Source of the DNA: Rhodospirillales bacterium
GTDB taxonomy: Bacteria; Pseudomonadota; Alphaproteobacteria; Rhodospirillales; JANQFP01
Assembly (NCBI GenBank): GCA_028277795.1
Contig: JANQFP010000052.1
Location: forward strand, 1 to 64,000
DNA length: 64,000 nt
Direction: 5' to 3'
Part shown: positions 1 to 64,000 of the stretch, one piece after another
Position numbering within the stretch: position 1 is the first letter of the stretch
How the letters are laid out: the number at the start of each line of letters is the position of its first letter
The notes under the pieces: generated by a model
Databases searched by the model: none
What the model was told of the DNA's origin: nothing
Seen by the model: only the letters and a program-made list of their open reading frames with translations
Program-made: the position numbers and the translations under genes

Positions 1-102
1 ATGCAGCGCTGTGGGTTCAAGGCCATGGGCAGGGCCCCCGGGCCGGCCAACGAGCTGGTGCTGTACATGTTGCCGCTCGGGGACGCCGAAGCGCCGGAAT
101 GA
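1..102 (+). CDS. C-terminal end of a protein cut by the window edge
   Basis: A frame is open from base 1 and closes with TGA at 100-102, giving the last 33 residues of a protein whose beginning lies outside the window. The visible residues include CGFKAMGRAPG followed by a strand-like ELVLYMLPL. A 'GF' followed by a short beta strand is how many GNAT acetyltransferases end, but the piece is too short to prove this. The internal ATG at base 1 is probably not the true start. Confidence 0.4.
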   Translation: MQRCGFKAMGRAPGPANELVLYMLPLGDAEAPE

Positions 103-391
103 CGGGTGTGCCGCGGCAGAGGGAGGCGCGGTTTTCCGGGTCGCCGACGCCGTCCCCGCCATCGGTCCTGGAAACACCGGAAGGCCGTGTTACTGTTTGA
201 TGAAGAACGATGCCGGACCGGCATCGATACGCATCGCGGCGCACGACCGCGGCGCCCGGCAAAGCCTGCACGGCGTCTTTGCGTCATGGCCCTCGCGTGA
301 GGGGCCGAGAGGGCGTTTTGCCGGCCGGGAGGTGCGCAACCGGCCGTCTGTGCACGCGGCGGCCAGCGCGGCAGCAATCGAGGGGGACGGA

Positions 392-1966
392 ATGATCGGA
401 GAAAGCACTTTATACACAACTGATTACGAGCTCGGACAGGACAACCTGAAGCGATGGGGGATGGACATCCATCACCCGGTATTCTGGATTTCGGGCGGCC
501 TGGTCCTGTTGTTCGTCGTCGGCGTCCTGATGGCGCCGGAAGCCGCGAAGGGCGCCTTCGACGGCGCCAAGTGGTGGTCGATCGGCGCCTTCGACTGGTT
601 GTTCATGGTTGGCGGCAACCTTTTCGTCGTTTTCTGCCTGGCCCTGATCTTCCTGCCGCTCGGCCGCATCCGGCTGGGCGGACCGGATGCGAGACCGCAG
701 TTCTCGAACCTGTCCTGGTTCGCCATGCTGTTCGCGGCCGGAATGGGCATCGGCCTGATGTTCTGGAGCGTCGCCGAACCGACGGCGTATTTCACCGGCT
801 GGTACGAGACCCCGCTCGGTGTCGAGGCGAGGTCGGTCGAGGCGGCCGACAAGGCGATGAGCGCCACCATGTTCCACTGGGGGCTCCATCCGTGGGCGAT
901 CTACGCCGTCGTCGGTCTGTCGCTCGCGTTCTTTTCCTACAACAAGGGCTTGCCCCTGACCATCCGCTCGGCCTTCTACCCGCTGATCAGGGACCATTCC
1001 TGGGGGCCGTTCGGTCACCTGATCGACACCATCGCCGTGCTCGCGACCTTGTTCGGGTTGGCCACGTCGTTGGGGTTCGGGGCCCAGCAGGCGACGGCCG
1101 GCCTGGAGTTCCTGTTCGGATTCGAGGGCGGCATCCCGGCGCAGATCGCGATCATCATCGTCGTCACGTCGATTGCCCTGATCTCGGTTGTTCGTGGCCT
1201 CGACGGGGGCGTGAAGGTCCTGAGCAACATCAACATGAGCATCGCCGGGTTGCTGGTGCTGTTCGTGCTGTTGGTCGGCCCGACGGCGGTCATTTTTGCC
1301 ACCATGGGCAACACGCTGATCGGCTACCTCGGCGACATCGTCTCCTACAGCAACTGGATCGGCCGCGAAGACGAGGCCTGGATGCAGGGGTGGACGGTGT
1401 TCTACTGGGCTTGGTGGATCTCCTGGTCGCCGTTCGTCGGCATGTTCATCGCGCGCGTGTCCTACGGCCGGACGGTGCGCGAGTTCATCATCGCCGTCCT
1501 GCTGATCCCGACGCTGTTCACGCTGGTGTGGATGAGCGTGTTCGGCGGGTCCGCCCTCGATCAGATCCAGAACGGAGTCGGCGCCCTGGCGGCGGGGCTG
1601 GACAAGGTCGAACTGGCCATGTTCCAGATGCTCGAGAACCTGCCCTTGGCGACCGTGACCTCGGCCGTCGGCGTAGCCCTGGTCCTCGTGTTCTTCATCA
1701 CGTCCTCGGATTCGGGGTCGCTGGTCATCGACGCGATCACGGCGGGCGGAAAGGTCGACGCACCGGTGGTGCAAAGGATCTTCTGGGTGGTCATCGAGGG
1801 CGTCGTGGCCGGTGTCCTGCTGTTCGGCGGCGGCGCGGACGCGCTCACCGCGCTGCAGGCGGCAGCCATCACGGTCGGTTTGCCCTTTACCGTCGTTTTG
1901 ATCGCCATGTGCCTGTGCCTATACCTGGGGCTCTCGCACGAAAGGAAGTATGGATCGGTCCCGTAA
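392..1966 (+). CDS. BCCT-family glycine betaine/choline/carnitine transporter
   Basis: Predicted secondary transporter of 524 aa that brings betaine-type compatible solutes into the cell with sodium or protons. The family signatures are clear: GMGIGLMFWSVAEP in the first third (the BCCT glycine-rich helix) and the tryptophan-rich WAWWISWSPFVGMF followed by ARVSYGRTVREF. About twelve hydrophobic segments fill the chain. The start is put at ATG 392 because it follows a GGGGGA stretch and the coding-like hydrophobic sequence begins shortly after; the open frame upstream to about base 11 has no family resemblance. The protein stops about 12 residues after the last membrane helix, so it lacks the long basic C-terminal tail that senses osmotic stress in BetP. 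Substrate is not decidable from sequence alone. Confidence 0.9.
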   Translation: MIGESTLYTTDYELGQDNLKRWGMDIHHPVFWISGGLVLLFVVGVLMAPEAAKGAFDGAKWWSIGAFDWLFMVGGNLFVVFCLALIFLPLGRIRLGGPDARPQFSNLSWFAMLFAAGMGIGLMFWSVAEPTAYFTGWYETPLGVEARSVEAADKAMSATMFHWGLHPWAIYAVVGLSLAFFSYNKGLPLTIRSAFYPLIRDHSWGPFGHLIDTIAVLATLFGLATSLGFGAQQATAGLEFLFGFEGGIPAQIAIIIVVTSIALISVVRGLDGGVKVLSNINMSIAGLLVLFVLLVGPTAVIFATMGNTLIGYLGDIVSYSNWIGREDEAWMQGWTVFYWAWWISWSPFVGMFIARVSYGRTVREFIIAVLLIPTLFTLVWMSVFGGSALDQIQNGVGALAAGLDKVELAMFQMLENLPLATVTSAVGVALVLVFFITSSDSGSLVIDAITAGGKVDAPVVQRIFWVVIEGVVAGVLLFGGGADALTALQAAAITVGLPFTVVLIAMCLCLYLGLSHERKYGSVP

Positions 1967-2195
1967 CCGCCCAGGCGGCTCGGTCGTCTCGTCTCCGAAA
2001 TGATCCGAGGATCGCCCCGGTTCTGCGTGGACGCCCCGGGCCGTGACGGGGCAAACCAACTGTCCCCAATTCCCGTGACTCACCGATGGGGGTCAGTCCA
2101 CGTATACTGCCCCCGCAATTCCCGGAAAGCAGCATAGTCACCGTTTCATCCTTGGCTTGTGTGAGGGTCGCATGCGTTACGACGGAAGGGCTATG

Positions 2196-2948
2196 ATGAA
2201 GAAGCGAGCAAAACTGAGAGCTATTGGATTCAGCGTCGGATTGGGACTGGTTGGTTCCTGTTTCTCCGGGCTCGTTCATGCGGTGCCAACGTTTGAAGTC
2301 GGGTTTTACACCCAGTTTACGGTAGTCCCCGGGAGTACGGTTCCGGTCGACGTGTTTTTAAGGAATAATAGTTCGGAAACGATATCGTTCGCATCCGACT
2401 ATCCTGATGGCGTGGAACCCGGAATTCAGCATCTATCTGCTTCAGCTGGCTGTCCAAGGCCAGGAGACTGGATGTTCGAAGATTGTTATTTCGTCTCTGG
2501 ATTCCAAGAACAGTTTGTTGGTGTGAATATTTTGCCAGATGAAACTTTCCAAGTTCCCGCGTGGTCTTTTGAGGTGCCGTTTGCCCCTGAGGGCCCGACC
2601 GCAACTGGTCGCCCTTGGGTGCACATAGAACTTGAGCCAAATATCTTAGGTGGCATGTACCTTTTTGGAACTAACCTTCCAGGGTTCGACGGCAGACATG
2701 TGATAGAATACACGATTGGTGCCGAAGAGTTAAGAAGCTCTCTATTGTTTTTGGAGGCTTGTGTAGTGAATAGAGAAGATGGAGCCGTGCTTTCTGGGCC
2801 TACTGCTTATTGCGCCGGATCAAGTGATGATGGAAGTACAGGTGTCCCCGAACCCACCACCCTCACGCTCTTCGGCGCTGGCCTCGCTGCCCTCGGCTGC
2901 ATGAGGCGCGGGAAAGCCGGGGCCACGCGGGTCGGCCAAAAGGGTTGA
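2196..2948 (+). CDS. secreted PEP-CTERM sorting-signal protein, function unknown
   Basis: A 250-aa exported protein. It opens with a basic signal peptide (KKRAKLRA, then a hydrophobic run ending near LVHA) and ends with a PEP-CTERM signal: VPEPTTLTLFGAGLAAL followed by GCMRRGK. Such tails are processed by exosortase/EpsH and direct proteins to the outer surface or biofilm matrix. The body between them is hydrophilic, with scattered cysteines and aromatic residues, and matches no domain I recognise. ATG 2196 was chosen because GGAAGGG lies 5 bases before it; ATG 2193 and TTG 2157 are alternatives. Codon use is visibly more AT-rich than that of the neighbours, which suggests transfer or weak expression. 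No exosortase gene is in this window. Confidence 0.8.
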   Translation: MKKRAKLRAIGFSVGLGLVGSCFSGLVHAVPTFEVGFYTQFTVVPGSTVPVDVFLRNNSSETISFASDYPDGVEPGIQHLSASAGCPRPGDWMFEDCYFVSGFQEQFVGVNILPDETFQVPAWSFEVPFAPEGPTATGRPWVHIELEPNILGGMYLFGTNLPGFDGRHVIEYTIGAEELRSSLLFLEACVVNREDGAVLSGPTAYCAGSSDDGSTGVPEPTTLTLFGAGLAALGCMRRGKAGATRVGQKG

Positions 2949-3402
2949 TTATTCCTATAAAATGTGACAAAATACTTATTTCTCGCTCCCCTCCGGAGCC
3001 GGGGTGCCACCGCGGCTGGCGTGTCGCAAATGGGAAGGATGCAGGCCATTGTTTTCAAATAATTTCTGCGGATCGTGCTGACGAATGCCGACATCCGCTG
3101 ACATTTCTAGGGGCAGGCCGTCGTTCCTATCGTGGCGCGGTCCCAAAACGCGTGCGCAATCAGTCCGTAAGCGCCGCCGGGGCGGACGGCGGCCGGTGAA
3201 CCGGGCGTCGCAAACGTCAGGGCCAGTGTCGCAAATGTCCGCGCCGGTGGCGCATGCCGGAGGCAGGCCGGCGCCATACGGCCGCGCCAATCACATCACC
3301 CACCGGGCGATCTCACGCGCAGGCGGTGGCCCTCATTCGCCCCGCCGACATGACGCCGCGCCGCGACGGCGCTTCGCGTCCCGCTTCGAAGGCGCGCCGG
3401 CG
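2949..3402. other. intergenic region without a convincing gene
   Basis: About 450 bases between the PEP-CTERM gene and the end of the COQ9 gene. The left part is AT-rich like its neighbour and the right part becomes GC-rich. The octamer GTCGCAAA occurs three times (near 3023, 3208 and 3230), twice within about 25 bases. Open frames crossing the region look like antisense noise. I see no RNA gene or terminator with a T-run. Confidence 0.5.
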
Positions 3403-4044
3403 TCAGGAGGCGGCGCGGCGGGGCCGGCGGGGCATGCGGGAGCCGGGCAGGGCCCGTGCGAAGGCGTGGGCGATGCGGCCCTTGAGGCCGGGGAGCTTGA
3501 GAACGTCGCCCAGGCGCCGGTCGAGGAAGTCCCAGGTGTCGGCGAAGCCCTCGGACTCGTCGGCCAGCCAGAACAGGACCGTCGCCGTGTACACCGGCAG
3601 CAGCAGGCCCCGCTTGGTGTAGAAACTGAAATCCGTCGACGTGTCGCCGGCGGCGTACCAGATGGCGTTCACCGTCCTGAGCGTGATGCGGGTCGCCAGG
3701 GCGGCATTCTGGGGCATCGAAAGGAAGGCGCCGGCGCGGCGCACCGCCTCCCGCTGGGCCCCGTTGGACTCCAGGCGCACGCGGATGGCGGCGGAGACCC
3801 GCTCCTTCACCCGCATGGTGTCCAAGGGCATGGCCTCGAGCGCGGTCATCATCCGGCGGTCGGCGAGGTCGGCGAAGTGGTCCACCGCCTCGGTCATGCC
3901 GCTGGGAAAGGCGCGCAGGGCGTCGTCGTTCCCCAGGCCGGCGTCGGCGGCCCCGGCCTGCAGGGCCTTCCACGTCCAGCCGTCGAAGGCCACGTGGGGC
4001 AGCGTCGCCGAGATGATGGTGTCGCGCAGCTCTTGCGGGTCCAT
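3403..4044 (-). CDS. COQ9-family ubiquinone biosynthesis protein
   Basis: A 213-aa cytosolic or membrane-peripheral protein of the COQ9 family, which in eukaryotes binds lipid and assists the COQ7 hydroxylase in ubiquinone synthesis. It is found mostly in alphaproteobacteria and mitochondria. Family hallmarks are the N-terminal AFDGWTWKAL, a TetR-like helical body, then RTVNAIWYAAGDTSTDFSFY followed by YTKRG and a C-terminal FLDRRLGDV. A strong ribosome site, GGGAGGACGGC, ends directly before ATG 4044, which fixes the start. It lies 81 bases downstream of peptide deformylase on the same strand. Confidence 0.88.
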   Translation of the reverse strand: MDPQELRDTIISATLPHVAFDGWTWKALQAGAADAGLGNDDALRAFPSGMTEAVDHFADLADRRMMTALEAMPLDTMRVKERVSAAIRVRLESNGAQREAVRRAGAFLSMPQNAALATRITLRTVNAIWYAAGDTSTDFSFYTKRGLLLPVYTATVLFWLADESEGFADTWDFLDRRLGDVLKLPGLKGRIAHAFARALPGSRMPRRPRRAAS

Positions 4045-4067
4045 GCCGTCCTCCCTGTGGAAATTCG

Positions 4068-4077
4068 AATGATTATC
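4068..4077 (-). promoter_or_regulatory. possible Fur/Irr-like half box before the COQ9 gene
   Basis: Read on the minus strand the sequence is GATAATCATT, matching ten consecutive bases of the classic Fur-box consensus. It lies 24 to 33 bases before the COQ9 start codon. The flanks do not continue the palindrome well, so this may be only an AT-rich -10-like promoter element. Confidence 0.2.
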
Positions 4078-4125
4078 GTTTTGCCCAACACATACCCCGT
4101 GACGGCCCCGATTGCCACCGCAACC

Positions 4126-4731
4126 TCAACCGGCCGCCGCGGGCGCCTCCTCGTCGGCGGCGGCGCCGTCGCCGTCGGGCGTGCCGTCGCCGCGCATCAT
4201 CTCCTCGGTGAAGCCGAGCAGCGACAGGTCGGGCATGCGCATGGGATAGAGGATGCCGTCCAGGTGGTCGCACTCGTGCTGGACGACGCGGGCGTGGAAG
4301 CCCGTCGCCTCGCGGTCGATGGCGGCGCCGTCGAGGCCCGTGCCGCGATAGCGGATGTGGGTGTGCCGCGGCACGGCGCCGCTCAGCCCGGGCACCGACA
4401 GGCAGCTCTCCCAGGCCCAGGACACGTCCTCGCCCACCGGGTCGATGCGGGGATTGACGAGGACCGTCAACGGCACCTCGCCGGTGTCCTCGTCCAGGCC
4501 GGCGGCGCGGTAGCGCCCGGAGGCGGCGCGGGCGGCCGGCACCCGGAAGATGACCACCCGCGCCGGCACGTGGACCTGGGGCGCGGCGAGCCCGACGCCG
4601 CCGGCGTCCTCCAGGGTGTCGATCATGTCGGCGACCAGGCGGGCGACCTCGGGCGCTCGGGGGTCGTCCACCGGGTCGGCGGCGCGGCGCAGCACCGGAT
4701 GGCCCATGCGGGCGATCTTGAGGATGGCCAA
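4126..4731 (-). CDS. def: peptide deformylase
   Basis: Removes the N-formyl group from nascent proteins using a metal ion (201 aa). All three family motifs are present: motif 1 GVGLAAPQV, motif 2 ESCLSVPG, and motif 3 QHECDHLDG, whose two histidines and the motif 2 cysteine bind the metal and whose glutamate is catalytic. Motif 2 has Ser where the canonical EGCLS has Gly. A longer open frame extends to 4920, but its extra N-terminus is unlike the family. TTG 4731 gives the usual start (LAILKIARMGHPVL) and is preceded by AGGGAG. The C-terminal tail is Ala/Asp/Glu-rich. It may be a second, PDF-like paralogue; the genome's fmt-linked def is not in this window. Confidence 0.87.
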   Translation of the reverse strand: MAILKIARMGHPVLRRAADPVDDPRAPEVARLVADMIDTLEDAGGVGLAAPQVHVPARVVIFRVPAARAASGRYRAAGLDEDTGEVPLTVLVNPRIDPVGEDVSWAWESCLSVPGLSGAVPRHTHIRYRGTGLDGAAIDREATGFHARVVQHECDHLDGILYPMRMPDLSLLGFTEEMMRGDGTPDGDGAAADEEAPAAAG

Positions 4732-4884
4732 GGTGCGCGTCTCCCTGTGGTGGATGGGGTGGCGGACGGCCGGCGGCGGCGTGCGCGGCCGTCGGCGGGC
4801 CTTCACAAGCCGGGGGTGATATGGTAGAAGGCGTGCCCTCTTGACCGCTTCATATGGTTTCGACTGCGAGGAGAACAACCCGCC

Positions 4885-5088
4885 GTGCAAGTGATCGTCC
4901 GCGACAACAACGTCGATCAAGCCCTCAAGGCCTTGAAAAAGAAAATGCAGCGTGAGGGCGTCTTCCGCGAGATGAAGCTGCGGCGGAGTTACGAGAAGCC
5001 CTCCGAACGCAAGGCCCGCGAGAAAGCCGAAGCCATCCGCCGCGCCCGCAAGCTGGAGCGCAAGCGCCTGGAGCGCGAGGGCTTCTGA
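4885..5088 (+). CDS. rpsU: 30S ribosomal protein S21
   Basis: Small basic ribosomal protein of 67 aa that helps the 30S subunit pair with the Shine-Dalgarno sequence. [20 protein letters not shown] at the N-terminus and [20 protein letters not shown] are typical of S21, and length and lysine/arginine content fit. The start is GTG 4885 with GAGGAG about 11 bases ahead. It is divergent from def with about 150 bases between the two starts. Confidence 0.96.
5014..5031 (+). repeat. 18-base exact repeat, copy 1 (inside rpsU)
   Basis: The 18 bases from 5014 to 5031, encoding AREKAE in S21, recur exactly at 5247-5264 in the non-coding stretch after rpsU. The copies are in the same orientation 233 bases apart, and similarity fades just outside the match. 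Confidence 0.7.
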
Positions 5089-5543
5089 GCCGCGGCGGGG
5101 CGGGGCTCGTGAGGCCAGCCGCCATGACGCGAGTGCTAAATAGGCCTGCCGCCGACGGCAACGTCATCCGCGAAGGCGAGGCCAGCAAGGGACCCATGGG
5201 ACGCGCCGAAACGGAGCGTGTCCCTGTCGCGACAGAAGAAAATATAGCCCGCGAGAAAGCCGAAAACGTACAAGCCGTCCGTCTCGGCGCGTTGGTGTCA
5301 GACGCGTGCGGCGTCGTCAACTCGGGAATGCCAGACCTCGCTTCGAACCCCGCGCACCTCGCGGGTTTCGGCCGCGACGCTGACCGCAGTCATTGAAATT
5401 CGACTGCTGTTCGGCGTCGTCGATCGGGCCAGCGTGATTGCCTGCCCTTCACCCTTCACCTTGGTGGCTGGCCAGAACGGGGCGCTGATGCTTGCCCAAT
5501 ACCCCCGCGATCAATTAGCGACCATGAGAGGGAATCCGGATTC
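5089..5543. other. intergenic region after rpsU, probable gene remnants
   Basis: About 455 bases with no convincing gene. A frame from 5109 to 5396 is open (95 codons) but looks non-globular, lacks a good ribosome site and resembles no family I know. It includes the second copy of the 18-base rpsU repeat at 5247-5264. I looked for a tRNA or permuted tmRNA because of a TTCGAACCCC stretch near 5342, but found no acceptor stem, CCA end or tag sequence. Confidence 0.5.
5247..5264 (+). repeat. 18-base exact repeat, copy 2 (after rpsU)
   Basis: Exact match to 5014-5031 inside rpsU, in the same reading phase of the open frame that spans it. It may mark a partial duplication of the rpsU 3' part, now degraded. 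Confidence 0.65.
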
Positions 5544-6326
5544 GTGACCTCTTCTGAAATGCATGTGAAATCGCTTGTTTATCGGATCGAGCACGGGGAC
5601 CACGTAGATTACGACGATGCCGGCCCCGAACAGCTCGATTTCGAGGAATTCTCGGTTAGCCTCGAACGGAACCAAGCATTGTTCTCATTAAAGGTGCACT
5701 ACTCTGACGTAAGATCAGCCCAAGCTGCGGTCGAGCGGTTCCTCGACGCATGGGAGGTGTTATCAGGACTTGACCATCAGCCTCGCGAACTTGAGCTCGT
5801 TTACGAGGACGCAGTAATTGTTAGTCGGAGCCCCGAGCAATCTGATTGCATGATTGTTCCCGTGAACGCTGCTGAACTGGAGTTCCGAGGTATGGAGATC
5901 GGCGTTCATGTCAGTCGAAAGATATACCCAAATCCTCCGAGGGGTTTCGAGGTAACCCCGGATGTCAGATCTATGTATGACCGCTACGTACGTTTCCGTT
6001 TAGGGAAAGAAAATTTGGCGTCGATGGCGTATTTTTGCTATACGGTTTTTGTATACAGTGTTCCAAAAGGGAAGGGTCAGCAAACAAAGGCACAAAAATA
6101 CTACGGAGTAGAACGAGATATACTACACAATATTGCGAACTTGTCATCAAGAAAAGGAGGAGGTGAGGCTCGAAAGCGTGACGGCGTGAACGAACCGTAC
6201 ACGGCGAAAGAACGTATTTGGCTTGAAGCAGCAGTCAAAGCACTCGTCCGCCGGGCCGGCGAACGCGCAGCGGATGCCGACGCAACGCTACCCGAAATCA
6301 CCATGACGGCCCTGCCGCCACTATGA
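5544..6326 (+). CDS. orphan hypothetical protein (260 aa)
   Basis: A soluble protein of 260 aa that I do not recognise. It has no signal peptide or membrane helix. The first half is acidic and strand-rich (IEHGDHVDYDDAGPEQLDFE). The middle carries a Tyr/Arg-rich part (SMYDRYVRFRLGKENLASMA), and the C-terminal third is basic with KGKGQQTKAQKYYGV and RKGGGEARKRDG. The start is GTG 5544, with GAGAGGGA upstream; ATG 5559 is an alternative. Base composition is clearly lower in GC than the flanking core genes, and it stands alone between rpsU and a toxin-antitoxin pair, so horizontal acquisition is likely. The Tyr/Arg-rich and lysine-rich parts could bind nucleic acid, but that is a guess. Confidence 0.7.
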   Translation: MTSSEMHVKSLVYRIEHGDHVDYDDAGPEQLDFEEFSVSLERNQALFSLKVHYSDVRSAQAAVERFLDAWEVLSGLDHQPRELELVYEDAVIVSRSPEQSDCMIVPVNAAELEFRGMEIGVHVSRKIYPNPPRGFEVTPDVRSMYDRYVRFRLGKENLASMAYFCYTVFVYSVPKGKGQQTKAQKYYGVERDILHNIANLSSRKGGGEARKRDGVNEPYTAKERIWLEAAVKALVRRAGERAADADATLPEITMTALPPL

Positions 6327-6428
6327 GGTTCCGAGTTGTCATTGTACGGAAACAGCAAGCACAGCTTGTCGCAGCGATTGGCCAATACGACGAATGCTAT
6401 CAATCGATCGCTGTATCTTTGGGGTGGG

Positions 6429-6929
6429 TCACGCCAACAGGAGCCGACGCAGGTCCTTGGTGAGAAGGAACAGGTGCAGCGGGTCGGTCGGTGACGGCAT
6501 GAACCCGAAGTGCTCATAGAAAGATCGGGCCGCATCGTCCTTAGCGTGGACGGCCAGGGCGCGGATGCCGGCTATGTCGGCGGCCTGGACGGTGCGGCGC
6601 ATGGCGTCCTTGAGCAGGCCTGCACCGACGCCGCGGCCTTGCCATGCCACATCGACGGCGAGCCGCGCCAGCACCATGAGGGGGACCGGGTGGCGGGCCA
6701 GCCCCTTGACCAGGCGCTCGGGCGCGGCGTCGTAACGCACCTCGCCGAACACCAGGGTGTGGAACCCGATGACCGTGGCCGCCGCGAGGCCTACGTAGGT
6801 CTGGGAGGCGTTGGCCGACTGGCTGGGCAGGGCGAAACGCAGCAGGAAGCGATTGAGAGCCTCGTGGCCGCAATCGAATGCGTCGACCGGGTGGTGACGG
6901 GCCAGCTTCTCGACGGCGAGGGCCGTCAT
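6429..6929 (-). CDS. GNAT-family toxin (TacT/AtaT-like tRNA acetyltransferase)
   Basis: Acetyltransferase of 166 aa, the size of TacT/AtaT toxins, which acetylate the amino group of charged tRNAs and stop translation. The acetyl-CoA loop reads WQGRGVGAGLL, and the family's catalytic tyrosine lies in SFYEHFGF. The N-terminal FDCGHEALNRFLLRFA (the 'F-DC-G-LN-FL' pattern) is typical of this toxin group rather than of metabolic GNATs. It overlaps the upstream DUF1778 gene by the four bases ATGA (6926-6929), the standard antitoxin-toxin order. Substrate tRNA cannot be read from the sequence. Confidence 0.88.
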   Translation of the reverse strand: MTALAVEKLARHHPVDAFDCGHEALNRFLLRFALPSQSANASQTYVGLAAATVIGFHTLVFGEVRYDAAPERLVKGLARHPVPLMVLARLAVDVAWQGRGVGAGLLKDAMRRTVQAADIAGIRALAVHAKDDAARSFYEHFGFMPSPTDPLHLFLLTKDLRRLLLA

Positions 6930-7216
6930 TTCGTGTCGGTGGTCTCGAAGATGCTGGGCTCGCGCAGCAGGCGCTCGAGGCGGGCGTGGTCGCGGGGCGG
7001 CGCGTCGAGGGCGGCCATGAAGGCTTCCCAGCGGGCGGCGTCGAGGCCGAAGGCCCGGCGGTCCGGCAGGGTCTCCTCGGCCCGGGCGAGCGCGCTCTCG
7101 ACGACGAACTCGCTGACCGACCGCCGCGCCGCTGCCGCCGCCGCCTGCAGCGTCTTCTTCGCCTGCGGTGTCAGACGCAGGTCGAGCTTCTCGGAGCGTG
7201 TGGTCGGTGCGGGCAT
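6926..7216 (-). CDS. DUF1778 (TacA-like) antitoxin
   Basis: A 96-aa ribbon-helix-helix protein expected to bind its own promoter through the N-terminal half and neutralise the GNAT toxin through the C-terminal half. The DUF1778 core is visible as TRSEKLDLRLTPQAKKTLQ, then AAAAARRSVSEFVVESAL. The start ATG 7216 is taken because GGGAG lies just ahead of it; an in-frame ATG at 7237 and a longer frame to 7270 lack this support. The toxin begins inside its last codons, so the pair is probably translationally coupled and autoregulated. Confidence 0.87.
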   Translation of the reverse strand: MPAPTTRSEKLDLRLTPQAKKTLQAAAAAARRSVSEFVVESALARAEETLPDRRAFGLDAARWEAFMAALDAPPRDHARLERLLREPSIFETTDTK

Positions 7217-7328
7217 GGCCGTCTCCCTTTTTCGCATGACAGGGACAATCCTACCAAGGCCGCCCGACAATGTCAGGACATTTCGTCGGCGCGGCAGCGC
7301 GAGACGATTGACGGTCTCGCAACCACCC

Positions 7329-7763
7329 TCACGCCGCCCCTTCCACGTCCATCACGCTGCCCGGCTCGGGTCCGCGGGCGAAGGCGAAGCCCTCGTCGGC
7401 CCAGCCGGTGATGCCGCCGATCATCTCCTTCACCGGGCGGCCCAGCCGCGCCAGCTTGGCCGCCGCCTTGTTGGCCCCGTTGCAGTGGGGGCCGGCGCAG
7501 TAGACGACGAACAGCGCATTGTCCGGCCAGTCGGTCATGCGCCGCTCGGTGATCTTGCCGTGGGGCAGGTTGACGGCGCCGGGCACGTGGCCCTGCGCGT
7601 AGAGCTGCGGGCTGCGCACGTCGAGGACCACGAAGTCCGTCTCGCCGCGGGCCAGGGCGTCATGGACGTCCCAGCAGTCGGTCTCCAAAGCGAGCCGGCG
7701 GGAGAAGTGGGCGAGGGCATCCTCCGAAGGGGCCGCCGGCACCTCCGTCACGTTGTTGGGCAT
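7329..7763 (-). CDS. rhodanese-like sulfurtransferase domain protein
   Basis: Single rhodanese domain (144 aa) that would carry sulfur as a cysteine persulfide. Family motifs are VVLDVRSPQLYAQGHVPGAV in the first half and the active loop VVYCAGPHCNGA, with the first Cys as the likely nucleophile and a second Cys four residues on. It ends with the usual GGITGWADEG. It sits 30 bases downstream of the malyl-CoA lyase gene on the same strand, so the two are probably cotranscribed; no functional link is evident. Confidence 0.88.
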   Translation of the reverse strand: MPNNVTEVPAAPSEDALAHFSRRLALETDCWDVHDALARGETDFVVLDVRSPQLYAQGHVPGAVNLPHGKITERRMTDWPDNALFVVYCAGPHCNGANKAAAKLARLGRPVKEMIGGITGWADEGFAFARGPEPGSVMDVEGAA

Positions 7764-7793
7764 GGCAGGCCCTCCGTTGTTTGGGCCGGTCCG

Positions 7794-8837
7794 TCAGAAC
7801 TCGTACTGGGCCGCCAGGTCGGGGTCCTTCTGAGCCACCAGGCGGGCCAGGTCGACGATCACCTTGGCCTGCTTCCAGGTGGCGTCGTCCTGCATCTTGC
7901 CGTCGATCATGGCGACGCCGGTGCCGTCGGGCATGGCCTCCAGGATCTTCTTGGCGAACAGCACCTCCTTGACGTCGGGGCTGAACACCCGCTTGGCGAT
8001 GTCGATCTGGGCCGGGGCCAGGGACCAGGCGCCGGTGCAGCCCAAGAGGAAGGCGTTGCGGAACTGGGCCTCGCACGCCGCCTCGTCCTTGATGTCGCCG
8101 AAGGGGCCGTAGAAGGCGCGCAAGCCGCTGGACACGCAGGCGTCGACCATGCGGGCCACGGTGTAGTGCCACAGGTCCTGCTGGGAGAACGCGCGGTCCT
8201 CGGTCCCCTCCACCGGGTCGGCCAGCACCCCGTAGAAGGGGTGTCCGCCGCCGACGCGGGTGGTCTTCATGCCGCGGGACGCCGCGAGGTCGGCCGGGCC
8301 CAGGCTGAAGCCGTGCATGCGCGGGCTGGCGGCGGCGATGTCGGCCACGTTCTTCACCCCCTGGGCAGTCTCCAGGATGGCGTGGATGAGGATGGGCTTC
8401 GTTACCTCGTGCCGGGCCTCCAGCAGGGCCAGGTACTGGTCGACGAAGTGGATGTCCCACGGCCCCTCCACCTTGGGGATCATGACCACGTCCAGCTTGT
8501 GGCCGACGGCGGCGATGATCTCGGTCATGTCGTCGAGGAACCACGGGCTGTTGAGCGCGTTGACCCGGGTCCACAGGGCGGTGTCGCCGAAGTCGGTGGC
8601 CGATGCCACCTCGATGAAGCCGGCCCGCGCCGCCTCCTTGGCCTCGGCCGGGATGGCGTCCTCCAGGTTGCCGAGCAGGATGTCCACCTGCTTGGCCATG
8701 TCGGGGACGCGCGCCCGGATCTTCTCGATGTGCGGGGGGAAGAAATGGATCATGCGCTCGGGCCGCACCGGCAGCTCGCGCACCGGCTCTGGCGCGCCGA
8801 TGGCCAGGGGCTTGTAGAAGTTGTTGGGCAGTTTCAT
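7794..8837 (-). CDS. mcl: malyl-CoA / beta-methylmalyl-CoA lyase, Chloroflexus type
   Basis: HpcH/HpaI-aldolase/CitE superfamily lyase of 347 aa. It begins [20 protein letters not shown] and contains GNLEDAIP (residues 56-63), [20 protein letters not shown] and [19 protein letters not shown]. From memory these blocks closely follow the Chloroflexus aurantiacus enzyme, which cleaves malyl-CoA, beta-methylmalyl-CoA and citramalyl-CoA in the 3-hydroxypropionate cycle. The other common alphaproteobacterial malyl-CoA lyase (Rhodobacter Mcl1, about 320 aa) looks quite different. In this organism it could serve glyoxylate and propionyl-CoA assimilation (ethylmalonyl-CoA-type routes). Other pathway genes are not in the window, so the route is inference. 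Confidence 0.88.
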
Positions 8838-8956
8838 GGCCGTTCCCCCTCTCTTTTCATTCGGACCTGCGGCAACCGACGAAGCACCTAACAGGATGCG
8901 CCGGCCCCGTCAAACGATGCGAGGGGGATGCAGTGGTACCGCCGGGCGATACAGCC

Positions 8957-9268
8957 TCACTCTATCCGCCGAAACACGATATCGCCCGCCGAAAAGGGAT
9001 ACGTCGGGCCGTCGGCGAGGGGGGTGGCCAAGTGGGTGACCGGGCTGTCGGTGGCACCATGGAAGTTGACGGCGCGGCCGCGGCGAAGGGGCCAGGCGGT
9101 CTCGGGCAGGCGCCAGGTGTCGCCGGCCAGGTGCTCGAGGGCAAATATGATAGTGTGGAGGGTCCCGGCGAGGACGTTGTCAGCGGCCGTGGCACGGATG
9201 TTCATGGGGTCGAAGGGCGGGTGGGTGTAGGTGCTGGTGTGGGCTGCCAGCGCCTCGTTGACGAGCAA
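8957..9268 (-). pseudogene. duplicated C-terminal fragment of the beta-lactamase-family gene
   Basis: A 103-codon open frame matching only the last ~100 residues of the serine hydrolase at 11244-12743. Shared blocks include AGTLHTI, FALEH, AGDTW, PETAWPLRRG and the end THLATPLADGPTYPFSAG. The catalytic domain with SxxK and YxN is absent, so the fragment cannot be an active hydrolase. Its reading frame is still intact, which implies a recent event or expression as a small domain. It has the same orientation as the full gene and lies on the far side of an AT-rich island. Confidence 0.8.
8985..9240 (-). repeat. direct repeat, left copy (3' end of beta-lactamase-family gene)
   Basis: About 255 bases aligning with 11266-11527 at roughly 80 percent identity by eye, with one net 6-base difference near 9180 (right copy longer). 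Both copies read in the same direction and bracket the AT-rich island. Confidence 0.8.
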
Positions 9269-9525
9269 TCAGTTCGCGCCCATCGGATTTTTTCGGAACT
9301 CCATCCTCACAAGTCCACACAACCGAAAAACGCCCCATTCCGACCGCCCGTTCCATTCATCGATTCTTCCCTCCCTGCCACCGACTGGAGGGAAACATTT
9401 ATGATGGCGGATGACCAAAGTTCTCCAGCTTCGTGCCGGATGGGGCTACGGGAATCGGATTTACAACGCACTATTCCTGTCTACTTTGGATAGCGAAGAT
9501 AGCCGCTAGCATTTCGACTCGTTCC

Positions 9526-10842
9526 TCAATGAATGCACGCGGCTCCCCATGCGGCAGAGATATCGCATGCAAACCTGTACATCTCCGAAATTAGTCTAAA
9601 ATCAAAAAAACCTAACAAAAGGTAAAAACAATACCCTACACCAATCACGACCAAAACCCCAAAAATAAATGAAATTATCAGTAGCACAATCGCCATGGTG
9701 TAATCTTCTTTTATCACTCTTTCGGCGATATCTCTCTTCTTGCTACCCGGAAATATAACCATTGGGTAGGTGCTTACAGCAAAGGAAAGGTGAAACACTG
9801 TGGGAACTAGGTTGGTAAGAATCATTAATGTGAACCATAAACCCTCCGCTCCAAAAGGGTTTTGTGCCGCTGCTCCCAAAATTGGCGCGTAATTGTAAGT
9901 CAGGCCAACATCAAAGTACGAAAGAAATATGTTAGTCGCCTGCAATCCACCAGAGAGAGCGGCAGGAACCAAAACCAAAAGCGTAATAGCGAAAAACGTG
10001 TCGAAAATCACGATATGAGTAAAAAAACGCAGAACGGAATGTTTCCCTCTTAGCGAATTTGCAAGTTTTCTGCTTATAGCCCAAGAAATCCAATCAAAAA
10101 ATCCATTTAACAAAGATAATAATGTTCCAAATCCAAATATTCCTAAAAAAGCAGCGATCGCGATATTTGATCCTCCAAAAAAAGAAGTGAACAAGGAGAT
10201 TATTAGAGAAGAACACCCTAATGCAACTATAGCAAATCCAGAAATTGTTATTCGACTGGATATTACTCCAGCAAAAATGAACGCCGCAAGACCAATGCTA
10301 ACCCCAATGGGGAATGCAGCAGTTTTGGGCGCCCCTCCGAAAATAATAGTTGCTATAACACTAAAGGTTGAGACTAAAAACGCACCAATTAAAATAAGAA
10401 AATTCTTTTTAATCCCGTCTTCTTTATTGTTGATTTTTCTCCATAATAACACAGACACGCCTAGACAAAAAGCAATAGAAAAAAACCCGAGTAAACGGTC
10501 TGTGGACTCTTGTATTGGAAATACGTGTATATCAAATATTTTCCCGTTGTATCCAAATACCCATGCGATTACAAAAAATAAAAAGCTATATGATGTGCCA
10601 ATTATTATACATCTATCTAGCGCTCGCATAGAAAAAGGTGATGAATAAAACCTTTGAATTACATCAAGGCAGTAGTTCAAGCTAGAATAATATGATTCTT
10701 CAATTGTATTGTTCGTCAAATATTTTGCAAACGACTTGCGTCTCTCTGGATTCTCTGAAAGCAACCCGCGGGCAATTGGAAATACGCCAATCAATATTGA
10801 TATAATCAAGGTTATTACAAAAAACAATACATCTCGATCCAT
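9526..10842 (-). CDS. multi-pass membrane protein of unknown function in an AT-rich island
   Basis: A 438-aa integral membrane protein with about ten hydrophobic helices; the first is at residues 5-25 and the last near 385-415. A soluble loop of about 50 residues after helix 1 contains KSFAKYLTNNTIEESYYSSL. I recognise no transporter or enzyme motif. Its codons are strongly AT-rich (many AAA, ATT, TTT), unlike every neighbour, and it is the only substantial gene of the island between the two copies of the beta-lactamase gene end. The ribosome site ATAGGAAGCAG precedes ATG 10842, and a promoter-like TTGATT, 17 bases, TAATTA lies just upstream, so it appears self-sufficient for expression. Signs of horizontal transfer are strong; the function is open. 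Confidence 0.75.
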   Translation of the reverse strand: MDRDVLFFVITLIISILIGVFPIARGLLSENPERRKSFAKYLTNNTIEESYYSSLNYCLDVIQRFYSSPFSMRALDRCIIIGTSYSFLFFVIAWVFGYNGKIFDIHVFPIQESTDRLLGFFSIAFCLGVSVLLWRKINNKEDGIKKNFLILIGAFLVSTFSVIATIIFGGAPKTAAFPIGVSIGLAAFIFAGVISSRITISGFAIVALGCSSLIISLFTSFFGGSNIAIAAFLGIFGFGTLLSLLNGFFDWISWAISRKLANSLRGKHSVLRFFTHIVIFDTFFAITLLVLVPAALSGGLQATNIFLSYFDVGLTYNYAPILGAAAQNPFGAEGLWFTLMILTNLVPTVFHLSFAVSTYPMVIFPGSKKRDIAERVIKEDYTMAIVLLIISFIFGVLVVIGVGYCFYLLLGFFDFRLISEMYRFACDISAAWGAACIH

Positions 10843-11243
10843 TCTGCTTCCTATTCTTGCTATAATTAGACATTAAATAGGATAAAATCAAATGGGGTGT
10901 GGAATTAAATTGGTTTTGAGTTCATAATAACAATCGTTTATATTGTTTATGTATAACAATAGGAATATTTATTTGTGGCCATCTCTGTATATTCTAAAGT
11001 TTGTGCATTTCGCAATGTTTGTTTTTTTTCGTGTTGAGGGTTCTGTTCTTATTAGGAAGAATTATTTAATTCCTTGGCGCGAGATGGAGAAGGCGAGGGT
11101 TTTTTTGCGGCTATCCGTACCTTTGGTTCTGGCATGTCCGAGGTAGTAAGCAAGTTAGGCGACAGCAGGTCGGGAAAAGTGGCTGAGTTTATGCAGTTGG
11201 GTCGAAATTATTCAAGTGTTGAGGGTGAAAAAAAAGGGCTTTT
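10843..11243. other. AT-rich intergenic part of the island
   Basis: About 400 bases of AT-rich DNA. The left end holds the ribosome site and probable promoter of the minus-strand membrane protein gene. A plus-strand frame at 10943-11146 is open but looks random and has no ribosome site. Close to the right end, at about 11228-11246, an A-run, GGGC and T-run form a small hairpin that could end transcription of the beta-lactamase-family gene and of anything arriving from the left. No integrase, transposase or terminal inverted repeat is visible. Confidence 0.5.
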
Positions 11244-12743
11244 TTAGTGGAAGAAGAAGATTTGTCCCGCCGAAAACGGATAGGTCGGGCCATCGGCCAA
11301 GGGGGTGGCGAGATGGGTGACCGGGCCGTCGGCGGGGCCGTGGAATGCGACCGCGAGGCCGCGGCGCAGGGGCCAGGCGGTCTCGGGCACGCGCCAGGTG
11401 TCGCCGGCCACGTGCTCGAGGGCGAAGGAGATGGTGTGGAGGGTCCCGGCAAGCGTGTAGCTGTTTCCCGCGCCGGTCACGCGGATGCGCATGGGGCCGT
11501 AAACCGGGTGGGTGTAGGTGCCGGCGTAGGCTTCAATGGGATGTGATGGTGGCGGGTTCCCGGGTGCCGGCGGCAGGTCGGGGGGCGGAGGAACGGGCTC
11601 GCCGACCCGCAGGCGCGCCACCCAGTCGACGGGCTCCAGGCCCAGCAGGCGATCGAAGACGGACCGGGCCACCGCCGCCGGTACCCGGTTGCGGCCCGAC
11701 AGATTTGTCAGCACGACGACCCCCAGCCCGTCGTCGGGCAGGAAGGCCATCAAGGCGGCGTAGCCGTCGATGACTCCCGGATGGCGAACCAGACGCCGAC
11801 CCCGGTAGGTGGTCCCATAGAAACCCATGCCGTAGTGGCGCGGGCCCAGCTCCGGATGCGGGGAACGGCCGGGCAGGGCGACCTGAGGCATGATCATGGC
11901 GCGGGCGCTGGCCGCGCTCAGGAGGCGCCGGCCGTCGTGCACGCCGCCGGCCAGGTGGAAGCGCAGCCAGCGGGTCATGTCCTCCAGGTTGGCATAGACC
12001 GCCGCCGCCGGCCCGATGGCGTCTGTGTCGCGGAGCGGTAGGGTGATCCGGCCCTCGGCGCCCATGAAGAACGGGGCGGTCCGGTCGGCGGCGGCCTGGA
12101 ATTCGGCCAGCGTGAGCACGGTCCGGGTCATCCCGAGGGGCGCCAGGATGCGGCGGCGCACCAGGTTCTCCCACGTGGTGCCGGCCAAGCGGCCGGCCAG
12201 GACGCCGGCGGCCGCAACCATCAGGTTGTTGTACTGGAACACCTGGCCGGGGTCGTGGGTCGGTCTTAGGTGCCGCAGGCGGTCCATCAACTGGTCGCGG
12301 GAATACGCATGCAGGTACCAAAGCGCGTCGTGGCGGGGCAGGCCGGTCCGGTGGGTGACCAGGTCGCGCGGCGTCACGGCGGCGGCGGGCTCCTCGAGCC
12401 GGAACCCTGGCCACTGGTCCCGCACCGGCCGGTCCCAATCGAGCCGGCCCTCGTCGGCCAGCATGGACAGGGCCGTCACGGTGAACGACTTGGCGATGGA
12501 GCCGCCCGCGAACAGGGTCCGGGGTGTCACGGGCTGACCGCCCGGACGGCGCACCCCGTAGCCCTTCAACAGCATCACCCGGCCGTCCCGGACCACGGCC
12601 AGGGCCAGGCCGGGCACCTGGCCGCGCGCCATGGCATCGGCCACAACGGCGTCGACGTCGCCCAGGTCGGCCCGCGCCGCCGTCGCGGCGACGACGACGG
12701 CCAGGGTCAGGGCGGCCAGCGGCCCCCGCAGCTCAACCCCCAT
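11244..12743 (-). CDS. class C beta-lactamase-family serine hydrolase with DUF3471-like C-terminal domain
   Basis: Exported serine hydrolase of 499 aa (beta-lactamase/transpeptidase-like fold). A signal peptide covers about residues 1-26 (LAALTLAVVVAATAARA). The active-site SxxK is seen in GGSIAKSFTVTAL, the second motif YxN in FQYNNLMVAAAG, and the HxG-type third motif in RHPGVIDGY. A C-terminal beta-rich domain starts near IEAYAGTYTHPVYGPM. Many such proteins are esterases or D-amino-acid peptidases rather than antibiotic-resistance enzymes. ATG 12743 overlaps the end of the SpmAB gene by 11 bases, implying translational coupling. Its 3' end is duplicated at 8985-9240. Confidence 0.87.
   Translation of the reverse strand: MGVELRGPLAALTLAVVVAATAARADLGDVDAVVADAMARGQVPGLALAVVRDGRVMLLKGYGVRRPGGQPVTPRTLFAGGSIAKSFTVTALSMLADEGRLDWDRPVRDQWPGFRLEEPAAAVTPRDLVTHRTGLPRHDALWYLHAYSRDQLMDRLRHLRPTHDPGQVFQYNNLMVAAAGVLAGRLAGTTWENLVRRRILAPLGMTRTVLTLAEFQAAADRTAPFFMGAEGRITLPLRDTDAIGPAAAVYANLEDMTRWLRFHLAGGVHDGRRLLSAASARAMIMPQVALPGRSPHPELGPRHYGMGFYGTTYRGRRLVRHPGVIDGYAALMAFLPDDGLGVVVLTNLSGRNRVPAAVARSVFDRLLGLEPVDWVARLRVGEPVPPPPDLPPAPGNPPPSHPIEAYAGTYTHPVYGPMRIRVTGAGNSYTLAGTLHTISFALEHVAGDTWRVPETAWPLRRGLAVAFHGPADGPVTHLATPLADGPTYPFSAGQIFFFH
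11266..11527 (-). repeat. direct repeat, right copy (in the intact gene)
   Basis: The part of the intact hydrolase gene that corresponds to the fragment at 8985-9240. The interval between the copies, about 2.0 kb, is the AT-rich island. Confidence 0.8.
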
Positions 12744-14049
12744 AGAGAATCGAGCAGATGACCACCGCCGCGGCGATGCCGGCCACATCGGCGGTCAGGG
12801 CCGCGGCCAGGGCGTGGCGGATGCGGCGGATCTGGACGGCGCCGAAGTAGACGGCGAGAACGTAGAAGGTGGTCTCGGTGGAGCCCTGGATGGTGCTCAC
12901 CAGGTAGCCGGTGTAGCTGTCGGGACCGATGGCCGGGTCCTGGATGATGGAGGCCAGCACTCCATAGGCCCCGGAGCCGGACAGGGGCCGCAGCAGGGCC
13001 ATGGGCAGGGCGTCCGCCGGCAGCCCGACCAGCGTGGTTACCGCGCCCAGGGGCGCGATCAGGGCCTCCATGGCGCCGCTGGCCCGGAACATGGCGACGG
13101 CGACCAGGATGGCCACTAGGTAGGGGATGATGCGCAGGGCCACCTGAAAGCCGTCCCGCGCCCCCTCGACGAAGGCCTCGTAGACCCGCACCCGCCGCAC
13201 CACGCCGAAGCCCAGGAGCAGCACCATCAGGCCGGGAATGATCCACGGCGCGATGGCGCGTCCGTAGGCGATGGTCAGCGGGATCAGGGCGACGATGCCC
13301 AGGAGCACGGTCACCGACACCCAGGTCGGGTAGCCCTGGCCGGCGTCGGCCGGCACCGCAGGGGTGTCATGGGCCGGTGCCGCCGTCGGATCGGGGTCGC
13401 CCGGAGGCCCGGCATCGGAGGTCGCTTCGGGTGCCGCCGCGGCCGGCATCGGCCAGAAGCGTTGGGTGGCCTTGGCGACGATGATGGCGACGGTGGTCGA
13501 GCAGATGGTGGCGAACAGCGTGGTCGCCACGATGCCGGCGGGGTCCGTGGAGCCGGCGGCGGCGCGCAGCGCGATGACGCCCGTGGGCAGCAGCGTCACC
13601 GACGACGTGTTGATGGCCAGGAACAGGGCCATGGCGTTGGTCGCCGTGCCCTTGTGGGGGTTCAGGGACTCCAGGTCCTGCATGGCGCGGATGCCGAAGG
13701 GGGTCGCCGCGTTGCCGAGCCCGAGGGCGTTGGCCGACATGTTGAGGATGATGGCGCCCATGGCCGGGTGGTCGGGCGGCACCTCGGGGAACAGGCGCAC
13801 CATCAGCGGGCGCACGGTCTTGGCGATGATGACCAGCAGGCCGCCCTGTTCGGCCACCTTCATCAGGCCGAGGAACAGGGCCATGACGCCGACCAGTCCG
13901 ATGGCCAGGGTCACCGACCCGCCGGCCGCCTCCACCATGGCGGCGCCCAGGGCCTCCATGGGCGAGGTCCCGTCGCCGCTCCACCTCACCTGGCGGACGG
14001 CGGCGGCCACGAAGGCGATGAGCACGATGGCGAAGAAGATGCCGTTCAC
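12733..14049 (-). CDS. SpmA-SpmB fusion, nucleoside-recognition (Gate) domain membrane protein
   Basis: A 438-aa membrane protein joining two Gate-domain halves that are separate SpmA and SpmB proteins in spore formers. The first half has GLMKVAEQGGLL, NMSANALGLGNAATPFGIRA and NTSSVTLLPTGVIALR; the second has DGFQVALRIIPYLVAILVAV, LLRPLSGSGAYGV and STIQGSTETTFYVLAVYFGA. A proline- and aspartate-rich linker (around residues 205-235) separates them. The family is named for spore-core dehydration in Bacillus but is widespread in non-sporulating bacteria, where its cargo is unknown. It starts at ATG 14049, divergent from accA with 115 bases between. Confidence 0.88.
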   Translation of the reverse strand: MNGIFFAIVLIAFVAAAVRQVRWSGDGTSPMEALGAAMVEAAGGSVTLAIGLVGVMALFLGLMKVAEQGGLLVIIAKTVRPLMVRLFPEVPPDHPAMGAIILNMSANALGLGNAATPFGIRAMQDLESLNPHKGTATNAMALFLAINTSSVTLLPTGVIALRAAAGSTDPAGIVATTLFATICSTTVAIIVAKATQRFWPMPAAAAPEATSDAGPPGDPDPTAAPAHDTPAVPADAGQGYPTWVSVTVLLGIVALIPLTIAYGRAIAPWIIPGLMVLLLGFGVVRRVRVYEAFVEGARDGFQVALRIIPYLVAILVAVAMFRASGAMEALIAPLGAVTTLVGLPADALPMALLRPLSGSGAYGVLASIIQDPAIGPDSYTGYLVSTIQGSTETTFYVLAVYFGAVQIRRIRHALAAALTADVAGIAAAVVICSILYGG

Positions 14050-14164
14050 GGGGCGGACGCGCGGTTGCGGGGGCGGGAGGGGGCCTCATGTTGGCCACAT
14101 CGGCGCGCGAAGGGAAGGTCTTTCGGCCGTCGCGTCGGCGTAGTCGGTATGCTAGAGAACGGCC

Positions 14165-15121
14165 ATGCACAACTTCCTCGACTTCGAGAAGCCCATTGCC
14201 GAGCTTGAGGGCCGCATCGAGGAGCTCAGGCACAAGCAGAGCGGCGACGGCATCGACGTGACCGAAGAGGTGGCCAAGCTCCAGGGCCGGGCCGACAAGC
14301 TGCTGCGCCAGACCTACGCCAAGCTGACGCCGTGGCAGAAGACCCAGGTGGCCCGCCATCCGGACCGCCCCGGCGCCCTCGATCACATCGGCCGCCTGAT
14401 CACCGACTTCACTCCCATGGCCGGCGACCCGGGGACCGCCGATGACCCGGCCTTGGTCGGCGGGTTGGGTCGGTTCCGCGGCTACTCGGTGGTGGTCATC
14501 GGCACCGAGAAGGGGACCGGCAGCGAAACCCGGATTCGCCGCAACTTCGGCATGCCCGGGCCCGAGGGATACCGCAAGGCGCGGCGCCTCATGGCCCTGG
14601 CCGACCGCTTCGCGCTGCCGGTGATCACCCTGGTCGACACCCCCGGCGCCCGGCCCGGCGAGGAGGCGGAGGTGCACGGCCAGTCCGCGGCCATCGCCCG
14701 CTGCATCGAGGCCTGCCTGGACCTGCGGGTGCCGCTGATCAGTGTCATCATCGGCGAGGGGGGCTCCGGCGGGGCGGTGGCCCTGGCCGTCGGCAACACG
14801 GTGATGATGATGGAGCACGCCATCTACACGGTGGCGTCGCCGGAACGCTGCGCCCAGGCCCTGTGGCGCGATCCGGACCAGACCCGCACCGCGGCCGAGG
14901 CGCTCAAGCTCACCGCCCAGAGCCTGCTCGATCTGGGAGCGATCGATCAGATCATCGCCGAGCCCATGGGCGGCGCCCACCGGGATCCGGGGCAGGCGGT
15001 CGCGGCGGTGGGCGCGGCCGTGGAACAGGCGCTGCGCAACCTGATGGCCATCGACGGCGGACGCCTCAAGGCGTTGCGCCGCGAGAAATTCCTGGAAATG
15101 GGTCGCCAGGGGCTGGAGTGA
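14165..15121 (+). CDS. accA: acetyl-CoA carboxylase carboxyltransferase subunit alpha
   Basis: Transfers the carboxyl group from biotin to acetyl-CoA with AccD, the first step of fatty acid synthesis (318 aa, normal length). The N-terminal MHNFLDFEKPIAELEGRIEE is characteristic. Core motifs are TLVDTPGARPGEEAEVHGQS (acetyl-CoA/biotin site region) and IGEGGSGGAVALAVGN (oxyanion loop). The C-terminus carries RREKFLEMGRQGL, as usual. It stands alone; an inverted repeat CCGGAG...CTCCGG at 15127-15148 just after the stop may fold, but there is no T-run. Confidence 0.97.
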   Translation: MHNFLDFEKPIAELEGRIEELRHKQSGDGIDVTEEVAKLQGRADKLLRQTYAKLTPWQKTQVARHPDRPGALDHIGRLITDFTPMAGDPGTADDPALVGGLGRFRGYSVVVIGTEKGTGSETRIRRNFGMPGPEGYRKARRLMALADRFALPVITLVDTPGARPGEEAEVHGQSAAIARCIEACLDLRVPLISVIIGEGGSGGAVALAVGNTVMMMEHAIYTVASPERCAQALWRDPDQTRTAAEALKLTAQSLLDLGAIDQIIAEPMGGAHRDPGQAVAAVGAAVEQALRNLMAIDGGRLKALRREKFLEMGRQGLE

Positions 15122-15148
15122 AGCCCCCGGAGCGGCGGCGGACTCCGG

Positions 15149-15451
15149 TCAAGCCGCCTGGGCCTGGGCGCACAGGGTCGTCAGAAGCTCTTCGAGTCCG
15201 TCGGCCACGGTCAGGCCCCAGCCGTCGAATCCGCTGGCCAGGTAGCGGCCGTGCTCGTCCTTGGTCAGCCGCATGGTGAGCGGCGAGCGTCCCTCGACCC
15301 GGATCTCGATGGCGTCACGGCCGTCCGCGGTGGAGTAGCGGCGCCACGTGTCCCAATTGGGGGTCCGCTCGAACAGGTCGACGAACACCGCCATCTCGGC
15401 GTCGTTGAACACCGCGAGATGGTCTTCGCTATAATGCGTTGAATCGGGCAT
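15149..15451 (-). CDS. small hypothetical protein (100 aa)
   Basis: A soluble 100-aa acidic protein that I do not recognise. It has no signal peptide or membrane helix and is rich in aromatic residues: FVDLFERTPNWDTWRRYSTA and ASGFDGWGLTVADGLEELL. The start ATG 15451 has the good ribosome site GGGAGAG, and base composition matches the neighbours, so it is probably a real resident gene. It converges on accA (27-base gap). Confidence 0.7.
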   Translation of the reverse strand: MPDSTHYSEDHLAVFNDAEMAVFVDLFERTPNWDTWRRYSTADGRDAIEIRVEGRSPLTMRLTKDEHGRYLASGFDGWGLTVADGLEELLTTLCAQAQAA

Positions 15452-15665
15452 CGGACTCTCCCAGTTCTTCTCTTCTGGTACCGATCACGCCCTTCCCAAA
15501 GAAACGCCTGCTTAGGTCGCAGGTCTCCCTCGGCGCAAACCATTCTCCACACCGCACATGCGATGCTGCGCCGCAACATGTTGGATAAAGGTAATCCATA
15601 TTTCACACCCGCGCAAGGGGGAAACGGAATGCTAGGGTTGAACGTCTCGCATGGCTGATCCCGGC

Positions 15666-18600
15666 TCACGCGGGCTCGCCGGCCGCCGCAGGGGCCCCGG
15701 ACTCCGGTTTTGCCGGGGTTGCGGCTGTCAACCCGAAATCGTCGAGGATGGTGTAGAAGGCCGGCACCATCACCAGGACCAGGACGGTGGCCGAGAACAA
15801 CCCGAAGGCCAGGGCGGCGACCAGGGGGACCAGGACCTGGGCCTGGAGGCTGGTCTCCGTGAGCAGCGGCATCAGGCCGGCCACGGTGGTCAGCGAGGTC
15901 AGCAGGATGGCGCGGAACCGCTGGCGGCTGGCGGCCTGGGCGGCCTCCGGGATGGGCAGTCCGGCGGCGGCGCCCAGCTTGATGAAGCGGACCAGGAGAA
16001 TCGAGTCGTTGACCACCACGCCGGCCAGGGACGCCGCCCCCACCACGCTGGGCATGGACAGCTCGAGCCCCATGGCCAGATGGCCCCAGACGACGCCGAT
16101 GGCGCCGAGGGGAATGGCGGTCATGACCACCACCGGTTCGATGTAGCTGCGGAACTGGAAGCTGAGGATGAGGAAAACCCCGATCAGCCCGATCAGGAAA
16201 TTGCGTCCCAGGGACTTGCCGGTGACGGCCGCCTCCTTGGCCTGGCCGCGCAGCTCGACGCGGACTCCGGGATGGCGTTGGTGGAAGTCCGTCAGGAAGC
16301 GGTCGACGGTGTGGCCGATGATGTCGTTGGCGTTGGCCACGGCCGTGTCCACGTCGCCCTGCAGGGTGACGGTGCGCAGCCCGTTGACCCGGGCGATGCG
16401 CGCGAACCCGCGCCCCACCTCCAGGGACGCCACCGTGTTGAGCGGGACCTGCTGGCCGTCGGCGCCGGTCACCGTGAAGTACTCGAGATCGGCCAGGCTG
16501 TCGCGGTCGCTGGCGGCGAGGCGGATGTCGATTTCCAGCGATTCGGATCCCACCTGCACCTCGTCGGCCTCCCGCCCCTGGAAAGCCGAGCGCAGCTGGG
16601 CGGCGATGTCGGCCGCGTTCAGCCCCAGCACGCTGGCGCCCTCGCGCAGGCGGACCCGCACCTCCGGCTTTCCGGGGCGCAAGTCGTCCGACAGGTCGAG
16701 GACGCCCCGGTAGGACCGCAGCCACGCCTGGAGGTCCACCGAGGCGGCCTTCAGCGCCTCCAGGTCGCGGCCGTAGAGCCGGATGTCGATGGCGCGGCCC
16801 GCCGGGCCGATCTGCCGTTCCGCGAACTTCAGCGACAGCACGTCGGGCACGGTGCCGACCACGTCCCGCCAGCGGTTGATGACCTCGTCCATGGGGGCGT
16901 CGCGGATCTCCGAGCCGAGCAGGTCGGCGGTGATGGTGGCCACGTGGGGGCCGCTCTCGAAGGCGTCGGTGTTCCTGCCGTACTCGATGCCGATGTTGCG
17001 GACCAGGTCCTGGCCGCCGGGCTGGCGGGGCCGGAAGTCCTCGTTGATGCGGTCCAGGGCGTCGCGCACCCGCGCCACCACGGACTCGGTGCGCGCCAGG
17101 GGCGTCCCCTGGGGCAACAGGATGCGGGCCTGCATGACGTCGCCCTCCAGGTCGGGGAAGGCGCGGAACTTGAGGACGCCGCCGGCGACCATGCTCACCG
17201 AGATCAGCAGCGCCGCCAGCACCAAACCCACGGTCAGGTAGCGCCACTGCACCGCCCAGTCGGCGGCCCGCCCCGCCACCTCCTCGCGCAGCCAGTCGAT
17301 GGCCGCCTCGATGCGCCGGCGCGCCGCCGACGGCTCGGGACCCTCGGCGGCGAGCGCGCCTTTCAGGTGGTGGGGCAGGACCAGGAACGCCTCGATCAGA
17401 CTGACCGCCAGGGTGGTGATGAGGATGACCGGCATCACCTTGAGGATGTGTCCCATGTCGCCCTTGAGGAAGGCCAGCCCGCCGAAGATGCAGATAGTGG
17501 TGAGGAATGACGAGAGGACGCCCGGGGCGACCTCGCGGGCGCCGTCCACCGAAGCGTCGATGACCGACTTGCCGCGCCGCCGGTGGGTGGCGATGTTCTC
17601 GGACAGCACGATGGCGTCGTCCATCAGCAGGCCGACGGCGATCAGCAGCGCCACCAGGGTGATCATGTCGAACGAGTAGCCGATGACCGCCATGGCGGCG
17701 ATGGTGCCGAGGAACGATACCGGCAGCCCCATGGTCACCCAGAAGGCGTAACGCATGCTGAAGAACAGCCACATGGTGAGGAACACCAGGCCGAGGCCTT
17801 GAAGACCGTTGCGCAGCAGCATGGTCAGCCGGTCGCGCACGATGGACGAGACGTCCTGGGTCAGGGCGTAGGTGGTGCCGGGAGGGGCCCGGGCTTGGCG
17901 CTCGGCCAGGTCGGCCTTCAGAGCGTCGACCACATCGAGGGTGTCATCGCCCTTGGCCTTCTCCACCAGCAGGTAAGCGGCCTGCTGGCCGTTGAACACG
18001 CTCTTGTCCTCGTCCCGCTCGAAACGGTCGGTGATGGTGGCGATGTCGCCCAGGCGGATCTCGGCGCCGCTGCTCGCCGCCACCACCACGAGGTCCTCGA
18101 ACTCCCGCGGCGCCCGGCGCTCGTCGGCGAAGCGGATCAGTACCGTGCGGTCGCCGCTCTCGATGGAGCCGCTGGGCAGGTCGACGCTCTGGTTGGCGAC
18201 CACACGGGCCAGGTCGTCGACGCTGAGGCCGTACTGGCGCAGGGTATCGGCCGGCACTTCGATGCGGATCTGATGGTCCGAGAACCCCAGCACCTGGACC
18301 CGGGCGACGCCGGGCAGCAGCAGCAGGTCGTCCTTCACCGCCTCGGCGTGGAGCTTGAGGTGGGAGGCCGACATGGGGCCGGTGATGGTGGCCACGGCGA
18401 CGAAATCGTGGCGTTCGAGCTGCTTGATGACCGGCGTCTCGGTGTCGCCGGGAAAGGTGTCGATGGCGTCCACCTCGGACTTGACGTCCTCGAGGAAGCG
18501 GTTGATATCGCCGCCCTCGCGCATCTCCAGGGTGGCGATGCCGACGCCCTCGCGCGCCTCGCAGCGGATTTCCTCCAGGTTGTCGACCCGGTCGGCGGCG

Positions 18601-18800
18601 TCCTCGATGCGCTGGCAGATGCCGTCCTCCACCTCTTCGGCGGCGGCCCCGAGGTAGGGCACCCGGACCTCCACCTTGTCGGCGGGGATGTCGGGAAAGG
18701 TCTCGCGCTTGACGTCGCACGACGCGATCAGGCCGATGGTGATGAAGGCCACCATCACCAGGTTGGCCGCCGTCGGATGGGCGGCGAAGTAGCGGATCAC
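15666..18800 (-). CDS. RND efflux pump inner-membrane transporter (HAE1 type)
   Basis: Proton-driven inner-membrane exporter of 1044 aa. Family marks include the N-terminal VIRYFAAHPTAANLVMVAF, the acidic pair within TM4 in AVGLLMDDAIVLSENIATHR, and the C-half ASLAGVVVNDSILLVRF. Two large periplasmic porter regions follow TM1 and TM7. The start is GTG 18800, which overlaps the adaptor's stop as GTGA. An open frame extends upstream to 19232 but that part belongs to the adaptor gene in another frame. Substrate (drug, lipid or metabolite) is not predictable; no outer-membrane TolC-type gene is adjacent, so a shared one must be used. Confidence 0.93.
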   Translation of the reverse strand: MIRYFAAHPTAANLVMVAFITIGLIASCDVKRETFPDIPADKVEVRVPYLGAAAEEVEDGICQRIEDAADRVDNLEEIRCEAREGVGIATLEMREGGDINRFLEDVKSEVDAIDTFPGDTETPVIKQLERHDFVAVATITGPMSASHLKLHAEAVKDDLLLLPGVARVQVLGFSDHQIRIEVPADTLRQYGLSVDDLARVVANQSVDLPSGSIESGDRTVLIRFADERRAPREFEDLVVVAASSGAEIRLGDIATITDRFERDEDKSVFNGQQAAYLLVEKAKGDDTLDVVDALKADLAERQARAPPGTTYALTQDVSSIVRDRLTMLLRNGLQGLGLVFLTMWLFFSMRYAFWVTMGLPVSFLGTIAAMAVIGYSFDMITLVALLIAVGLLMDDAIVLSENIATHRRRGKSVIDASVDGAREVAPGVLSSFLTTICIFGGLAFLKGDMGHILKVMPVILITTLAVSLIEAFLVLPHHLKGALAAEGPEPSAARRRIEAAIDWLREEVAGRAADWAVQWRYLTVGLVLAALLISVSMVAGGVLKFRAFPDLEGDVMQARILLPQGTPLARTESVVARVRDALDRINEDFRPRQPGGQDLVRNIGIEYGRNTDAFESGPHVATITADLLGSEIRDAPMDEVINRWRDVVGTVPDVLSLKFAERQIGPAGRAIDIRLYGRDLEALKAASVDLQAWLRSYRGVLDLSDDLRPGKPEVRVRLREGASVLGLNAADIAAQLRSAFQGREADEVQVGSESLEIDIRLAASDRDSLADLEYFTVTGADGQQVPLNTVASLEVGRGFARIARVNGLRTVTLQGDVDTAVANANDIIGHTVDRFLTDFHQRHPGVRVELRGQAKEAAVTGKSLGRNFLIGLIGVFLILSFQFRSYIEPVVVMTAIPLGAIGVVWGHLAMGLELSMPSVVGAASLAGVVVNDSILLVRFIKLGAAAGLPIPEAAQAASRQRFRAILLTSLTTVAGLMPLLTETSLQAQVLVPLVAALAFGLFSATVLVLVMVPAFYTILDDFGLTAATPAKPESGAPAAAGEPA

Positions 18801-20173
18801 CGGACGGGTCCCTCGCCGTGGGCTTCCGCGACCAGGGACCGGGCGGCCTCGGCGTCGTCCACGGGATCCAGCAGCATGCCTTCGATGGCCGGGATCAGGT
18901 CCGAGATGACCACCCGCTCGCCGGGCTCGAGGCCGGACTCGATGGCGGCGAAGTTGGTCTGCAGGAACAGCGGCGTGACGACCCTCTTCTTGAGGCGGCT
19001 GTCGGCGCCGACCACGTACACGTGGCGGCCGTGCAGGGCGGACCGCGGCACCACCACCACGCCCGGCCGTGGCCGGCCGCGGAACTCCACCTCCACGTAC
19101 ATGTTCTTGGCCAATGGCGGGCGGATCCCGGGCCGGGCCTGCTTGTAGGCCTCGTCGACGGCGGCGATGACGCCCACGGTGCGGGTCTGCGGATCGATGG
19201 TGTCGTTGAAGCGGGCCACCCGCGCTGGCCATTCAACGGTCAGGTCGCCGGCGTGCAGCCGCACGATCGGCGACAGCCCCAATAGGCGCTCCAACTCGCC
19301 CATCACGCTGGCCGGATCGATGGGGCCGGTGTCGGTGGGCGCGATGATGTTCATGAGCTTGTCGAGGGGGATCTGCGCCGCCACCTCGGAGACGTCGATG
19401 CTGTCGAACACGGCGAGCACCTGGCCCGGGGTGGCGTACTGGGCGCGCTCGACCCGCACCTCGGCGATGCGGCCGTCGAAGGGGGTGGTGACGACGGTGC
19501 GTTCCAGGTCGAGCCGGGCGTCGGCCAGGCGCGCCCGGTCGAGGGCGAGCTGCGCCTCCAGGGTCTGGCGCTCCGCCGGGATCAGGTTGAGGGTGTTGCG
19601 CTGGGCCTGCACGTTCATCTGGCCCGCCAGCACGGAGCGCTCGGCCTCGTCGACGGCTGCCTGGGAGACGTTCTTGCGGGCCACAAGCGCCCGCTTGCGC
19701 TCCAGGTCCTTGCGGCTGAGGGTGAGCGCGCGCTCCTCGATGGCCAGCGACGCGCGGGCGTTCTCCTCGCGCACCGCGAGCTCGGCCAACTGGGCCTGCA
19801 CCGAACGTACCGAGGCCTCGATCTGGGCGACGGCGAGCTCGTAGTCGGTGGGGTCGATGCGCAGCAGCTCGGCGCCGCCGGGCAGGATGGCGCCGCGCTT
19901 GTACTGGGGATGGACGGAGACGATCTTGCCGCCCACCTCGGCCACCGCCTCCCACACCGTGCCCGGCTCGACGTTGCCGTAGCCGAGCGCGCGCGGCACC
20001 ACGGTGACCGCCGGCGCCGCCATCACCCGCACCATGGTCGTGGTCTCCGTCGGCGGCGTCTGGGTAGGCGCGTCGCGGCCGCGCGTGGCGACCACCAGCA
20101 CCACGACGCCGACCGCCACCGGCGGCAGCAGCATCAGCCGCCGGAACAGGGTGCTCTTGAGGAACGCGGTCAT
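18797..20173 (-). CDS. RND efflux periplasmic adaptor (membrane fusion protein)
   Basis: The 458-aa adaptor linking the RND pump to an outer-membrane channel. After a single N-terminal membrane anchor (LMLLPPVAVGVVVLVV) come the lipoyl-like half LGYGNVEPGTVWEAVAEVGG, a long alpha-hairpin (about residues 120-230, many A/E/L/R heptads), the second lipoyl half VVTTPFDGRIAEVRVERAQY, and the beta-barrel and proximal domains. ATG 20173 was chosen because the membrane anchor follows directly; the open frame to 20281 adds an unlikely leader. It is first in a two-gene operon with the pump (4-base overlap). Confidence 0.92.
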   Translation of the reverse strand: MTAFLKSTLFRRLMLLPPVAVGVVVLVVATRGRDAPTQTPPTETTTMVRVMAAPAVTVVPRALGYGNVEPGTVWEAVAEVGGKIVSVHPQYKRGAILPGGAELLRIDPTDYELAVAQIEASVRSVQAQLAELAVREENARASLAIEERALTLSRKDLERKRALVARKNVSQAAVDEAERSVLAGQMNVQAQRNTLNLIPAERQTLEAQLALDRARLADARLDLERTVVTTPFDGRIAEVRVERAQYATPGQVLAVFDSIDVSEVAAQIPLDKLMNIIAPTDTGPIDPASVMGELERLLGLSPIVRLHAGDLTVEWPARVARFNDTIDPQTRTVGVIAAVDEAYKQARPGIRPPLAKNMYVEVEFRGRPRPGVVVVPRSALHGRHVYVVGADSRLKKRVVTPLFLQTNFAAIESGLEPGERVVISDLIPAIEGMLLDPVDDAEAARSLVAEAHGEGPVR

Positions 20174-20299
20174 CGGTGGCCGGGCGCCGCCAGGGTTGTC
20201 GATTTGGTGGTCCGACGCATGACGCGGATTGTCGTCCACGTCGGGGCAACGCACAAGTCCCGCGCGCGGTACGTCAGCCAAGCGTCAAAGGCGTGTCGA

Positions 20300-22639
20300 T
20301 CAGTCGGCGATGCGGGCCAATCCGACGATGACGAAATAGGCTAGGACGTATCCGGCGAGTTGGTGCACATAGAAGTAAAAGCGCGGCCACCGCCCTTCGA
20401 CATCGATATCGTAATGACACTCGCGCAGTTTGACCACCGGCAGCAGCATGTCGAGGCTATAGCCGATGGCAAAAGCCGAGCCGAGCCGTTTGCCTCCGCG
20501 GGAGCGCCAAAAGATAATGGTTCCAATGGTCCAAAGCAGGAGCATCCAGCCCAGGGCGTTGTAGAGCCGATAGCCATGGCCGGTGACCGCCCAGTTGACG
20601 GTCAACCGCACCCATTCGCCGCCGGTTTCGCCGGAGCGTTTACGCTCCAAGCTGGCGTAGAGGATGTCGTCCGCCTTGTCGTCGTTCCCGGCGGCGCGGA
20701 GGATCTTGGCCAACTGCTGGTATGGTTGCGGGGAGTAGTCATCCTGCTTTTTCAGCCAGTCGATCCACCACTTGGTTTCCCGCCGCGCCATGTCGCTCCC
20801 CTCGTCGGCCTTGAAACCGCCGAGGTGGTCATACTTGAAACCGTCGAGCTCTAGTTTTTCCGGCCAAGCGTCGGGCAGATCCTGCAGGGTCGAGGCTCCC
20901 GCGTTGCGGAGGATGAGCTTTGCCCCTGGATTCCACTTCGCGGGTCCGTGGGTCGACGATCCAAGGGCTAGCTCGCCACTGATCTGGGTACCGCTGAGAT
21001 CTAAACTGGAGAACTGGGCCCCTGAGACATCGAGGTTGCCCGACACATGCACAAACAAAAGATCGACAGATTTGGAGAACTGGGCTTCTCGCAAAAACAA
21101 GTCGCGACCTACCTTCGTTCTTTCCATATGCACCTTGCCAGAGAATTTGGAACGAAACGTAGCCAATTGCCCACCTACCTCGGCTCCGAGCAGCCAGACG
21201 TCAACGAACTCGGATTCGCGGCTCATTAACAAATTCCCACCTAACTCCAAGCTCTCCATGTTCAGGAGGCCGCCAAATGTGGAGCCTTCCATATCCAGGA
21301 CTCCACCGACCCTGGTGCCCTGGAGCCTGACGTCAGCGAACTCAGCCCCTCCGCGCATGAACAAGCTCCCATCCACCTCCGCTCCGTCCATATCCAGCGC
21401 GCCAGTGAATGTAGAGCTCTGTACTTCAACGTTTCCTAGCACCTTGGCACCGAAGAGCCTGACATCAGCGAACTTTGCCTTGCGTCGCATGAACAGACTC
21501 CCTCCGACCTGCATGCCATCCATTACCAGCGCGCCGGAAAACTCGGAGCCGTCCATGAGCACGTTTGCGTCTACCCTAACGCCGCTAAGCCTGACGTTGG
21601 CGAACTTGGATTGACCGGACATAATCAGGCCCCCTCCAATCTCCGCTCGATCCATAGTCAGAGTGCCCGCAAATGTGGAACCGCGTATCTCCAGGACGCG
21701 GCCCACCTTGGCGTCAAGAAGCGTAACGTCGGCGAGCTGCGCCGTGCCGACCATGAACAGATTCCCATTCACCTCCATTCCCGCCATGCCCAAAGTGCCT
21801 GCGATCGTAGAGCCTTCGATTTCAACGTTTCCGCGCACCTTGGAATCGAAGAGTCTGACGTTGGAGGTTTTTGCCTTGTTTCGCATGGACAAAATTCCAC
21901 CGACCTGCGTACGATCCATAAACAGCGTGCCGGCAACGTTGGAGCCGTCCATTGTCACCCCCCCACCAACCTTGGCATCGATGAGCCACACCTCGCCAAA
22001 CTTGGCACCACCGCTCATGAATAAATTCCCGCCTATTTCCGCTCCGTAAGTGTTCAACACGCCCGTGAACCCGGAACCAACCATAGACAGGTTCCCACCT
22101 ACTTTGGCGCCGATGAGTTCGACGTTTGTGAAACTGGCCTTGCCACGCATCAGCAGGTTCCCGCTGACCTCTACTTCGTTCATGTTCAATGTGTCAGCGA
22201 ATTCGGAGGATTCGAGAGAAAGATTCGCTGCGAACTTGGCACGGGCGAAAGAGACCTGAGCGGAGAAGCGAGAACGATCCAGCCAAAGATCGTGGTCAAT
22301 TCTTGCGCCTTCCAGGTCCAAAGGCTCTTGGAAAACAGCGCCCACAATGCGCACGCCAATGCGCGTGGTAGCTGAGCGCCAAGGGTCGTGGAGCAGTATT
22401 GTTTCAAGGAACTCGGGACGCAGTTCAGGGCTCAGGTCGGCTGAGCGGAGATCGGCGATCTCCCCAACGCACACCCGGTCCCATACCCAATGCTCCACTT
22501 GAGTCCATTTAGAATGCGGGGCCGTCCGACAAGGGCCGTCGGGAAGTGCTGGGCCACCGTTGCTTAGAGCTGGGGCGACGGTCACCATGGAAACAAGCGC
22601 GCCCGCCAACAAGGCCGCGTGTAACGCGCGCAAAAGCAT
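20300..22639 (-). CDS. exported beta-helix protein with eight exact-length 44-residue repeats and C-terminal membrane helices
   Basis: A 779-aa protein with a signal peptide (MLLRALHAALLAGALV...) and a long right-handed beta-helix-like repeat region. Residues 151-502 are eight units of exactly 44 residues; the consensus resembles LxMDGAEVGGxLFMRGGAKF, then ADVRLxGAKVGGNVxMxGST, then FAGT. A degenerate ninth unit follows. Each unit splits into two 22-residue rungs. After the helix comes a helical stretch (PYQQLAKILRAAGNDDKADD), common in repeat proteins of this type, and then two or three membrane helices ending YVLAYFVIVGLARIAD. The repeats should face the periplasm, anchored by the C-terminus. 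ATG 22639 has GGAGGT just ahead. Function unknown; a scaffold or binding surface is inference. Confidence 0.8.
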   Translation of the reverse strand: MLLRALHAALLAGALVSMVTVAPALSNGGPALPDGPCRTAPHSKWTQVEHWVWDRVCVGEIADLRSADLSPELRPEFLETILLHDPWRSATTRIGVRIVGAVFQEPLDLEGARIDHDLWLDRSRFSAQVSFARAKFAANLSLESSEFADTLNMNEVEVSGNLLMRGKASFTNVELIGAKVGGNLSMVGSGFTGVLNTYGAEIGGNLFMSGGAKFGEVWLIDAKVGGGVTMDGSNVAGTLFMDRTQVGGILSMRNKAKTSNVRLFDSKVRGNVEIEGSTIAGTLGMAGMEVNGNLFMVGTAQLADVTLLDAKVGRVLEIRGSTFAGTLTMDRAEIGGGLIMSGQSKFANVRLSGVRVDANVLMDGSEFSGALVMDGMQVGGSLFMRRKAKFADVRLFGAKVLGNVEVQSSTFTGALDMDGAEVDGSLFMRGGAEFADVRLQGTRVGGVLDMEGSTFGGLLNMESLELGGNLLMSRESEFVDVWLLGAEVGGQLATFRSKFSGKVHMERTKVGRDLFLREAQFSKSVDLLFVHVSGNLDVSGAQFSSLDLSGTQISGELALGSSTHGPAKWNPGAKLILRNAGASTLQDLPDAWPEKLELDGFKYDHLGGFKADEGSDMARRETKWWIDWLKKQDDYSPQPYQQLAKILRAAGNDDKADDILYASLERKRSGETGGEWVRLTVNWAVTGHGYRLYNALGWMLLLWTIGTIIFWRSRGGKRLGSAFAIGYSLDMLLPVVKLRECHYDIDVEGRWPRFYFYVHQLAGYVLAYFVIVGLARIAD
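21134..22189 (-). repeat. eight tandem 132-base units encoding 44-residue repeats
   Basis: Unit starts fall every 132 bases from 22189 down to 21134 with no insertion or deletion; the amino acid pattern is conserved while the bases have diverged, so the array is old and under selection for length. A ninth, weaker unit extends to about 21002. Confidence 0.85.
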
Positions 22640-22772
22640 GCCACCTCCACATAAACGAGCGTCCCGGGCGACGCTATCGACCTCGCCAAGATCGAACAAG
22701 CAGAAAGGCCGTGGAGGTGATAGGAAGGATCCAAGCGCGGGTTTAGTCTGCAGATAGGCCCGGTGCCCGCCC

Positions 22773-25550
<2,778 letters not shown>

Positions 25551-25750
25551 GTAGGTCCTCGGGAACAGCAATCGCACGACGGGACCGGCGCGCCGGCCTG
25601 CCGCCGCAGGCAAGAGATAGAGGCCGACCGCCCCCCTGTCAACGCGGGCGGCGGAGGCGCCCTTGTGCCGGTGCCGGCGATGTGCACAATCGGTCGCCCA
25701 TGCCCAACGTCACCGCCCGCCCGGTGACGCCGGAGAAAGGAAGTCCGATC

Positions 25751-26602
25751 ATGATCCGTCGCACCCTGCGCGCCGGCCTTCTCGCCGCGCTGCCCTGCCT
25801 GCTGCTGGCGTCGGTTCCGGCCCTGGCGGCGGAAGAGGACGCCGACCCCGTGGTCGCCCGGGTCAACGGCGCCGAGATCCACCTGTCCGACGTTGAACAG
25901 GCCCGTGAGGTCCTGCCCGAGCAGTACCGCCATGCGCCGCTGGCGGCCCTGTGGGAGCCCCTGCTGGCCATGCTCGTCGACGTCAAGCTGGTGGCGGCGG
26001 AGGCGCGGCGCCTGGGCCTGGACGAGGAGGTGGAATACAAGCGCGAGATGGACCGCATCGCCGACCGGGTCCTGCAGCAGGTGCTCCTGGGGCGGCACCT
26101 CAACGAGCGGATCACCGACGCCATGCTGCGCGACAAGTACGCGGCGATGGTGGCCGAGGCCGCCGGCATCGAAGAGGTGCGCGCCCGCCACATCCTGGTC
26201 GACACCGAGGCCCAGGCCCGCGAGATCATCGCCGAGCTGAAGGGCGGTGCCGATTTCGAGGCCCTCGCCCGCGAACGGTCCACCGGCCCCTCGGCGGCCA
26301 CCGGCGGCGATCTCGGCTACTTCCGCAAGGGCCAGATGGTGCCCACCTTCACCGAGGCGGCCTTCGCCCTCGAGGCGGGCGGGACCAGCGCCGAACCGGT
26401 GCACACCCGCTTCGGCTGGCACGTCATCAAGGTGGAGGACCGCCGGGCCGTGGAACCGCCCAGCTTCGAGGAGGCCGAGTCCGGCCTGCGCGAGGAGACC
26501 CGACGCGAGGTCCGCGACGCCTACCTCGACGACCTGCGCGAAGGCGCGGCCATCGAGCTGTTCAACCCCGACGGCTCCAAACCCGGTGCCGAAAAGCCGT
26601 GA
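25751..26602 (+). CDS. periplasmic parvulin-type peptidyl-prolyl isomerase
   Basis: Exported folding helper of 283 aa. A signal peptide (LLAALPCLLLASVPALA) leads to an N-terminal SurA-like helical part (VARVNGAEIHLSDVEQAREV) and one PpiC/rotamase domain: VRARHILVDTEAQAREII, GGDLGYFRKGQMVPTF and TRFGWHVIKVED. ATG 25751 has AAAGGAAG ahead of it; the upstream in-frame ATGs would bury the signal peptide. Its position back-to-back with secA fits a role in exported-protein maturation. Confidence 0.93.
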   Translation: MIRRTLRAGLLAALPCLLLASVPALAAEEDADPVVARVNGAEIHLSDVEQAREVLPEQYRHAPLAALWEPLLAMLVDVKLVAAEARRLGLDEEVEYKREMDRIADRVLQQVLLGRHLNERITDAMLRDKYAAMVAEAAGIEEVRARHILVDTEAQAREIIAELKGGADFEALARERSTGPSAATGGDLGYFRKGQMVPTFTEAAFALEAGGTSAEPVHTRFGWHVIKVEDRRAVEPPSFEEAESGLREETRREVRDAYLDDLREGAAIELFNPDGSKPGAEKP

Positions 26603-26740
26603 TGTAACTATTGGTTAACCCGGCCGGCCCGATAAAGAGCGTGTAAGGAGACATCGGAGCCCGTCCGCGCCGTCTCCGGCCGGCGTGGCGTACCGACGCC
26701 GCGCGCCGCCGTAACGGCCGGTCATACGTCTGTCTGCCCC

Positions 26741-27973
26741 ATGAGCCAGGTTTCGCCCCTCGCCCCCGAACGCTTTCCGGCTATGCCGGCCGTGGCCGGC
26801 GTGCGGCTGGCGGCGGCCGCCTGCGGTGTGCGCTACCGGGGCCGCGACGACGTGCTGTACGTGGAGCTGGCCGAAGGCACCACCGTCGCCGGCGCCTTCA
26901 CCAAGTCCGAGACCCGATCGGCTCCCGTCGACTGGTGCCGCAAGGCCCTGGTCGGCGGCACCGCCCGCGCCGTCGTGGTCAACGCCGGCAACGCCAACGC
27001 CTTCACCGGCCAGGCCGGCGTGGCGGCGGTGGAGCGGACGGTCCAGGCGGCGGCCGACCTGCTCGCCTGCCGGCCCAGCCGGGTGTTCGTGGCGTCCACA
27101 GGAGTCATCGGCGAGCCGCTGCCGGTGGAGCGCATCGTCGGTGCCCTGCCGGCGCTGCGCGACGGCCTCGGCGATGACGGCTGGGAGGCCGGGGCGCGGG
27201 CCATCATGACCACCGACACCTTCCCCAAGGGCGCCACCCGCCGGGTCCGGCTGGGCGGTGCCGAGGTGACCGTCAACGGCATCGCCAAGGGCGGCGGCAT
27301 GATCGGGCCCAACATGGCCACGGCACTGGCCTTCGTCTTCACCGACGCGACCATTCCGGCCTCCGTCCTGCAGGAGCTGATGGGCGGCGCCATCGAGCGG
27401 ACGTTCAATTGCGTCACCGTGGACGGGGATACCTCGACCAGCGACACCGCCCTGCTGTTCGCCACCGGGGCCGGGCCCGAACACCCGCCGGTGACCTCGG
27501 CCAAGGACCCGCAGGTCCAGGACTTCCGCACCGCCGTCGAGGAGGTGATGCTGGATCTCGCCCAGCAGCTGGCCCGTGACGGCGAGGGCGCGTCCAAGTT
27601 CGTCGCCATCACGGTCAGCGGCGCCGAGACCGACGCCGCTGCCCGCCGCATCGCCTTCTCCATTGCCCAATCGCCGCTGGTCAAGACCGCCATAGCCGGC
27701 GAGGACCCCAACTGGGGGCGCATCGTGATGGCGATCGGCAAGGCCGGCGAGGCGGTCGACCGCGATCGCACCAGCATCCGCATCGGTGGCATTCCGGTGG
27801 CCGCGGATGGCGGCCCCGTGGAAGGCTATGACGAGGCGCCGGTGGCCCTGCACATGAAAGGCCGCGAGATCCTCGTCGACGTGGACGTGGCGGTCGGCGG
27901 CGGCCGGGCCACCGTGTGGACCTGCGACCTGACCCACGACTACATCGCCATCAACGCCGACTACCGGAGTTGA
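26741..27973 (+). CDS. argJ: bifunctional ornithine acetyltransferase / N-acetylglutamate synthase
   Basis: Arginine biosynthesis enzyme of 410 aa that recycles acetyl groups from N-acetylornithine to glutamate. The autocleavage site is GGGMIGPNMATALAF, where the chain splits before the Thr, which then becomes the nucleophile. Other blocks are VVNAGNANAFTGQAG, FVASTGVIGEPLPV, TDTFPKGATRRVRLGG, and GEDPNWGRIVMAIGKAGE near the end. It is followed after three bases by a GNAT gene and probably shares its transcript. Confidence 0.97.
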   Translation: MSQVSPLAPERFPAMPAVAGVRLAAAACGVRYRGRDDVLYVELAEGTTVAGAFTKSETRSAPVDWCRKALVGGTARAVVVNAGNANAFTGQAGVAAVERTVQAAADLLACRPSRVFVASTGVIGEPLPVERIVGALPALRDGLGDDGWEAGARAIMTTDTFPKGATRRVRLGGAEVTVNGIAKGGGMIGPNMATALAFVFTDATIPASVLQELMGGAIERTFNCVTVDGDTSTSDTALLFATGAGPEHPPVTSAKDPQVQDFRTAVEEVMLDLAQQLARDGEGASKFVAITVSGAETDAAARRIAFSIAQSPLVKTAIAGEDPNWGRIVMAIGKAGEAVDRDRTSIRIGGIPVAADGGPVEGYDEAPVALHMKGREILVDVDVAVGGGRATVWTCDLTHDYIAINADYRS

Positions 27974-27976
27974 TCG

Positions 27977-28552
27977 GTGCCCCCGTTCCCCCTGGAGACC
28001 GACCGGCTGTCGCTCCGTTGCCTGGAGCCTGCGGATGCCGGCGCCGTCGAGTCCTACGCCGCCGACCGCGCCGTGGCCCGCCACCTGGCCAACGTGCCGT
28101 ACCCCTATCCGGTCGGCCTGGCCGCGGCGTGGATCGAGGAGAGCCGGCGCAACATCGGGCGTGGCGACGACTACGCGCTGGCCGTCACCGCCCGCGGCCG
28201 CGGGGCTTTGGTCGGCACCGTCCACCTGAAGGTCCCGGACTACCGGGAGGGCGGCGAGATCGGCTACTGGATCGGCCGCCCCTTCTGGGGCCGCGGCTAT
28301 GCCACCGAGGCGGTGCGCACCGTCGTCGTCTTCGCCTTCAACCGGCTGGGCCTGCATCGGGTGTGGGCGGCGGTGCGGCCGGACAATCCGGCGTCCGCCC
28401 GGGTGGTCGAAAAGGCCGGCCTGGAGCCGGCCGGTACCGGCGACTACGACTTCCCGGCCCAAGGCGGTCGCAAACCGGTCGTCTTCTATGCCTTGACCCG
28501 CAGCGCGGCGGCCACCGCGCCGGCGCTGGGCGCCGTCATCAGCCGGGTCTGA
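27977..28552 (+). CDS. GNAT N-acetyltransferase, RimJ/RimL-like
   Basis: Acetyltransferase of 191 aa. It has the RimJ/RimL opening LETDRLSLRCLEPADAGAVE and the acetyl-CoA-binding block IGYWIGRPFWGRGYATEAV, ending with VVEKAGLEPAGTG. The GTG start at 27977 is preceded by the CCGGAG of the argJ end. Its stop TGA shares one base with the ATG of the next gene. The next gene's N-terminal half is a clear paralogue, so this is a tandem duplication. Substrate (protein N-terminus or small molecule) unknown. Confidence 0.9.
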   Translation: MPPFPLETDRLSLRCLEPADAGAVESYAADRAVARHLANVPYPYPVGLAAAWIEESRRNIGRGDDYALAVTARGRGALVGTVHLKVPDYREGGEIGYWIGRPFWGRGYATEAVRTVVVFAFNRLGLHRVWAAVRPDNPASARVVEKAGLEPAGTGDYDFPAQGGRKPVVFYALTRSAAATAPALGAVISRV

Positions 28553-29544
28553 TGGCGGCTCCGGGACCCGATCCCGGCTGTTGGGACGCGGCACGCCGGC
28601 ACCCGCTGCTGGTGACGGAGCGCCTGACCCTGCGCCCGCCGGCCGATACCGATCTGCAGACCGTCCTCGACTTGGCCGGCGACGCGGCGGTGGCCACCAT
28701 GACGGCCCGCATCCCCCATCCCCTGACCCGGGACGACGCGGCGGCTTGGCTTGCCGCCCGCGGCGGGGCCTGGGATGGGCGGCGCGGCGAGGCCGTGTTC
28801 GCCATCGAGCGGCGCGCCGACGGCCGGATGCTGGGCATGATTGGCCTCGAGGTGGACGATCCGGCGGCCGGCGGCCAGGTCGGCTACTGGCTGGGACGGC
28901 CCTTCTGGGGCCACGGCTACATGACCGAGGCGCTGGTCCGCCTGCTGCGCTTCGCCTTCACCGTCCTCGAGCTGCCGGTGGTGCGCGGCGACGCCTTCCC
29001 CGACAACGCCCGCTCGATGCGGGTCCAGGAGAAGGCGGGCATGGCCGCCGCCGGGCGCGACAGGATCCCGGCGCCGGCCCGCGGCGGCGACCGGGAGGTG
29101 GTGCTCTACGCCATCGACCGCGAGTCCTGGGAGCGGGCCAACCCGCGGCCCCTGGTTCTGGTCGCCGCGGTGGCCCTGATCGACGCCGACGGCCGGGTGC
29201 TGGTGGCCCAACGGCCGGAGGGCAAGGCCATGGCCGGGCTGTGGGAGTTCCCGGGCGGCAAGGTCCACGACGGCGAGACGCCCGAGGCGGCTCTGATCCG
29301 TGAGCTCAAGGAGGAGCTGGCCATCGACATCACGGAGAGCTGCCTGGCACCCCTGGTCTTCGCCTCCCACGCCTACGACGATTTCCACCTGCTGATGCCG
29401 CTGTACGCCTGCCGGGTGTGGAAGGGCACGGTGACCGCGGTGGAGGGCCAGGCCCTGAAATGGGTGCGGCCGACGGGCCTCGCTCAACTGCCCATGCCGC
29501 CCGCCGACGAGCCGCTGGTGGCGCTGCTCAGGGACTTCCTTTAG
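28552..29544 (+). CDS. GNAT acetyltransferase fused to MutT/Nudix hydrolase
   Basis: A 330-aa two-domain protein. Residues ~15-185 form a GNAT domain (TERLTLRPPADTD, VGYWLGRPFWGHGYMTEALV). Residues ~195-330 form a Nudix domain of the MutT type, with the box GGKVHDGETPEAALIRELKE followed by ELAI; MutT removes 8-oxo-dGTP from the nucleotide pool. In relatives the MutT gene occupies this spot after argJ, so the GNAT part was probably captured from the upstream gene. ATG 28552 is the first in-frame start after the previous stop (TGATG). It converges with the cytochrome gene, overlapping it by 17 bases. Confidence 0.9.
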   Translation: MAAPGPDPGCWDAARRHPLLVTERLTLRPPADTDLQTVLDLAGDAAVATMTARIPHPLTRDDAAAWLAARGGAWDGRRGEAVFAIERRADGRMLGMIGLEVDDPAAGGQVGYWLGRPFWGHGYMTEALVRLLRFAFTVLELPVVRGDAFPDNARSMRVQEKAGMAAAGRDRIPAPARGGDREVVLYAIDRESWERANPRPLVLVAAVALIDADGRVLVAQRPEGKAMAGLWEFPGGKVHDGETPEAALIRELKEELAIDITESCLAPLVFASHAYDDFHLLMPLYACRVWKGTVTAVEGQALKWVRPTGLAQLPMPPADEPLVALLRDFL

Positions 29545-29851
29545 GGGCCTCGCGCAGGCTGAGGATGTAGGCGACCAGGTCGTCGATGTCGCGGCGGCTC
29601 AGATGGAAGTTGGGCATGTCGCCGTGGGGCTCGACGAGGAAGACGGTCAGGGCGGACGCCGTCGTCGCGGGGTCGTTGGCAATGGCGCGGAGGGGACGCG
29701 CCGCGTCCTGGCCGCCCGTGCCGGCCACCACATGGCAGTTGGCGCACCACTCCTGGGCGGCCAGGCGCCCAGCCTCGACGTAGCCGGCGGCGCCGGCCGG
29801 TCCGGCCGCCAGGATGACGGCGAGTGCGGCAAACATGGTCCTCGGCACCAT
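29528..29851 (-). CDS. small exported c-type cytochrome
   Basis: Class I mono-heme cytochrome of 107 aa. A signal peptide (MFAALAVILAAGPAGAA) precedes the heme site CANCH. The likely axial Met lies in HGDMPNFHLSRRDIDDLVAY, a typical C-terminal helix. It would carry electrons in the periplasm. ATG 29851 is taken; ATG 29836 is equally possible and gives a shorter signal. Its last 17 bases overlap the end of the convergent GNAT-MutT gene. Confidence 0.9.
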   Translation of the reverse strand: MVPRTMFAALAVILAAGPAGAAGYVEAGRLAAQEWCANCHVVAGTGGQDAARPLRAIANDPATTASALTVFLVEPHGDMPNFHLSRRDIDDLVAYILSLREAPKGSP

Positions 29852-30143
29852 GTTTCCGGGCCTCCGCGCAACTCCGGGTATCGGCGACCCTAGCAGATAT
29901 CCGCCACCTGCGCGAGGATGGCCGAATCGGTGCGGCTCAAGGCCGCCCGGTGGTCAAGTTTCGGTTGCTCCGGGGGGCGAATCGGGGTCTCTTGTAGGCG
30001 TTTGCCGGCCGGCTCGGTGCCGGGGCCGCGGGGCTCGCGAGGTCCCCGCCGCGGCACGTCCGAACGAGCGGGCGGGCCGCGCCCCCCTGGAACCAGCGCC
30101 GCCGGCTTCGTCCATCACGGGAACCCTGTCGCGTGCGCCGCCC

Positions 30144-30902
30144 ATGAACGCCGAGGACACCGTCACCGCCTGCATCATCGTGATCGGCAACGAGATCCTG
30201 TCGGGCCGGACCCGCGAGGCCAACGTGCAGTTCCTGGCCCGCCGACTGGCCGACCTGGGCATCTGGCTGGCCGAGGCTCGGGTGCTGCCCGACGACGAGG
30301 CCCTGATCGCCCGCGCCGTCAACCGCTGCCGCGCGTCCTACCACTACGTGTTCACCACCGGCGGCATCGGCCCCACCCACGACGACGTCACCTCGGCCGC
30401 CATCGCCAAGGCCTTCGGCGTGGCCCTGGAACGCAACGCCGACGCCTTCGCCCTGCTGCGCCAGCAGTACAAGAGCGAGGACATGACGCCCGAGCGCTTG
30501 AAGATGGCCGACCTGCCGGTGGGCGCGGCGCTCATCGACAACCCGGTCAGCCGGGCTCCCGGCTTCCGCCTCGGCAACGTGTTCGTCCTGGCCGGGGTGC
30601 CGCGCATCATGCAGGCCATGTTCGAAGGCATCGCCAACGAGCTGGCCGGCGGCAAGCCTTTGGTCTCACAGACCGTCGCCGCCTTCGTCCCGGAAGGGAC
30701 CATGGCCGGCGGCCTGGCGCGCCTGCAAGAGGGACACCCGCAAGTGGAGGTGGGCAGCTACCCGTTCGTCCGCGACGGCAAGCTGGGGGTGAGCGTGGTG
30801 TTGCGCGGCCCCGAGGCCGACTCCATCACGGCGGCGGCGGAGGAGGTGGAGAAGCTGATCCGCTCCCTGGGCGCCGAACCGGTGGATGTGGGCGCCGAGT
30901 GA
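30144..30902 (+). CDS. CinA/MoaB-like molybdopterin-binding domain protein
   Basis: A 252-aa protein with the MoCF/MogA-type domain found at the N-terminus of CinA: ACIIVIGNEILSGRTREAN, VFTTGGIGPTHDDVT and VLAGVPRIMQAMFEG. It lacks the C-terminal NMN-amidase domain of full CinA. Such short forms are common in alphaproteobacteria and are often labelled competence/damage-inducible protein A; their true reaction (possibly ADP-ribose pyrophosphatase-like, as in the CinA COG1058 domain) is uncertain. ATG 30144 fits the conserved N-terminus; the open frame upstream to 29814 does not. Confidence 0.88.
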   Translation: MNAEDTVTACIIVIGNEILSGRTREANVQFLARRLADLGIWLAEARVLPDDEALIARAVNRCRASYHYVFTTGGIGPTHDDVTSAAIAKAFGVALERNADAFALLRQQYKSEDMTPERLKMADLPVGAALIDNPVSRAPGFRLGNVFVLAGVPRIMQAMFEGIANELAGGKPLVSQTVAAFVPEGTMAGGLARLQEGHPQVEVGSYPFVRDGKLGVSVVLRGPEADSITAAAEEVEKLIRSLGAEPVDVGAE

Positions 30903-30940
30903 CCCCATCTTAAGACGGCAGCCTCTCGGGAACCGGCGCC

Positions 30941-31183
30941 ATGGAACGCATGCAAAGGGACGCCTTGCTGTTCCTGTTCAAGCACCTGCTGTTCGGAAGC
31001 TTCGGCGGGATCCTGTTCGGCGTCTTGATTCTGGTCTTCGACGTGGCCGGCCTGGGCACCCTGGTGTGGTCGTCGCCCGACGCCGGGATCGCGCTCCTGC
31101 TGCTGTTCTTCGGCCTGTTCGTCACCTTCGGCAGCGTCGGCATGGGCGCTGCCGTGATGACCCTGGGCAAGGAGCGGGACTGA
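30941..31183 (+). CDS. small two-helix membrane protein
   Basis: An 80-aa protein with two hydrophobic segments (FGGILFGVLILVFDVAGL and IALLLLFFGLFVTFGSVGM) separated by a short polar loop, with a basic N-terminus and KERD at the end. Base composition matches the core genes, and it follows the CinA-like gene by 38 bases, so cotranscription is likely. Function unknown. Confidence 0.7.
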   Translation: MERMQRDALLFLFKHLLFGSFGGILFGVLILVFDVAGLGTLVWSSPDAGIALLLLFFGLFVTFGSVGMGAAVMTLGKERD

Positions 31184-31200
31184 CCCGCGTTCCCCACCCG

Positions 31201-31839
31201 TCACCGCTTGAAAACGACTTGGCTTGCATCGAGCCGTTGCTGCCAGCCGGCGCGCACCAGCTCCGGCTCCGCGGCCTCCTCTTCCGGCCGGCCGACGCAC
31301 AGGTAGGCGATCAGCGCCCAGTTGCCGGGGACGTCCAGGATGGCGTTGATGCGGTCCGCGTCCAGGATCGACACCCAGCCCACGCCGAGGCCGTGGGCGC
31401 GGGCGGCCAGCCACAGGGTGTGGACGGCGGTGACCACCGAGTACTCGACGGTCTCGGGCATGGTGCGGCGGCCCAGGCCGTGGCCTTCCGCCGGCTCCCT
31501 TTCGGCGAACACGGCGACCTGCACCGGGGCCCGATCCAGCCCGGCCAGCTTGAGTTGGGCGTAGAGCCGCGCCCGCTCACCGGCGTAGTCGGCCAGGGCA
31601 TCCCGGCTGCAGGCTTCGAACACGGTGCGGACGGCGGCCCGGCGCTCCGGATCGTCGACCAGCACGAACCGCCACGGCTGGCTGTTGCCCACCGACGGCG
31701 CCAGGGTTGCGAGGCCGATTAGCTCGTCGATCAGTGCCCGGTCCACGGGGTCGGTGCGGAAATGCCGCACGTCGCGGCGCCAACGCACCAGATCGGCGAG
31801 CTGGTCACGGAAGCGGGCATCGAAGAGGGGTGGGTTCAT
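31201..31839 (-). CDS. bluB: 5,6-dimethylbenzimidazole synthase
   Basis: Flavin-destructase of the nitroreductase fold (212 aa) that breaks FMNH2 with oxygen to make dimethylbenzimidazole, the lower ligand of vitamin B12. BluB marks are FADLLRW-like RDQLADLVRWRRDVRHFRTD at the N-terminus, LAPSVGNSQPWRFV at the flavin site, GHGLGRRTMPETVEYSVV, and GLGVGWVSILD before AYLCVGRPEEE. ATG 31839 follows AAGGA. The neighbours are not cobalamin genes, and I see no cobalamin riboswitch upstream. Confidence 0.92.
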   Translation of the reverse strand: MNPPLFDARFRDQLADLVRWRRDVRHFRTDPVDRALIDELIGLATLAPSVGNSQPWRFVLVDDPERRAAVRTVFEACSRDALADYAGERARLYAQLKLAGLDRAPVQVAVFAEREPAEGHGLGRRTMPETVEYSVVTAVHTLWLAARAHGLGVGWVSILDADRINAILDVPGNWALIAYLCVGRPEEEAAEPELVRAGWQQRLDASQVVFKR

Positions 31840-31895
31840 GGTTATCCTTTTTTCGGCTGCTGCCAGCATAGACGCGCGGGCAACCTCATGAGATT

Positions 31896-32996
31896 TCACA
31901 CCTGGGGCGACGGCGCCGGCTCGTAGCCGAAGGTCCGCGCCACCGACTCGGTCTCCTGCCAGATCAGCGTCCTGGCATCGGCGGACAGCCCGGCCTCCCG
32001 GTCGGGCGGGGCGGTGATGTCTTCGGGGCTTCGGTCGTCCCACGCCCCCGGGCGTTGCAGCTTGGCGAACGCCTGGAGGCCGGCGACGGTGGCGGCCGGG
32101 TCGGCACACAGGTCCTCGTAGCGCACGACCATGATCCGGCGCGCCAGGCCACCGCCGCCGTCGAGGAGGCGGCGAACGTACCCGTAGGCCTCGCGCCAGG
32201 ACACGGCGTATCCAAGGTGATCCGCGCGCCGCGCCCACGCCCGGGCGATGCGCGACCGTCCGTCTTCGGTGAAGGTGATGGGGACGCGGCGCGGGCCGAA
32301 CTCGTAGTGCCCGGCCGCCTTCAGATAGCGCGGCACCCGCCGGTCCCGTCGCGCGTAGTCGGAAAACAGACGATGTTGCCGGACCAGGGACTGGACATGG
32401 GTGAACGGGTGGCGGATGGGAATGATGAAGAGCGCGTCCGGAAGGATCTTGGCCAGGTATTCGACTCGCGAGAGGTTGTAGTTCCCTTTGGAGAGATACC
32501 GGTCTCCTCGCCGGATCAACAGGATCTTCTTGATGTGCGACAGGAAGAAGCGTTCGAATTCGGGCGCGTGGTCCTCGGCGGTGATCACGTGGTTCGCCCG
32601 CCGGTCGTGGGCCCGCGGAAAGAAGTGGCTCCAGATGGGCTCCTCGAAGGCCTCCGGGCTTTCCCGGGTGATCCGGATGCGGTCCTTGTGCGGCCGTTCG
32701 GTGGGCGGCTCTTCTCTCGCGAAGCGGTCTTGAAAGCGGTTCCAATAGTAGGGCGTGAACACGAAGGGGAAGTCCCGATAGCGATGGGTGGCCACCCCTT
32801 CGACGCGGGCCAGGATGTCCAACAGGATCGTCGTCCCGGAGCGGGCCAGCCCGGTGATGAAGACCGGCGCCTCGACGGAAACGGCCGACAGGCGGTCGGC
32901 CAGCACCCTGGTCTCCATATCGCCCAGATCCTTCAGCCCGGCGGGGACGGCGGCGGCGAGCCGCGCCAGGGCGTAGTCGGACCGGCTCAGGTTCAC
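31896..32996 (-). CDS. PAPS-dependent sulfotransferase family protein
   Basis: Sulfotransferase of 366 aa predicted to move sulfate from PAPS to a carbohydrate, lipid or peptide. The 5'-phosphosulfate loop is FITGLARSGTTILLDILARV, and the 3'-phosphate-binding part is FIIPIRHPFTHVQSLVRQH. The chain is soluble, so sulfation would take place in the cytosol. The start is GTG 32996, overlapping the upstream gene's TGA (GTGA). It closes a minus-strand run that begins with an arylsulfotransferase, which suggests work on a common sulfated product. Confidence 0.88.
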   Translation of the reverse strand: MNLSRSDYALARLAAAVPAGLKDLGDMETRVLADRLSAVSVEAPVFITGLARSGTTILLDILARVEGVATHRYRDFPFVFTPYYWNRFQDRFAREEPPTERPHKDRIRITRESPEAFEEPIWSHFFPRAHDRRANHVITAEDHAPEFERFFLSHIKKILLIRRGDRYLSKGNYNLSRVEYLAKILPDALFIIPIRHPFTHVQSLVRQHRLFSDYARRDRRVPRYLKAAGHYEFGPRRVPITFTEDGRSRIARAWARRADHLGYAVSWREAYGYVRRLLDGGGGLARRIMVVRYEDLCADPAATVAGLQAFAKLQRPGAWDDRSPEDITAPPDREAGLSADARTLIWQETESVARTFGYEPAPSPQV

Positions 32997-33691
32997 GCCC
33001 GCCTCCGGGTGGCCACGTAGCCGACGAAGGTGGCGCAGACGAACGCCACCAGGAAGGAGAACTCCAGGTCGCTGAGGAACGGCCACAGGACGTTGACGTC
33101 CCCGCGCGACGGCCGGATCACGACGTAGGCGACCCCGTCCCCGGGCTCCTCGCCGATGACCGTCACCCGGAAGGCCAGCGAGGCCAGGACCGCGCAGTGG
33201 ACGGACGGCCGGCAGAACCCGTAGCGGCCGGCGAGGTCCACCGTCTCCACCGCCGAGAAGGCCGTCTTCAAGGTGCCTGTTCCCCTGGTGTCGAGAGGTC
33301 GGCGGGCGCGGCCGTCCCCGTCCGGGGTCACGGTCCGGCCGTTGATCGAGACCGGAATGCCGGGGGGATACACTTCGATGGACCCTGCGGCGCCGTCCCA
33401 TGCCTCGACCGCCGGCGGGGCGACGAACAGCAGCGCCAGGACCGTGGGCACGGACGCCGCCGCCACGCCGAGCAGGCTGCGCCCGAGATACCGGGCCACC
33501 AGACCGATCAGGGTTCTGTAGTGGGCCATTAGATGGTCGAACTCGTCGGCCGAAAGCACCGTGCCCGAGGTGCGGACGAAAGACCGCCAGAACAGCGCCG
33601 ACGCCTCGGCGGACACGATGCGCCGCCAGATGGCGACGAAGCTCCACCCGAGGAGGAGGGCCGCCCCAATGGCGGCGAGATACGCGAGCAC
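32993..33691 (-). CDS. membrane protein of unknown function in sulfation cluster
   Basis: A 232-aa protein with membrane helices at about residues 1-22, 72-92 and 205-225 and a periplasmic-like domain between the last two (VYPPGIPVSINGRTVTPDGD, then a Cys pair in GRYGFCRPSVHCAV). I recognise no family. It starts with GTG 33691 and overlaps the sulfotransferase start by 4 bases, which ties it to that enzyme. It could present or assemble the sulfated product, but this rests on position only. Confidence 0.72.
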   Translation of the reverse strand: MLAYLAAIGAALLLGWSFVAIWRRIVSAEASALFWRSFVRTSGTVLSADEFDHLMAHYRTLIGLVARYLGRSLLGVAAASVPTVLALLFVAPPAVEAWDGAAGSIEVYPPGIPVSINGRTVTPDGDGRARRPLDTRGTGTLKTAFSAVETVDLAGRYGFCRPSVHCAVLASLAFRVTVIGEEPGDGVAYVVIRPSRGDVNVLWPFLSDLEFSFLVAFVCATFVGYVATRRRA

Positions 33692-33741
33692 GGCCAGTCC
33701 CCGCCCCCCGCGTCGGTCCGGTCAAGGAGCCGCGATGACCG

Positions 33742-34011
33742 TCATCGGCCCGTCGAGACCCCGCCGTCCCGGCCCGTGGCGGCGGCGCCTTCGCTCCGCG
33801 CCTTGCGCCGCTTCAAGAGCAGTCGCACGGGAAACACGACGAACCCGACGACCGCGATCAGGAATGCCGCCACCACGGCGATCAGGCTGCCGATCATGCC
33901 GAGACCGGCCCCCGGACCGATGTAGGCGAGGGCGTCGGAGGGCGCCAGTGCCGCACCCGCCGCCAACAACACCACCAACGCTCGGAAATCCGGGTCCCGC
34001 TGTGGACGCAC
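33742..34011 (-). CDS. small membrane protein, AYIGPGAG type
   Basis: An 89-aa protein: a signal-like helix (LVVLLAAGAALAPSDALA), the motif AYIGPGAGLGMIGSLIAVV, a second helix and a basic tail (LLLKRRKARS). The AYIGPGAG motif recurs in small bacterial membrane proteins encoded beside alkaline-phosphatase- or sulfotransferase-type genes; its role is unknown. It lies 15 bases after the arylsulfotransferase and 50 before the next gene. Confidence 0.75.
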   Translation of the reverse strand: MRPQRDPDFRALVVLLAAGAALAPSDALAYIGPGAGLGMIGSLIAVVAAFLIAVVGFVVFPVRLLLKRRKARSEGAAATGRDGGVSTGR

Positions 34012-34026
34012 GCCGGGTGTCCTTCG

Positions 34027-35451
34027 TCAATCCTTGGCCAGGAAGGCCGGGCGTTCGGCCACGTAGTAGGCGCTGGTCACGGTGAACCTGCCGAACCTGG
34101 TCTCGGCGTCCCGGCCTTTGGCCTCGAGGAACCTGCCGATGTCGTGGGTGTTGACGTACTCCCATAGCACGTCGCCGGTCCGCAGGTCCACTTCGAGGAC
34201 CCGCCCCTGGCGGGAGGCCGACACCAGGGCGCGGGTACCGTCCTCGTGGACGTCGATATGGCCTGCGCTTTCGGAGAAGAACGCCACGCTCTTCGGGGTC
34301 GATTCGCCGGGGAACACGGTCTGCGCGTCCTGGGTGCCGAGATCGATGCTGATGACGCGACTGCCGCCGGAGTCCCGCGCGCCCCCCTTGTTGTCGAAGA
34401 CCAGGACCCGGTTGTCGCCGACGAAACGCGGGCTGTGCTGCTGCGACGTCTTGCCGAAGGTGAAGGCCTTCACCTGCGCCGTGTGCGGATCGAGGACCGC
34501 GACGGCATTGACGTTGCGCAGCGACACCAGCAGGTCGCCTGCGGCGAGGCCCGGGTAGTCCGCCACCCGGTCCGCCGGGAGCAGCCGGACGTCGTTGAGA
34601 TGGAGGGGGTCGCAGGGGTCGCGCGAGTACTCCATCACACCGACGAACCCGGACCGGAGCAGGCCCCCGTAGACCGAGATCTCCCGAACCACGTCGCCGT
34701 CGGGGGTCAGTACCGCGATCCTGTCCTCGTAGATCTTCTCGTACTGGCAGACCAGTTTGACGCGGGTGCCGTCCACGGTGACCGGGCTGTCGAGGAAATC
34801 GTGGGTTGGCGTGTAGACGGTTCCATCGACATCGACGGAGAACCAGTGGTGGCTGGCGTTCTCCCGCTTCCAGATCAGGCCACCCCGCTTGTCGAGTCTG
34901 GCGAGGCCGACGCTGTACGGATAGGTGAAGCGGGCCTGGTAGGAGACCAGCAGGTCGCCGTTGTCGTAGAGGTGGAGCCCGACCGGATAGATGTTGTCGA
35001 ACCGGGTGAAGCCGCGCAGGCGCGACACTGTTCCCCAGGGCTCGTCGTCGTCGATGGGCCAGGCGTGGCGGACCGTGCCCCGGCGGTCCACGATCCAGGC
35101 CAGGCAGCCGAAGCGCGGGCAATGGGACATGAGCTGGTAGGGACCGCCGGTCACCAGGATCAGCTCCGCACCGGCGCCGGGGCCGGCCGCACCGGTGCGC
35201 ACCGTCGGTTCCGTCAGGCCATCGCGGTCGTAGAACTCCAGATTGATGGGCGCGTCTTCGAGGGCCTCGGGCACGGTCTGCCGCAAAGCGCCCCACGCCA
35301 TCCTGGCTTCCTTGAGGGTCTCGTAAGGAAATATTTTGAAAGTAACGGAAAGAGCGCCGTAGAAGAAGCTGAACACGCAAAGGCTTGCAATAAAGAAAAC
35401 CTTGTACACGGCCGTGTCTCTACTTTCTCCGCCCCCGTCGAATTCGGCCAC
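34027..35451 (-). CDS. arylsulfotransferase (ASST) family protein
   Basis: A 474-aa beta-propeller protein with an N-terminal membrane anchor (KVFFIASLCVFSFFYGAL). ASST enzymes pass sulfate between phenolic compounds outside the cytoplasm without PAPS, through a histidine intermediate. Recognisable blade segments are ASHHWFSVDVDGTVYTPTHD, DPLHLNDVRLLPAD and QQHSPRFVGDNRVLVFDNKG, as well as GDVLWEYVNTHD near the end. Several histidines could be the nucleophile, so catalysis is not certain from sequence. It is the first gene of the four-gene minus-strand cluster running to the PAPS-dependent sulfotransferase. Confidence 0.85.
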   Translation of the reverse strand: MAEFDGGGESRDTAVYKVFFIASLCVFSFFYGALSVTFKIFPYETLKEARMAWGALRQTVPEALEDAPINLEFYDRDGLTEPTVRTGAAGPGAGAELILVTGGPYQLMSHCPRFGCLAWIVDRRGTVRHAWPIDDDEPWGTVSRLRGFTRFDNIYPVGLHLYDNGDLLVSYQARFTYPYSVGLARLDKRGGLIWKRENASHHWFSVDVDGTVYTPTHDFLDSPVTVDGTRVKLVCQYEKIYEDRIAVLTPDGDVVREISVYGGLLRSGFVGVMEYSRDPCDPLHLNDVRLLPADRVADYPGLAAGDLLVSLRNVNAVAVLDPHTAQVKAFTFGKTSQQHSPRFVGDNRVLVFDNKGGARDSGGSRVISIDLGTQDAQTVFPGESTPKSVAFFSESAGHIDVHEDGTRALVSASRQGRVLEVDLRTGDVLWEYVNTHDIGRFLEAKGRDAETRFGRFTVTSAYYVAERPAFLAKD

Positions 35452-35560
35452 GCCTACACGACAACCCGGACCGTGTCAACGCGACGCGAGGGGCGTCGGC
35501 CGCGTCGGCGCTTGTGCCCCGCCGACCGGGCGAGATAGGGTTTGCAGCCGGTTTCCACGC

Positions 35561-35647
35561 GCGGGCGTGGCGGAATTGGTAGACGCAAGGGACTTAAAAT
35601 CCCTCGGGCGCGAGCCCATGCCGGTTCGAGTCCGGCCGCCCGCACCA
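35561..35647 (+). tRNA. tRNA-Leu (UAA anticodon)
   Basis: Acceptor strands GCGGGCG and CGCCCGC pair fully, followed by A and an encoded CCA. The D-arm holds GGAATTGGTAGACGC, the anticodon stem-loop GGGACTTAAAATCCC reads TAA, a long class II variable arm follows (TCGGGCGCGAGCCC region), and the T-arm is CCGGTTCGAGTCCGG. The gene is intact and is followed at once by a cluster of hairpins. Confidence 0.97.
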
Positions 35648-35665
35648 CCCTTCGCTCTTCGGGCT

Positions 35666-35831
35666 CCTGCCTGCGCGAAGCCGGAGCTTCGCTTCGGCGA
35701 AGGCAGGTCGGGTGGCGGGCCACCCGGAGGTCGTTAGACGAAGGAGTGTCCTCCGACCTTCAGTCGGCCGAAGCCGACTTTCGGTCGGCGAAGGCCGAAG
35801 CCCCCGCCTTCGCGAAGCGCGCTTCGGCGGG
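35666..35831. repeat. cluster of four hairpin-forming palindromes after tRNA-Leu
   Basis: Four inverted repeats follow one another: 35666-35707 (arms CCTGCCT/AGGCAGG with an inner GCGAAGC/GCTTCGC), 35709-35726 (CGGGTGG/CCACCCG), 35762-35779 (AGTCGGC, loop CGAA, GCCGACT) and 35803-35831 (CCCGCC/GGCGGG around the perfect palindrome GAAGCGCGCTTC). The words CTTCGGC and GCGAAG recur throughout. There is no open frame and no T-run, so this looks like a nest of short palindromic repeats (REP-like) rather than a simple terminator. Confidence 0.7.
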
Positions 35832-35939
35832 CGAAGGGAGGTTGGCGTAGGAGGATTGGTTCGTTAATTCTCTGGCCATTCGCACCGGCGCGGTGTCGTC
35901 GCGCCTTCTTTCCTGAACCGATCCGGAGTCATCGGCTTC

Positions 35940-38579
35940 ATGGCCTCGATCCTGGCAAGCGTGAGGACACGGCCGACGGTGCTCGCGGTGGCGTTTCTCG
36001 GCGTGCTGGCCGCCCAGTTCCTCCTGTTCCATCCCGGTACCGAGCAGGGGGCGCCCTACGCCGAGTGGGACGAGATCGCCACCTTCAACCAGTCCTACGT
36101 GTTGACCGGGCCGGCGTCGCTGAGGACCTACCGCTACGGCAGCCTGGAGACGGGACTGCAGGTGGTGGCGCGCGCCTGGCACCAGTGGGTCGATCCCATC
36201 GGTCGGGAGACCGTGCGACTCAGCTACACCAACTCGTACCCCGAGACCTTCGTCGACCCGGACGCCATCCACCGAACGACCGCGTGGCCCGGGGTCGACT
36301 ACAGCTATTTCCGCGGCAGCAACGACCGGGAACCCATCTTCCTGTCGCGCAAGATCCATCTGGTGGTCGTGTACGCCGTGCTTGGCGTGATCGGCGTCGC
36401 CGCGGTGGCCGGTCTGGGTTGGAGCGCCGCCCCGTTTCTTCTGGCGTTGCTGTGCGTGTCCGTGTCCCGCGACTTCAGCGTCCAGGCGCTGCTGTCCCTG
36501 CCCAACGCCATCAACACGACCCTGGCCGCCGGGATCCTGCTGAGCCTGGCGTTGTTCCACCTGCGATCCGACGACCGGCTGTTCTCCGTGGCGGTCGTCC
36601 TGTCGGCGATCTCGATGAACTTCAAGATCGACGCGGTCTTTCTGGTGGTTCCGTTTGTGGTCAGTTTGTCCTTCGTCCTGGCGGCGCGCGGCGTCGGACC
36701 CACGGCCCGCGTGTGCGGAATGGCGGCGGCCTGGTTCGCGGCAGCCTACGTGGCGACCAAGCCCTTCCTGCTGGTGCAGCCCCTGCGGGAGCTTAAGAAC
36801 CAGTTCGGACTGTTCGTCACCGGCCAGTCGGGGTCGACGGCGTTGTCGTCCAAGCTCGACGCGCTGGGACGGTCGTTCGATGCCAACCTGGTGGACGTCC
36901 TCGCGCCGGCCCTGGGTGGCCCCGGTGCCTTGGCCGCCGTCGTCGGGGTGTGCCTGGTCGCTGCGGTCGCCATCGGGTCTGTCTGCGGCGACCGGACGGC
37001 GCCGTGTCTGCCCGTCGTGGCACTTCTGCTCGCCGGCTTGGCGGTCCTGCTGGCCGGGCCCCTGGCCGGGGCGGCCCAGGTTTACGACCGGTATTTCATG
37101 ACCGCCTGGGCGGTGGGATTCGTGGTTGTCGGCGTGTTCGCCGTCCTTCCCTTCGCCCCTCGGCGTTTGGTCGGCGAGGTGAGTCGGCCGCACCTGGCGC
37201 GCGGCGGCGCGGCGGCGTTGGCGGCTTTTCTCGCGATCTATTACGGGGCCGGCGCCTCGGCCACATACGCCCGCATCGCCGCATCGGGCGCCCCTTTCAC
37301 GGCCACCGGCGGGCTCGATCCCGCCCACGACCGGAACCGGGCCGCCCTGAAGATGGTGGAGCTCATCGAGCGGGACGGGTACGCGGCCGAGGTGCTGGTC
37401 GATCAGCACGGCTACACGGACCTCCGGTATTTCCGGGAGCAGGGGCTGTCACCCCGCTACGTGCACATGACCAACCTGCAGGAGACCATCACCGCCTGCG
37501 AGGGCACGGAGACGCGGCTCCTGCTGCACACGCCGGGACGGACCGATCAGAGCAATGCCCGGGAGACCGGCTGGGAGCCCCGGTTCGACGCACGCTACGA
37601 AACCTTCCGGCAAACCCTCGACCGGTTGCCCGTGGTCTTCGCGATCGCCGGGCGGGAGCAGAACCTGTTCGGCTGGAGTCCCGTGCCTCGGAAGGTCGGC
37701 GTCGTGGTCCACGCGGTCCCGTGCCCGGCGCCCGAGCGGTTGTTTTCAGAACGTCTCGGTCCACGGCCGGAGGTCGATCTCGTGGGTCCAGGCGGACCGG
37801 TCCTGGTCGATCAGGCGCATGTACGCCTCGGCGACGGCGGCGGGGTCGAGGGAGGTCTCGGGGTCGGCGTCGAAGCGTTCCCGGGTGCGCGGCGTCAGGA
37901 TGATGCCGTCGACCACCACGTGGGCCACGTGGATGCCCTGGGGCCCATACTCCCGGGCCAGGGACTGGGCCAGGGCGCGCAGGGCGAACTTGGCCGAAGC
38001 GAAGGCGCTGAAGTTCCTGCCGCCACGCAGGGACGCGGTGGCGCCGGTGAACAGGACGGTGCCGGACCCGGCGGCCGCCATGGCCGGCATCACGGCCCGG
38101 GCGCAATGGACGGCGCCCAGGCAGGTGATCCGCCACAGGGCCTCGAACTCCCCGGGCGTGGTCTCGGCGAAGGGCTTCATCAGGAACCCCGACGCGTTGT
38201 GGATGAGCACCGACGGTGCGCCCAGCTCGGTGCCGACGGCGTCCATGGTGCGCATCACCGCCTCGGCGTCGGCAATGTCGCAGGCGTAGGCGCGGAACCG
38301 GCCGCCCTCGGCGGCGAGTTCGCCCGCCAGGCGCTCGCCGAAGTCCGTGGTCCGGGCCAGCCCGGCGACGGCGAAGCCGCGGCCGACGAGGGCGCGGCAC
38401 AGGGCGCCGCCCAGACCCGGGCCGATGCCCGTCACCACCGCGACTTTGGAGCCCTCTGTCATCGGTCCGTCCGTTCCCATAACACCCGCGCCACGATATC
38501 ACATGGCCGCCGTGGCGCCGTTTCGCAACCGCCGCTGGTCGGCTATGCTCTCGCCCGCGGCGGCGCCGACGTGACATGA
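35940..38579 (+). CDS. GT-C-like polytopic glycosyltransferase with unclosed reading frame
   Basis: An ArnT/PMT-like membrane protein: an N-terminal helix, then an acidic luminal motif (GAPYAEWDEIATFNQSYVL, Asp-Glu at about residues 44-45, where GT-C enzymes keep catalytic acids), about ten to eleven helices up to residue ~440, and a periplasmic C-domain (ERDGYAAEVLVDQHGYTDLR). It would transfer sugar from a polyprenyl-phosphate donor. The family-like part ends near residue 600 (37745), but no stop follows: the frame runs on to TGA at 38579, right through the opposite-strand SDR gene. I see no stop in the other forward frames at that spot either, so the 3' end has probably been replaced or truncated by a rearrangement. 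ATG 35940 has GGAG about 12 bases upstream. Confidence 0.65.
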   Translation: MASILASVRTRPTVLAVAFLGVLAAQFLLFHPGTEQGAPYAEWDEIATFNQSYVLTGPASLRTYRYGSLETGLQVVARAWHQWVDPIGRETVRLSYTNSYPETFVDPDAIHRTTAWPGVDYSYFRGSNDREPIFLSRKIHLVVVYAVLGVIGVAAVAGLGWSAAPFLLALLCVSVSRDFSVQALLSLPNAINTTLAAGILLSLALFHLRSDDRLFSVAVVLSAISMNFKIDAVFLVVPFVVSLSFVLAARGVGPTARVCGMAAAWFAAAYVATKPFLLVQPLRELKNQFGLFVTGQSGSTALSSKLDALGRSFDANLVDVLAPALGGPGALAAVVGVCLVAAVAIGSVCGDRTAPCLPVVALLLAGLAVLLAGPLAGAAQVYDRYFMTAWAVGFVVVGVFAVLPFAPRRLVGEVSRPHLARGGAAALAAFLAIYYGAGASATYARIAASGAPFTATGGLDPAHDRNRAALKMVELIERDGYAAEVLVDQHGYTDLRYFREQGLSPRYVHMTNLQETITACEGTETRLLLHTPGRTDQSNARETGWEPRFDARYETFRQTLDRLPVVFAIAGREQNLFGWSPVPRKVGVVVHAVPCPAPERLFSERLGPRPEVDLVGPGGPVLVDQAHVRLGDGGGVEGGLGVGVEAFPGARRQDDAVDHHVGHVDALGPILPGQGLGQGAQGELGRSEGAEVPAATQGRGGAGEQDGAGPGGRHGRHHGPGAMDGAQAGDPPQGLELPGRGLGEGLHQEPRRVVDEHRRCAQLGADGVHGAHHRLGVGNVAGVGAEPAALGGEFARQALAEVRGPGQPGDGEAAADEGAAQGAAQTRADARHHRDFGALCHRSVRSHNTRATISHGRRGAVSQPPLVGYALARGGADVT
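37746..38480 (-). CDS. short-chain dehydrogenase/reductase family protein with altered active site
   Basis: Rossmann-fold SDR of 244 aa. The cofactor loop reads VVTGIGPGLGGAL, and the NNAG-type motif is IHNASGFLMKP. In the catalytic YxxxK motif the Tyr is Phe: NFSAFASAKFALRALAQS. The serine-containing strand before it reads FTGATASLRGG. I recall a proteobacterial SDR subgroup that shares this FAxAK pattern, so it may be a true variant rather than a broken gene; its reaction is unknown. ATG 38480 is used, ATG 38462 is an alternative. It lies wholly antisense to the tail of the open GT-C frame. Confidence 0.85.
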   Translation of the reverse strand: MGTDGPMTEGSKVAVVTGIGPGLGGALCRALVGRGFAVAGLARTTDFGERLAGELAAEGGRFRAYACDIADAEAVMRTMDAVGTELGAPSVLIHNASGFLMKPFAETTPGEFEALWRITCLGAVHCARAVMPAMAAAGSGTVLFTGATASLRGGRNFSAFASAKFALRALAQSLAREYGPQGIHVAHVVVDGIILTPRTRERFDADPETSLDPAAVAEAYMRLIDQDRSAWTHEIDLRPWTETF

Positions 38580-38589
38580 GGGAACGGCC

Positions 38590-41412
38590 ATGAGCGGCCG
38601 CAGCTACATCGTCTCCCAGTATCCGCTCAGCACCACCTACATGGAGCGGTTCGGCAGGGTGGTGGCCGAGCGCCCCGATCCCCTTGTGGTTTCCAACATC
38701 ACGGCCAACCATTCCCTGGCCATCATCCGCCAGATCCGGGCGCTGCGGGCCGACACGCTCTATCTGCCGGTGGTCGACCATGCCGGCCGGGTGCTGCTGC
38801 CGCTGCTCAAGATGCTGTGCCTGGCCGCCGGCGCCCGCCGCACCCTGGTGGTCGAGCCGGACCTGAGCACCCGGGCCTTCGGACTGCTCGACGGGCTGCT
38901 CGGGGTGGCGGCCATGGGCGGCGACGTGGCCGCCGGCCTGTTGACCGTGCTGGGCGACCGGTTCCGGGTCCGGCGTCTCCTGGCCGCGCCCCGCATCGTG
39001 GTCTCGGCGCCCGAGGGCCAACGGGTCCTCTACCTCAAGACCAATCTTTGGCTGGGGGTCCAGGCCGGGGGGTCGGTGGCCCACACGGCCGGCGTCATCG
39101 GCGGCCTGCTGAACCGGGGGTATGCGGTCGATTTCGCGTCCGCCGAGACACCGGTGGCGTTGCCCGACGACGACTCGCTCACCGTGCACCGCGTCAATCC
39201 GCCGCAGCCCTACGTGCTGCCGCGCGAGGTCAACCATTACCGCCACAACGCCAACTTCGTCCAGGCGGCGATGGCGCTGCGCGCCGGCCCCTTCGGCTTC
39301 ATCTACCAGCGCCTGTCCCAGGGCAACTACACGGGCGTGATGCTGTCCCGCCTGCTGCGGCTGCCGCTGGTCATGGAGTACAACGGCTCCGAGGTGTGGC
39401 TGGCCCGCAACTGGGGCCGGCCGCTGACCTTCGCCCGCCTGGCCGAAGCCGTGGAGGCGGTATGCCTCCGCCACGCCCACCTGGTGATGACGGTCTCCGA
39501 CGTGCTGCGTGACGAGCTGGTCGCCCGCGGGGTCGAGCCGGGCCGCGTGGTGTCCTATCCCAACGGCGTCGATCCGTCGGTGTTCGACCCCGGTCGATTC
39601 TCGGCTGCCGACGTGGCCGCGGCGCGGACCCGGTTCGGCATACCCGAGGACGCCGTGGTGGTGACCTTCGTCGGCACCTTCGGGCACTGGCACGGCGCCG
39701 AGGTGCTGGCCAGGACCCTGCGCCGGATCGCCGACAGCGACTCCGAATGGCTGTCCGCCAGCCGCGCCCACGTGGTGTTCATCGGCGACGGCGTCAAACG
39801 CCCGCTGGTGGAGGACATCCTGTCGGACCCCGCCGTCCGCCCGTTCTGCACCATCACCGGCCTGATCGCCCAGGAGGAGGCCCCGCTCTACATGGCGGCC
39901 TCGGACATCCTGGTGTCGCCCCACGTGCCCAATCCCGACGGCTCGCCGTTCTTCGGATCGCCCACCAAGCTGTTCGAGTACCTGGCGGCCGGTCGGCCGG
40001 TGGTGGGCAGCGACCTGTTCCAGATCGGGGCCGTGCTGCGCGGCTGCCCGCGGGTGGGCGACCTGGAGGACGGATCCGGGGCGCCGCCGGACGGCGCCTG
40101 CGGCATCCTGGTCGAGCCCGAGGACACCGCCGAGTTGGCCGCCGCCATCCGCTTCCTGGTGGACAACCCGGCGTGGCGGCGGGCGGCGGGAGCCAACGCC
40201 CGACGCCGGGTTCTGGACCGGTACACCTGGGACCATCATGTCGCGGCGCTGACCGACGGCCTGGACGCGGCACTGGCCCGCGACGCCGAGGCGGCGGCCT
40301 CCCGCCGCCCCCTGCGGCTGCTGGTCAACGGCCTCCATTCCAAGAGCGGCGGCGGCGTCACCTACATGCAGAACATGCTGCGCCTGTTCGCCGCCGCCCC
40401 TGACGTCGACGTCCATCTGTGCATCCACGAGGACCAGCGCGATCTGGTTGCCGGCGCCGCTGAGGACATCACCGTCCACGTGTTGCCCTTCAAGTCGGGG
40501 TTCTGGCGGCTGCTGGTGCGCGAGCAATGGGAGGTCCCGCGCCTGGCGCGGCGCCTGGCCGCCGACGTCACCTTCTCGCCGGCCAACTACGGGCCGCTGT
40601 TCGCGCCCAACACGGTCATCCTGCTGCGCAACGCCATCAACGTCGCCTTCGTCGAGCACCGGCCGGTCAAGCTGGCCTACTGGGCCATGGTCTACGTGGG
40701 CACGGCCCTGTCGCTGATGGTCAGCCGCAAGGCGGTGGCCGTGTCCGACTACGCGCGCCGCGCCGTCGCGGCCGGCCTGCTGGGGGCCTTCCGCGACCGG
40801 ATCACGGTCATTCCCCACGGCGTCGGAGAGCCGTTCTCGCCGAACGGCGCCACCGCGGACCGGGACGACTTCGTCCTCGCCGTGTCCGACCTCTACATCC
40901 AGAAGAACCTGAAGAACCTGCTGAGGGCCTTCGCCCACCTGGGCCGCACCCGGCCGGCGACCACCTTGAAGATCGCCGGGCGGCCCCTCGATGTGGCCTA
41001 CTACGCCGACCTGCGGCAGATGGTGGTGGACGAGGGTCTGCGGGACCGCGTCCAGTTCCTCGGCCACGTGCCGCCCGAGGACCTGGCGGCGCTCTATCGC
41101 CGGTGCGCCGTGTTCGTCTTCCCGTCCACCGTCGAGACCTTCGGCAATCCCCTGGTCGAGGCCATGGCCTGCGGGGCGCCCATCGCCAGCTCCCGCGCCG
41201 CCGCCATGCCCGAGGTGCTGGGGGATGCCGCAGTCTACTTCGATCCCGGGGACGTCGCCGGCATGGCGGGGGCCATGGACAAGTTGCTCGCCGATCCCGA
41301 ACTGGGGCGCAGCCTTGGCCAGCGGGCCGCCGCCCGCGCCCGGGCGTTCTCGTGGTCCCGCACCGCGGCACGCACCCTGGACGTCATCCGCGAGGTGGTT
41401 GCCGACTCCTAA
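38590..41412 (+). CDS. double GT4 glycosyltransferase (two GT-B enzymes in one chain)
   Basis: A 940-aa cytosolic protein. After an N-terminal ~140-residue segment (SYIVSQYPLSTTYMERFGRV) come two complete GT4-type enzymes. The first (~150-575) has MEYNGSEVWLARNWG, YPNGVDPSVFDP and the donor-site block GSPTKLFEYLAAGRPVVGSD. The second (~575-940) has GLHSKSGGGVTYMQNML, VIPHGVGEPFSP and the E-x7-E block STVETFGNPLVEAMACGAP. The two sites probably add two sugars in turn. GAGGGA precedes ATG 38590. It converges tail-to-tail with the response regulator (4-base overlap). Acceptor and sugars are unknown. Confidence 0.9.
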   Translation: MSGRSYIVSQYPLSTTYMERFGRVVAERPDPLVVSNITANHSLAIIRQIRALRADTLYLPVVDHAGRVLLPLLKMLCLAAGARRTLVVEPDLSTRAFGLLDGLLGVAAMGGDVAAGLLTVLGDRFRVRRLLAAPRIVVSAPEGQRVLYLKTNLWLGVQAGGSVAHTAGVIGGLLNRGYAVDFASAETPVALPDDDSLTVHRVNPPQPYVLPREVNHYRHNANFVQAAMALRAGPFGFIYQRLSQGNYTGVMLSRLLRLPLVMEYNGSEVWLARNWGRPLTFARLAEAVEAVCLRHAHLVMTVSDVLRDELVARGVEPGRVVSYPNGVDPSVFDPGRFSAADVAAARTRFGIPEDAVVVTFVGTFGHWHGAEVLARTLRRIADSDSEWLSASRAHVVFIGDGVKRPLVEDILSDPAVRPFCTITGLIAQEEAPLYMAASDILVSPHVPNPDGSPFFGSPTKLFEYLAAGRPVVGSDLFQIGAVLRGCPRVGDLEDGSGAPPDGACGILVEPEDTAELAAAIRFLVDNPAWRRAAGANARRRVLDRYTWDHHVAALTDGLDAALARDAEAAASRRPLRLLVNGLHSKSGGGVTYMQNMLRLFAAAPDVDVHLCIHEDQRDLVAGAAEDITVHVLPFKSGFWRLLVREQWEVPRLARRLAADVTFSPANYGPLFAPNTVILLRNAINVAFVEHRPVKLAYWAMVYVGTALSLMVSRKAVAVSDYARRAVAAGLLGAFRDRITVIPHGVGEPFSPNGATADRDDFVLAVSDLYIQKNLKNLLRAFAHLGRTRPATTLKIAGRPLDVAYYADLRQMVVDEGLRDRVQFLGHVPPEDLAALYRRCAVFVFPSTVETFGNPLVEAMACGAPIASSRAAAMPEVLGDAAVYFDPGDVAGMAGAMDKLLADPELGRSLGQRAAARARAFSWSRTAARTLDVIREVVADS

Positions 41413-42074
41413 GAGGCTCCCGACCGGGCTGGGATCAAACCCATGTCCGAAGCCTTGATCACCGCCTGGGTGCGGTTGTTGGCGTGCAACGCCTTGAGCA
41501 GCGCCGTGACGTGCAGCTTCACCGTGCCCTCCGACAGCCCGAGGGCCCGGGCCACCTCCTTGTTGGACTTGCCCAGCGCCAGGAGGCCGAGGACGTCGAG
41601 CTGACGCGGCGTCAGCGGCGCCTCTTCGACGGCGGCCGACACCGTCTCGGTCGACTCCCGGTGCGGCGCCTCGTTGAGGGTGCCGAGCAGTTCCGGGGGC
41701 AGGTAGCGGCCGCCGGACAGCACCAGATGGAGGGCGCCCAGCATGACCTTGGTGTCCAGGGTCTTGGGCACGTAGCCGGACGCCCCCGCCTCGATGGCCT
41801 GCAGCACGTCCCGGGGATCGTCACTGGCCGAGACCACCACCAAGGGGGTCTGAGGCAGGCGGCCGCCGAGGGCCTCAAGCCCGGCGAACCCGTCCATTCC
41901 CGGCATGGCCAGATCGATCAGCGCCAAGTCCAGGTCCGGGTGCTCTTCCGCCAGCGCCAGGGCCTCGCCGAAATCGCCCGCTTCCAGGATACGCATGCCG
42001 TCGCGCAGGTCGGCCAGGGCATGGCGCAGGCCTTCCCGGAACAGCGCATGGTCGTCGGCGATCAGGACCTTCAT
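41409..42074 (-). CDS. NarL/FixJ-family response regulator
   Basis: A 221-aa two-component regulator. The receiver domain has the acidic pocket in LIADDHALFREG, the phosphorylation site Asp54 in ALIDLAMPGMDG, and a Lys in SGYVPKTL. The LuxR-type DNA-binding domain lies at ~150-215: LTPRQLDVLGLLALGKSNKE, then VARALGLSEGTVKLHV. No histidine kinase is encoded nearby, so it is an orphan here. Its neighbours on both sides (glycosyltransferase, methyltransferase) are on the other strand. Confidence 0.93.
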   Translation of the reverse strand: MKVLIADDHALFREGLRHALADLRDGMRILEAGDFGEALALAEEHPDLDLALIDLAMPGMDGFAGLEALGGRLPQTPLVVVSASDDPRDVLQAIEAGASGYVPKTLDTKVMLGALHLVLSGGRYLPPELLGTLNEAPHRESTETVSAAVEEAPLTPRQLDVLGLLALGKSNKEVARALGLSEGTVKLHVTALLKALHANNRTQAVIKASDMGLIPARSGAS

Positions 42075-42219
42075 GGCGGCAAAGACTGGCGGCGGGACCC
42101 GTGGCGCCCCCCGGGGGTGACGGGGGGCCTATGACGAAGGTCATATACGGTGCCGCGGTCGGCGTCAAACCCCCCGTCCGATTCAATCCCCGAAGGCGGC
42201 GTGCTACCATAGGCCGCTC

Positions 42220-43089
42220 ATGCGCCCCCCACCCGAGATCCGGCCCCCCTGGCGACTGCGGCTGCGCCGTTTGCGCATGGCGTTGGCCACGGCATTGGGG
42301 TCGCCGCAGGGGTTCTTCATCCCCTACCGGTACGCCGCCGCGGTGCCGCCGCCGGGCCGCCGAGCGCCCTACGCCGCGCTGGCTGACCTGTTCGCCCGTC
42401 GCGAGGTGGCATTCGGTGAGTTCGTCGGCGCCATTGACGCCCTGGCCGCCGATCTCCGGCGCATCGGCACCGACCCGCCGCCGGCACCCCGCTGGCGGCA
42501 GGCGTGGTTTCCGCGGCTGGATGCGGCGGCCGCGTATGCGATGGTGCGCACCCGCGCACCCGGGCGCATCGTCGAGGTGGGGTCGGGGCACTCCACCCGC
42601 TTCTTCGCCCGCGCCGTCGCCGACGGAGGCCACCAAACAGCGCTGGTTGCCATCGATCCGGCACCGCGGGCGGCCATTTCCGGACTCGGCGTCCAGATCG
42701 TCGAAAAGGCCGTGCAGGCGGCCGGCACGGCGCCCTTCGACGCCCTGGTGGCCGGCGACGTGCTGAGCATCGATTCCAGCCACATCCTGATGCCCGGGTC
42801 CGATGTCGACTTCCTGCTCAACGTCGTGCTGCCGCGGCTGCCGTCGGGCGTGCTGGTCCACGTGCACGACATCTTCCTGCCGGACGACTATCCGCCCCAG
42901 TGGGCCTGGCGGGCCTACAACGAACAGCTCGGGGTGGGGGTCCTGGCCGTGGGTGGCGGTTACGAGATCCTGTGGTCCAGCCGTTACGTGGCCACCCGGA
43001 TGGCGGACGTCCTGGCGGGCACCGTCGTCGCCGAGTTGGAGGCCATGCCGGACACGGTCGAGTCCAGCCTGTGGCTGCTCAAGCGCTGA
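42220..43089 (+). CDS. class I SAM-dependent methyltransferase (Methyltransf_24-like)
   Basis: Predicted methyltransferase of 289 aa. The SAM-binding motif I is RIVEVGSGHSTRFFARAV, followed by VAIDPAPRAA, a motif-post I acid, and LVHVHDIFLPDDYPPQW with an HDIF-like loop common in Methyltransf_24 enzymes. The N-terminus is arginine-rich. ATG 42220 is taken; ATG 42277 (MALATALGSPQGFF) would remove the basic leader. Its place among glycosyltransferase genes suggests a sugar or surface-polymer substrate, which is inference. Confidence 0.82.
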   Translation: MRPPPEIRPPWRLRLRRLRMALATALGSPQGFFIPYRYAAAVPPPGRRAPYAALADLFARREVAFGEFVGAIDALAADLRRIGTDPPPAPRWRQAWFPRLDAAAAYAMVRTRAPGRIVEVGSGHSTRFFARAVADGGHQTALVAIDPAPRAAISGLGVQIVEKAVQAAGTAPFDALVAGDVLSIDSSHILMPGSDVDFLLNVVLPRLPSGVLVHVHDIFLPDDYPPQWAWRAYNEQLGVGVLAVGGGYEILWSSRYVATRMADVLAGTVVAELEAMPDTVESSLWLLKR

Positions 43090-43111
43090 GATCGGCGCGG
43101 CCGGGAAGCGC

Positions 43112-43771
43112 CTATTCCCTGAGGAATCGGCGCCGGTATGCCTCGGGCAGGAAGAACAGGCGGTCGTGCAGCTTTTCCTTCTCGTGGCATTCGTCGCAGA
43201 AGTTGACCCGTTCGGCGCCGTCGCCGGTGCTGTCGCCGAAGTGGCTGCCGTCGGGCATGATCATGACGTAGCGCCAGTCCCCGTCCTCCGGTTTGGTGCC
43301 CGCGGCCAGCTTCTCCATGACGAACAGGGCGCCGGCGAACACGGCGCCATCGGCAGTGACGGTGAAGCTGTCCTTGGCCAGGACGGCCCCCGCCGGCATG
43401 GCCTGGTGCGGCCGCATGTGGCCGTAGGTCTCCGCTGCAATCGCATTGGCGAAGTTGTTCACGTAGCGGTTGCCATGGGTCTTGGACTTGTACGGCGCAT
43501 CGTTGAACCGGCGCCACTTGGGGTATTCCAGAGCGGCCGACTCACCGGAGACGGCATAGCCTTGCGCCACCTCGCTACCGATGTTCTGGTAGATGGTCAC
43601 CGCCTCGGTCTTGGTGAGCTGGGCCGGTCGTTGGATCTGAAAATGCCGCTTGGGACGCAGCGGATCGCCCGCCTGGGCGCCGGCAGGCCGGCCCGATGCG
43701 ATCACCAACCAGCCGCCGGCCGCCACGACGACAACGGCGGCGACCAGACGGGCCAAGCCCTTATGTTGCAT
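43112..43771 (-). CDS. exported cytochrome P460-family heme protein
   Basis: A periplasmic protein of 219 aa. A membrane/signal segment (LARLVAAVVVVAAGGWLVI) leads to a P460-type domain: ALEYPKWRRFN, THGNRYVNNFANAIAAETYG, then DWRYVMIMPDGSHFGD. The heme-attachment site CDECH lies near the C-terminus. Cytochromes P460 oxidise hydroxylamine or related nitrogen compounds, but many members have unknown substrates, and the lysine cross-link needed for P460 chemistry cannot be read with certainty. ATG 43771 has GGGAGGAAACG just ahead of it. Confidence 0.85.
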   Translation of the reverse strand: MQHKGLARLVAAVVVVAAGGWLVIASGRPAGAQAGDPLRPKRHFQIQRPAQLTKTEAVTIYQNIGSEVAQGYAVSGESAALEYPKWRRFNDAPYKSKTHGNRYVNNFANAIAAETYGHMRPHQAMPAGAVLAKDSFTVTADGAVFAGALFVMEKLAAGTKPEDGDWRYVMIMPDGSHFGDSTGDGAERVNFCDECHEKEKLHDRLFFLPEAYRRRFLRE

Positions 43772-43910
43772 TGGCGTTTCCTCCCGCCCGCGGGTGGTTC
43801 CCCGGCGAGCTTTTGTGCCCAGAGTAGGACGGCGGCGCCGCGCACGGTACCCCCCATCACGGACTGTTGATTCAACGTGAGCGCGCGGACGCGGGCGCGC
43901 CAAAGGTGTT

Positions 43911-45065
43911 CTATGCATACGGGTCCGCGGCGTCGCGCAGGCCGTCGCCGAGGAAGTTGAAGGCGAGCACGGTGACGATCACCGGCACCATGGGCAGCAG
44001 CAGCCACGGGTACAGCGCCACCGCCTCGATGTTCTGGGCCTCGGTCAGCAGGACTCCCCAACTGGTCACCGGCGGGCGCAGCCCGAGGCCCAGGAAGCTG
44101 AGGGCCGTCTCCGCCAGGATCATGGACGGGATCGACAGGGTGGCCGAGGCGATCAGGTGGCTCATGAAGTTGGGCAGCAGGTGGCGGCCGATGATCCGCG
44201 ACGGCTTGGCCCCCATGAGCAGGGCGGCGGCGCAGTAGTCCTCCTCGCGCAGGGCGAGCAGCTTGGAGCGCACGGCGCGGGCCAATCCCGGCCAGTCGAG
44301 CAGCGCCAGGATGATGGTGATGCCGAAATAGACCAGGATGGGACTCCAGGTGACGGGCAGGGCCGCCGACAGGGCCATCCACAGGGGCAGCTCAGGCAGC
44401 GAGCGCAGGACCTCGATGATGCGCTGGACCACGTTGTCCACCCAGCCGCCGAAATAGCCGGCGACGCCGCCGATGGTGATGCCGAGGAGGAAGCTCAGGG
44501 ATATGCCGATCAGCCCCACGGTCAGCGAAATGCGGCCCCCGTAGACCAGGCGCGAGGCCATGTCGCGCCCCAGCCTGTCGGTGCCGAGGAGGAACAGGGT
44601 GCCGTTCTCGGCCGGGCAGAAAAGATGGAACCGGCCGGGGATCAGGCCCCAGAACTCGTAGGCGTCGCCCTGGCAGAAGAAGCGGATGCGCTGGATGTCG
44701 GTGCGGTCCTCCACGTAGCCGCGGGTGAGGGTGACCAGGTCCAGCTTCTGCTTCGTCCCGTAGACGAACGGGCCGATGAATTCTCCCTCGTGGAACATCC
44801 GGACCCGTTGCGGCGGGGCGTAGATGTGGCTGGCGTTGCGGGTGTGCAGGTCGTAGGGGACCAGGATCTCGACGAAGGCAATGGACGCGTAGCTGAACAG
44901 CAGGATGACGCCGGCCACCACGGCCAAATGGTGGCGTTTCAGCCGCCACCACATCATGCGCCACTGGGACGCCATGTAGAAGCGTTCCTGCTCCGGCGTC
45001 AGCCGCTCGATGGCATGGGGATCGAACGGCGCATCGGAAACGAAATGTGAGAGCCGTTCGGTCAT
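43911..45065 (-). CDS. Opp/Dpp-type ABC importer permease (OppC/DppC family)
   Basis: Second inner-membrane permease of the importer, 384 aa. A cytoplasmic N-terminal part (LTPEQERFYMASQWRMMWWR) precedes TM1; a long periplasmic insertion with FFCQGDAYEFWGLIPG follows; and the LGTDRLGRDMASRLVYG block that is diagnostic for DppC/OppC comes next. The ATPase-contact EAA loop is AALLMGAKPSRIIGRHLLPN. It ends with NFLGDGLRDAADP, as usual. ATG 45065 overlaps the DppB-like gene by ATGA. It is the last gene of the long operon. Confidence 0.93.
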   Translation of the reverse strand: MTERLSHFVSDAPFDPHAIERLTPEQERFYMASQWRMMWWRLKRHHLAVVAGVILLFSYASIAFVEILVPYDLHTRNASHIYAPPQRVRMFHEGEFIGPFVYGTKQKLDLVTLTRGYVEDRTDIQRIRFFCQGDAYEFWGLIPGRFHLFCPAENGTLFLLGTDRLGRDMASRLVYGGRISLTVGLIGISLSFLLGITIGGVAGYFGGWVDNVVQRIIEVLRSLPELPLWMALSAALPVTWSPILVYFGITIILALLDWPGLARAVRSKLLALREEDYCAAALLMGAKPSRIIGRHLLPNFMSHLIASATLSIPSMILAETALSFLGLGLRPPVTSWGVLLTEAQNIEAVALYPWLLLPMVPVIVTVLAFNFLGDGLRDAADPYA

Positions 45066-46060
45066 CGCTTGACCCCGCCCTCCAGCCGGATGCGCGGATC
45101 GAGGGCGGTCAGCAGCAGGTCCGACAGGAACATCCCCACCACCGTGAGCAGGGCCAGGAACATGAGGAACGAGCCGGCCAGGTACATGTCCTGGCTGCGC
45201 AGGGCGCTGAGCAGCATGGGTCCGGTGGTGGGCAGGGACATCACCGCCGAGACGATGACCGAGCCCGACACCACCTGGGGCAACAGGTTGCCGATGTCGG
45301 CGACGAACGGGTTGAGCGCCATGCGCAACGGGTACTTGAGCAGCAGCCTCCCCGGCGGCAGCCCCTTGGCCCGGCCGGTGACCACGTACTGCTTCTGCAG
45401 CTCGTCCAGCAGGTTGGCGCGCAGCCGGCGGATCATCCCGGCGGTGCCCGAGGTGCCGATGACCGCCACCGGCACCCAAAGATGCTCGAGGACCGACAGG
45501 ATCTTGTCCCACGACAGGGGCTGGTCGATGTACTCGGGCGCCATCAGGCCGCCGATCGTGGTCCCGAAGGCGACGTTGGCCAGATAGAGCAGGATCAGCG
45601 CCAGCAGGAAGTTGGGGGTGGCCAGGCCCAGAAAGCCGATGAAGGTCAGCCCGTGGTCGCCCCAACTGTACTGGTGGGTGGCCGAATAGACGCCGATGGG
45701 GAAGGACACCACGTAGATGAAGATGATGGTGGCTACGTTGAGGATCATGGACAGGAACAGGCGATCGCCCACCACCTCGGTGACCGGCAGGCTGTGCTCG
45801 AAGGAATAGCCGAGATCGCCCTGCAGGAAGCCGAACAGCCAGATGAAGTATTGCTCGATCATGGGCTTGTCGAGGCCGTACTGGCTGCGCAGGAACTCGA
45901 TCCGCTCCAGGCTCACCGCCTCGCCCTGGCTCTGCAGCTCGGCAATGTGGGTGGTCAGGTAGTCGCCCGGGGGAAGCTGGATGATGATGAAGACCAGGCC
46001 GCTGATCACCAGCAGGGTGACGATCATGGTCAGCAGCCGGCGCGCCATGTAATTCAGCAT
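45062..46060 (-). CDS. Opp/Dpp-type ABC importer permease (OppB/DppB family)
   Basis: First permease of the importer, 332 aa with six predicted helices. The N-terminal MLNYMARRLLTMIVTLLVIS and FIIIQLPPGDYLT, then GLDKPMIEQYFIWL and QGDLGYSFEHSLPV, are classic. The EAA loop region is VVTGRAKGLPPGRLLLKYPL. ATG 46060 lies ten bases after the end of the binding-protein gene. Together with the fused ATPase and the large binding protein it makes a full importer for peptides or oligosaccharides. Confidence 0.93.
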   Translation of the reverse strand: MLNYMARRLLTMIVTLLVISGLVFIIIQLPPGDYLTTHIAELQSQGEAVSLERIEFLRSQYGLDKPMIEQYFIWLFGFLQGDLGYSFEHSLPVTEVVGDRLFLSMILNVATIIFIYVVSFPIGVYSATHQYSWGDHGLTFIGFLGLATPNFLLALILLYLANVAFGTTIGGLMAPEYIDQPLSWDKILSVLEHLWVPVAVIGTSGTAGMIRRLRANLLDELQKQYVVTGRAKGLPPGRLLLKYPLRMALNPFVADIGNLLPQVVSGSVIVSAVMSLPTTGPMLLSALRSQDMYLAGSFLMFLALLTVVGMFLSDLLLTALDPRIRLEGGVKR

Positions 46061-46070
46061 GGCGACGGGT

Positions 46071-48013
46071 CTAGCGATCCGAGACGGGGATGCGGTGGCC
46101 GCCGGATCGTGCCTGGCGTCGTTCGGGGTCGGCGAACCAGAAGGTGTCGGGCCGGTACATGCCGAAATGGGCGCCCGGATCCCAGTTGTAGATGCCCTCC
46201 TCGGGCACGTTGCGCAGGGCGCGGTCCACCACCACCGGCTGACGGACACCGGACACTAAGCCGATGGTGAAGGCCTGCTCGGCGTTGATCTTCAGGATGT
46301 CGCGCCAGATGGCCTCGCGCTCCGAACGCTGGGCGGCATCGTGCCAGGCGGCGTAGAGCCGTTTCAGCTCCCGCGCCGTGTCCAGGTCCACTGCGGCGCC
46401 CGCGGTGCCCTTGGTCTCGAAATACTGGCCCCATTTGGGCCACTGGAGCTGCTGCTGGCTGGTCGGCGTCAGCTCGTGGGGACTGGTGTTCGCCGTCGGC
46501 ACTCCGTTCTCCAGGCCGACCCACAGGGACATCAGGGTGGAGCCGGCGAAGACCCGGTTGCGGAAGACCTCCCGTTGCAAAGGCTTGGTATGCAGTTTGA
46601 TGCCGGCCTTGATCCAGGTGTCGCGCACCAGGCCGAGGACGTCGGCCTGCTCGGCGTCCTCGCCCGCGGTCTCGACGATGAGCTCCATGGGCCGACCGTC
46701 GGGCAGCAGGCGGACTCCTTCGTCGTTGCGCGCCTTCAGGCCTAGCTTGTCGAGCAGGGCGTTGGCCTTCTTCAGATCGAAGGTGGCCCATTGGGTTCGG
46801 TATTCGGGCCGGAACAGCGGGCTCTCGGCCTGCACCGTGTTGTTGCCCTCGGTGGCCAGGCCGAAATACATGACCTGGTTGATTTCGGTGCGGTCGATGG
46901 CCAGCGACAGCGCGCGGCGGAAATCGGGCTCGCGGAACATGCGGCGCCATTCTGCGTCGGTCGTGTTGAGATTGGGATAAAGGGCCAGGTGGGCGCCCCT
47001 GGCCGTCTTCCACAGGCGCACCTGGAAGTCGCTGCGCGCCTCCGCCTGCTTGAGGAAGGTGACGTTGTTCAGGCTCAGGTGGCGGGCCTGCAGGTCCGAC
47101 TCGCCGGCGCCGGCCTTGGCCGGGATCAGGCGCGCGCTGGCGATGGTGAACACGACTCGGTCGATGTAGGGGAGCTGCTGCCCTTTCGAGTCGACCCGGT
47201 GGAAATAGGGGTTGCGCTCGAACACGAAACGGTCCGACGGCGGCGGCGTCACCAGCATCCACGGCTGCAGGGTCGGCAGGTCCGGGTTGTTATTCTTGTA
47301 CTGGTGGCTCTTACGGTAGTGCAGGGCTACCCAGTTGCGTTGATGCTCGGCCTCGGCCTCGGCGGCCAGCTCCTCGGCGGCCGCGTAGCGGGCATGGAAC
47401 TGCTTCATGTAGTGGGCCGGGCGGTAGATGTAGAGGGGCCTGGCGCCGGCCAGAAGGGGCAGGAAACCCGGGTTGCGGTGCGGCCACGTGTAGCGGACGG
47501 TGGTCTCGTCGACGACCTCGAACCGCGGCGGCTCCCCCTTGGCCAGGAGCTCCCGGGGCACGCCGCCCGGCGAGATGTCCTTGTTCATCACCACGTCTTC
47601 CCAGTAGTAGCGGAAGTCCTCGGCGGTGAACGGATGGCCGTCGGACCACTTGTGGCCCTTGCGCAGCTTCAGGGTGAAGACCTTCTGGTCCTCCACCTCG
47701 ACGGCCTCCAGGATGTCGGGAACCAGATCCAGGTGGCGGTCGTAGCCGACCAGGCGCGCATAGCCGTAGACCACCATGATGCGGGTGTCCTTGGACCGCC
47801 CCATCAGCATGTTGAGGGTGCCGCCGTGGTGGCCCGGCGACAGGCCGGGGCCCTTCAGGTCGGCGACGGCCGGCGTCCCCGGCAGGCGCCGGTCCAGGGG
47901 CGGCAGGTCGCCGGCGGTGACCCGTTTGGCCAGCAGCGGCGGGTCCGTGTAGGTGCCGGCCGTGGCCGGCGCCACCGCCGCCAGCATCACCAGCGCCGCG
48001 GCGGCCCAGGTCC

Positions 48014-48017
<4 letters not shown>
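46071..48017 (-). CDS. Opp/Dpp-type ABC importer substrate-binding protein (family 5)
   Basis: Periplasmic solute-binding protein of 648 aa, longer than DppA/OppA (~540). It has a signal peptide (VRTWAAAALVMLAAVAPATA) and SBP_bac_5 blocks: KLRKGHKWSDGHPFTAEDFR, YYWEDVVMNKDI, RRALSLAIDRTEINQVMYFG and FDLKKANALLDKLGLK. The length and layout resemble YejA-like or oligosaccharide-binding members. The start is GTG 48017, overlapping the ATPase stop as GTGA. The ligand is unknown; linkage to glycan genes makes an oligosaccharide or glycopeptide plausible. Confidence 0.9.
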
Positions 48018-49950
<1,933 letters not shown>

Positions 49951-49954
<4 letters not shown>

Positions 49955-50517
49955 GCCCGCCCCCGGTCGTCCGTCTCGACTACCAGTGAGATGCCCTCGC
50001 CCCCGACCACGTTACGATGCCGCGCCGGGGCCGGTGTGCCCGCCCCTCCGTTGGCGGCGATGCCCAGTGCCGCCAGGTTGTCGACGGTGGCGGCGTCGAG
50101 GGGCCGGCCGTTGGCGGCGGCCATGGCGCTCGCGCGCGCCGCCAGGGCGTCGAAGCCGGCGAGGCGCGAGTCCACGCTCAGCCGCCGGCCGCCGCCGGAC
50201 AGGGTCATCTGCATCCAGCCGTCGGTGCGGTCGCGACGGCTCGGGTAGTAGGTCAGGCGCACCTCCGTCAGCTCCTGCCAGGCGATGGGTCCGATGGCGC
50301 GCTCGCTGACCTCGATGCGGGTCAGGTGGCGGCCCACGGTACGCACGCCGTAGACGGCGAACACGACCACGGCGGCGGCCAGCAGCCAGGTGAAGACGGG
50401 GATGGTCGGCACCGCCAGCAGCGGGATGCCCGCCAACGCCATGCCGGCGCCCGCCCGCAGGTAATCGCGGACCACCGCACCCGCAGGATAGGCCAGGACG
50501 GTGGTCGGCGCACTCAT
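49951..50517 (-). CDS. small membrane protein with PH-like domain, unknown function
   Basis: A 188-aa protein. Two adjacent helices (GAGMALAGIPLLAVPTIPVF, then WLLAAAVVVFAVYGV) are followed by a cytoplasmic beta-rich part (TRIEVSERAIGPIAWQELTE, VRLTYYPSRRDRTDGWMQM) like bacterial PH domains. ATG 50517 overlaps the deacetylase stop (ATGA), and its own stop overlaps the ATPase start (GTGA), so it bridges the glycan and importer halves of the operon. I know of no defined role. Confidence 0.78.
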
Positions 50518-51266
50518 GGCCAGAACGCCTCGCGGGTCCCGGTCCACCGCCCCGCCGGGTGATCGCGGACGGCGGTCAGAAGGGTGCGCAGGAAGGTCCA
50601 GCACGCCTCGTCATGGTAGGCGTGGTGGGTCATCAGGCCGGTCGGCTCGCGGGCATCGGCCTCCCCCCGGCGGCGCGCCGCCAGGTGGTCGACCACCTGG
50701 TCCAGGGCCGCGTCCTCGCCAATGAAGCCGCCGCCCTGCCAGTCCATGATGTCCACGTGGACGTTGGTCTCGCTGACCCCGGCGGCGGGCTCCGCCGCGT
50801 CCCTCGGGCCCAGCGAGGACACGCCCCGCAGGCCGACCCCCGGCAGCTCCGGCAGCAGCGCCCGGTCGAACCGGTTCCAAGGCGGCACCAGGACGGGCAG
50901 GGCATGGTCGAAGCGGGCCGTGCGCCGCCATCCGTCGGCCAGCTCGGCCAGCATCACCTCGCGCGGCCGGTGGGGGCCGTACTCCTCCTGGCGGGAATCG
51001 TCCGGAGCGTGATTGGCATGGCCGAAACCGTGTTGGATCACGGCGGCACCGCGGTGGGCGGACAGACGCTGCCGCAGATCCTCGTCGGCCTGGCTCGGAA
51101 TCACCGCCAGGCCCACCGCCACCCCCGTCTCTTCGCTGATGCCGAGCAGCCGCTCGAGGGCCGGCGTCACCGTGGTCGCGTCATCGTCCCGCCACCACGC
51201 CGTGGCCGTGCGGCCCTCGCTCCCCCAGGCGCCCAGCTCGCGCGCAAAATCGTCCCAGTTCGCCAT
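50514..51266 (-). CDS. NodB-like polysaccharide deacetylase family protein
   Basis: A 250-aa predicted carbohydrate deacetylase without a signal peptide, so probably cytosolic. The metal/catalytic acids are likely in AWWRDDDATTVTPAL, and the metal histidines in VIQHGFGHANHAPDD. A later conserved THHAYHDEACWTF would supply the second catalytic His. ATG 51266 (MANWDDFAREL) was chosen for the AGGTG just ahead of it; a longer start at 51308 would overlap the upstream gene. It is 28 bases after a glycosyltransferase, in the same operon. Confidence 0.85.
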   Translation of the reverse strand: MANWDDFARELGAWGSEGRTATAWWRDDDATTVTPALERLLGISEETGVAVGLAVIPSQADEDLRQRLSAHRGAAVIQHGFGHANHAPDDSRQEEYGPHRPREVMLAELADGWRRTARFDHALPVLVPPWNRFDRALLPELPGVGLRGVSSLGPRDAAEPAAGVSETNVHVDIMDWQGGGFIGEDAALDQVVDHLAARRRGEADAREPTGLMTHHAYHDEACWTFLRTLLTAVRDHPAGRWTGTREAFWP

Positions 51267-51294
51267 TCCGCACCTGCCGATCCGGGCCCCGGCG

Positions 51295-52443
51295 TCACGG
51301 GGCGTCACCCGCCGCCAGGGCGGCGACCAGACGCGCCGTCGTGGCGGCCCCCGAGAAATCGATCCCGGAGTCGCTCGGCGGCGGTTCAGTCAACGCCTGG
51401 TCGACGGCGTTTGCCAGTGTCTGAGGCGTGAGGTCGGCCGCCTCCACCAGGCGGATCAGGTTGCGGCGGGCCAGCAGGCGGGCCCGGAAGGTCTGTTCGC
51501 TTTCCTCCCATTCCTCGAACGGGACGATTACGGCGCGCGTGTTGGCCGATAGGACGTCCATCGTCGTATTATACCCACCCTGGGATATGGAGAGATCACA
51601 GTTCCGTAACAATATCGCGAAATCTGACCGCATGCCCTCGACGGTGATGCCCGGCGGCGCGGCCGCGGTGATCTCGGCGAGCACGTCGGCCGGCAGGTTG
51701 GGGCCGCACAGCAGCCGCCACACCTTGTCTGCCGCCCGGGTCATGGCGCGGGCCTCCAGGGCGGCGCGCAGCAAGGGGGCGCCGGTGCGGCCACCGCCCA
51801 CCGAAACGATGACCTCGCCGCGGCCGGCCTCGGCCCAGTCCGGTATGTCGTGCGATTCCACCACGTACCCGGTATAGCGGACCAAGTGACGCACCGCGTC
51901 CATCGCCGGGAAGGTGGCCTCGAAGGGAATCAGCGACGGATCCCCGTGGACCAGCACCGCGTCGAAGCGGCTGAGGGCGGTGTCCACCATTTCCGGGACC
52001 CGCTTGCTCTTGATCACCAGCACGTCGCGCACCGAGGATGCGATGCGCGGTCGCCGCTCGGCGGCACGCGCCGCGTCGAGCAGGGGCAGCAGCTCGAACC
52101 GGAACTTGCGGCGGCCGAAGGGAAACAGCTCGACCAGCACCACATCCGGCTGGAAGGCCTCGAACTCGGCGAGCAGCCGGGCCATGCGGCCGTCGCGGAA
52201 GGCGTCGTCGATGGGCGTCCCGTCCTCGTCCAACAGCACCCGGAAGCTGGCGTCGGCTGCGTGCACGGGAGGCAGATAGGTGCGGGTGCAGCCGGCGAAA
52301 TCGGCGCCCCGATCCTCGATGCCGCCGAGCACCACGTTGACCGCCAGGCCCTCGGCGGCCATGGCGCGGGCCACGGTGGCCGCGCGGCGGACGTGACCGA
52401 TGCCGAACAGATGCTGGGCGTAGAACAGGACCCGCTTGGTCAC
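51295..52443 (-). CDS. GT-B glycosyltransferase of the FGxGHxRR type (COG4671-like)
   Basis: A 382-aa glycosyltransferase related to MurG and GT28 enzymes. The N-terminal loop is FYAQHLFGIGHVRRAATVAR, and the donor-binding C-terminal part is CDLSISQGGYNTTMDVLSAN followed by VPFEEWEESEQTFRARLL. The same two blocks occur in the operon's first gene (55420-56643), so the two are paralogues. The start GTG 52443 overlaps the phosphatase stop (GTGA). Acceptor and sugar unknown. Confidence 0.85.
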   Translation of the reverse strand: MTKRVLFYAQHLFGIGHVRRAATVARAMAAEGLAVNVVLGGIEDRGADFAGCTRTYLPPVHAADASFRVLLDEDGTPIDDAFRDGRMARLLAEFEAFQPDVVLVELFPFGRRKFRFELLPLLDAARAAERRPRIASSVRDVLVIKSKRVPEMVDTALSRFDAVLVHGDPSLIPFEATFPAMDAVRHLVRYTGYVVESHDIPDWAEAGRGEVIVSVGGGRTGAPLLRAALEARAMTRAADKVWRLLCGPNLPADVLAEITAAAPPGITVEGMRSDFAILLRNCDLSISQGGYNTTMDVLSANTRAVIVPFEEWEESEQTFRARLLARRNLIRLVEAADLTPQTLANAVDQALTEPPPSDSGIDFSGAATTARLVAALAAGDAP

Positions 52444-53042
52444 GATGCCGCCTCCACAGGTTCCAGGGGGATGTTGAGCTGCTCCGTGTGGGGCACGCCG
52501 TCGCCGTCGACGCGGAACAGGTGGGCGACGCCGCTCTTGATCATCTTGGTCGGCGGTTTGTCGGTCATGTCCCAGCCGGAGGCCAGGGCGTAGATGGCGC
52601 GGATCACCGCGTGGTGGGCCACCGCGGCGGTCGCCAAGCCGCCGCGCCCGACCCGCTCGAGCCACGGTCGGACGCGCCGCTGGACGGCCCGCGGGCTCTC
52701 CCCGCCGGGGGGCTGGAAGTCGAGGCCGCGCCGCTCGGTGGCCGCCATCTCCTCGCCCAGCTCGGCGCGCAACTCCTCGAGCAGCCGCCCCTCCCACCGG
52801 CCGTAGTCCATCTCCGCCAGGGTCGGCTCCAGCTCCGGCTCCAGGCCCATGAGCCGGGCCGTCTCCCGGGCCCGTTGCAGGGGGCTGCAGACCCAGCGGT
52901 AGTCCGCGAAGGCCGCCGGCACCGTCCACCGCCGGGCCGCCGCCCGGCCGCGCTCGTTGAGGGGCACGTCGGTGCGCCCCTGGATGCGCCCTTCGTCGTT
53001 CCACGCGGTGGGGGCGTGGCGGACCAGCAGCAGGGGGGTCAT
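52440..53042 (-). CDS. histidine phosphatase (phosphoglycerate mutase-like) family protein
   Basis: A 200-aa phosphatase of the branch with a phospho-histidine intermediate. The catalytic RHG-type motif is LLVRHAPTAWNDEGRIQGRT, with Ala in place of Gly after the His. The second Arg lies in CSPLQRARETARLMG, the acid in LAEMDYGRWEG, and the second His in AAVAHHAVIRAIYAL. Overlaps with both neighbours (ATGA and GTGA) place it inside glycan synthesis, where it might dephosphorylate a sugar phosphate; that is inference. Confidence 0.88.
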   Translation of the reverse strand: MTPLLLVRHAPTAWNDEGRIQGRTDVPLNERGRAAARRWTVPAAFADYRWVCSPLQRARETARLMGLEPELEPTLAEMDYGRWEGRLLEELRAELGEEMAATERRGLDFQPPGGESPRAVQRRVRPWLERVGRGGLATAAVAHHAVIRAIYALASGWDMTDKPPTKMIKSGVAHLFRVDGDGVPHTEQLNIPLEPVEAAS

Positions 53043-54166
53043 GCCGCCAGCCTCTCCAGGGCGGCATCGAGCGTCCGCGATGCGGCGCCGATGTCGTGGT
53101 CGCGGGCGGCCCGTGCCCGTGCCGCGTTGCCCATGGCGCGCCGCCCCGGGAGGTCTTCCAGCAGCCCGGCCACCGCAGATGCCAGGGCGGACGCATTGCC
53201 GGCCGGGACCAGCCGGCCGGTGGTTCCGTCGGCGATCAGCTCGGCCACGCCCCCGCTGCGGCCGGCCACCACCGGCAACCCGGCCGCCTGCGCCTCCAGC
53301 AGGGCCATGCCGTAGGCTTCGTTGACCGCCGGCCACACGTAGAGGTCGGCCGAGGCGTAGAGCCCGGGCAGGGCGTCCGGCTGCTGGCGGCCGAGCCACG
53401 CCACCCGGTCGCCGAGGCCGCCGAGGGCGTCGGCCACCTCGCCGTGGGCGGGGCCGTCGCCGGCCACCAGGAGCTGCCACGGGTGGCCGAGGATGCGTTG
53501 CAGCGCGGGGCCGAGAACCCGGTAGGACGCCACCTTGTCGCCGCCCCGCATCATGGCCACGGCCAGCAGCCAGGGGCGGTCGGGATCGAGGCCATGGCGG
53601 CGCGCCCACCCGGCGCGGTCGCGGCGGGCCGATGCGTACGGCGCCGTGTCGAGGAAGGGCTTCAGGGGCACCAGGCGGGACGGATCGCGCATCAGGGCGC
53701 GCACGCACGGCGCATCGGCGGGGTTGATGCCGAAGACCACGTCGGCGCCGGCGATGGCGTCGGCGGCGGCGGCATATGCGGTGGCCCATGGCCCGTCCCG
53801 CTGCTTGGGCGCGTGGGAGGCCTCGGCCACCGCGTAGGGGATGCCGAGGGCGCGCGACACCGCCGGACCCAGCCAATCGGGCGCCTTGTGGTAGAGGTGG
53901 TAGGTGAACCACAATCGGGGCCGCTCGCAACCCGCGTCGTGGTAGTGGCGGATCAGCCGTTCGGCCAGGCGCTGGCCGACGGCGCCGAGGCGCCGCTGCC
54001 GGTCGCCGTTTCCGTCTCCGTCGTAGCTGCGGAAGCGGGACGCCAGGTCGACGGAATGGCCGGCCGCCCGCAACGCCGCCACCAGCAGGTTGGCCATGCG
54101 CCGGTCCCCCGACGGTTGCGGGTGGTCGGGCGGCTTCATGGGCGCGTAGAAGGCCAGCCGCATCAC
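53039..54166 (-). CDS. GT4-family glycosyltransferase
   Basis: A 375-aa retaining GT-B enzyme. The N-terminal part has LAFYAPMKPPDHPQPSGDRR, typical for GT4 acceptor loops. The C-terminal donor site shows LLVAGDGPAHGEVADAL, the WLGRQQPDALPGLYASADLY block, and the E-x7-E pattern in PAVNEAYGMALLEAQAAGLP. The start GTG 54166 overlaps the previous gene's TGA. It probably acts in series with the other three glycosyltransferases of the operon. Confidence 0.9.
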   Translation of the reverse strand: MMRLAFYAPMKPPDHPQPSGDRRMANLLVAALRAAGHSVDLASRFRSYDGDGNGDRQRRLGAVGQRLAERLIRHYHDAGCERPRLWFTYHLYHKAPDWLGPAVSRALGIPYAVAEASHAPKQRDGPWATAYAAAADAIAGADVVFGINPADAPCVRALMRDPSRLVPLKPFLDTAPYASARRDRAGWARRHGLDPDRPWLLAVAMMRGGDKVASYRVLGPALQRILGHPWQLLVAGDGPAHGEVADALGGLGDRVAWLGRQQPDALPGLYASADLYVWPAVNEAYGMALLEAQAAGLPVVAGRSGGVAELIADGTTGRLVPAGNASALASAVAGLLEDLPGRRAMGNAARARAARDHDIGAASRTLDAALERLAA

Positions 54167-55404
54167 CCGCCATCCCCGCCCAGGGACTGGAACCGTGCGG
54201 CCAGGCGGTCGATGCCGGCCTCCATGGTGAAGACGCTGCGGGTGCGCTCCTGCCCGGCCCGGCCGAGGCGGTCGCGCAGCGGCGGGTCACCGATGAGCCG
54301 CCGCAACGCGGCGGCCAGGGCGGCCGGGTCGTCCGGCGGGACCAGGAGGCCGGTCTCACCGTCGTCGATGAGCTCCGGGATGGCCGAGACCCGCGTCGAC
54401 AGGCAGGCGAGCCCCTGGCTCTGGGCCTCCATGAGCACGTTGGGCAGGCCGTCGCGGTCGCCGTCGGCGGCGACCCGGCAGGGCAGGACGAACAGGTCGG
54501 CCTCCCGGTAGCGGCTCAGCACCGCCTCCTGGGGCTGGGCGCCGGTCCAAACCACCCGGTCATCGATCCCTGCGGCCCTGGCCTGCTCGCGCAGGCGGCG
54601 CATCAGGGGGCCGCCACCCACGTGCACCAGCCGCCAATGCAGGTCGGCCGGCAACCGGGCCAGGGCGTCGATCAGCCCCGTGAACCCTTTCTTTTCCACC
54701 GCCCGTCCGACGGCAAGGAGCACGACCGGATCGTCGGGGTCGCGACCGTCCCGCGGCGGGCGGGACTCCGGCGGCGGCGGAAAGCGGGCCGCGTCGAGCC
54801 CGTGGTACAGCAGCTCCACCCGCTGGCCGTTGGGTGACAGCGAGGCCAGGTGCTCGGCGTTGGCCCGGGTGCAGGTGACCAGCCACCGGCAGGCGGCCAG
54901 CTTCTCCGCCTTCTCCCAGTCCGGCGTCGTCCATACGTCCTTGGCGTGGGCCGAACAGCTCCACGGGAGGTCGCGGATCATCGCCGCATAGCGCGCCACC
55001 GAGGCCGGCGTGTGCAGGAAATGGGCGTGGATCCAGCGGATTTCGGGGGGCATCTCGCGGGCCAGGACCAGGGCTTGGCCGAAGCGGCGGATGCGGTTGG
55101 GCGTGGGGTCGCGCCTGAGGTCGCGGAGCCAGGCGGCGCGGGCCGGCCGGTACCCCGGCCGCCGCCGCACCGCGCGCCAGCCGCGGACCACGCGCACCGG
55201 CTCCTGGTACAGGTATTCGGGCAGGTAGGTGACGGGGGCGCGGATCTCCCGGTGCACGGGATGGACGTGGCGGTCGGTCGGGTGGCGCAGCGAGAACAGG
55301 CGCAGGTCCAGCCCCCGCTGCTCCAGGGCGCGGATCTCCTGGGCGATGAAGGTCTCCGACAGGCGCGGATAGCCCTTGAGGACGACGGCGACGGCGGCGC
55401 TCAC
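54163..55404 (-). CDS. GT4-family glycosyltransferase
   Basis: A 413-aa GT-B enzyme like exopolysaccharide and lipid-sugar transferases. LKGYPRLSETFIAQEIRALE at the N-terminus is a widespread GT4 opening; AHFLHTPASVARYAAM and SAHAKDVWTT line the acceptor side. The donor side has VELLYHGLDAARFPP, GRAVEKKGFTGLIDAL, and RDGLPNVLMEAQSQGLACLS (E-x7-E). The start is GTG 55404, 15 bases after the operon's first gene. Confidence 0.91.
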   Translation of the reverse strand: MSAAVAVVLKGYPRLSETFIAQEIRALEQRGLDLRLFSLRHPTDRHVHPVHREIRAPVTYLPEYLYQEPVRVVRGWRAVRRRPGYRPARAAWLRDLRRDPTPNRIRRFGQALVLAREMPPEIRWIHAHFLHTPASVARYAAMIRDLPWSCSAHAKDVWTTPDWEKAEKLAACRWLVTCTRANAEHLASLSPNGQRVELLYHGLDAARFPPPPESRPPRDGRDPDDPVVLLAVGRAVEKKGFTGLIDALARLPADLHWRLVHVGGGPLMRRLREQARAAGIDDRVVWTGAQPQEAVLSRYREADLFVLPCRVAADGDRDGLPNVLMEAQSQGLACLSTRVSAIPELIDDGETGLLVPPDDPAALAAALRRLIGDPPLRDRLGRAGQERTRSVFTMEAGIDRLAARFQSLGGDGG

Positions 55405-55419
55405 GTCACGGGGTCTGGC

Positions 55420-56643
55420 TCAACTGATGACCGACAGGCGCGTCGGCGTCTGCGGGATGGCGCTCAGCCACTGGTCCACCATGCCGTTGATCACCGACAG
55501 GCCGTCGAGCAGACCCGGGGCCTGCACCGACGACGGCCGTTGCTGATGGGGCAGCTCGTGCAGCACCGCGGCCATGTGGCGGGGGTCGCGCTCACCGTCG
55601 TCGGTCAGCATGCGGACCAGGCCAATGGTGCTGGCCCGCTCGGCGCGGATGAACTGCTCCAGCCGCGGCACCGTGCGGGGAACGATCAGGCTCGGCTTGT
55701 CGAACGACAGGATCTCGCAGAACGTGTTGTAGCCGCCCATGGCGACCACGCCGGCGGCGTTGGATTCGAGGTGCTCCACGTGGGCGTCGAAGGTGATCAC
55801 GTGGACCCGTTCCAAGGCCGTGGCCCGTTGCCGGAACTCGGCCTGCAGGTCGCGGTGCATGAACGGCCCCAGCACCAGCAGCGCCGCCCATGGAATGGAC
55901 GGGTCGTGCTCGTAGGCGCGCAGCACCCAATCGACCAGGCCGGCGCCGTCGCCGCCGCCGCCGGGGGTGACCAGGATGTAGGGCTCGCCGCCGAAGCGCT
56001 CGACCACGTCCACGGACTTGGCGGGGGTCGGTGACGTGCGGCGCAGATACCCGGTGAACCGGGTTTTGTCGCGGACCGCGTCGGGGACCGGCACGCCGGC
56101 CAGGGGATCGCAGATCTCTGGCAGGCCGTAGACCCAGATATGGTCGTAGAGGTCGTTCAGCGCCGGCAGGACGTTCTTGCGCTCCCATTCGGCGGCCAGG
56201 GTCTCGGCGTCGTCCATGACGTCGCGCAGGCCCAGGATCAGCACCGTGCCCGCGGACTTGAGCATGGTCAGGGTCTCGAGCACCTCGCCGCGCAGGCCCA
56301 GGGGCTCCTTGTCGACCAGGAACACGTCGGGCTCGAAGGCCTCGGCGGTGCGGCGCACCAGGGCCGCGCGGATGGCCACCAGGTCCTCGATTCCGATGTC
56401 CAGGCTCAGCGACGTGTAGTCGGCGTCGCGCCGCTTGATGGCGCCGGGCACGCGCACGAAGTCCACCCGCGCCCGGAAGTCGAAGCTGCCGATGATAGGC
56501 GAGCCCGAGATGATGAGGACCGACAGGTCCTTGCGGTGATCGACCAGGGAATGGGCAATGGTCCGGCACCGCCGCAGGTGGCCCAGGCCGAAGGAGTCGT
56601 GGCTGTAAATCAACAGCCTGGCGTGACCCCGCCGTCGCGACAT
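55420..56643 (-). CDS. GT-B glycosyltransferase of the FGxGHxRR type (COG4671-like), first gene of the operon
   Basis: A 407-aa predicted glycosyltransferase. The N-terminal loop reads LLIYSHDSFGLGHLRRCRTI, and the C-terminal donor site GVVAMGGYNTFCEILSFDKP, then SLIVPRTVPRLEQFIRAE. The mid part has ILVTPGGGGDGAGLVDWVL. It is paralogous to the enzyme at 51295-52443. ATG 56643 has GGGAG about 7 bases ahead. Being first in an eleven-gene transcript, its upstream 100 bases, shared with the divergent pseudo-ABC gene, should hold the operon's promoter. Confidence 0.86.
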   Translation of the reverse strand: MSRRRGHARLLIYSHDSFGLGHLRRCRTIAHSLVDHRKDLSVLIISGSPIIGSFDFRARVDFVRVPGAIKRRDADYTSLSLDIGIEDLVAIRAALVRRTAEAFEPDVFLVDKEPLGLRGEVLETLTMLKSAGTVLILGLRDVMDDAETLAAEWERKNVLPALNDLYDHIWVYGLPEICDPLAGVPVPDAVRDKTRFTGYLRRTSPTPAKSVDVVERFGGEPYILVTPGGGGDGAGLVDWVLRAYEHDPSIPWAALLVLGPFMHRDLQAEFRQRATALERVHVITFDAHVEHLESNAAGVVAMGGYNTFCEILSFDKPSLIVPRTVPRLEQFIRAERASTIGLVRMLTDDGERDPRHMAAVLHELPHQQRPSSVQAPGLLDGLSVINGMVDQWLSAIPQTPTRLSVIS

Positions 56644-56684
56644 TGTGAACTCCCACCAGACGCCGGTGCGGGCGGGCCGTATGG

Positions 56685-56690
56685 TATAAT
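56685..56690 (+). promoter_or_regulatory. perfect -10 box (TATAAT) between the divergent operons
   Basis: A consensus TATAAT in a GC-rich intergenic gap of 100 bases, 54 bases before the ABC-like gene's ATG on the plus strand. No good -35 is seen at the expected distance, so an activator may be needed. Confidence 0.4.
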
Positions 56691-56743
56691 CCCGCCGCCA
56701 TCGTTGAAACCCCGTAATTCATGGGTCGTAAGGGGCGGGGTCT

Positions 56744-59407
56744 ATGGCCCCGGGGGCAGGGGACGTGGAGCCGTCGATCTTCAAATACATCCTGCGCTAC
56801 AGCCTGCGCCAGCAGATCACCCTGCTGATCATGACCGGCGTGTCGTTCCCCTTCCTCTACTACTCCCTGGACCTGCCCAAGCGCATCATCAACCAGGCCA
56901 TCGGCGGCCAGGATTTCCCGCAGATGGTATTCGGCATGCCCTTCGAGCAGGTGCCGTTCCTGATGCTGCTGTGCACCGTGTTCCTGGCCCTGGTGCTCAT
57001 CAACGGCGGCTTCAAGTACTGGATCAACGTCTACAAGGGGCAGGTCGGCGAGCGCATGCTGCGGCGCCTGCGCTACCAGTTGTTCGCGCGGGTCCTGCGC
57101 TTCCCGCTGCCCCAGTTCCGCAAGATGTCCCAGGGCGAGATCATCGCCATGATCACCACCGAGGTGGAGCCCCTGGGCGGGTTCATCGGCGACGCCTTCG
57201 CCCAGCCGGCCTACCGGGGCGGCACCCTGATCACCATCCTCGCCTTCATGTTCGTCCAGGACTGGATTCTGGGGCTCGCCGCCATCGCCCTCTATCCGGT
57301 GCAGATGTACCTGATCCCCAAGCTCCAGAAGCGGGTCAACGACCTGGCCAAGCAGCGGGTGCGGACGGTGCGCAAGCTGTCGGAGCGCATCGGCGAGAGC
57401 GTCTCCAGCATCCACGAGATCCACGCCCACGACACCTCGGAGCTGGAGCGGGCCGACTTCGCCCACCGGGTCGGCGCCATCTTCGAGATCCGGTTCCGCA
57501 TCTACAAGCTGAAGTTCTTCATCAAGTTCCTCAACAACTTCATCGCCATGGTGACGCCGTTCTTCTTCTTCTCGGTGGGCGGCTACCTGGTCATCGAGGG
57601 TGACCTCACCTTCGGCGCCCTGGTCGCGGTGCTGGCGGCCTACAAGGACCTGTCGGCGCCGTGGAAGGAACTGCTCATGTACTACCAGCAGATGGAGGAC
57701 GCGCGGATCAAGTACGACCTGCTGACCGAGCAGTTCGAACCCGCCGACATGCTGGACGAGGCCTTGCAGCAGCCGGAACCGGGTCCGGTGCCGCCGCTGG
57801 ACGGCACGGTGGTCGCCGTCAACGTCACCCTGGAGGAGGAGGCCGGCATCAAGGTCATCGACGGGGCCAGCTTCAGCTTCGCCGCCGACAGCCGGGTGGC
57901 CATCGTCGGCCCCAGCGGCTCCGGCCACGAGGGCGTGGCCAAGGTGCTGGCGCGGCTCCTGCGTCCCACCTCGGGCACGCTGCGCATCGGCGAGCACAAC
58001 CTGGCCGCCCTGTCGGAGGCCGCCGCGGGACGGCGCATCGCCTACGCCGGCCCCACGGCCGCCCTGTTCTCCGGCTCCATCGCCGACAACCTGCTGTATG
58101 GCCTGAAGCACCGCCCCGTCGCCGAGGCGGAGCGCGACGCCGAGGCGGCCCGGGGGCGCGAACGCTTTGTGAGCGAGGCCGAGGCCGCGGGCAACACCAC
58201 GGCCGACCTGGAGGCCGACTGGATCGACTACGAGGCGGCCGGGGTGTCCGGCCCCGAAGCCCTCGACGAGCGGGTGCAGGAGGTGCTGTCCATCACCGAC
58301 CTGGAGGCCGACGTCTACGACTTCGGCCTGCAAGGCGCCATCGACCCGGCGGCGTTCCCCGAGCTGGCGGCGGGGATCCTGGAGGCGCGGTCGGTGCTGC
58401 GCGGGCGCCTCGCCGATCCGGCGCTCGCGGACCTGGTCGAGCCCTTCGACCGGGCGCGTTACAACAGCAACATGTCGGTGGCGGAGAACCTGCTGTTCGG
58501 CACTCCCATCGGCGACGCCTTCGACCTGGAGCACCTGGGCGAGAACCCCTACGTGCTGTCGGTGCTGGGCAAGGCCGGGCTGGCCGAGGACTTCCTGACC
58601 ACCGGCCTCAAGGTGGCGACCATCACCGTCGAGATGTTCCAGGGACTGCCGCCGGAGCACGAGTTCTTCGACCGCTACAGCTTCATCAGCGCCGACGAGC
58701 TGCCCGACTACCAGCACTGCGTGCGGCGTTACGAGGCCGGCGGGCTGGACGCCCTCGAGGAGACGGACCGGGCGACCCTGACGTCGCTGCCGTTCAAGCT
58801 CATCCCGGCCCGGCACCGCCTCGGTGTCATCGACGAGCCCATGCAGGAGCGGCTCCTGGCGGCCCGTCGCTTGTTCGCCGAGGAGCTGCCGGAGAGCCTG
58901 AAGGGCTCGGTGGCCTTCTTCGACGACACCCAGTACAACGCCGCCGCCGCGGTCCAGGACAACATCCTGTTCGGCAAGATCGTGTACGGTCGCCAGACCG
59001 GCTTGCGCGAGGTGGGCCGCCTGATCGGCGACGTGGTCCGGGAGCTCGATCTGAGGCGCACCATCGTCGCGGCGGGGCTGGCCACGCAGGTGGGCGTCGG
59101 CGGCAGCCGCCTGTCGGTGGCCCAGCGCCAGAAGGTGGTGCTCGCCCGGTGCGTGCTGAAGCGGCCCGACATCCTGATCGTCGATCAGGCGACGGCGGCC
59201 ATGGACCCCGTCACCCACAACAAGATCATGGAGAACCTGTTCGAGGAATGCCGGGGGCGGGGCCTGGTCTGGGTGCTCGGCGCCGCCGAACAGGCGCGGC
59301 GGTTCGACCGGGCGGTGGTCATGGAGGGCGGCAAGGTGGTGGAGCAGGGGCCGGTGGGCGAGCTGGACCAGCCGGGATCGCTGCTGCGCCGGCTGGCGGC
59401 GGAATAA
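56744..59407 (+). CDS. ABC-exporter-like protein with degenerate, expanded nucleotide-binding domain
   Basis: An 887-aa protein. Residues 1-310 form an ABC-exporter transmembrane domain (KRIINQAIGGQDFP, RLRYQLFARVLRFPLPQF, GEIIAMITTEVEPLGGFIGD). The NBD that follows has every catalytic motif altered: Walker A GPSGSGHE (389-396) has His395 for Lys; the Q-loop region YAGPTAALF lacks Gln; the signature is LSVAQ (790-794); Walker B ILIVDQ has Gln815 for Glu; and the H-loop reads GAAEQ. About 280 extra residues lie between the Q-loop and signature and repeat an ENLLFG-like element (449-453, 581-586, 739-744). ATP hydrolysis is therefore doubtful; a structural, regulatory or flippase-like role is possible. 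ATG 56744 is used; GTG 56765, after AGGGG, is an alternative. It is the first gene of a three-gene unit. Confidence 0.85.
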   Translation: MAPGAGDVEPSIFKYILRYSLRQQITLLIMTGVSFPFLYYSLDLPKRIINQAIGGQDFPQMVFGMPFEQVPFLMLLCTVFLALVLINGGFKYWINVYKGQVGERMLRRLRYQLFARVLRFPLPQFRKMSQGEIIAMITTEVEPLGGFIGDAFAQPAYRGGTLITILAFMFVQDWILGLAAIALYPVQMYLIPKLQKRVNDLAKQRVRTVRKLSERIGESVSSIHEIHAHDTSELERADFAHRVGAIFEIRFRIYKLKFFIKFLNNFIAMVTPFFFFSVGGYLVIEGDLTFGALVAVLAAYKDLSAPWKELLMYYQQMEDARIKYDLLTEQFEPADMLDEALQQPEPGPVPPLDGTVVAVNVTLEEEAGIKVIDGASFSFAADSRVAIVGPSGSGHEGVAKVLARLLRPTSGTLRIGEHNLAALSEAAAGRRIAYAGPTAALFSGSIADNLLYGLKHRPVAEAERDAEAARGRERFVSEAEAAGNTTADLEADWIDYEAAGVSGPEALDERVQEVLSITDLEADVYDFGLQGAIDPAAFPELAAGILEARSVLRGRLADPALADLVEPFDRARYNSNMSVAENLLFGTPIGDAFDLEHLGENPYVLSVLGKAGLAEDFLTTGLKVATITVEMFQGLPPEHEFFDRYSFISADELPDYQHCVRRYEAGGLDALEETDRATLTSLPFKLIPARHRLGVIDEPMQERLLAARRLFAEELPESLKGSVAFFDDTQYNAAAAVQDNILFGKIVYGRQTGLREVGRLIGDVVRELDLRRTIVAAGLATQVGVGGSRLSVAQRQKVVLARCVLKRPDILIVDQATAAMDPVTHNKIMENLFEECRGRGLVWVLGAAEQARRFDRAVVMEGGKVVEQGPVGELDQPGSLLRRLAAE

Positions 59408-59425
59408 GGGTAAGGAGGACTTCCC

Positions 59426-59923
59426 GTGGAATACGGCGACGCGGTCACGGTCTTGCGCAGGATGCCCCTGTTCTCCAGCCTCGATCCGGGGCAGCTCAAG
59501 CTGCTCGCCTTCACCTGCGACTACCTGTCCTTCGAGGACGGGGAGGCCTTGTTCCATGCCGGCGACCCGGCGGATTCGGCCTACGTGATCGACGAGGGCG
59601 AGGCGGTCATCCGTGCCGATACCGACAATGGCGAGGTCACCGTCGGCACCCTGGGCAAGCACGAGATGTTCGGCGAGCTGGCCATCTTCCGCAACGCGTC
59701 GCGCATCGCCACCATCCGCGCCCGCGGCCAGCTCAAGGTGCTGCGAATCGCCGGCGACATCTTCCTCAAGCTGGTGACCCAGAACCCCGACGCGGCCCTC
59801 GGCGTCATGCGGGCGCTCAGCGACAAGATCGCCCGTGCCCAGGACAGCTTCGAGGCCATGGAAGCCGAGCTGCGCCGTCTGCAGGCAGCCGCCGGCGGCG
59901 TTGCGGACGGCGCCGACAAATAA
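59426..59923 (+). CDS. cyclic nucleotide-binding domain protein
   Basis: A 165-aa soluble protein made of one cNMP-binding domain (CRP/PKA type) and a C-terminal helix, with no DNA-binding or catalytic part. LRRMPLFSSLDPGQLKLLAF begins the domain; the phosphate-binding cassette is MFGELAIFRNASRIATIRA, with Glu84 and Arg93 at the positions that hold ribose and phosphate, so binding of cAMP or cGMP is credible. The end (ARAQDSFEAMEAELRRLQA) is probably a coiled coil. The GTG start has AAGGAGG ahead of it. It lies 18 bases after the pseudo-ABC gene and 98 before the permease, and may regulate either. Confidence 0.92.
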   Translation: MEYGDAVTVLRRMPLFSSLDPGQLKLLAFTCDYLSFEDGEALFHAGDPADSAYVIDEGEAVIRADTDNGEVTVGTLGKHEMFGELAIFRNASRIATIRARGQLKVLRIAGDIFLKLVTQNPDAALGVMRALSDKIARAQDSFEAMEAELRRLQAAAGGVADGADK

Positions 59924-60021
59924 CCTCCCACCCCCGGCGGGGTGACGGCGCCCCGTCGGCGGACCATAATGGGGCGTCCCGAGGGGGGGCTTGTCCGGTT
60001 TATCGCGCCGACTGCTTGGCC

Positions 60022-61881
60022 ATGCCCGAGATCGCCATGTTCATCGATCCGGACCTGCAGATGTGGGTGACCTTCGCCCTCATCGTCGGCGCCTTGGTCC
60101 TGTTCGCCCTGGAGCTGGCGCCGATGGAGGTCATTTCCATCGGCATCGTCTGCGCGCTGCTCCTGTTCTTCCACCTCTACCCGGTGCCCGACGGCTTCGG
60201 CGGCAACCGCATGGACGCGGCGCATATCCTGAGGGGATTCGCCAATCCCGCCCTCATCACGGTGCTGTCCCTGCTGGTCATCGGACAGGGCCTGGTGCGC
60301 ACGGGCATCCTCGACCGGGGCGCGCGCTTCGTGCTCAAGGCGGGCGGCGGCAGCCTGTTCCTGTCCACCACCCTGGTCCTGGTGGTGGTGATGGTTGTGA
60401 GCGCCTTTCTCAACAACATCCCGGTGGTGGTCATCTTCATCCCCATCATGCAGGCGCTGGCCACCCGCTTCGGCCGCTCGGCGAGCAAGGTGATGATCCC
60501 GCTGAGCTTCGCCGCCGTGCTCGGCGGCATGACCACCCTGGTGGGCTCGAGCACCAACCTCCTGGTCAACAGCGCCCTGATCGAGATGCGGCTCGAACCG
60601 TTCGGGTTCTTCGACTTCTCGGTGCCCGGCATGGTGATGGCCGCGGCCGGGCTGGTCTACCTGATGGTGGCGGCTCCCGCCCTGCTGCCGGATCGCGAGA
60701 CCATCGCCGAGACCCTGCAGGGGGGAGGCCTGCAGTTCATCGCCCAGATCCCGGTGACCGAGGAGTCGCACCTGGTCGGGGCCACGGCCCCGGTCGGCGT
60801 GTTCACCCAGTTGATCGACATGACCGTGCGCATGGTGCAGCGGGGGGAGGAGGCGTTCATGCCCCCCTTCGAGGGCGTGGTCCTGCAGCCCGGCGACATG
60901 GTGGTGGTGGCGGCCACGCGATCGGTCCTCAAGAAGGCCCTGGAGACGTACCCCGGGCTGCTCTATCCGGACCTCCGCGACGGCCGCGTCACCCACGAGG
61001 ACGGCGGTCAGCCCTGGCACGGGGACGAGCGGGTGCTGGCCGAGGTGCTGGTGGCGCCGGCATCGCGGCTGATCGGCCGCACGCTGCGGCAGATCGCCTT
61101 CCACTACAAGACCCGCTGCATCGTCCTCGGCATCCGCCGGCGGTCCCGCATGATCCGCAGCCGCATGACCGACATCCGGCTGGCCGACGGCGACGTGCTT
61201 CTGGTCCAGGGCCAGCCCGACGACGTGAACGCGCTGAAGCTGCACCGGGACGTGGTGCTGATCGAATCCTCGGCCGAGGAGCTGCCGGTGCTGGCCCGCG
61301 GCAGCGTGGCCGGTCTGATCTTCCTCGCCGTCATCCTGTTCGCCGCCACCGGGCTGGTGCCCATCGTCGTCGCCGCATTGGTTGGCGCCGCCGTCATGGT
61401 GGCCACCGGGGTGCTCAACGTCTCCCAGGCGGCGCGGGCCGTCGATCCCAAGATCGTCACTACCATCGGCGCCGCCCTGGCCATGGGGGCGGCACTCCAG
61501 GAGACCGGTGGCGCCGCCTTCATCGCAGCCGGCTTGGTCAGGACCCTGATGGATTTCGGCCCCGCGATTGTGTTGTCGGCCTTCTTCCTGGTGGTGGCGG
61601 GCCTGTCCAACGTGGTCAGCACCAAGGCCACCGCGGTGCTGTTCACGCCCATCGCCGTCGACATCGCCCGCCAGCTCGGGGTGTCGCCGGAGGCCTTCGC
61701 CGTTGCCGTGGTGTTTGCCGCCAACTGCTCCTTCGCGTCCCCCATCGGCTACCAGACCAATCTGCTGGTGCTGGGGCCGGGGGCCTACCGGTTCCTCGAC
61801 TTCTCCCGCGTCGGCATTCCTTTGATGGTCTTCCTGTGGATCGTCTTCACGCTGTTCGCCCCGTGGTGGTACGGGTTTTAA
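60022..61881 (+). CDS. SLC13-family permease with RCK_C (TrkA-C) domains
   Basis: A 619-aa polytopic transporter of the ion transporter superfamily. The N-half has FLNNIPVVVIFIPIMQALA and the GSSTNLLVNSAL loop; the C-half has VVSTKATAVLFTPIAVDI and CSFASPIGYQTNLLVLGPG, the paired SNT-like loops that bind sodium and substrate. Between the halves are one or two soluble RCK_C domains (VVLQPGDMVVVAATRSVLKK; TDIRLADGDVLLVQGQPDDV). Relatives move sulfate, dicarboxylates or other anions; the cargo is unknown. ATG 60022 is used, ATG 60037 also fits. It is last in the unit with the pseudo-ABC and cNMP-binding proteins. Confidence 0.9.
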   Translation: MPEIAMFIDPDLQMWVTFALIVGALVLFALELAPMEVISIGIVCALLLFFHLYPVPDGFGGNRMDAAHILRGFANPALITVLSLLVIGQGLVRTGILDRGARFVLKAGGGSLFLSTTLVLVVVMVVSAFLNNIPVVVIFIPIMQALATRFGRSASKVMIPLSFAAVLGGMTTLVGSSTNLLVNSALIEMRLEPFGFFDFSVPGMVMAAAGLVYLMVAAPALLPDRETIAETLQGGGLQFIAQIPVTEESHLVGATAPVGVFTQLIDMTVRMVQRGEEAFMPPFEGVVLQPGDMVVVAATRSVLKKALETYPGLLYPDLRDGRVTHEDGGQPWHGDERVLAEVLVAPASRLIGRTLRQIAFHYKTRCIVLGIRRRSRMIRSRMTDIRLADGDVLLVQGQPDDVNALKLHRDVVLIESSAEELPVLARGSVAGLIFLAVILFAATGLVPIVVAALVGAAVMVATGVLNVSQAARAVDPKIVTTIGAALAMGAALQETGGAAFIAAGLVRTLMDFGPAIVLSAFFLVVAGLSNVVSTKATAVLFTPIAVDIARQLGVSPEAFAVAVVFAANCSFASPIGYQTNLLVLGPGAYRFLDFSRVGIPLMVFLWIVFTLFAPWWYGF

Positions 61882-61891
61882 CGGCCCTGGA

Positions 61892-63304
61892 TCAGTCGTC
61901 GAACCAGAAGGCGTAGAGGGCGGCCTCGCGCAGCCGGAACTCCAGGGCTACCGGGCGGTCTGCCGGCGGCGGCCGCCCGTCGCGCCACGGCACCTCCACG
62001 GCGACCGCGTCGGTCCCTTCGAGCGGCGCGCTTTCGGCCAGCCTGGCACCGCTGGCCGGGTCGAGGGCGTCGACGGTCAGGCGGCCGTGGCGGGCCGCCA
62101 GGTTGACCATCAGCCGGGGCCCGTTCGCGTGGACCGGCACCGTCAGCAGCTCGCCGGCGAAGTAGCTGGCCTCCATGGCGGCGAAACCGTCGAGGCGCAG
62201 CCGGGCCATGCCCACCGCCCGCTGCCAATAGCGGGTATCGTCGTGGCGCACGTTCATGGCGTCGTAGTAGAGCCAGATGCCTTCGGGGTCGGTGCGCGGC
62301 GCCACCACCGGCCGCGACGACATCATGATCCCGCCCGCATCCCAGGCGCCGCGTGGCCCGGTGCCGAGCAGGGTGCGCCGGTCGGCGGCGCGGTGCCAGT
62401 GGCGGTTGCGGTTCGTGCCGGTGGCGGCGGCGAGCTGGATGTCCATGCTCTTGTCGTCGGGGGCGTTGTGGTAGAGCCACAGGAGGCCGAGGCGGGTGCC
62501 GAAGTAGTCGAACGGACTCATGCCGTAGAACTCGGTGCCCGGCGGGTCCGACCAGTCGGGCTCCAGGACCACCCGGGGCTCGCTCCAGGAGACGAAGTCG
62601 GCGCTCTCGGATTCGGCCACGACGCGGAAATGGCGGTCCGCGCGCAGGCTGGTCTTGAACGCGGCCATGGCGTGGCCGTCCTCGCCCTGGTTCATGGCGG
62701 TGGCGTCGCAGGGGCCGCCGAGCACCGGCTGCGGCCCGTGGCGGCGCCAGGTCACGCCGTCGGCGGAAAAAGCGACGAACATCCCTTCACCCGCCACCGG
62801 CTGCCAGCCCGGCACGGCGGCGGTGGCGGGGAAGGGGGTGCCGACGCGCTCCAGGTCGTCGGCCGCCATGGCGTCCCAGAACAGCATCTTGTATCGCCGC
62901 TCGGGGTCGGGCTCGCCGTCGTCGCGGATCACCGCCGGGCTGAACAGGTAGGTGCGTCCGGAGCTCAGGAGCACCAGGTTGGTGGCGCCGTGGCGGGGAT
63001 GCTCGGCGCCGACCGGGGGCTTGTGCCAGTGGACGCCGTCATCGCTTTCCGCATAGGCCACCGCCGTCTGGAAGCGCGGCTCCTCGTCGGCCCGCAGATT
63101 GAAGGCCTCGTACCACATGCGGTACCGCCCGCCGTCGTCTAGCACCGTGCCGTAGCAGCCGACGTGGGTCTCCCAGGGGCGGTCCGCCTTGACCACCGGG
63201 TTTTCCGGCCGCTTGTCGGGGCGTCCGATGCGCCGGTGCACCGCATGGGTGCGGGCGATCCAACGGTCGTCGACGAACAGGTGCTTGCGCGGCGCGGCGG
63301 TCAT
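61892..63304 (-). CDS. beta-propeller protein related to GH32/GH43-type glycosidases
   Basis: A 470-aa protein without a signal peptide. It opens KHLFVDDRWIARTHAVHRRI and has repeated blade-like segments: GGRYRMWYEAFNLRADEEPR, YAESDDGVHWHKPPVGAE, FVAFSADGVTWRRHGPQPVL, and DTEGIWLYYDAMNVRHDDTR-like near the end. The SDDGVHW/SADGVTW pattern is that of five-bladed propeller glycosidases. Catalytic acids cannot be assigned with confidence, so hydrolase activity is a proposal. ATG 63304 was chosen since the conserved part starts within 10 residues. It converges with the SLC13 gene (10-base gap). Confidence 0.75.
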   Translation of the reverse strand: MTAAPRKHLFVDDRWIARTHAVHRRIGRPDKRPENPVVKADRPWETHVGCYGTVLDDGGRYRMWYEAFNLRADEEPRFQTAVAYAESDDGVHWHKPPVGAEHPRHGATNLVLLSSGRTYLFSPAVIRDDGEPDPERRYKMLFWDAMAADDLERVGTPFPATAAVPGWQPVAGEGMFVAFSADGVTWRRHGPQPVLGGPCDATAMNQGEDGHAMAAFKTSLRADRHFRVVAESESADFVSWSEPRVVLEPDWSDPPGTEFYGMSPFDYFGTRLGLLWLYHNAPDDKSMDIQLAAATGTNRNRHWHRAADRRTLLGTGPRGAWDAGGIMMSSRPVVAPRTDPEGIWLYYDAMNVRHDDTRYWQRAVGMARLRLDGFAAMEASYFAGELLTVPVHANGPRLMVNLAARHGRLTVDALDPASGARLAESAPLEGTDAVAVEVPWRDGRPPPADRPVALEFRLREAALYAFWFDD

Positions 63305-63329
63305 CGGGCGGGCCCGAGGGCGCAGGGGC

Positions 63330-63725
63330 TCAGGGGCGCAGGGTGTCGAGGCGGGCGTGGGACGAGCGGAAGTGGTCGAGGAACCAGGTCTTGAGGCGCG
63401 CCGCCAGCAGATCCTCCACCGAGTCGAAATCGCCGTCCTGGTGGCGCAGGCTGAGGGCACGGATCTCGTCGAGCAGGCGCTCGTGCTCGGCCTTGTGGTC
63501 CTCGTAGCCGCCGAACCCGTGATCGCGCATCAGCTTCTCCTCGAGGGAGAAGTGCGCCGCCACCATGTCGTGGAGGGCCTCGAAGCGGTCGGTCACCCGG
63601 GGCTCGGTGCCCTTGCGGCAGACGTCGTCGCACAGGTCGTTGAGGACCTCGATCAGACGTTCGTGTTCGTGGTCCAAATACTGGATGCCGGTCGAGAACG
63701 TGTCCGACCATTCGATCAGGGACAT
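63330..63725 (-). CDS. bacteriohemerythrin
   Basis: A 131-aa four-helix oxygen-binding protein with a non-heme di-iron site. The ligand pattern is complete: IQYLDHEHERLIEVLND (His of helix A), AAHFSLEEKLMRDHG (HxxxE), EDHKAEHERLLDEI (HxxxH) and FLDHFRSSHARLDTL (HxxxxD). It probably delivers or senses oxygen in the cytoplasm. It is a single-domain form without chemotaxis or diguanylate cyclase parts. ATG 63725 follows GAAGGG. It lies 25 bases upstream of the propeller gene and may be cotranscribed with it. Confidence 0.94.
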   Translation of the reverse strand: MSLIEWSDTFSTGIQYLDHEHERLIEVLNDLCDDVCRKGTEPRVTDRFEALHDMVAAHFSLEEKLMRDHGFGGYEDHKAEHERLLDEIRALSLRHQDGDFDSVEDLLAARLKTWFLDHFRSSHARLDTLRP

Positions 63726-63844
63726 GATGGTCTACCCTTCCCCTGCGTCCAGTATGCCATGGCGGGGCGCGCGGTCAAAACACTCCTGGCCGCCCGGCGA
63801 CCTTTGCGTGTAAAGTCCCCGCCCGGCAGCGGGGAGGGGCGGTC

Positions 63845-64000
63845 ATGGCAGGCAGCGTCAACAAGGTGATCCTGGTCGGCAACCTGGGGCGGGACCCCGA
63901 GGTCCGCTATGCCCAGGACGGCAGCAAGATCGTCAACCTGTCGGTGGCCACGTCCGAGTCCTGGAAGGACCGTTCCTCCGGCGAGCGCCGGGAACGTACC
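63845..64000 (+). CDS. ssb: single-stranded DNA-binding protein, 5' part (cut by window end)
   Basis: The first 52 codons of [23 protein letters not shown] followed by [20 protein letters not shown]. This is the start of the OB fold that binds single-stranded DNA during replication and repair. The start ATG 63845 has GGGGAGGGG ahead. The rest of the gene lies beyond base 64000. Confidence 0.95.

Follow-up and report, generated by a model that had tools for sequence, protein, structure and literature searches.

The window, the whole stretch of 64,000 nucleotides that was analyzed, carries on its reverse strand a gene of 779 codons that lies between secA and, downstream of the gene, an RND adaptor and pump. 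Its features are as follows, each with the evidence for it in brackets:

20300..22639, minus strand: whole gene, 779 aa, ATG start (ATG at 22639, stop at 20302-20300)
22562..22639, minus strand: signal peptide, residues 1-26 (judged by eye; hydrophobic segment 3-19; low pLDDT)
22370..22561, minus strand: N-terminal cap, residues 27-90 (consensus of 14 relatives; AlphaFold helices 47-57 and 75-83)
20960..22363, minus strand: beta-solenoid, residues 93-560, about 21 coils of 22 residues (PF13576; AlphaFold; AlbG Z 16.2)
21134..22189, minus strand: eight gapless 44-residue (132-base) units, residues 151-502 (self-identity by lag; unit identities)
20582..20806, minus strand: helical linker, residues 612-686, family motif PQPYxQLAxxLRxxG (motif conservation; AlphaFold)
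20504..20566, minus strand: TM1, residues 692-712, after a GYG-type motif (here GHGY, 687-690) (hydropathy; AlphaFold)
20420..20479, minus strand: pore-helix-like segment 721-732 and filter-like LPVVKLRE 733-740 (AlphaFold; conservation)
20306..20392, minus strand: TM2, residues 750-778, with invariant Gly763 (AlphaFold; conservation)

The gene and its beta-solenoid rod

The encoded protein is the sole copy in its genome. Both GC (58%) and GC3 (0.69) of the gene lie below those of the adjacent secA (69% and 0.97), which suggests that it is of foreign origin and was acquired horizontally. Elsewhere in the window, which averages 68% GC, positions 10001-12000 fall as low as 0.49 and may be a further foreign stretch. 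No gene partner was shared among the 10 neighbors of 9 relatives that were scanned (for 2 of the 10, Pfam gave no match at E 1e-5). A deltaproteobacterial relative (L083) has a SIR2 gene directly upstream (3036-3851) and a PD-(D/E)XK nuclease gene directly downstream (5781-8441), both on its own strand, and a classical pentapeptide gene (PF00805, E 6.5e-43; L084 1600-2787) lies directly upstream of a relative from Dadabacteria.

The initial annotation had called the protein exported, and residues 1-26, with a hydrophobic core and with small residues where cleavage is likely, bear this out as judged by eye. In the cap that follows, Cys37 and Cys57 are the majority residues among 14 aligned relatives; they are present also in some relatives that lack a signal peptide, and a disulfide or a metal site is possible. 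The same annotation had described eight indel-free 44-residue units spaced every 132 bases from 22189 to 21134, and this proved exact, with each unit an alternating pair of 22-residue coils. In register the units share a mean pairwise identity of 46% (27-59%), against 21% at a shift of 22 residues; they are 60% identical at the nucleotide level, and Tandem Repeats Finder did not pick up the repeat in the DNA. Self-identity across residues 91-570 at lags of 44, 22 and 11 residues was 0.378, 0.192 and 0.186, respectively, compared with 0.077 ± 0.013 and a maximum of 0.126 at lag 44 in 2000 shuffles. Because identity at lag 44 is twice that at lag 22 and far above the shuffles, we conclude that two unlike 22-residue coils alternate.

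AlphaFold (14 sequences, full length) gave a mean pLDDT of 89.2, mostly 94-98 in the solenoid, and showed an unbroken beta-helix of about 21 coils, with strands between about residues 96 and 558, that extends past the eight units. The long regular beta-helix that had been foreseen is thus what the model contains, but the proposed count of about sixteen rungs was too low. A second expectation, that the pattern is unlike the A[D/N]Lxx of pentapeptide repeats, was borne out in part: the classical profile PF00805 scored 10.1 bits, under its cut-off of 20.2, and the period is 22/44 with no self-identity peak at 20, the length of the classical coil of four pentapeptides. The repeat does not, however, stand apart from known families, since Pentapeptide_3 (PF13576) matched the window protein with 74.5 bits (cut-off 27; E 7.8e-21) and all 14 aligned relatives at E ≤ 0.1. 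A new repeat family was rejected on the strength of these matches, and the repeat alone is ordinary, a known Pfam family. Pentapeptide families were the only ones that Pfam found in the protein, and no ligand domain of the substrate-binding-protein type was among them. Structural neighbors of the rod are beta-helices in general (Z 16-20); by sequence there was no solved relative, the best protein match being 4rly at E 0.85 and none falling below 0.07 with profiles. The pentapeptide fold proper is a right-handed quadrilateral beta-helix; for the window protein the models predict a beta-helix with high confidence. A knotted solenoid fold from one bacterial group has been described as triangular (PMC13123833).

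The 44-residue superperiod varies across the family, with lag-44 identity reaching 0.43 in L187, 0.40 in L208, 0.34 in L080 and 0.31 in L088 and L162; at 0.06-0.09 in L083, L161, L079, L159 and L092, it is absent. Coil number, a rough estimate, ranges from about 8 to about 24 across 20 clade members (21 were measured, and L092 was dropped since its cap motif was not found). At the start of the open frame of L186 (G968:C22), two adjoining 44-residue units are almost identical, a recent duplication, so lengthening of the rod in duplicated 44-residue steps is still possible.

The C-terminal membrane module

Two hydrophobic segments (695-711 and 756-772) lie at the C terminus, where the initial annotation had placed a membrane anchor. 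The protein does appear to be membrane bound, but the anchor is not a simple one: AlphaFold predicts TM1, a re-entrant helix and TM2 in residues 690-779 (pLDDT 94), the arrangement of a P-loop pore. Both AlphaFold runs, the full-length one and a model of residues 612-779 built from 54 sequences (mean pLDDT 93.8, pTM 0.79), place after TM1 a 12-residue helix that is too short to span a membrane, then an unwound LPVVKL and a long TM2.

The best 50 VIA-align matches listed for the shorter model were 49 P-loop channel pores, including NaK, KvLm, MthK, Kir2.2, KcsA, SthK, MloK1 and Slo2.2, together with HalA, at Z 9.5-11.9, although the program cautions that for helical folds a Z below about 13 may reflect just a common arrangement. 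Forty-three of these 50 superimposed at 1.8-3.0 Å over 78-86 residues within positions 76-168 of the model. Six NaK rows exceeded 11 Å because the aligner also pulled in the linker, and HalA was the only listed match to span the whole 168-residue model (3.9 Å, Z 9.7, 160 residues). With the full-length model, Foldseek matched NaK chains at probability 0.99-1.00 and TM-scores of 0.60-0.68 by target length, and the short model likewise matched NaK and KcsA; the E-values of these channel matches were 0.1-2, none being below 0.001.

At the level of sequence, the K+ filter TVGYG (TXXTVGYG) is absent and the window protein has LLPVVKLR in its place, with the proline present in 54 of 54 sequences. 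Gly763 is equally invariant (54/54), Tyr727 is found in 51 and Asp730 in 50, the other four having Glu. The position that would correspond to the filter tyrosine varies among G, D, E, S, K, N and R in the same 54 sequences, and since it is not conserved no selectivity can be argued for. A gap-free overlay on KcsA would pair its Trp68-Ser-Val-Glu71 with Tyr727-Ser-Leu-Asp730 and its filter residue Thr75 with Pro734, and Gly763 would sit at the place of the channel hinge glycine. PF07885 (Ion_trans_2) did not match the window protein at E ≤ 10, and two profile-profile comparisons with 30 K+ channel pores were not significant (probability 1.8 and 4.2). Among 39 members, the C-terminal domain had no convincing match in Pfam or NCBIfam, the weak ones starting at E 0.0029 and touching 1 to 3 members each. 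Because sequence-level homology to channels is not significant, the claim of a channel is one of fold. We hold the predicted P-loop fold (helix, re-entrant pore helix, helix) with fair confidence and the proposal that the module forms a pore with less, and we make no claim of K+ selectivity.

Distribution, signal peptides and predicted orientation

With the whole protein as query, matches were found in 23 of 150 genomes of the order, and with the C-terminal 220 residues in 12 of 289 genomes of the class, the source genome being included in each count. Among 72,556 plasmid records, 37 matched, and there the relatives go under the names hypothetical protein, oxidoreductase and pentapeptide repeat-containing protein. 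When one genome per species was scanned for the motif, 132 relatives emerged, of which 80 were kept; the commonest hosts were Streptomyces and Nonomuraea. Relatives occur in Nitrospirales, Scalindua, Dadabacteria, Proteobacteria, Zixibacteria, cyanobacteria, Bacteroidota and Planctomycetota. The 54 aligned sequences share, with few departures, QPYxxL, G[YHF]G before TM1 and a C-terminal YSxDxxxP block. Among the matches listed from open PubMed Central, no paper dealt with this architecture or with opposite orientations in such a family.

A sister group (L171-L174, L176 and L177, from the class of G661) consists of pentapeptide proteins with GYGERALRP or GYGERVLRP before TM1, an FLKPD stretch at the place of the pore loop where the read reaches it, and a membrane part without a Pfam name. 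Profile comparison of linker and TM1 relates it to the present family (probability 96, E 3.6e-9). As a bridge to true K+ channels the group was rejected: no TVGYG intermediate was found, and PF07885 was absent from the proteins checked, namely five from or close to this group (L170, L171, L172, L174 and L177) and four actinobacterial relatives.

Orientation was approached through a charge score, the number of Lys and Arg in the 15 residues after TM1 minus that in the C-terminal tail. We scored 96 complete proteins and used a hand-picked, less redundant set of 54, then 60, with some loci of the set of 54 re-fetched whole; L085, L086, L087, L089/L166 and L186 were omitted, their N terminus being missing. 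Signal peptides were called by eye with hydropathy as an aid, L078 being a less sure negative as it has no ATG ahead of the cap. The score was positive in every member with a signal peptide (19/19, from a total of 60), and among the 41 members lacking one it was negative in 25, zero in 10 and positive in 6. This association has a Mann-Whitney p of 3e-9, a value that ignores kinship; a kinship-aware test has 2 usable pairs on supported branches, or 6 when every branch of the best tree is allowed, too few independent pairs for it to reach significance. The six exceptions (L109, L010, L013, L016, L019 and L020) all fall outside the 22-row clade of the window protein, and within the supported 12-row clade that holds it the pattern fits 7/7 members with and 5/5 without a signal peptide. 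No hidden signal peptide was seen in other frames of the five clade members lacking one. Predictions written beforehand for three loci held in both testable cases (L187 and L188), the third being cut by a contig end; L206, L207 and L208, for which there was no prior written prediction, also fit. L188 (G926:C1, about 3500-5120) is split over two reading frames, with the signal peptide in one and the membrane module in the other, either a decaying gene or a sequencing error.

When the positive-inside rule is applied to these flanking charges, the loop between TM1 and TM2 is predicted to be cytoplasmic in members with a signal peptide and mostly outside in those without. Signal-peptide state changes 6 times on the best tree and 5-7 times in bootstraps, with at least 2 changes forced by well-supported branches. 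Together with the charge association, these changes suggest that a channel-type pore may have been inverted repeatedly across the family.

Proposed mechanism, rival readings and known systems

The protein joins a pentapeptide-type beta-solenoid, via a short helical linker, to what is predicted to be a two-helix P-loop module without the K+ filter. Its signal peptide would carry the rod into the periplasm, and a periplasmic rod would leave the pore module upside down relative to K+ channels, with the re-entrant loop facing the cytoplasm. Four subunits would then make a membrane pore, and ligand binding or envelope strain on the periplasmic rods could move the linker and TM1 and so open or close it. 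To this reading, a solenoid, linker and inverted P-loop module that together make a probably tetrameric, rod-gated pore, we assign a probability of about 0.5, with tetramer, conduction, gating and orientation all counted as inferred. What the computation itself shows is the repeat, its Pfam match, the folds as predicted, the loss of the filter sequence and the link between signal peptide and charge. More tentatively, the family may hold a P-loop pore that was flipped several times by gain or loss of the signal peptide, with the flanking charges reversed to match on each occasion, whose filter is of a new type based on an invariant proline, and whose gate is coupled to a rod that grows or shrinks in 44-residue steps.

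The closest competing reading is a dead pore: a channel-derived but non-conducting module that holds and oligomerizes the rods as a scaffold or an envelope-binding surface. This is a real possibility, if somewhat short of an even chance, as the K+ filter is lost, the place of its tyrosine varies freely, the hydrophobic LPVV comes right after the pore helix and the scanned neighbors include no conserved gene partner. What speaks against it is the near-invariance across phyla of Pro734, Asp730/Glu, Tyr727 and Gly763, which is beyond the needs of an anchor. It is unlikely that the module is unrelated to channels altogether, a hairpin of two helices with an amphipathic or re-entrant helix that is pore-like in shape alone. 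Such a view would account for the non-significant sequence matches and for Foldseek E-values above 0.1, but the best 50 structural matches listed were all P-loop pores or HalA, the 43 close ones span nearly the whole pore domain, and the TM2 glycine was in register in a weak profile match. We consider it less probable still that the rod works at the surface or in the periplasm with an incidental membrane part, in the manner of the secreted YjbI of Caulobacter, which governs the composition of the outer membrane and the sensitivity to drugs (PMC12864828). The window gene does have an RND adaptor and pump downstream of it, but the scanned neighbors differ among relatives, several relatives have no signal peptide, and the abstract on YjbI gives it no such membrane module (PMC12864828). 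Least credible is an antiphage effector, a rod-sensing pore that depolarizes the cell on infection as HalA does in Hailong. In its favor, HalA is the sole listed match over the whole 168-residue model, the distribution is patchy (23/150 and 12/289 genomes) and the composition is foreign (GC3 0.69 against 0.97 in secA). Against it, the window protein has no PADLOC family, a single weak Cas2 match (1 of 14 members, E 0.007) was taken as chance, the 10 neighbors of 9 relatives include no recognized defense system, although L083 has SIR2 and PD-(D/E)XK genes beside it, and a periplasmic rod would be an odd sensor of intracellular phage.

The interest of the rod-gated pore reading lies not in the repeat but in the proline filter of a channel-type module and in a topology that was apparently inverted more than once. 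Few intermediates are available for the proposed descent of glutamate receptors from an inverted K+ channel pore. If the reading is true, close relatives in both predicted orientations would allow the study of how a pore flips, with L080 of Scalindua, which lacks a signal peptide, and L187 of the same class, which has one, as a matched pair. The reading would further suggest what is done by the many proteins now named hypothetical, oxidoreductase or pentapeptide repeat-containing, and would name a membrane domain absent from Pfam and NCBIfam.

Compared with known systems, the rod is closest to the PF13576 proteins, through its repeat match, and to the solved pentapeptide proteins QnrB1 and AlbG (AlbG at Z 16.2, 3.4 Å over 193 residues), the latter two being resistance proteins by entry title; the window protein differs from all of these in its paired alternating 22-residue coils, about 21 in number, its signal peptide and its membrane module. 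HglK of Anabaena likewise combines pentapeptide repeats with transmembrane segments, but is described as having four of these in its N-terminal region and the repeats at the C terminus (PMC8145042). HalA of Hailong (PDB 9nyi), the listed match that takes in both linker and pore (3.9 Å), is reported to be an ion channel that poly-dA adducts of HalB block in antiphage defense (PMC13275509). There is no sequence match to HalA and no HalB-like gene beside the window gene, whose neighbors are secA and the RND adaptor and pump; the likeness makes a gated-pore role plausible and does not place the protein in defense. NaK, KcsA, MthK and KvLm have TM1, pore helix, filter position and a TM2 with its glycine in common with the module (Z 9.5-11.9), whereas the window protein has neither TVGYG nor PF07885, would carry its invariant proline at the first filter position, and is predicted to lie in the reverse orientation.

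Fusing a signal peptide to Kcv in a synthetic construct is reported to set the inverse orientation (PMC12332018), and GluR0 and the ionotropic glutamate receptors are described as having an outside sensor and an inverted K+-channel-type pore, an inverted K+ channel pore being their proposed origin (PMC6385376). Unlike GluR0, the window protein has a beta-solenoid rather than a substrate-binding domain as its putative sensor, has no K+ filter where GluR0 has one, and carries its pore module at the C terminus and not inserted in the sensor. Its signal peptide and flanking charges would nevertheless agree with the same overall plan, an outside sensor on an inverted pore.

Follow-up and report, generated by a model that had tools for sequence, protein, structure and literature searches.

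Transport powered by ATP is what defines an ABC exporter, and the locus described here raises the question of whether the exporter fold can operate, or be gated, with no hydrolysis of ATP. It raises a second one as well, namely whether cAMP or cGMP can control surface-glycan assembly directly at the membrane and not via transcription. In the window, which is the whole 64,000-nucleotide stretch of contig JANQFP010000052.1 (Rhodospirillales bacterium) that was analysed, a gene for an 887-residue ABC protein is followed by genes for a small cyclic-nucleotide-binding domain (CNBD) protein and a permease, and the original prediction, made from the letters alone, took the three for one unit built around an ABC protein with altered catalytic motifs. 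Our analysis shows that the ABC protein is one member of a widespread and hitherto undescribed bacterial family that conserves the membrane part and drops the catalytic residues; its features and neighbours are collected in Table 1.

Table 1. Features of the ABC protein, its partner and the surrounding genes (window positions; loci are counted among the 80 named loci described in the text)
Feature	Position	Strand	Remarks
Peptide-type ABC importer	43911..49954	-	at least one component in 51/80 loci
Importer: second permease	43911-45065	-	
Importer: first permease	45062-46249	-	
Importer: substrate-binding protein	46071-48290	-	
Importer: fused DppD-DppF ATPase	48014-49954	-	
Small membrane protein c9	49951..50604	-	no Pfam match; 30/80 loci
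Deacetylase-like neighbour	50514..51308	-	no Pfam match; Azospirillum counterpart annotated polysaccharide deacetylase; 38/80 loci
Second GT28/MurG-like glycosyltransferase, GTb	51295..52446	-	PF04101; 53/80 loci
Histidine phosphatase	52440..53042	-	PF00300; 40/80 loci
Second GT4 glycosyltransferase	53039..54166	-	PF13692; 52/80 loci
GT4 glycosyltransferase	54163..55404	-	PF00534; 56/80 loci
GT28/MurG-like glycosyltransferase, GTa	55420..56643	-	weak PF04101 (below cut-off), TIGR00661; 53/80 loci
Pseudo-ABC exporter, 887 aa	56744..59407	+	exporter-type membrane domain with split, degenerate NBD
Membrane domain, residues 12-330	56777..57733	+	PF00664, predicted helices, family conservation
Walker A remnant GPSGSGHE, residues 389-396	57908..57931	+	GPSGAGKS in controls; catalytic Lys replaced by His395
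Repeat unit B1, residues 430-457	58031..58114	+	usual Q-loop segment ...FSGSIADNLLYGLKHR; hhalign
Q-loop position	58052..58054	+	Gln replaced by Pro437
Family-specific insertion, residues 470-735	58151..58948	+	all-helical, pLDDT 93.3, absent from canonical exporters
Repeat unit B2, residues 545-610	58376..58573	+	LEAR...EPFD..RYN..MSVAENLLFG; hhalign, alignment
Repeat unit B3, residues 702-767	58847..59044	+	LAAR...VAFFD..QYN..AAVQDNILFG; hhalign, alignment
Signature remnant LSVAQ, residues 790-794	59111..59125	+	canonical LSGGQ
Walker B remnant ILIVDQ, residues 810-815	59171..59188	+	DE changed to DQ; catalytic Glu replaced by Gln815
H-loop position	59279..59281	+	His replaced by Gly846
Stand-alone CNBD, 165 aa	59426..59923	+	cNMP_binding (Pfam), cassette GELAIFRNASRIA intact
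SLC13/CitMHS permease with TrkA_C domains, 619 aa	60022..61881	+	PF03600, PF02080; 1/80 loci

An exporter fold with a degenerate nucleotide-binding domain

The 887-aa protein has the fold of a type IV ABC exporter; the original prediction had noted its exporter-type membrane domain. Pfam places ABC_membrane (PF00664) at residues 48-298 (E 2.9e-28) and finds ABC_tran (PF00005) in two pieces (E 1.3e-16), because about 270 residues sit between the Q-loop and the signature; both families, the pair by which the exporter fold is recognized, score above their cut-offs. The best NCBIfam match is MsbA_lipidA, at 204.9 bits far below the cut-off of 602 for MsbA membership (TIGR02203). The original prediction had called for a structure model, and in the full-length AF2 model (mean pLDDT 86.9, confident through the insert) the membrane fold and the core of the nucleotide-binding domain (NBD) match MsbA, TmrAB, PCAT1 and TM287/288 in the PDB, only ABC exporters appearing among the best 50 Foldseek matches. 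The membrane domain is also the best conserved part of the family protein, with a mean column identity of 0.67 over 99 aligned homologues.

Motifs were called by aligning three canonical exporters from the window's own genome into the same columns as the window protein, and five features were scored: Walker A Lys with the following Ser/Thr, Q-loop Gln, signature Gly, Walker B Glu and H-loop His. All five are canonical in each of the three ordinary exporters, which lack the insert, and none is canonical in the window protein; every one of the five changes predicted from the letters proved correct. Close homologues with intact motifs had been named as the sign of a merely local decay. The 99 homologues come from Alpha-, Beta- and Gammaproteobacteria, and most share 41-63% identity with the window protein; not one of them combines all five features and 63 have one or none, so the motif set of an ATP-driven type IV exporter is found neither in the window protein nor in any of these relatives. 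Walker A Lys occurs in 52/99 (Arg in 28/99) and the next Ser/Thr in 25/99; Q-loop Gln, signature Gly and H-loop His are present in 21, 11 and 21 of the 99, respectively; the Walker B Asp is kept in 22/99 (Asn in 61/99) and the Walker B Glu in 51/99. What is mostly retained is the signature Leu/Ser, the adjoining Q-R-Q and the D-loop Asp, and the Walker A glycines are conserved. We infer from the lost residues that ATP hydrolysis is absent. Since about half of the family still has the Lys and about half the Glu, and most members keep the signature and D-loop residues just named, binding of ATP is possible, and some family members may bind it or even hydrolyse it slowly.

The changed motifs had been seen in the original prediction, but the main feature of the protein, a family-wide insert of about 270 residues in the NBD, had been overlooked. 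Modelled alone, the insert gives a pLDDT of 93.3. Profile-profile comparison with hhalign relates its units B2 (545-660) and B3 (700-800) to each other with an E-value of 5e-16 and both to B1 (415-545), with E-values of 7e-7 (B2) and 1.6e-6 (B3); the insert is therefore akin to the Q-loop/helical-subdomain segment that precedes it, and duplication of that segment would be the simplest account of its origin. N582 in B2 and N740 and G744 in B3 are invariant in all 99 homologues, and W493 is found in 98. The insert has no match in Pfam, none in a Foldseek search of its fold against the PDB (best E 0.5, TM ~0.1) and no significant match in the PDB by sequence or profile.

Distribution of the family

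Family members are present in 17 of 40 related genomes. A contig scan gave at least 377 confirmed relatives, of which the best 80 (L038-L117) are the named loci counted below; they include Azospirillum, Tistrella, Nisaea, Thalassobaculum, Thalassospira, Inquilinus and Roseibium and also the Beta- and Gammaproteobacteria Rhodoferax, Marinobacterium and Zooshikella. There are 270 plasmid records with the family, mostly from Rhizobium and Sinorhizobium, and 32 of 398 genomes sampled evenly across the phylum gave a match at a strict threshold, a count that takes in membrane-only and divergent forms. The family thus occurs in well-studied and tractable bacteria: in Rhizobium johnstonii 3841, Azospirillum and Sinorhizobium its ABC members are annotated merely as 'ABC transporter'. 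Literature searches, with most subscription journals outside their scope, found this combination of features and the insert nowhere described, and searches on the fused architecture, on pseudo-ABC exporters in such a context and on CNBD-ABC exporters returned nothing relevant. Each ingredient has precedents on its own: NBDs with degenerate motifs, CNBDs close to exporters, and ABC proteins with a regulatory role.

A conserved partner with a cyclic-nucleotide-binding domain

The 165-aa protein downstream matches cNMP_binding (PF00027) with an E-value of 6.7e-21 (74.5 bits against a cut-off of 27.5), and its phosphate cassette GELAIFRNASRIA retains the Gly-Glu and Arg, in agreement with its description as a free-standing CNBD with an intact cassette. 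The pattern GE..R.A is intact in 93 of 97 CNBDs of the family. The predicted linkage between the ABC and CNBD genes is likewise conserved: a CNBD was found in 75 of the 80 named loci, fused to the ABC protein in 11, directly downstream in 58 and elsewhere in the cluster in 6. The search gave no CNBD in the remaining 5, at least one of them (L078) being truncated by the end of its contig.

Fused and split forms fall into separate clades (parsimony needs 2 changes, the mean in shuffles that ignore relatedness being 21.7; branch support 0.998), and both subfamilies occur together in several genomes, that of the window included. Here the fused paralogue, L010, the one additional full-length member in the genome, is 53% identical to the window protein over its full length, carries the CNBD and a GGDEF-like domain at its C-terminus and retains GPGGGGKS and the Walker B Glu. 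The GGDEF-like domain is frequent in the fused form, with PF00990 matches in L010 and L062; in place of the catalytic GG[DE]EF motif the fused subfamily has sequences such as SVEFGI and EAEFGI. L010 (G000:C39) lies outside the glycosyltransferase cluster, next to what by eye is a RecO-like ORF.

A divergent gene cluster with glycosyltransferases

As to the neighbours, the original prediction held for the CNBD and failed for the permease; the conserved partners are instead the genes at 43911-56643, which lie on the minus strand, divergent from the ABC gene. Membership of this cluster was established by neighbour clustering and by direct searches at the 80 named loci. Besides the genes in Table 1, it contains a Methyltransf_17 protein in 26/80 loci. 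At least some glycosyltransferase lies near the ABC gene in 61 loci; the 19 loci in which none was matched include several that are truncated or of the fused clade. In 31 genomes, GTa and the ABC protein occur together in 11, the ABC protein alone in 3, GTa alone in 1 and neither in 16 (Fisher p 9e-5, ignoring relatedness of the genomes). At L131 a single genome has the fused paralogue side by side with the split pair and the complete transferase operon. The analysis identified no initiating transferase, no polymerase and no Wzx, so the assignment to a glycan is a conjecture.

Class III cyclases were found in 25 of the 80 loci (1.484 Mb in total), where 3.5 would be expected from the 2.38 per Mb of same-order relatives, a density that may be too low for rhizobia; the excess persists at 5 per Mb (Poisson p 3e-7, ignoring relatedness of the genomes). 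In R. johnstonii 3841 (L121) and Rhizobium sp. WSM4643 (L118) an adenylate/guanylate cyclase gene heads the cluster, in the order cyclase, importer, three glycosyltransferases, ABC, CNBD, and in L138 the order is ABC, CNBD, cyclase, importer. No cyclase of the window contig is among the matches listed.

Several further observations concern the surroundings of the cluster. An MBL-fold hydrolase (PF12706) lies beside it in 10/80 loci (L095, L105, L110, L114, L117 and five others); we conjecture that it is possibly a cyclic-nucleotide phosphodiesterase-like enzyme. In the window, translations read by eye resemble a bacteriohemerythrin (63330-63725, minus strand) and a cytochrome P460 (43112-43918, minus strand). 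In R. leguminosarum, pRL110056 ('O-antigen biosynthesis') is reported to be required for root colonisation (PMC11103875); the number would fit the family-bearing part of pRL11, and a link to the cluster is a lead only.

Comparison with known systems

The membrane fold and NBD core are shared with homodimeric type IV exporters such as MsbA and BmrA, which match in the PDB by sequence and by fold; unlike these, the window family has lost the catalytic motifs and has acquired an insert of about 270 aa and a CNBD partner. Degenerate NBD motifs are shared with the heterodimeric exporters TmrAB, TM287/288 and TAP, but these keep one canonical site and have no insert, whereas in four genome pairs of the window family (window/L010, L016/L031, L025/L032 and L021/L033) neither subfamily has a canonical site and the combination of one canonical with one degenerate half-transporter was not found. 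In SUR1, a non-transporting full ABCC protein with adenine-nucleotide sites that regulates K-ATP channels, an ABC fold likewise serves as a nucleotide-sensing regulator; in the window family, by comparison, sensing would fall to a CNBD, either fused or encoded separately, and the repeat insert lies in the NBD. A cyclic-nucleotide-type domain is also tied to ABC exporters in the bacteriocin-export CNBD proteins and NHLM exporters (TIGR03896, TIGR03796/7), but the window ABC protein scores only 179.7 bits against a cut-off of 853 for the NHLM exporters, the window CNBD 27.6 bits against 161 for TIGR03896, and the peptide-exporter context is absent.

The Sinorhizobium MsbA2 operon SMb21188-21191 combines an MsbA-like exporter with glycosyltransferases and has been proposed to serve the synthesis and export of a polysaccharide, and the passages on the operon mention no CNBD partner, unlike what is seen in the window family (PMC3687685). 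S. meliloti MsbA2 is not an already studied member of the family: it is SMb21191, at about 938 kb of pSymB according to the same paper, whereas in our searches the family member lies at about 842 kb. The latter (L120:13944-16710, S. meliloti 1021 pSymB, ~841.7-844.4 kb) is broken up between two reading frames; of the other S. meliloti records among the matches listed, most match in one piece.

Proposed role and alternatives

It is tentatively proposed, as a plausible reading of the sequences and gene neighbourhoods, that the window protein has an exporter fold, is deficient in ATP hydrolysis and, under the control of cNMP, gates one of the steps by which a surface glycan is assembled or exported. 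Together with the CNBD, the ABC protein would form a two-component regulated membrane protein, made in one piece in one ancient subfamily, in which the exporter-fold membrane domain has been retained, the NBD may have turned into a pseudo-ATPase and the repeat-built insert would enlarge the NBD helical subdomain into a platform for regulation or docking. The cAMP or cGMP bound by the CNBD would come from class III cyclases, whose genes often belong to the cluster, and the cNMP-bound CNBD would alter the state of the ABC/CNBD assembly and so control a late step, that is, the export or flipping of a cell-surface glycoconjugate or the recruitment of enzymes to it, the glycoconjugate being the product of the glycosyltransferases, the phosphatase and the deacetylase-like protein encoded alongside. 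We infer that gating by the cyclic nucleotide is direct, that the substrate is a glycan and that the insert has such a role. More doubtfully, the family as a whole may work without ATP hydrolysis, the former motor having become a cNMP-controlled gate or docking hub for glycan export and the NBD having been lost in places.

A serious rival, somewhat unlikely in our view, is an ABC exporter that remains active through a non-canonical cycle, using ATP at degenerate sites or as a heterodimer with the fused paralogue, in which hydrolysis would be slow or left to the partner and the CNBD would tune its rate. The conservation of the glycines in Walker A, of L-S and Q-R-Q at the signature and of the Asp in the D-loop fits such a cycle, but the rarity of the signature Gly, H-loop His and Q-loop Gln and the existence of NBD-less relatives argue against it. 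For the heterodimer speak the co-occurrence of the subfamilies, which in L131 sit on either side of a single glycosyltransferase operon, and the GPGGGGKS and Walker B Glu of L010, yet a complete partner is absent from all four same-genome pairs. Alternatively, by analogy with SUR1, the exporter fold might not transport at all and would serve as a scaffold that recruits glycosyltransferases or as a sensor that reports the cNMP state. The lost catalytic residues, the degenerate GGDEF domain added in the fused form and the modelled insert as a candidate docking surface are consistent with this; it is nevertheless improbable, given that the membrane domain is the best conserved part of the protein, which points to a membrane function beyond anchoring.

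Two further explanations were weighed against the gated exporter fold proposed above. According to one, the pseudo-ABC protein, the CNBD and the permease would form a single regulated transporter. The third gene does encode an ion-type permease, as predicted, with CitMHS (PF03600, E 1.7e-77, 261 bits against a cut-off of 31.9) and TrkA_C (PF02080, E 1.6e-20) matches and a subthreshold one to TIGR00785 (115 bits, cut-off 198.6); the three genes are co-directional (plus strand) with gaps of only 18 and 98 bases, and in the relatives L017 and L038 the permease gene likewise comes after that of the CNBD. However, this permease lies within 10 kb in only 1 of the 80 named loci (L038), besides the close relative L017, which leaves the three-gene unit unsupported, rules the permease out as a general part of it and makes a joint transporter highly improbable; the permease is mostly a bystander and no conserved part of the system. 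The other explanation, an ordinary MsbA-like exporter that is decaying locally as a pseudogene in progress, is suggested by the alteration of all five motifs in the window copy, but it can be considered refuted: the frame is open, the insert and the CNBD linkage are conserved, and the pattern extends over the 99 homologues, the family being degenerate throughout.

Membrane-only and divergent relatives

Proteins of 412-434 aa on Sulfitobacter and Roseobacter plasmids are 43-46% identical to the membrane domain and stop where the NBD would start; copper oxidase and copper-binding genes adjoin them. This membrane domain can therefore exist without any NBD. Two such proteins, L123:8773-10077 (Sulfitobacter dubius plasmid) and L124:8773-10011 (Roseobacter litoralis plasmid), sit in copper-oxidase/plastocyanin gene clusters, and L125, L126, L127 and L128 are further stand-alone, NBD-less exporter membrane domains. 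ORFs of this membrane-only sort occur in genomes G317, G397, G393 and G163; by eye, the ORFs flanking those of G317 and G397 resemble the same copper-type cluster. Conversely, L136:3434-6022 and L137:3039-6086 are divergent relatives that keep the insert repeats and have a very different membrane domain; the insert repeat of L136 reads YN..ENILFG, and the next gene in L137 encodes an MBL-fold hydrolase domain.
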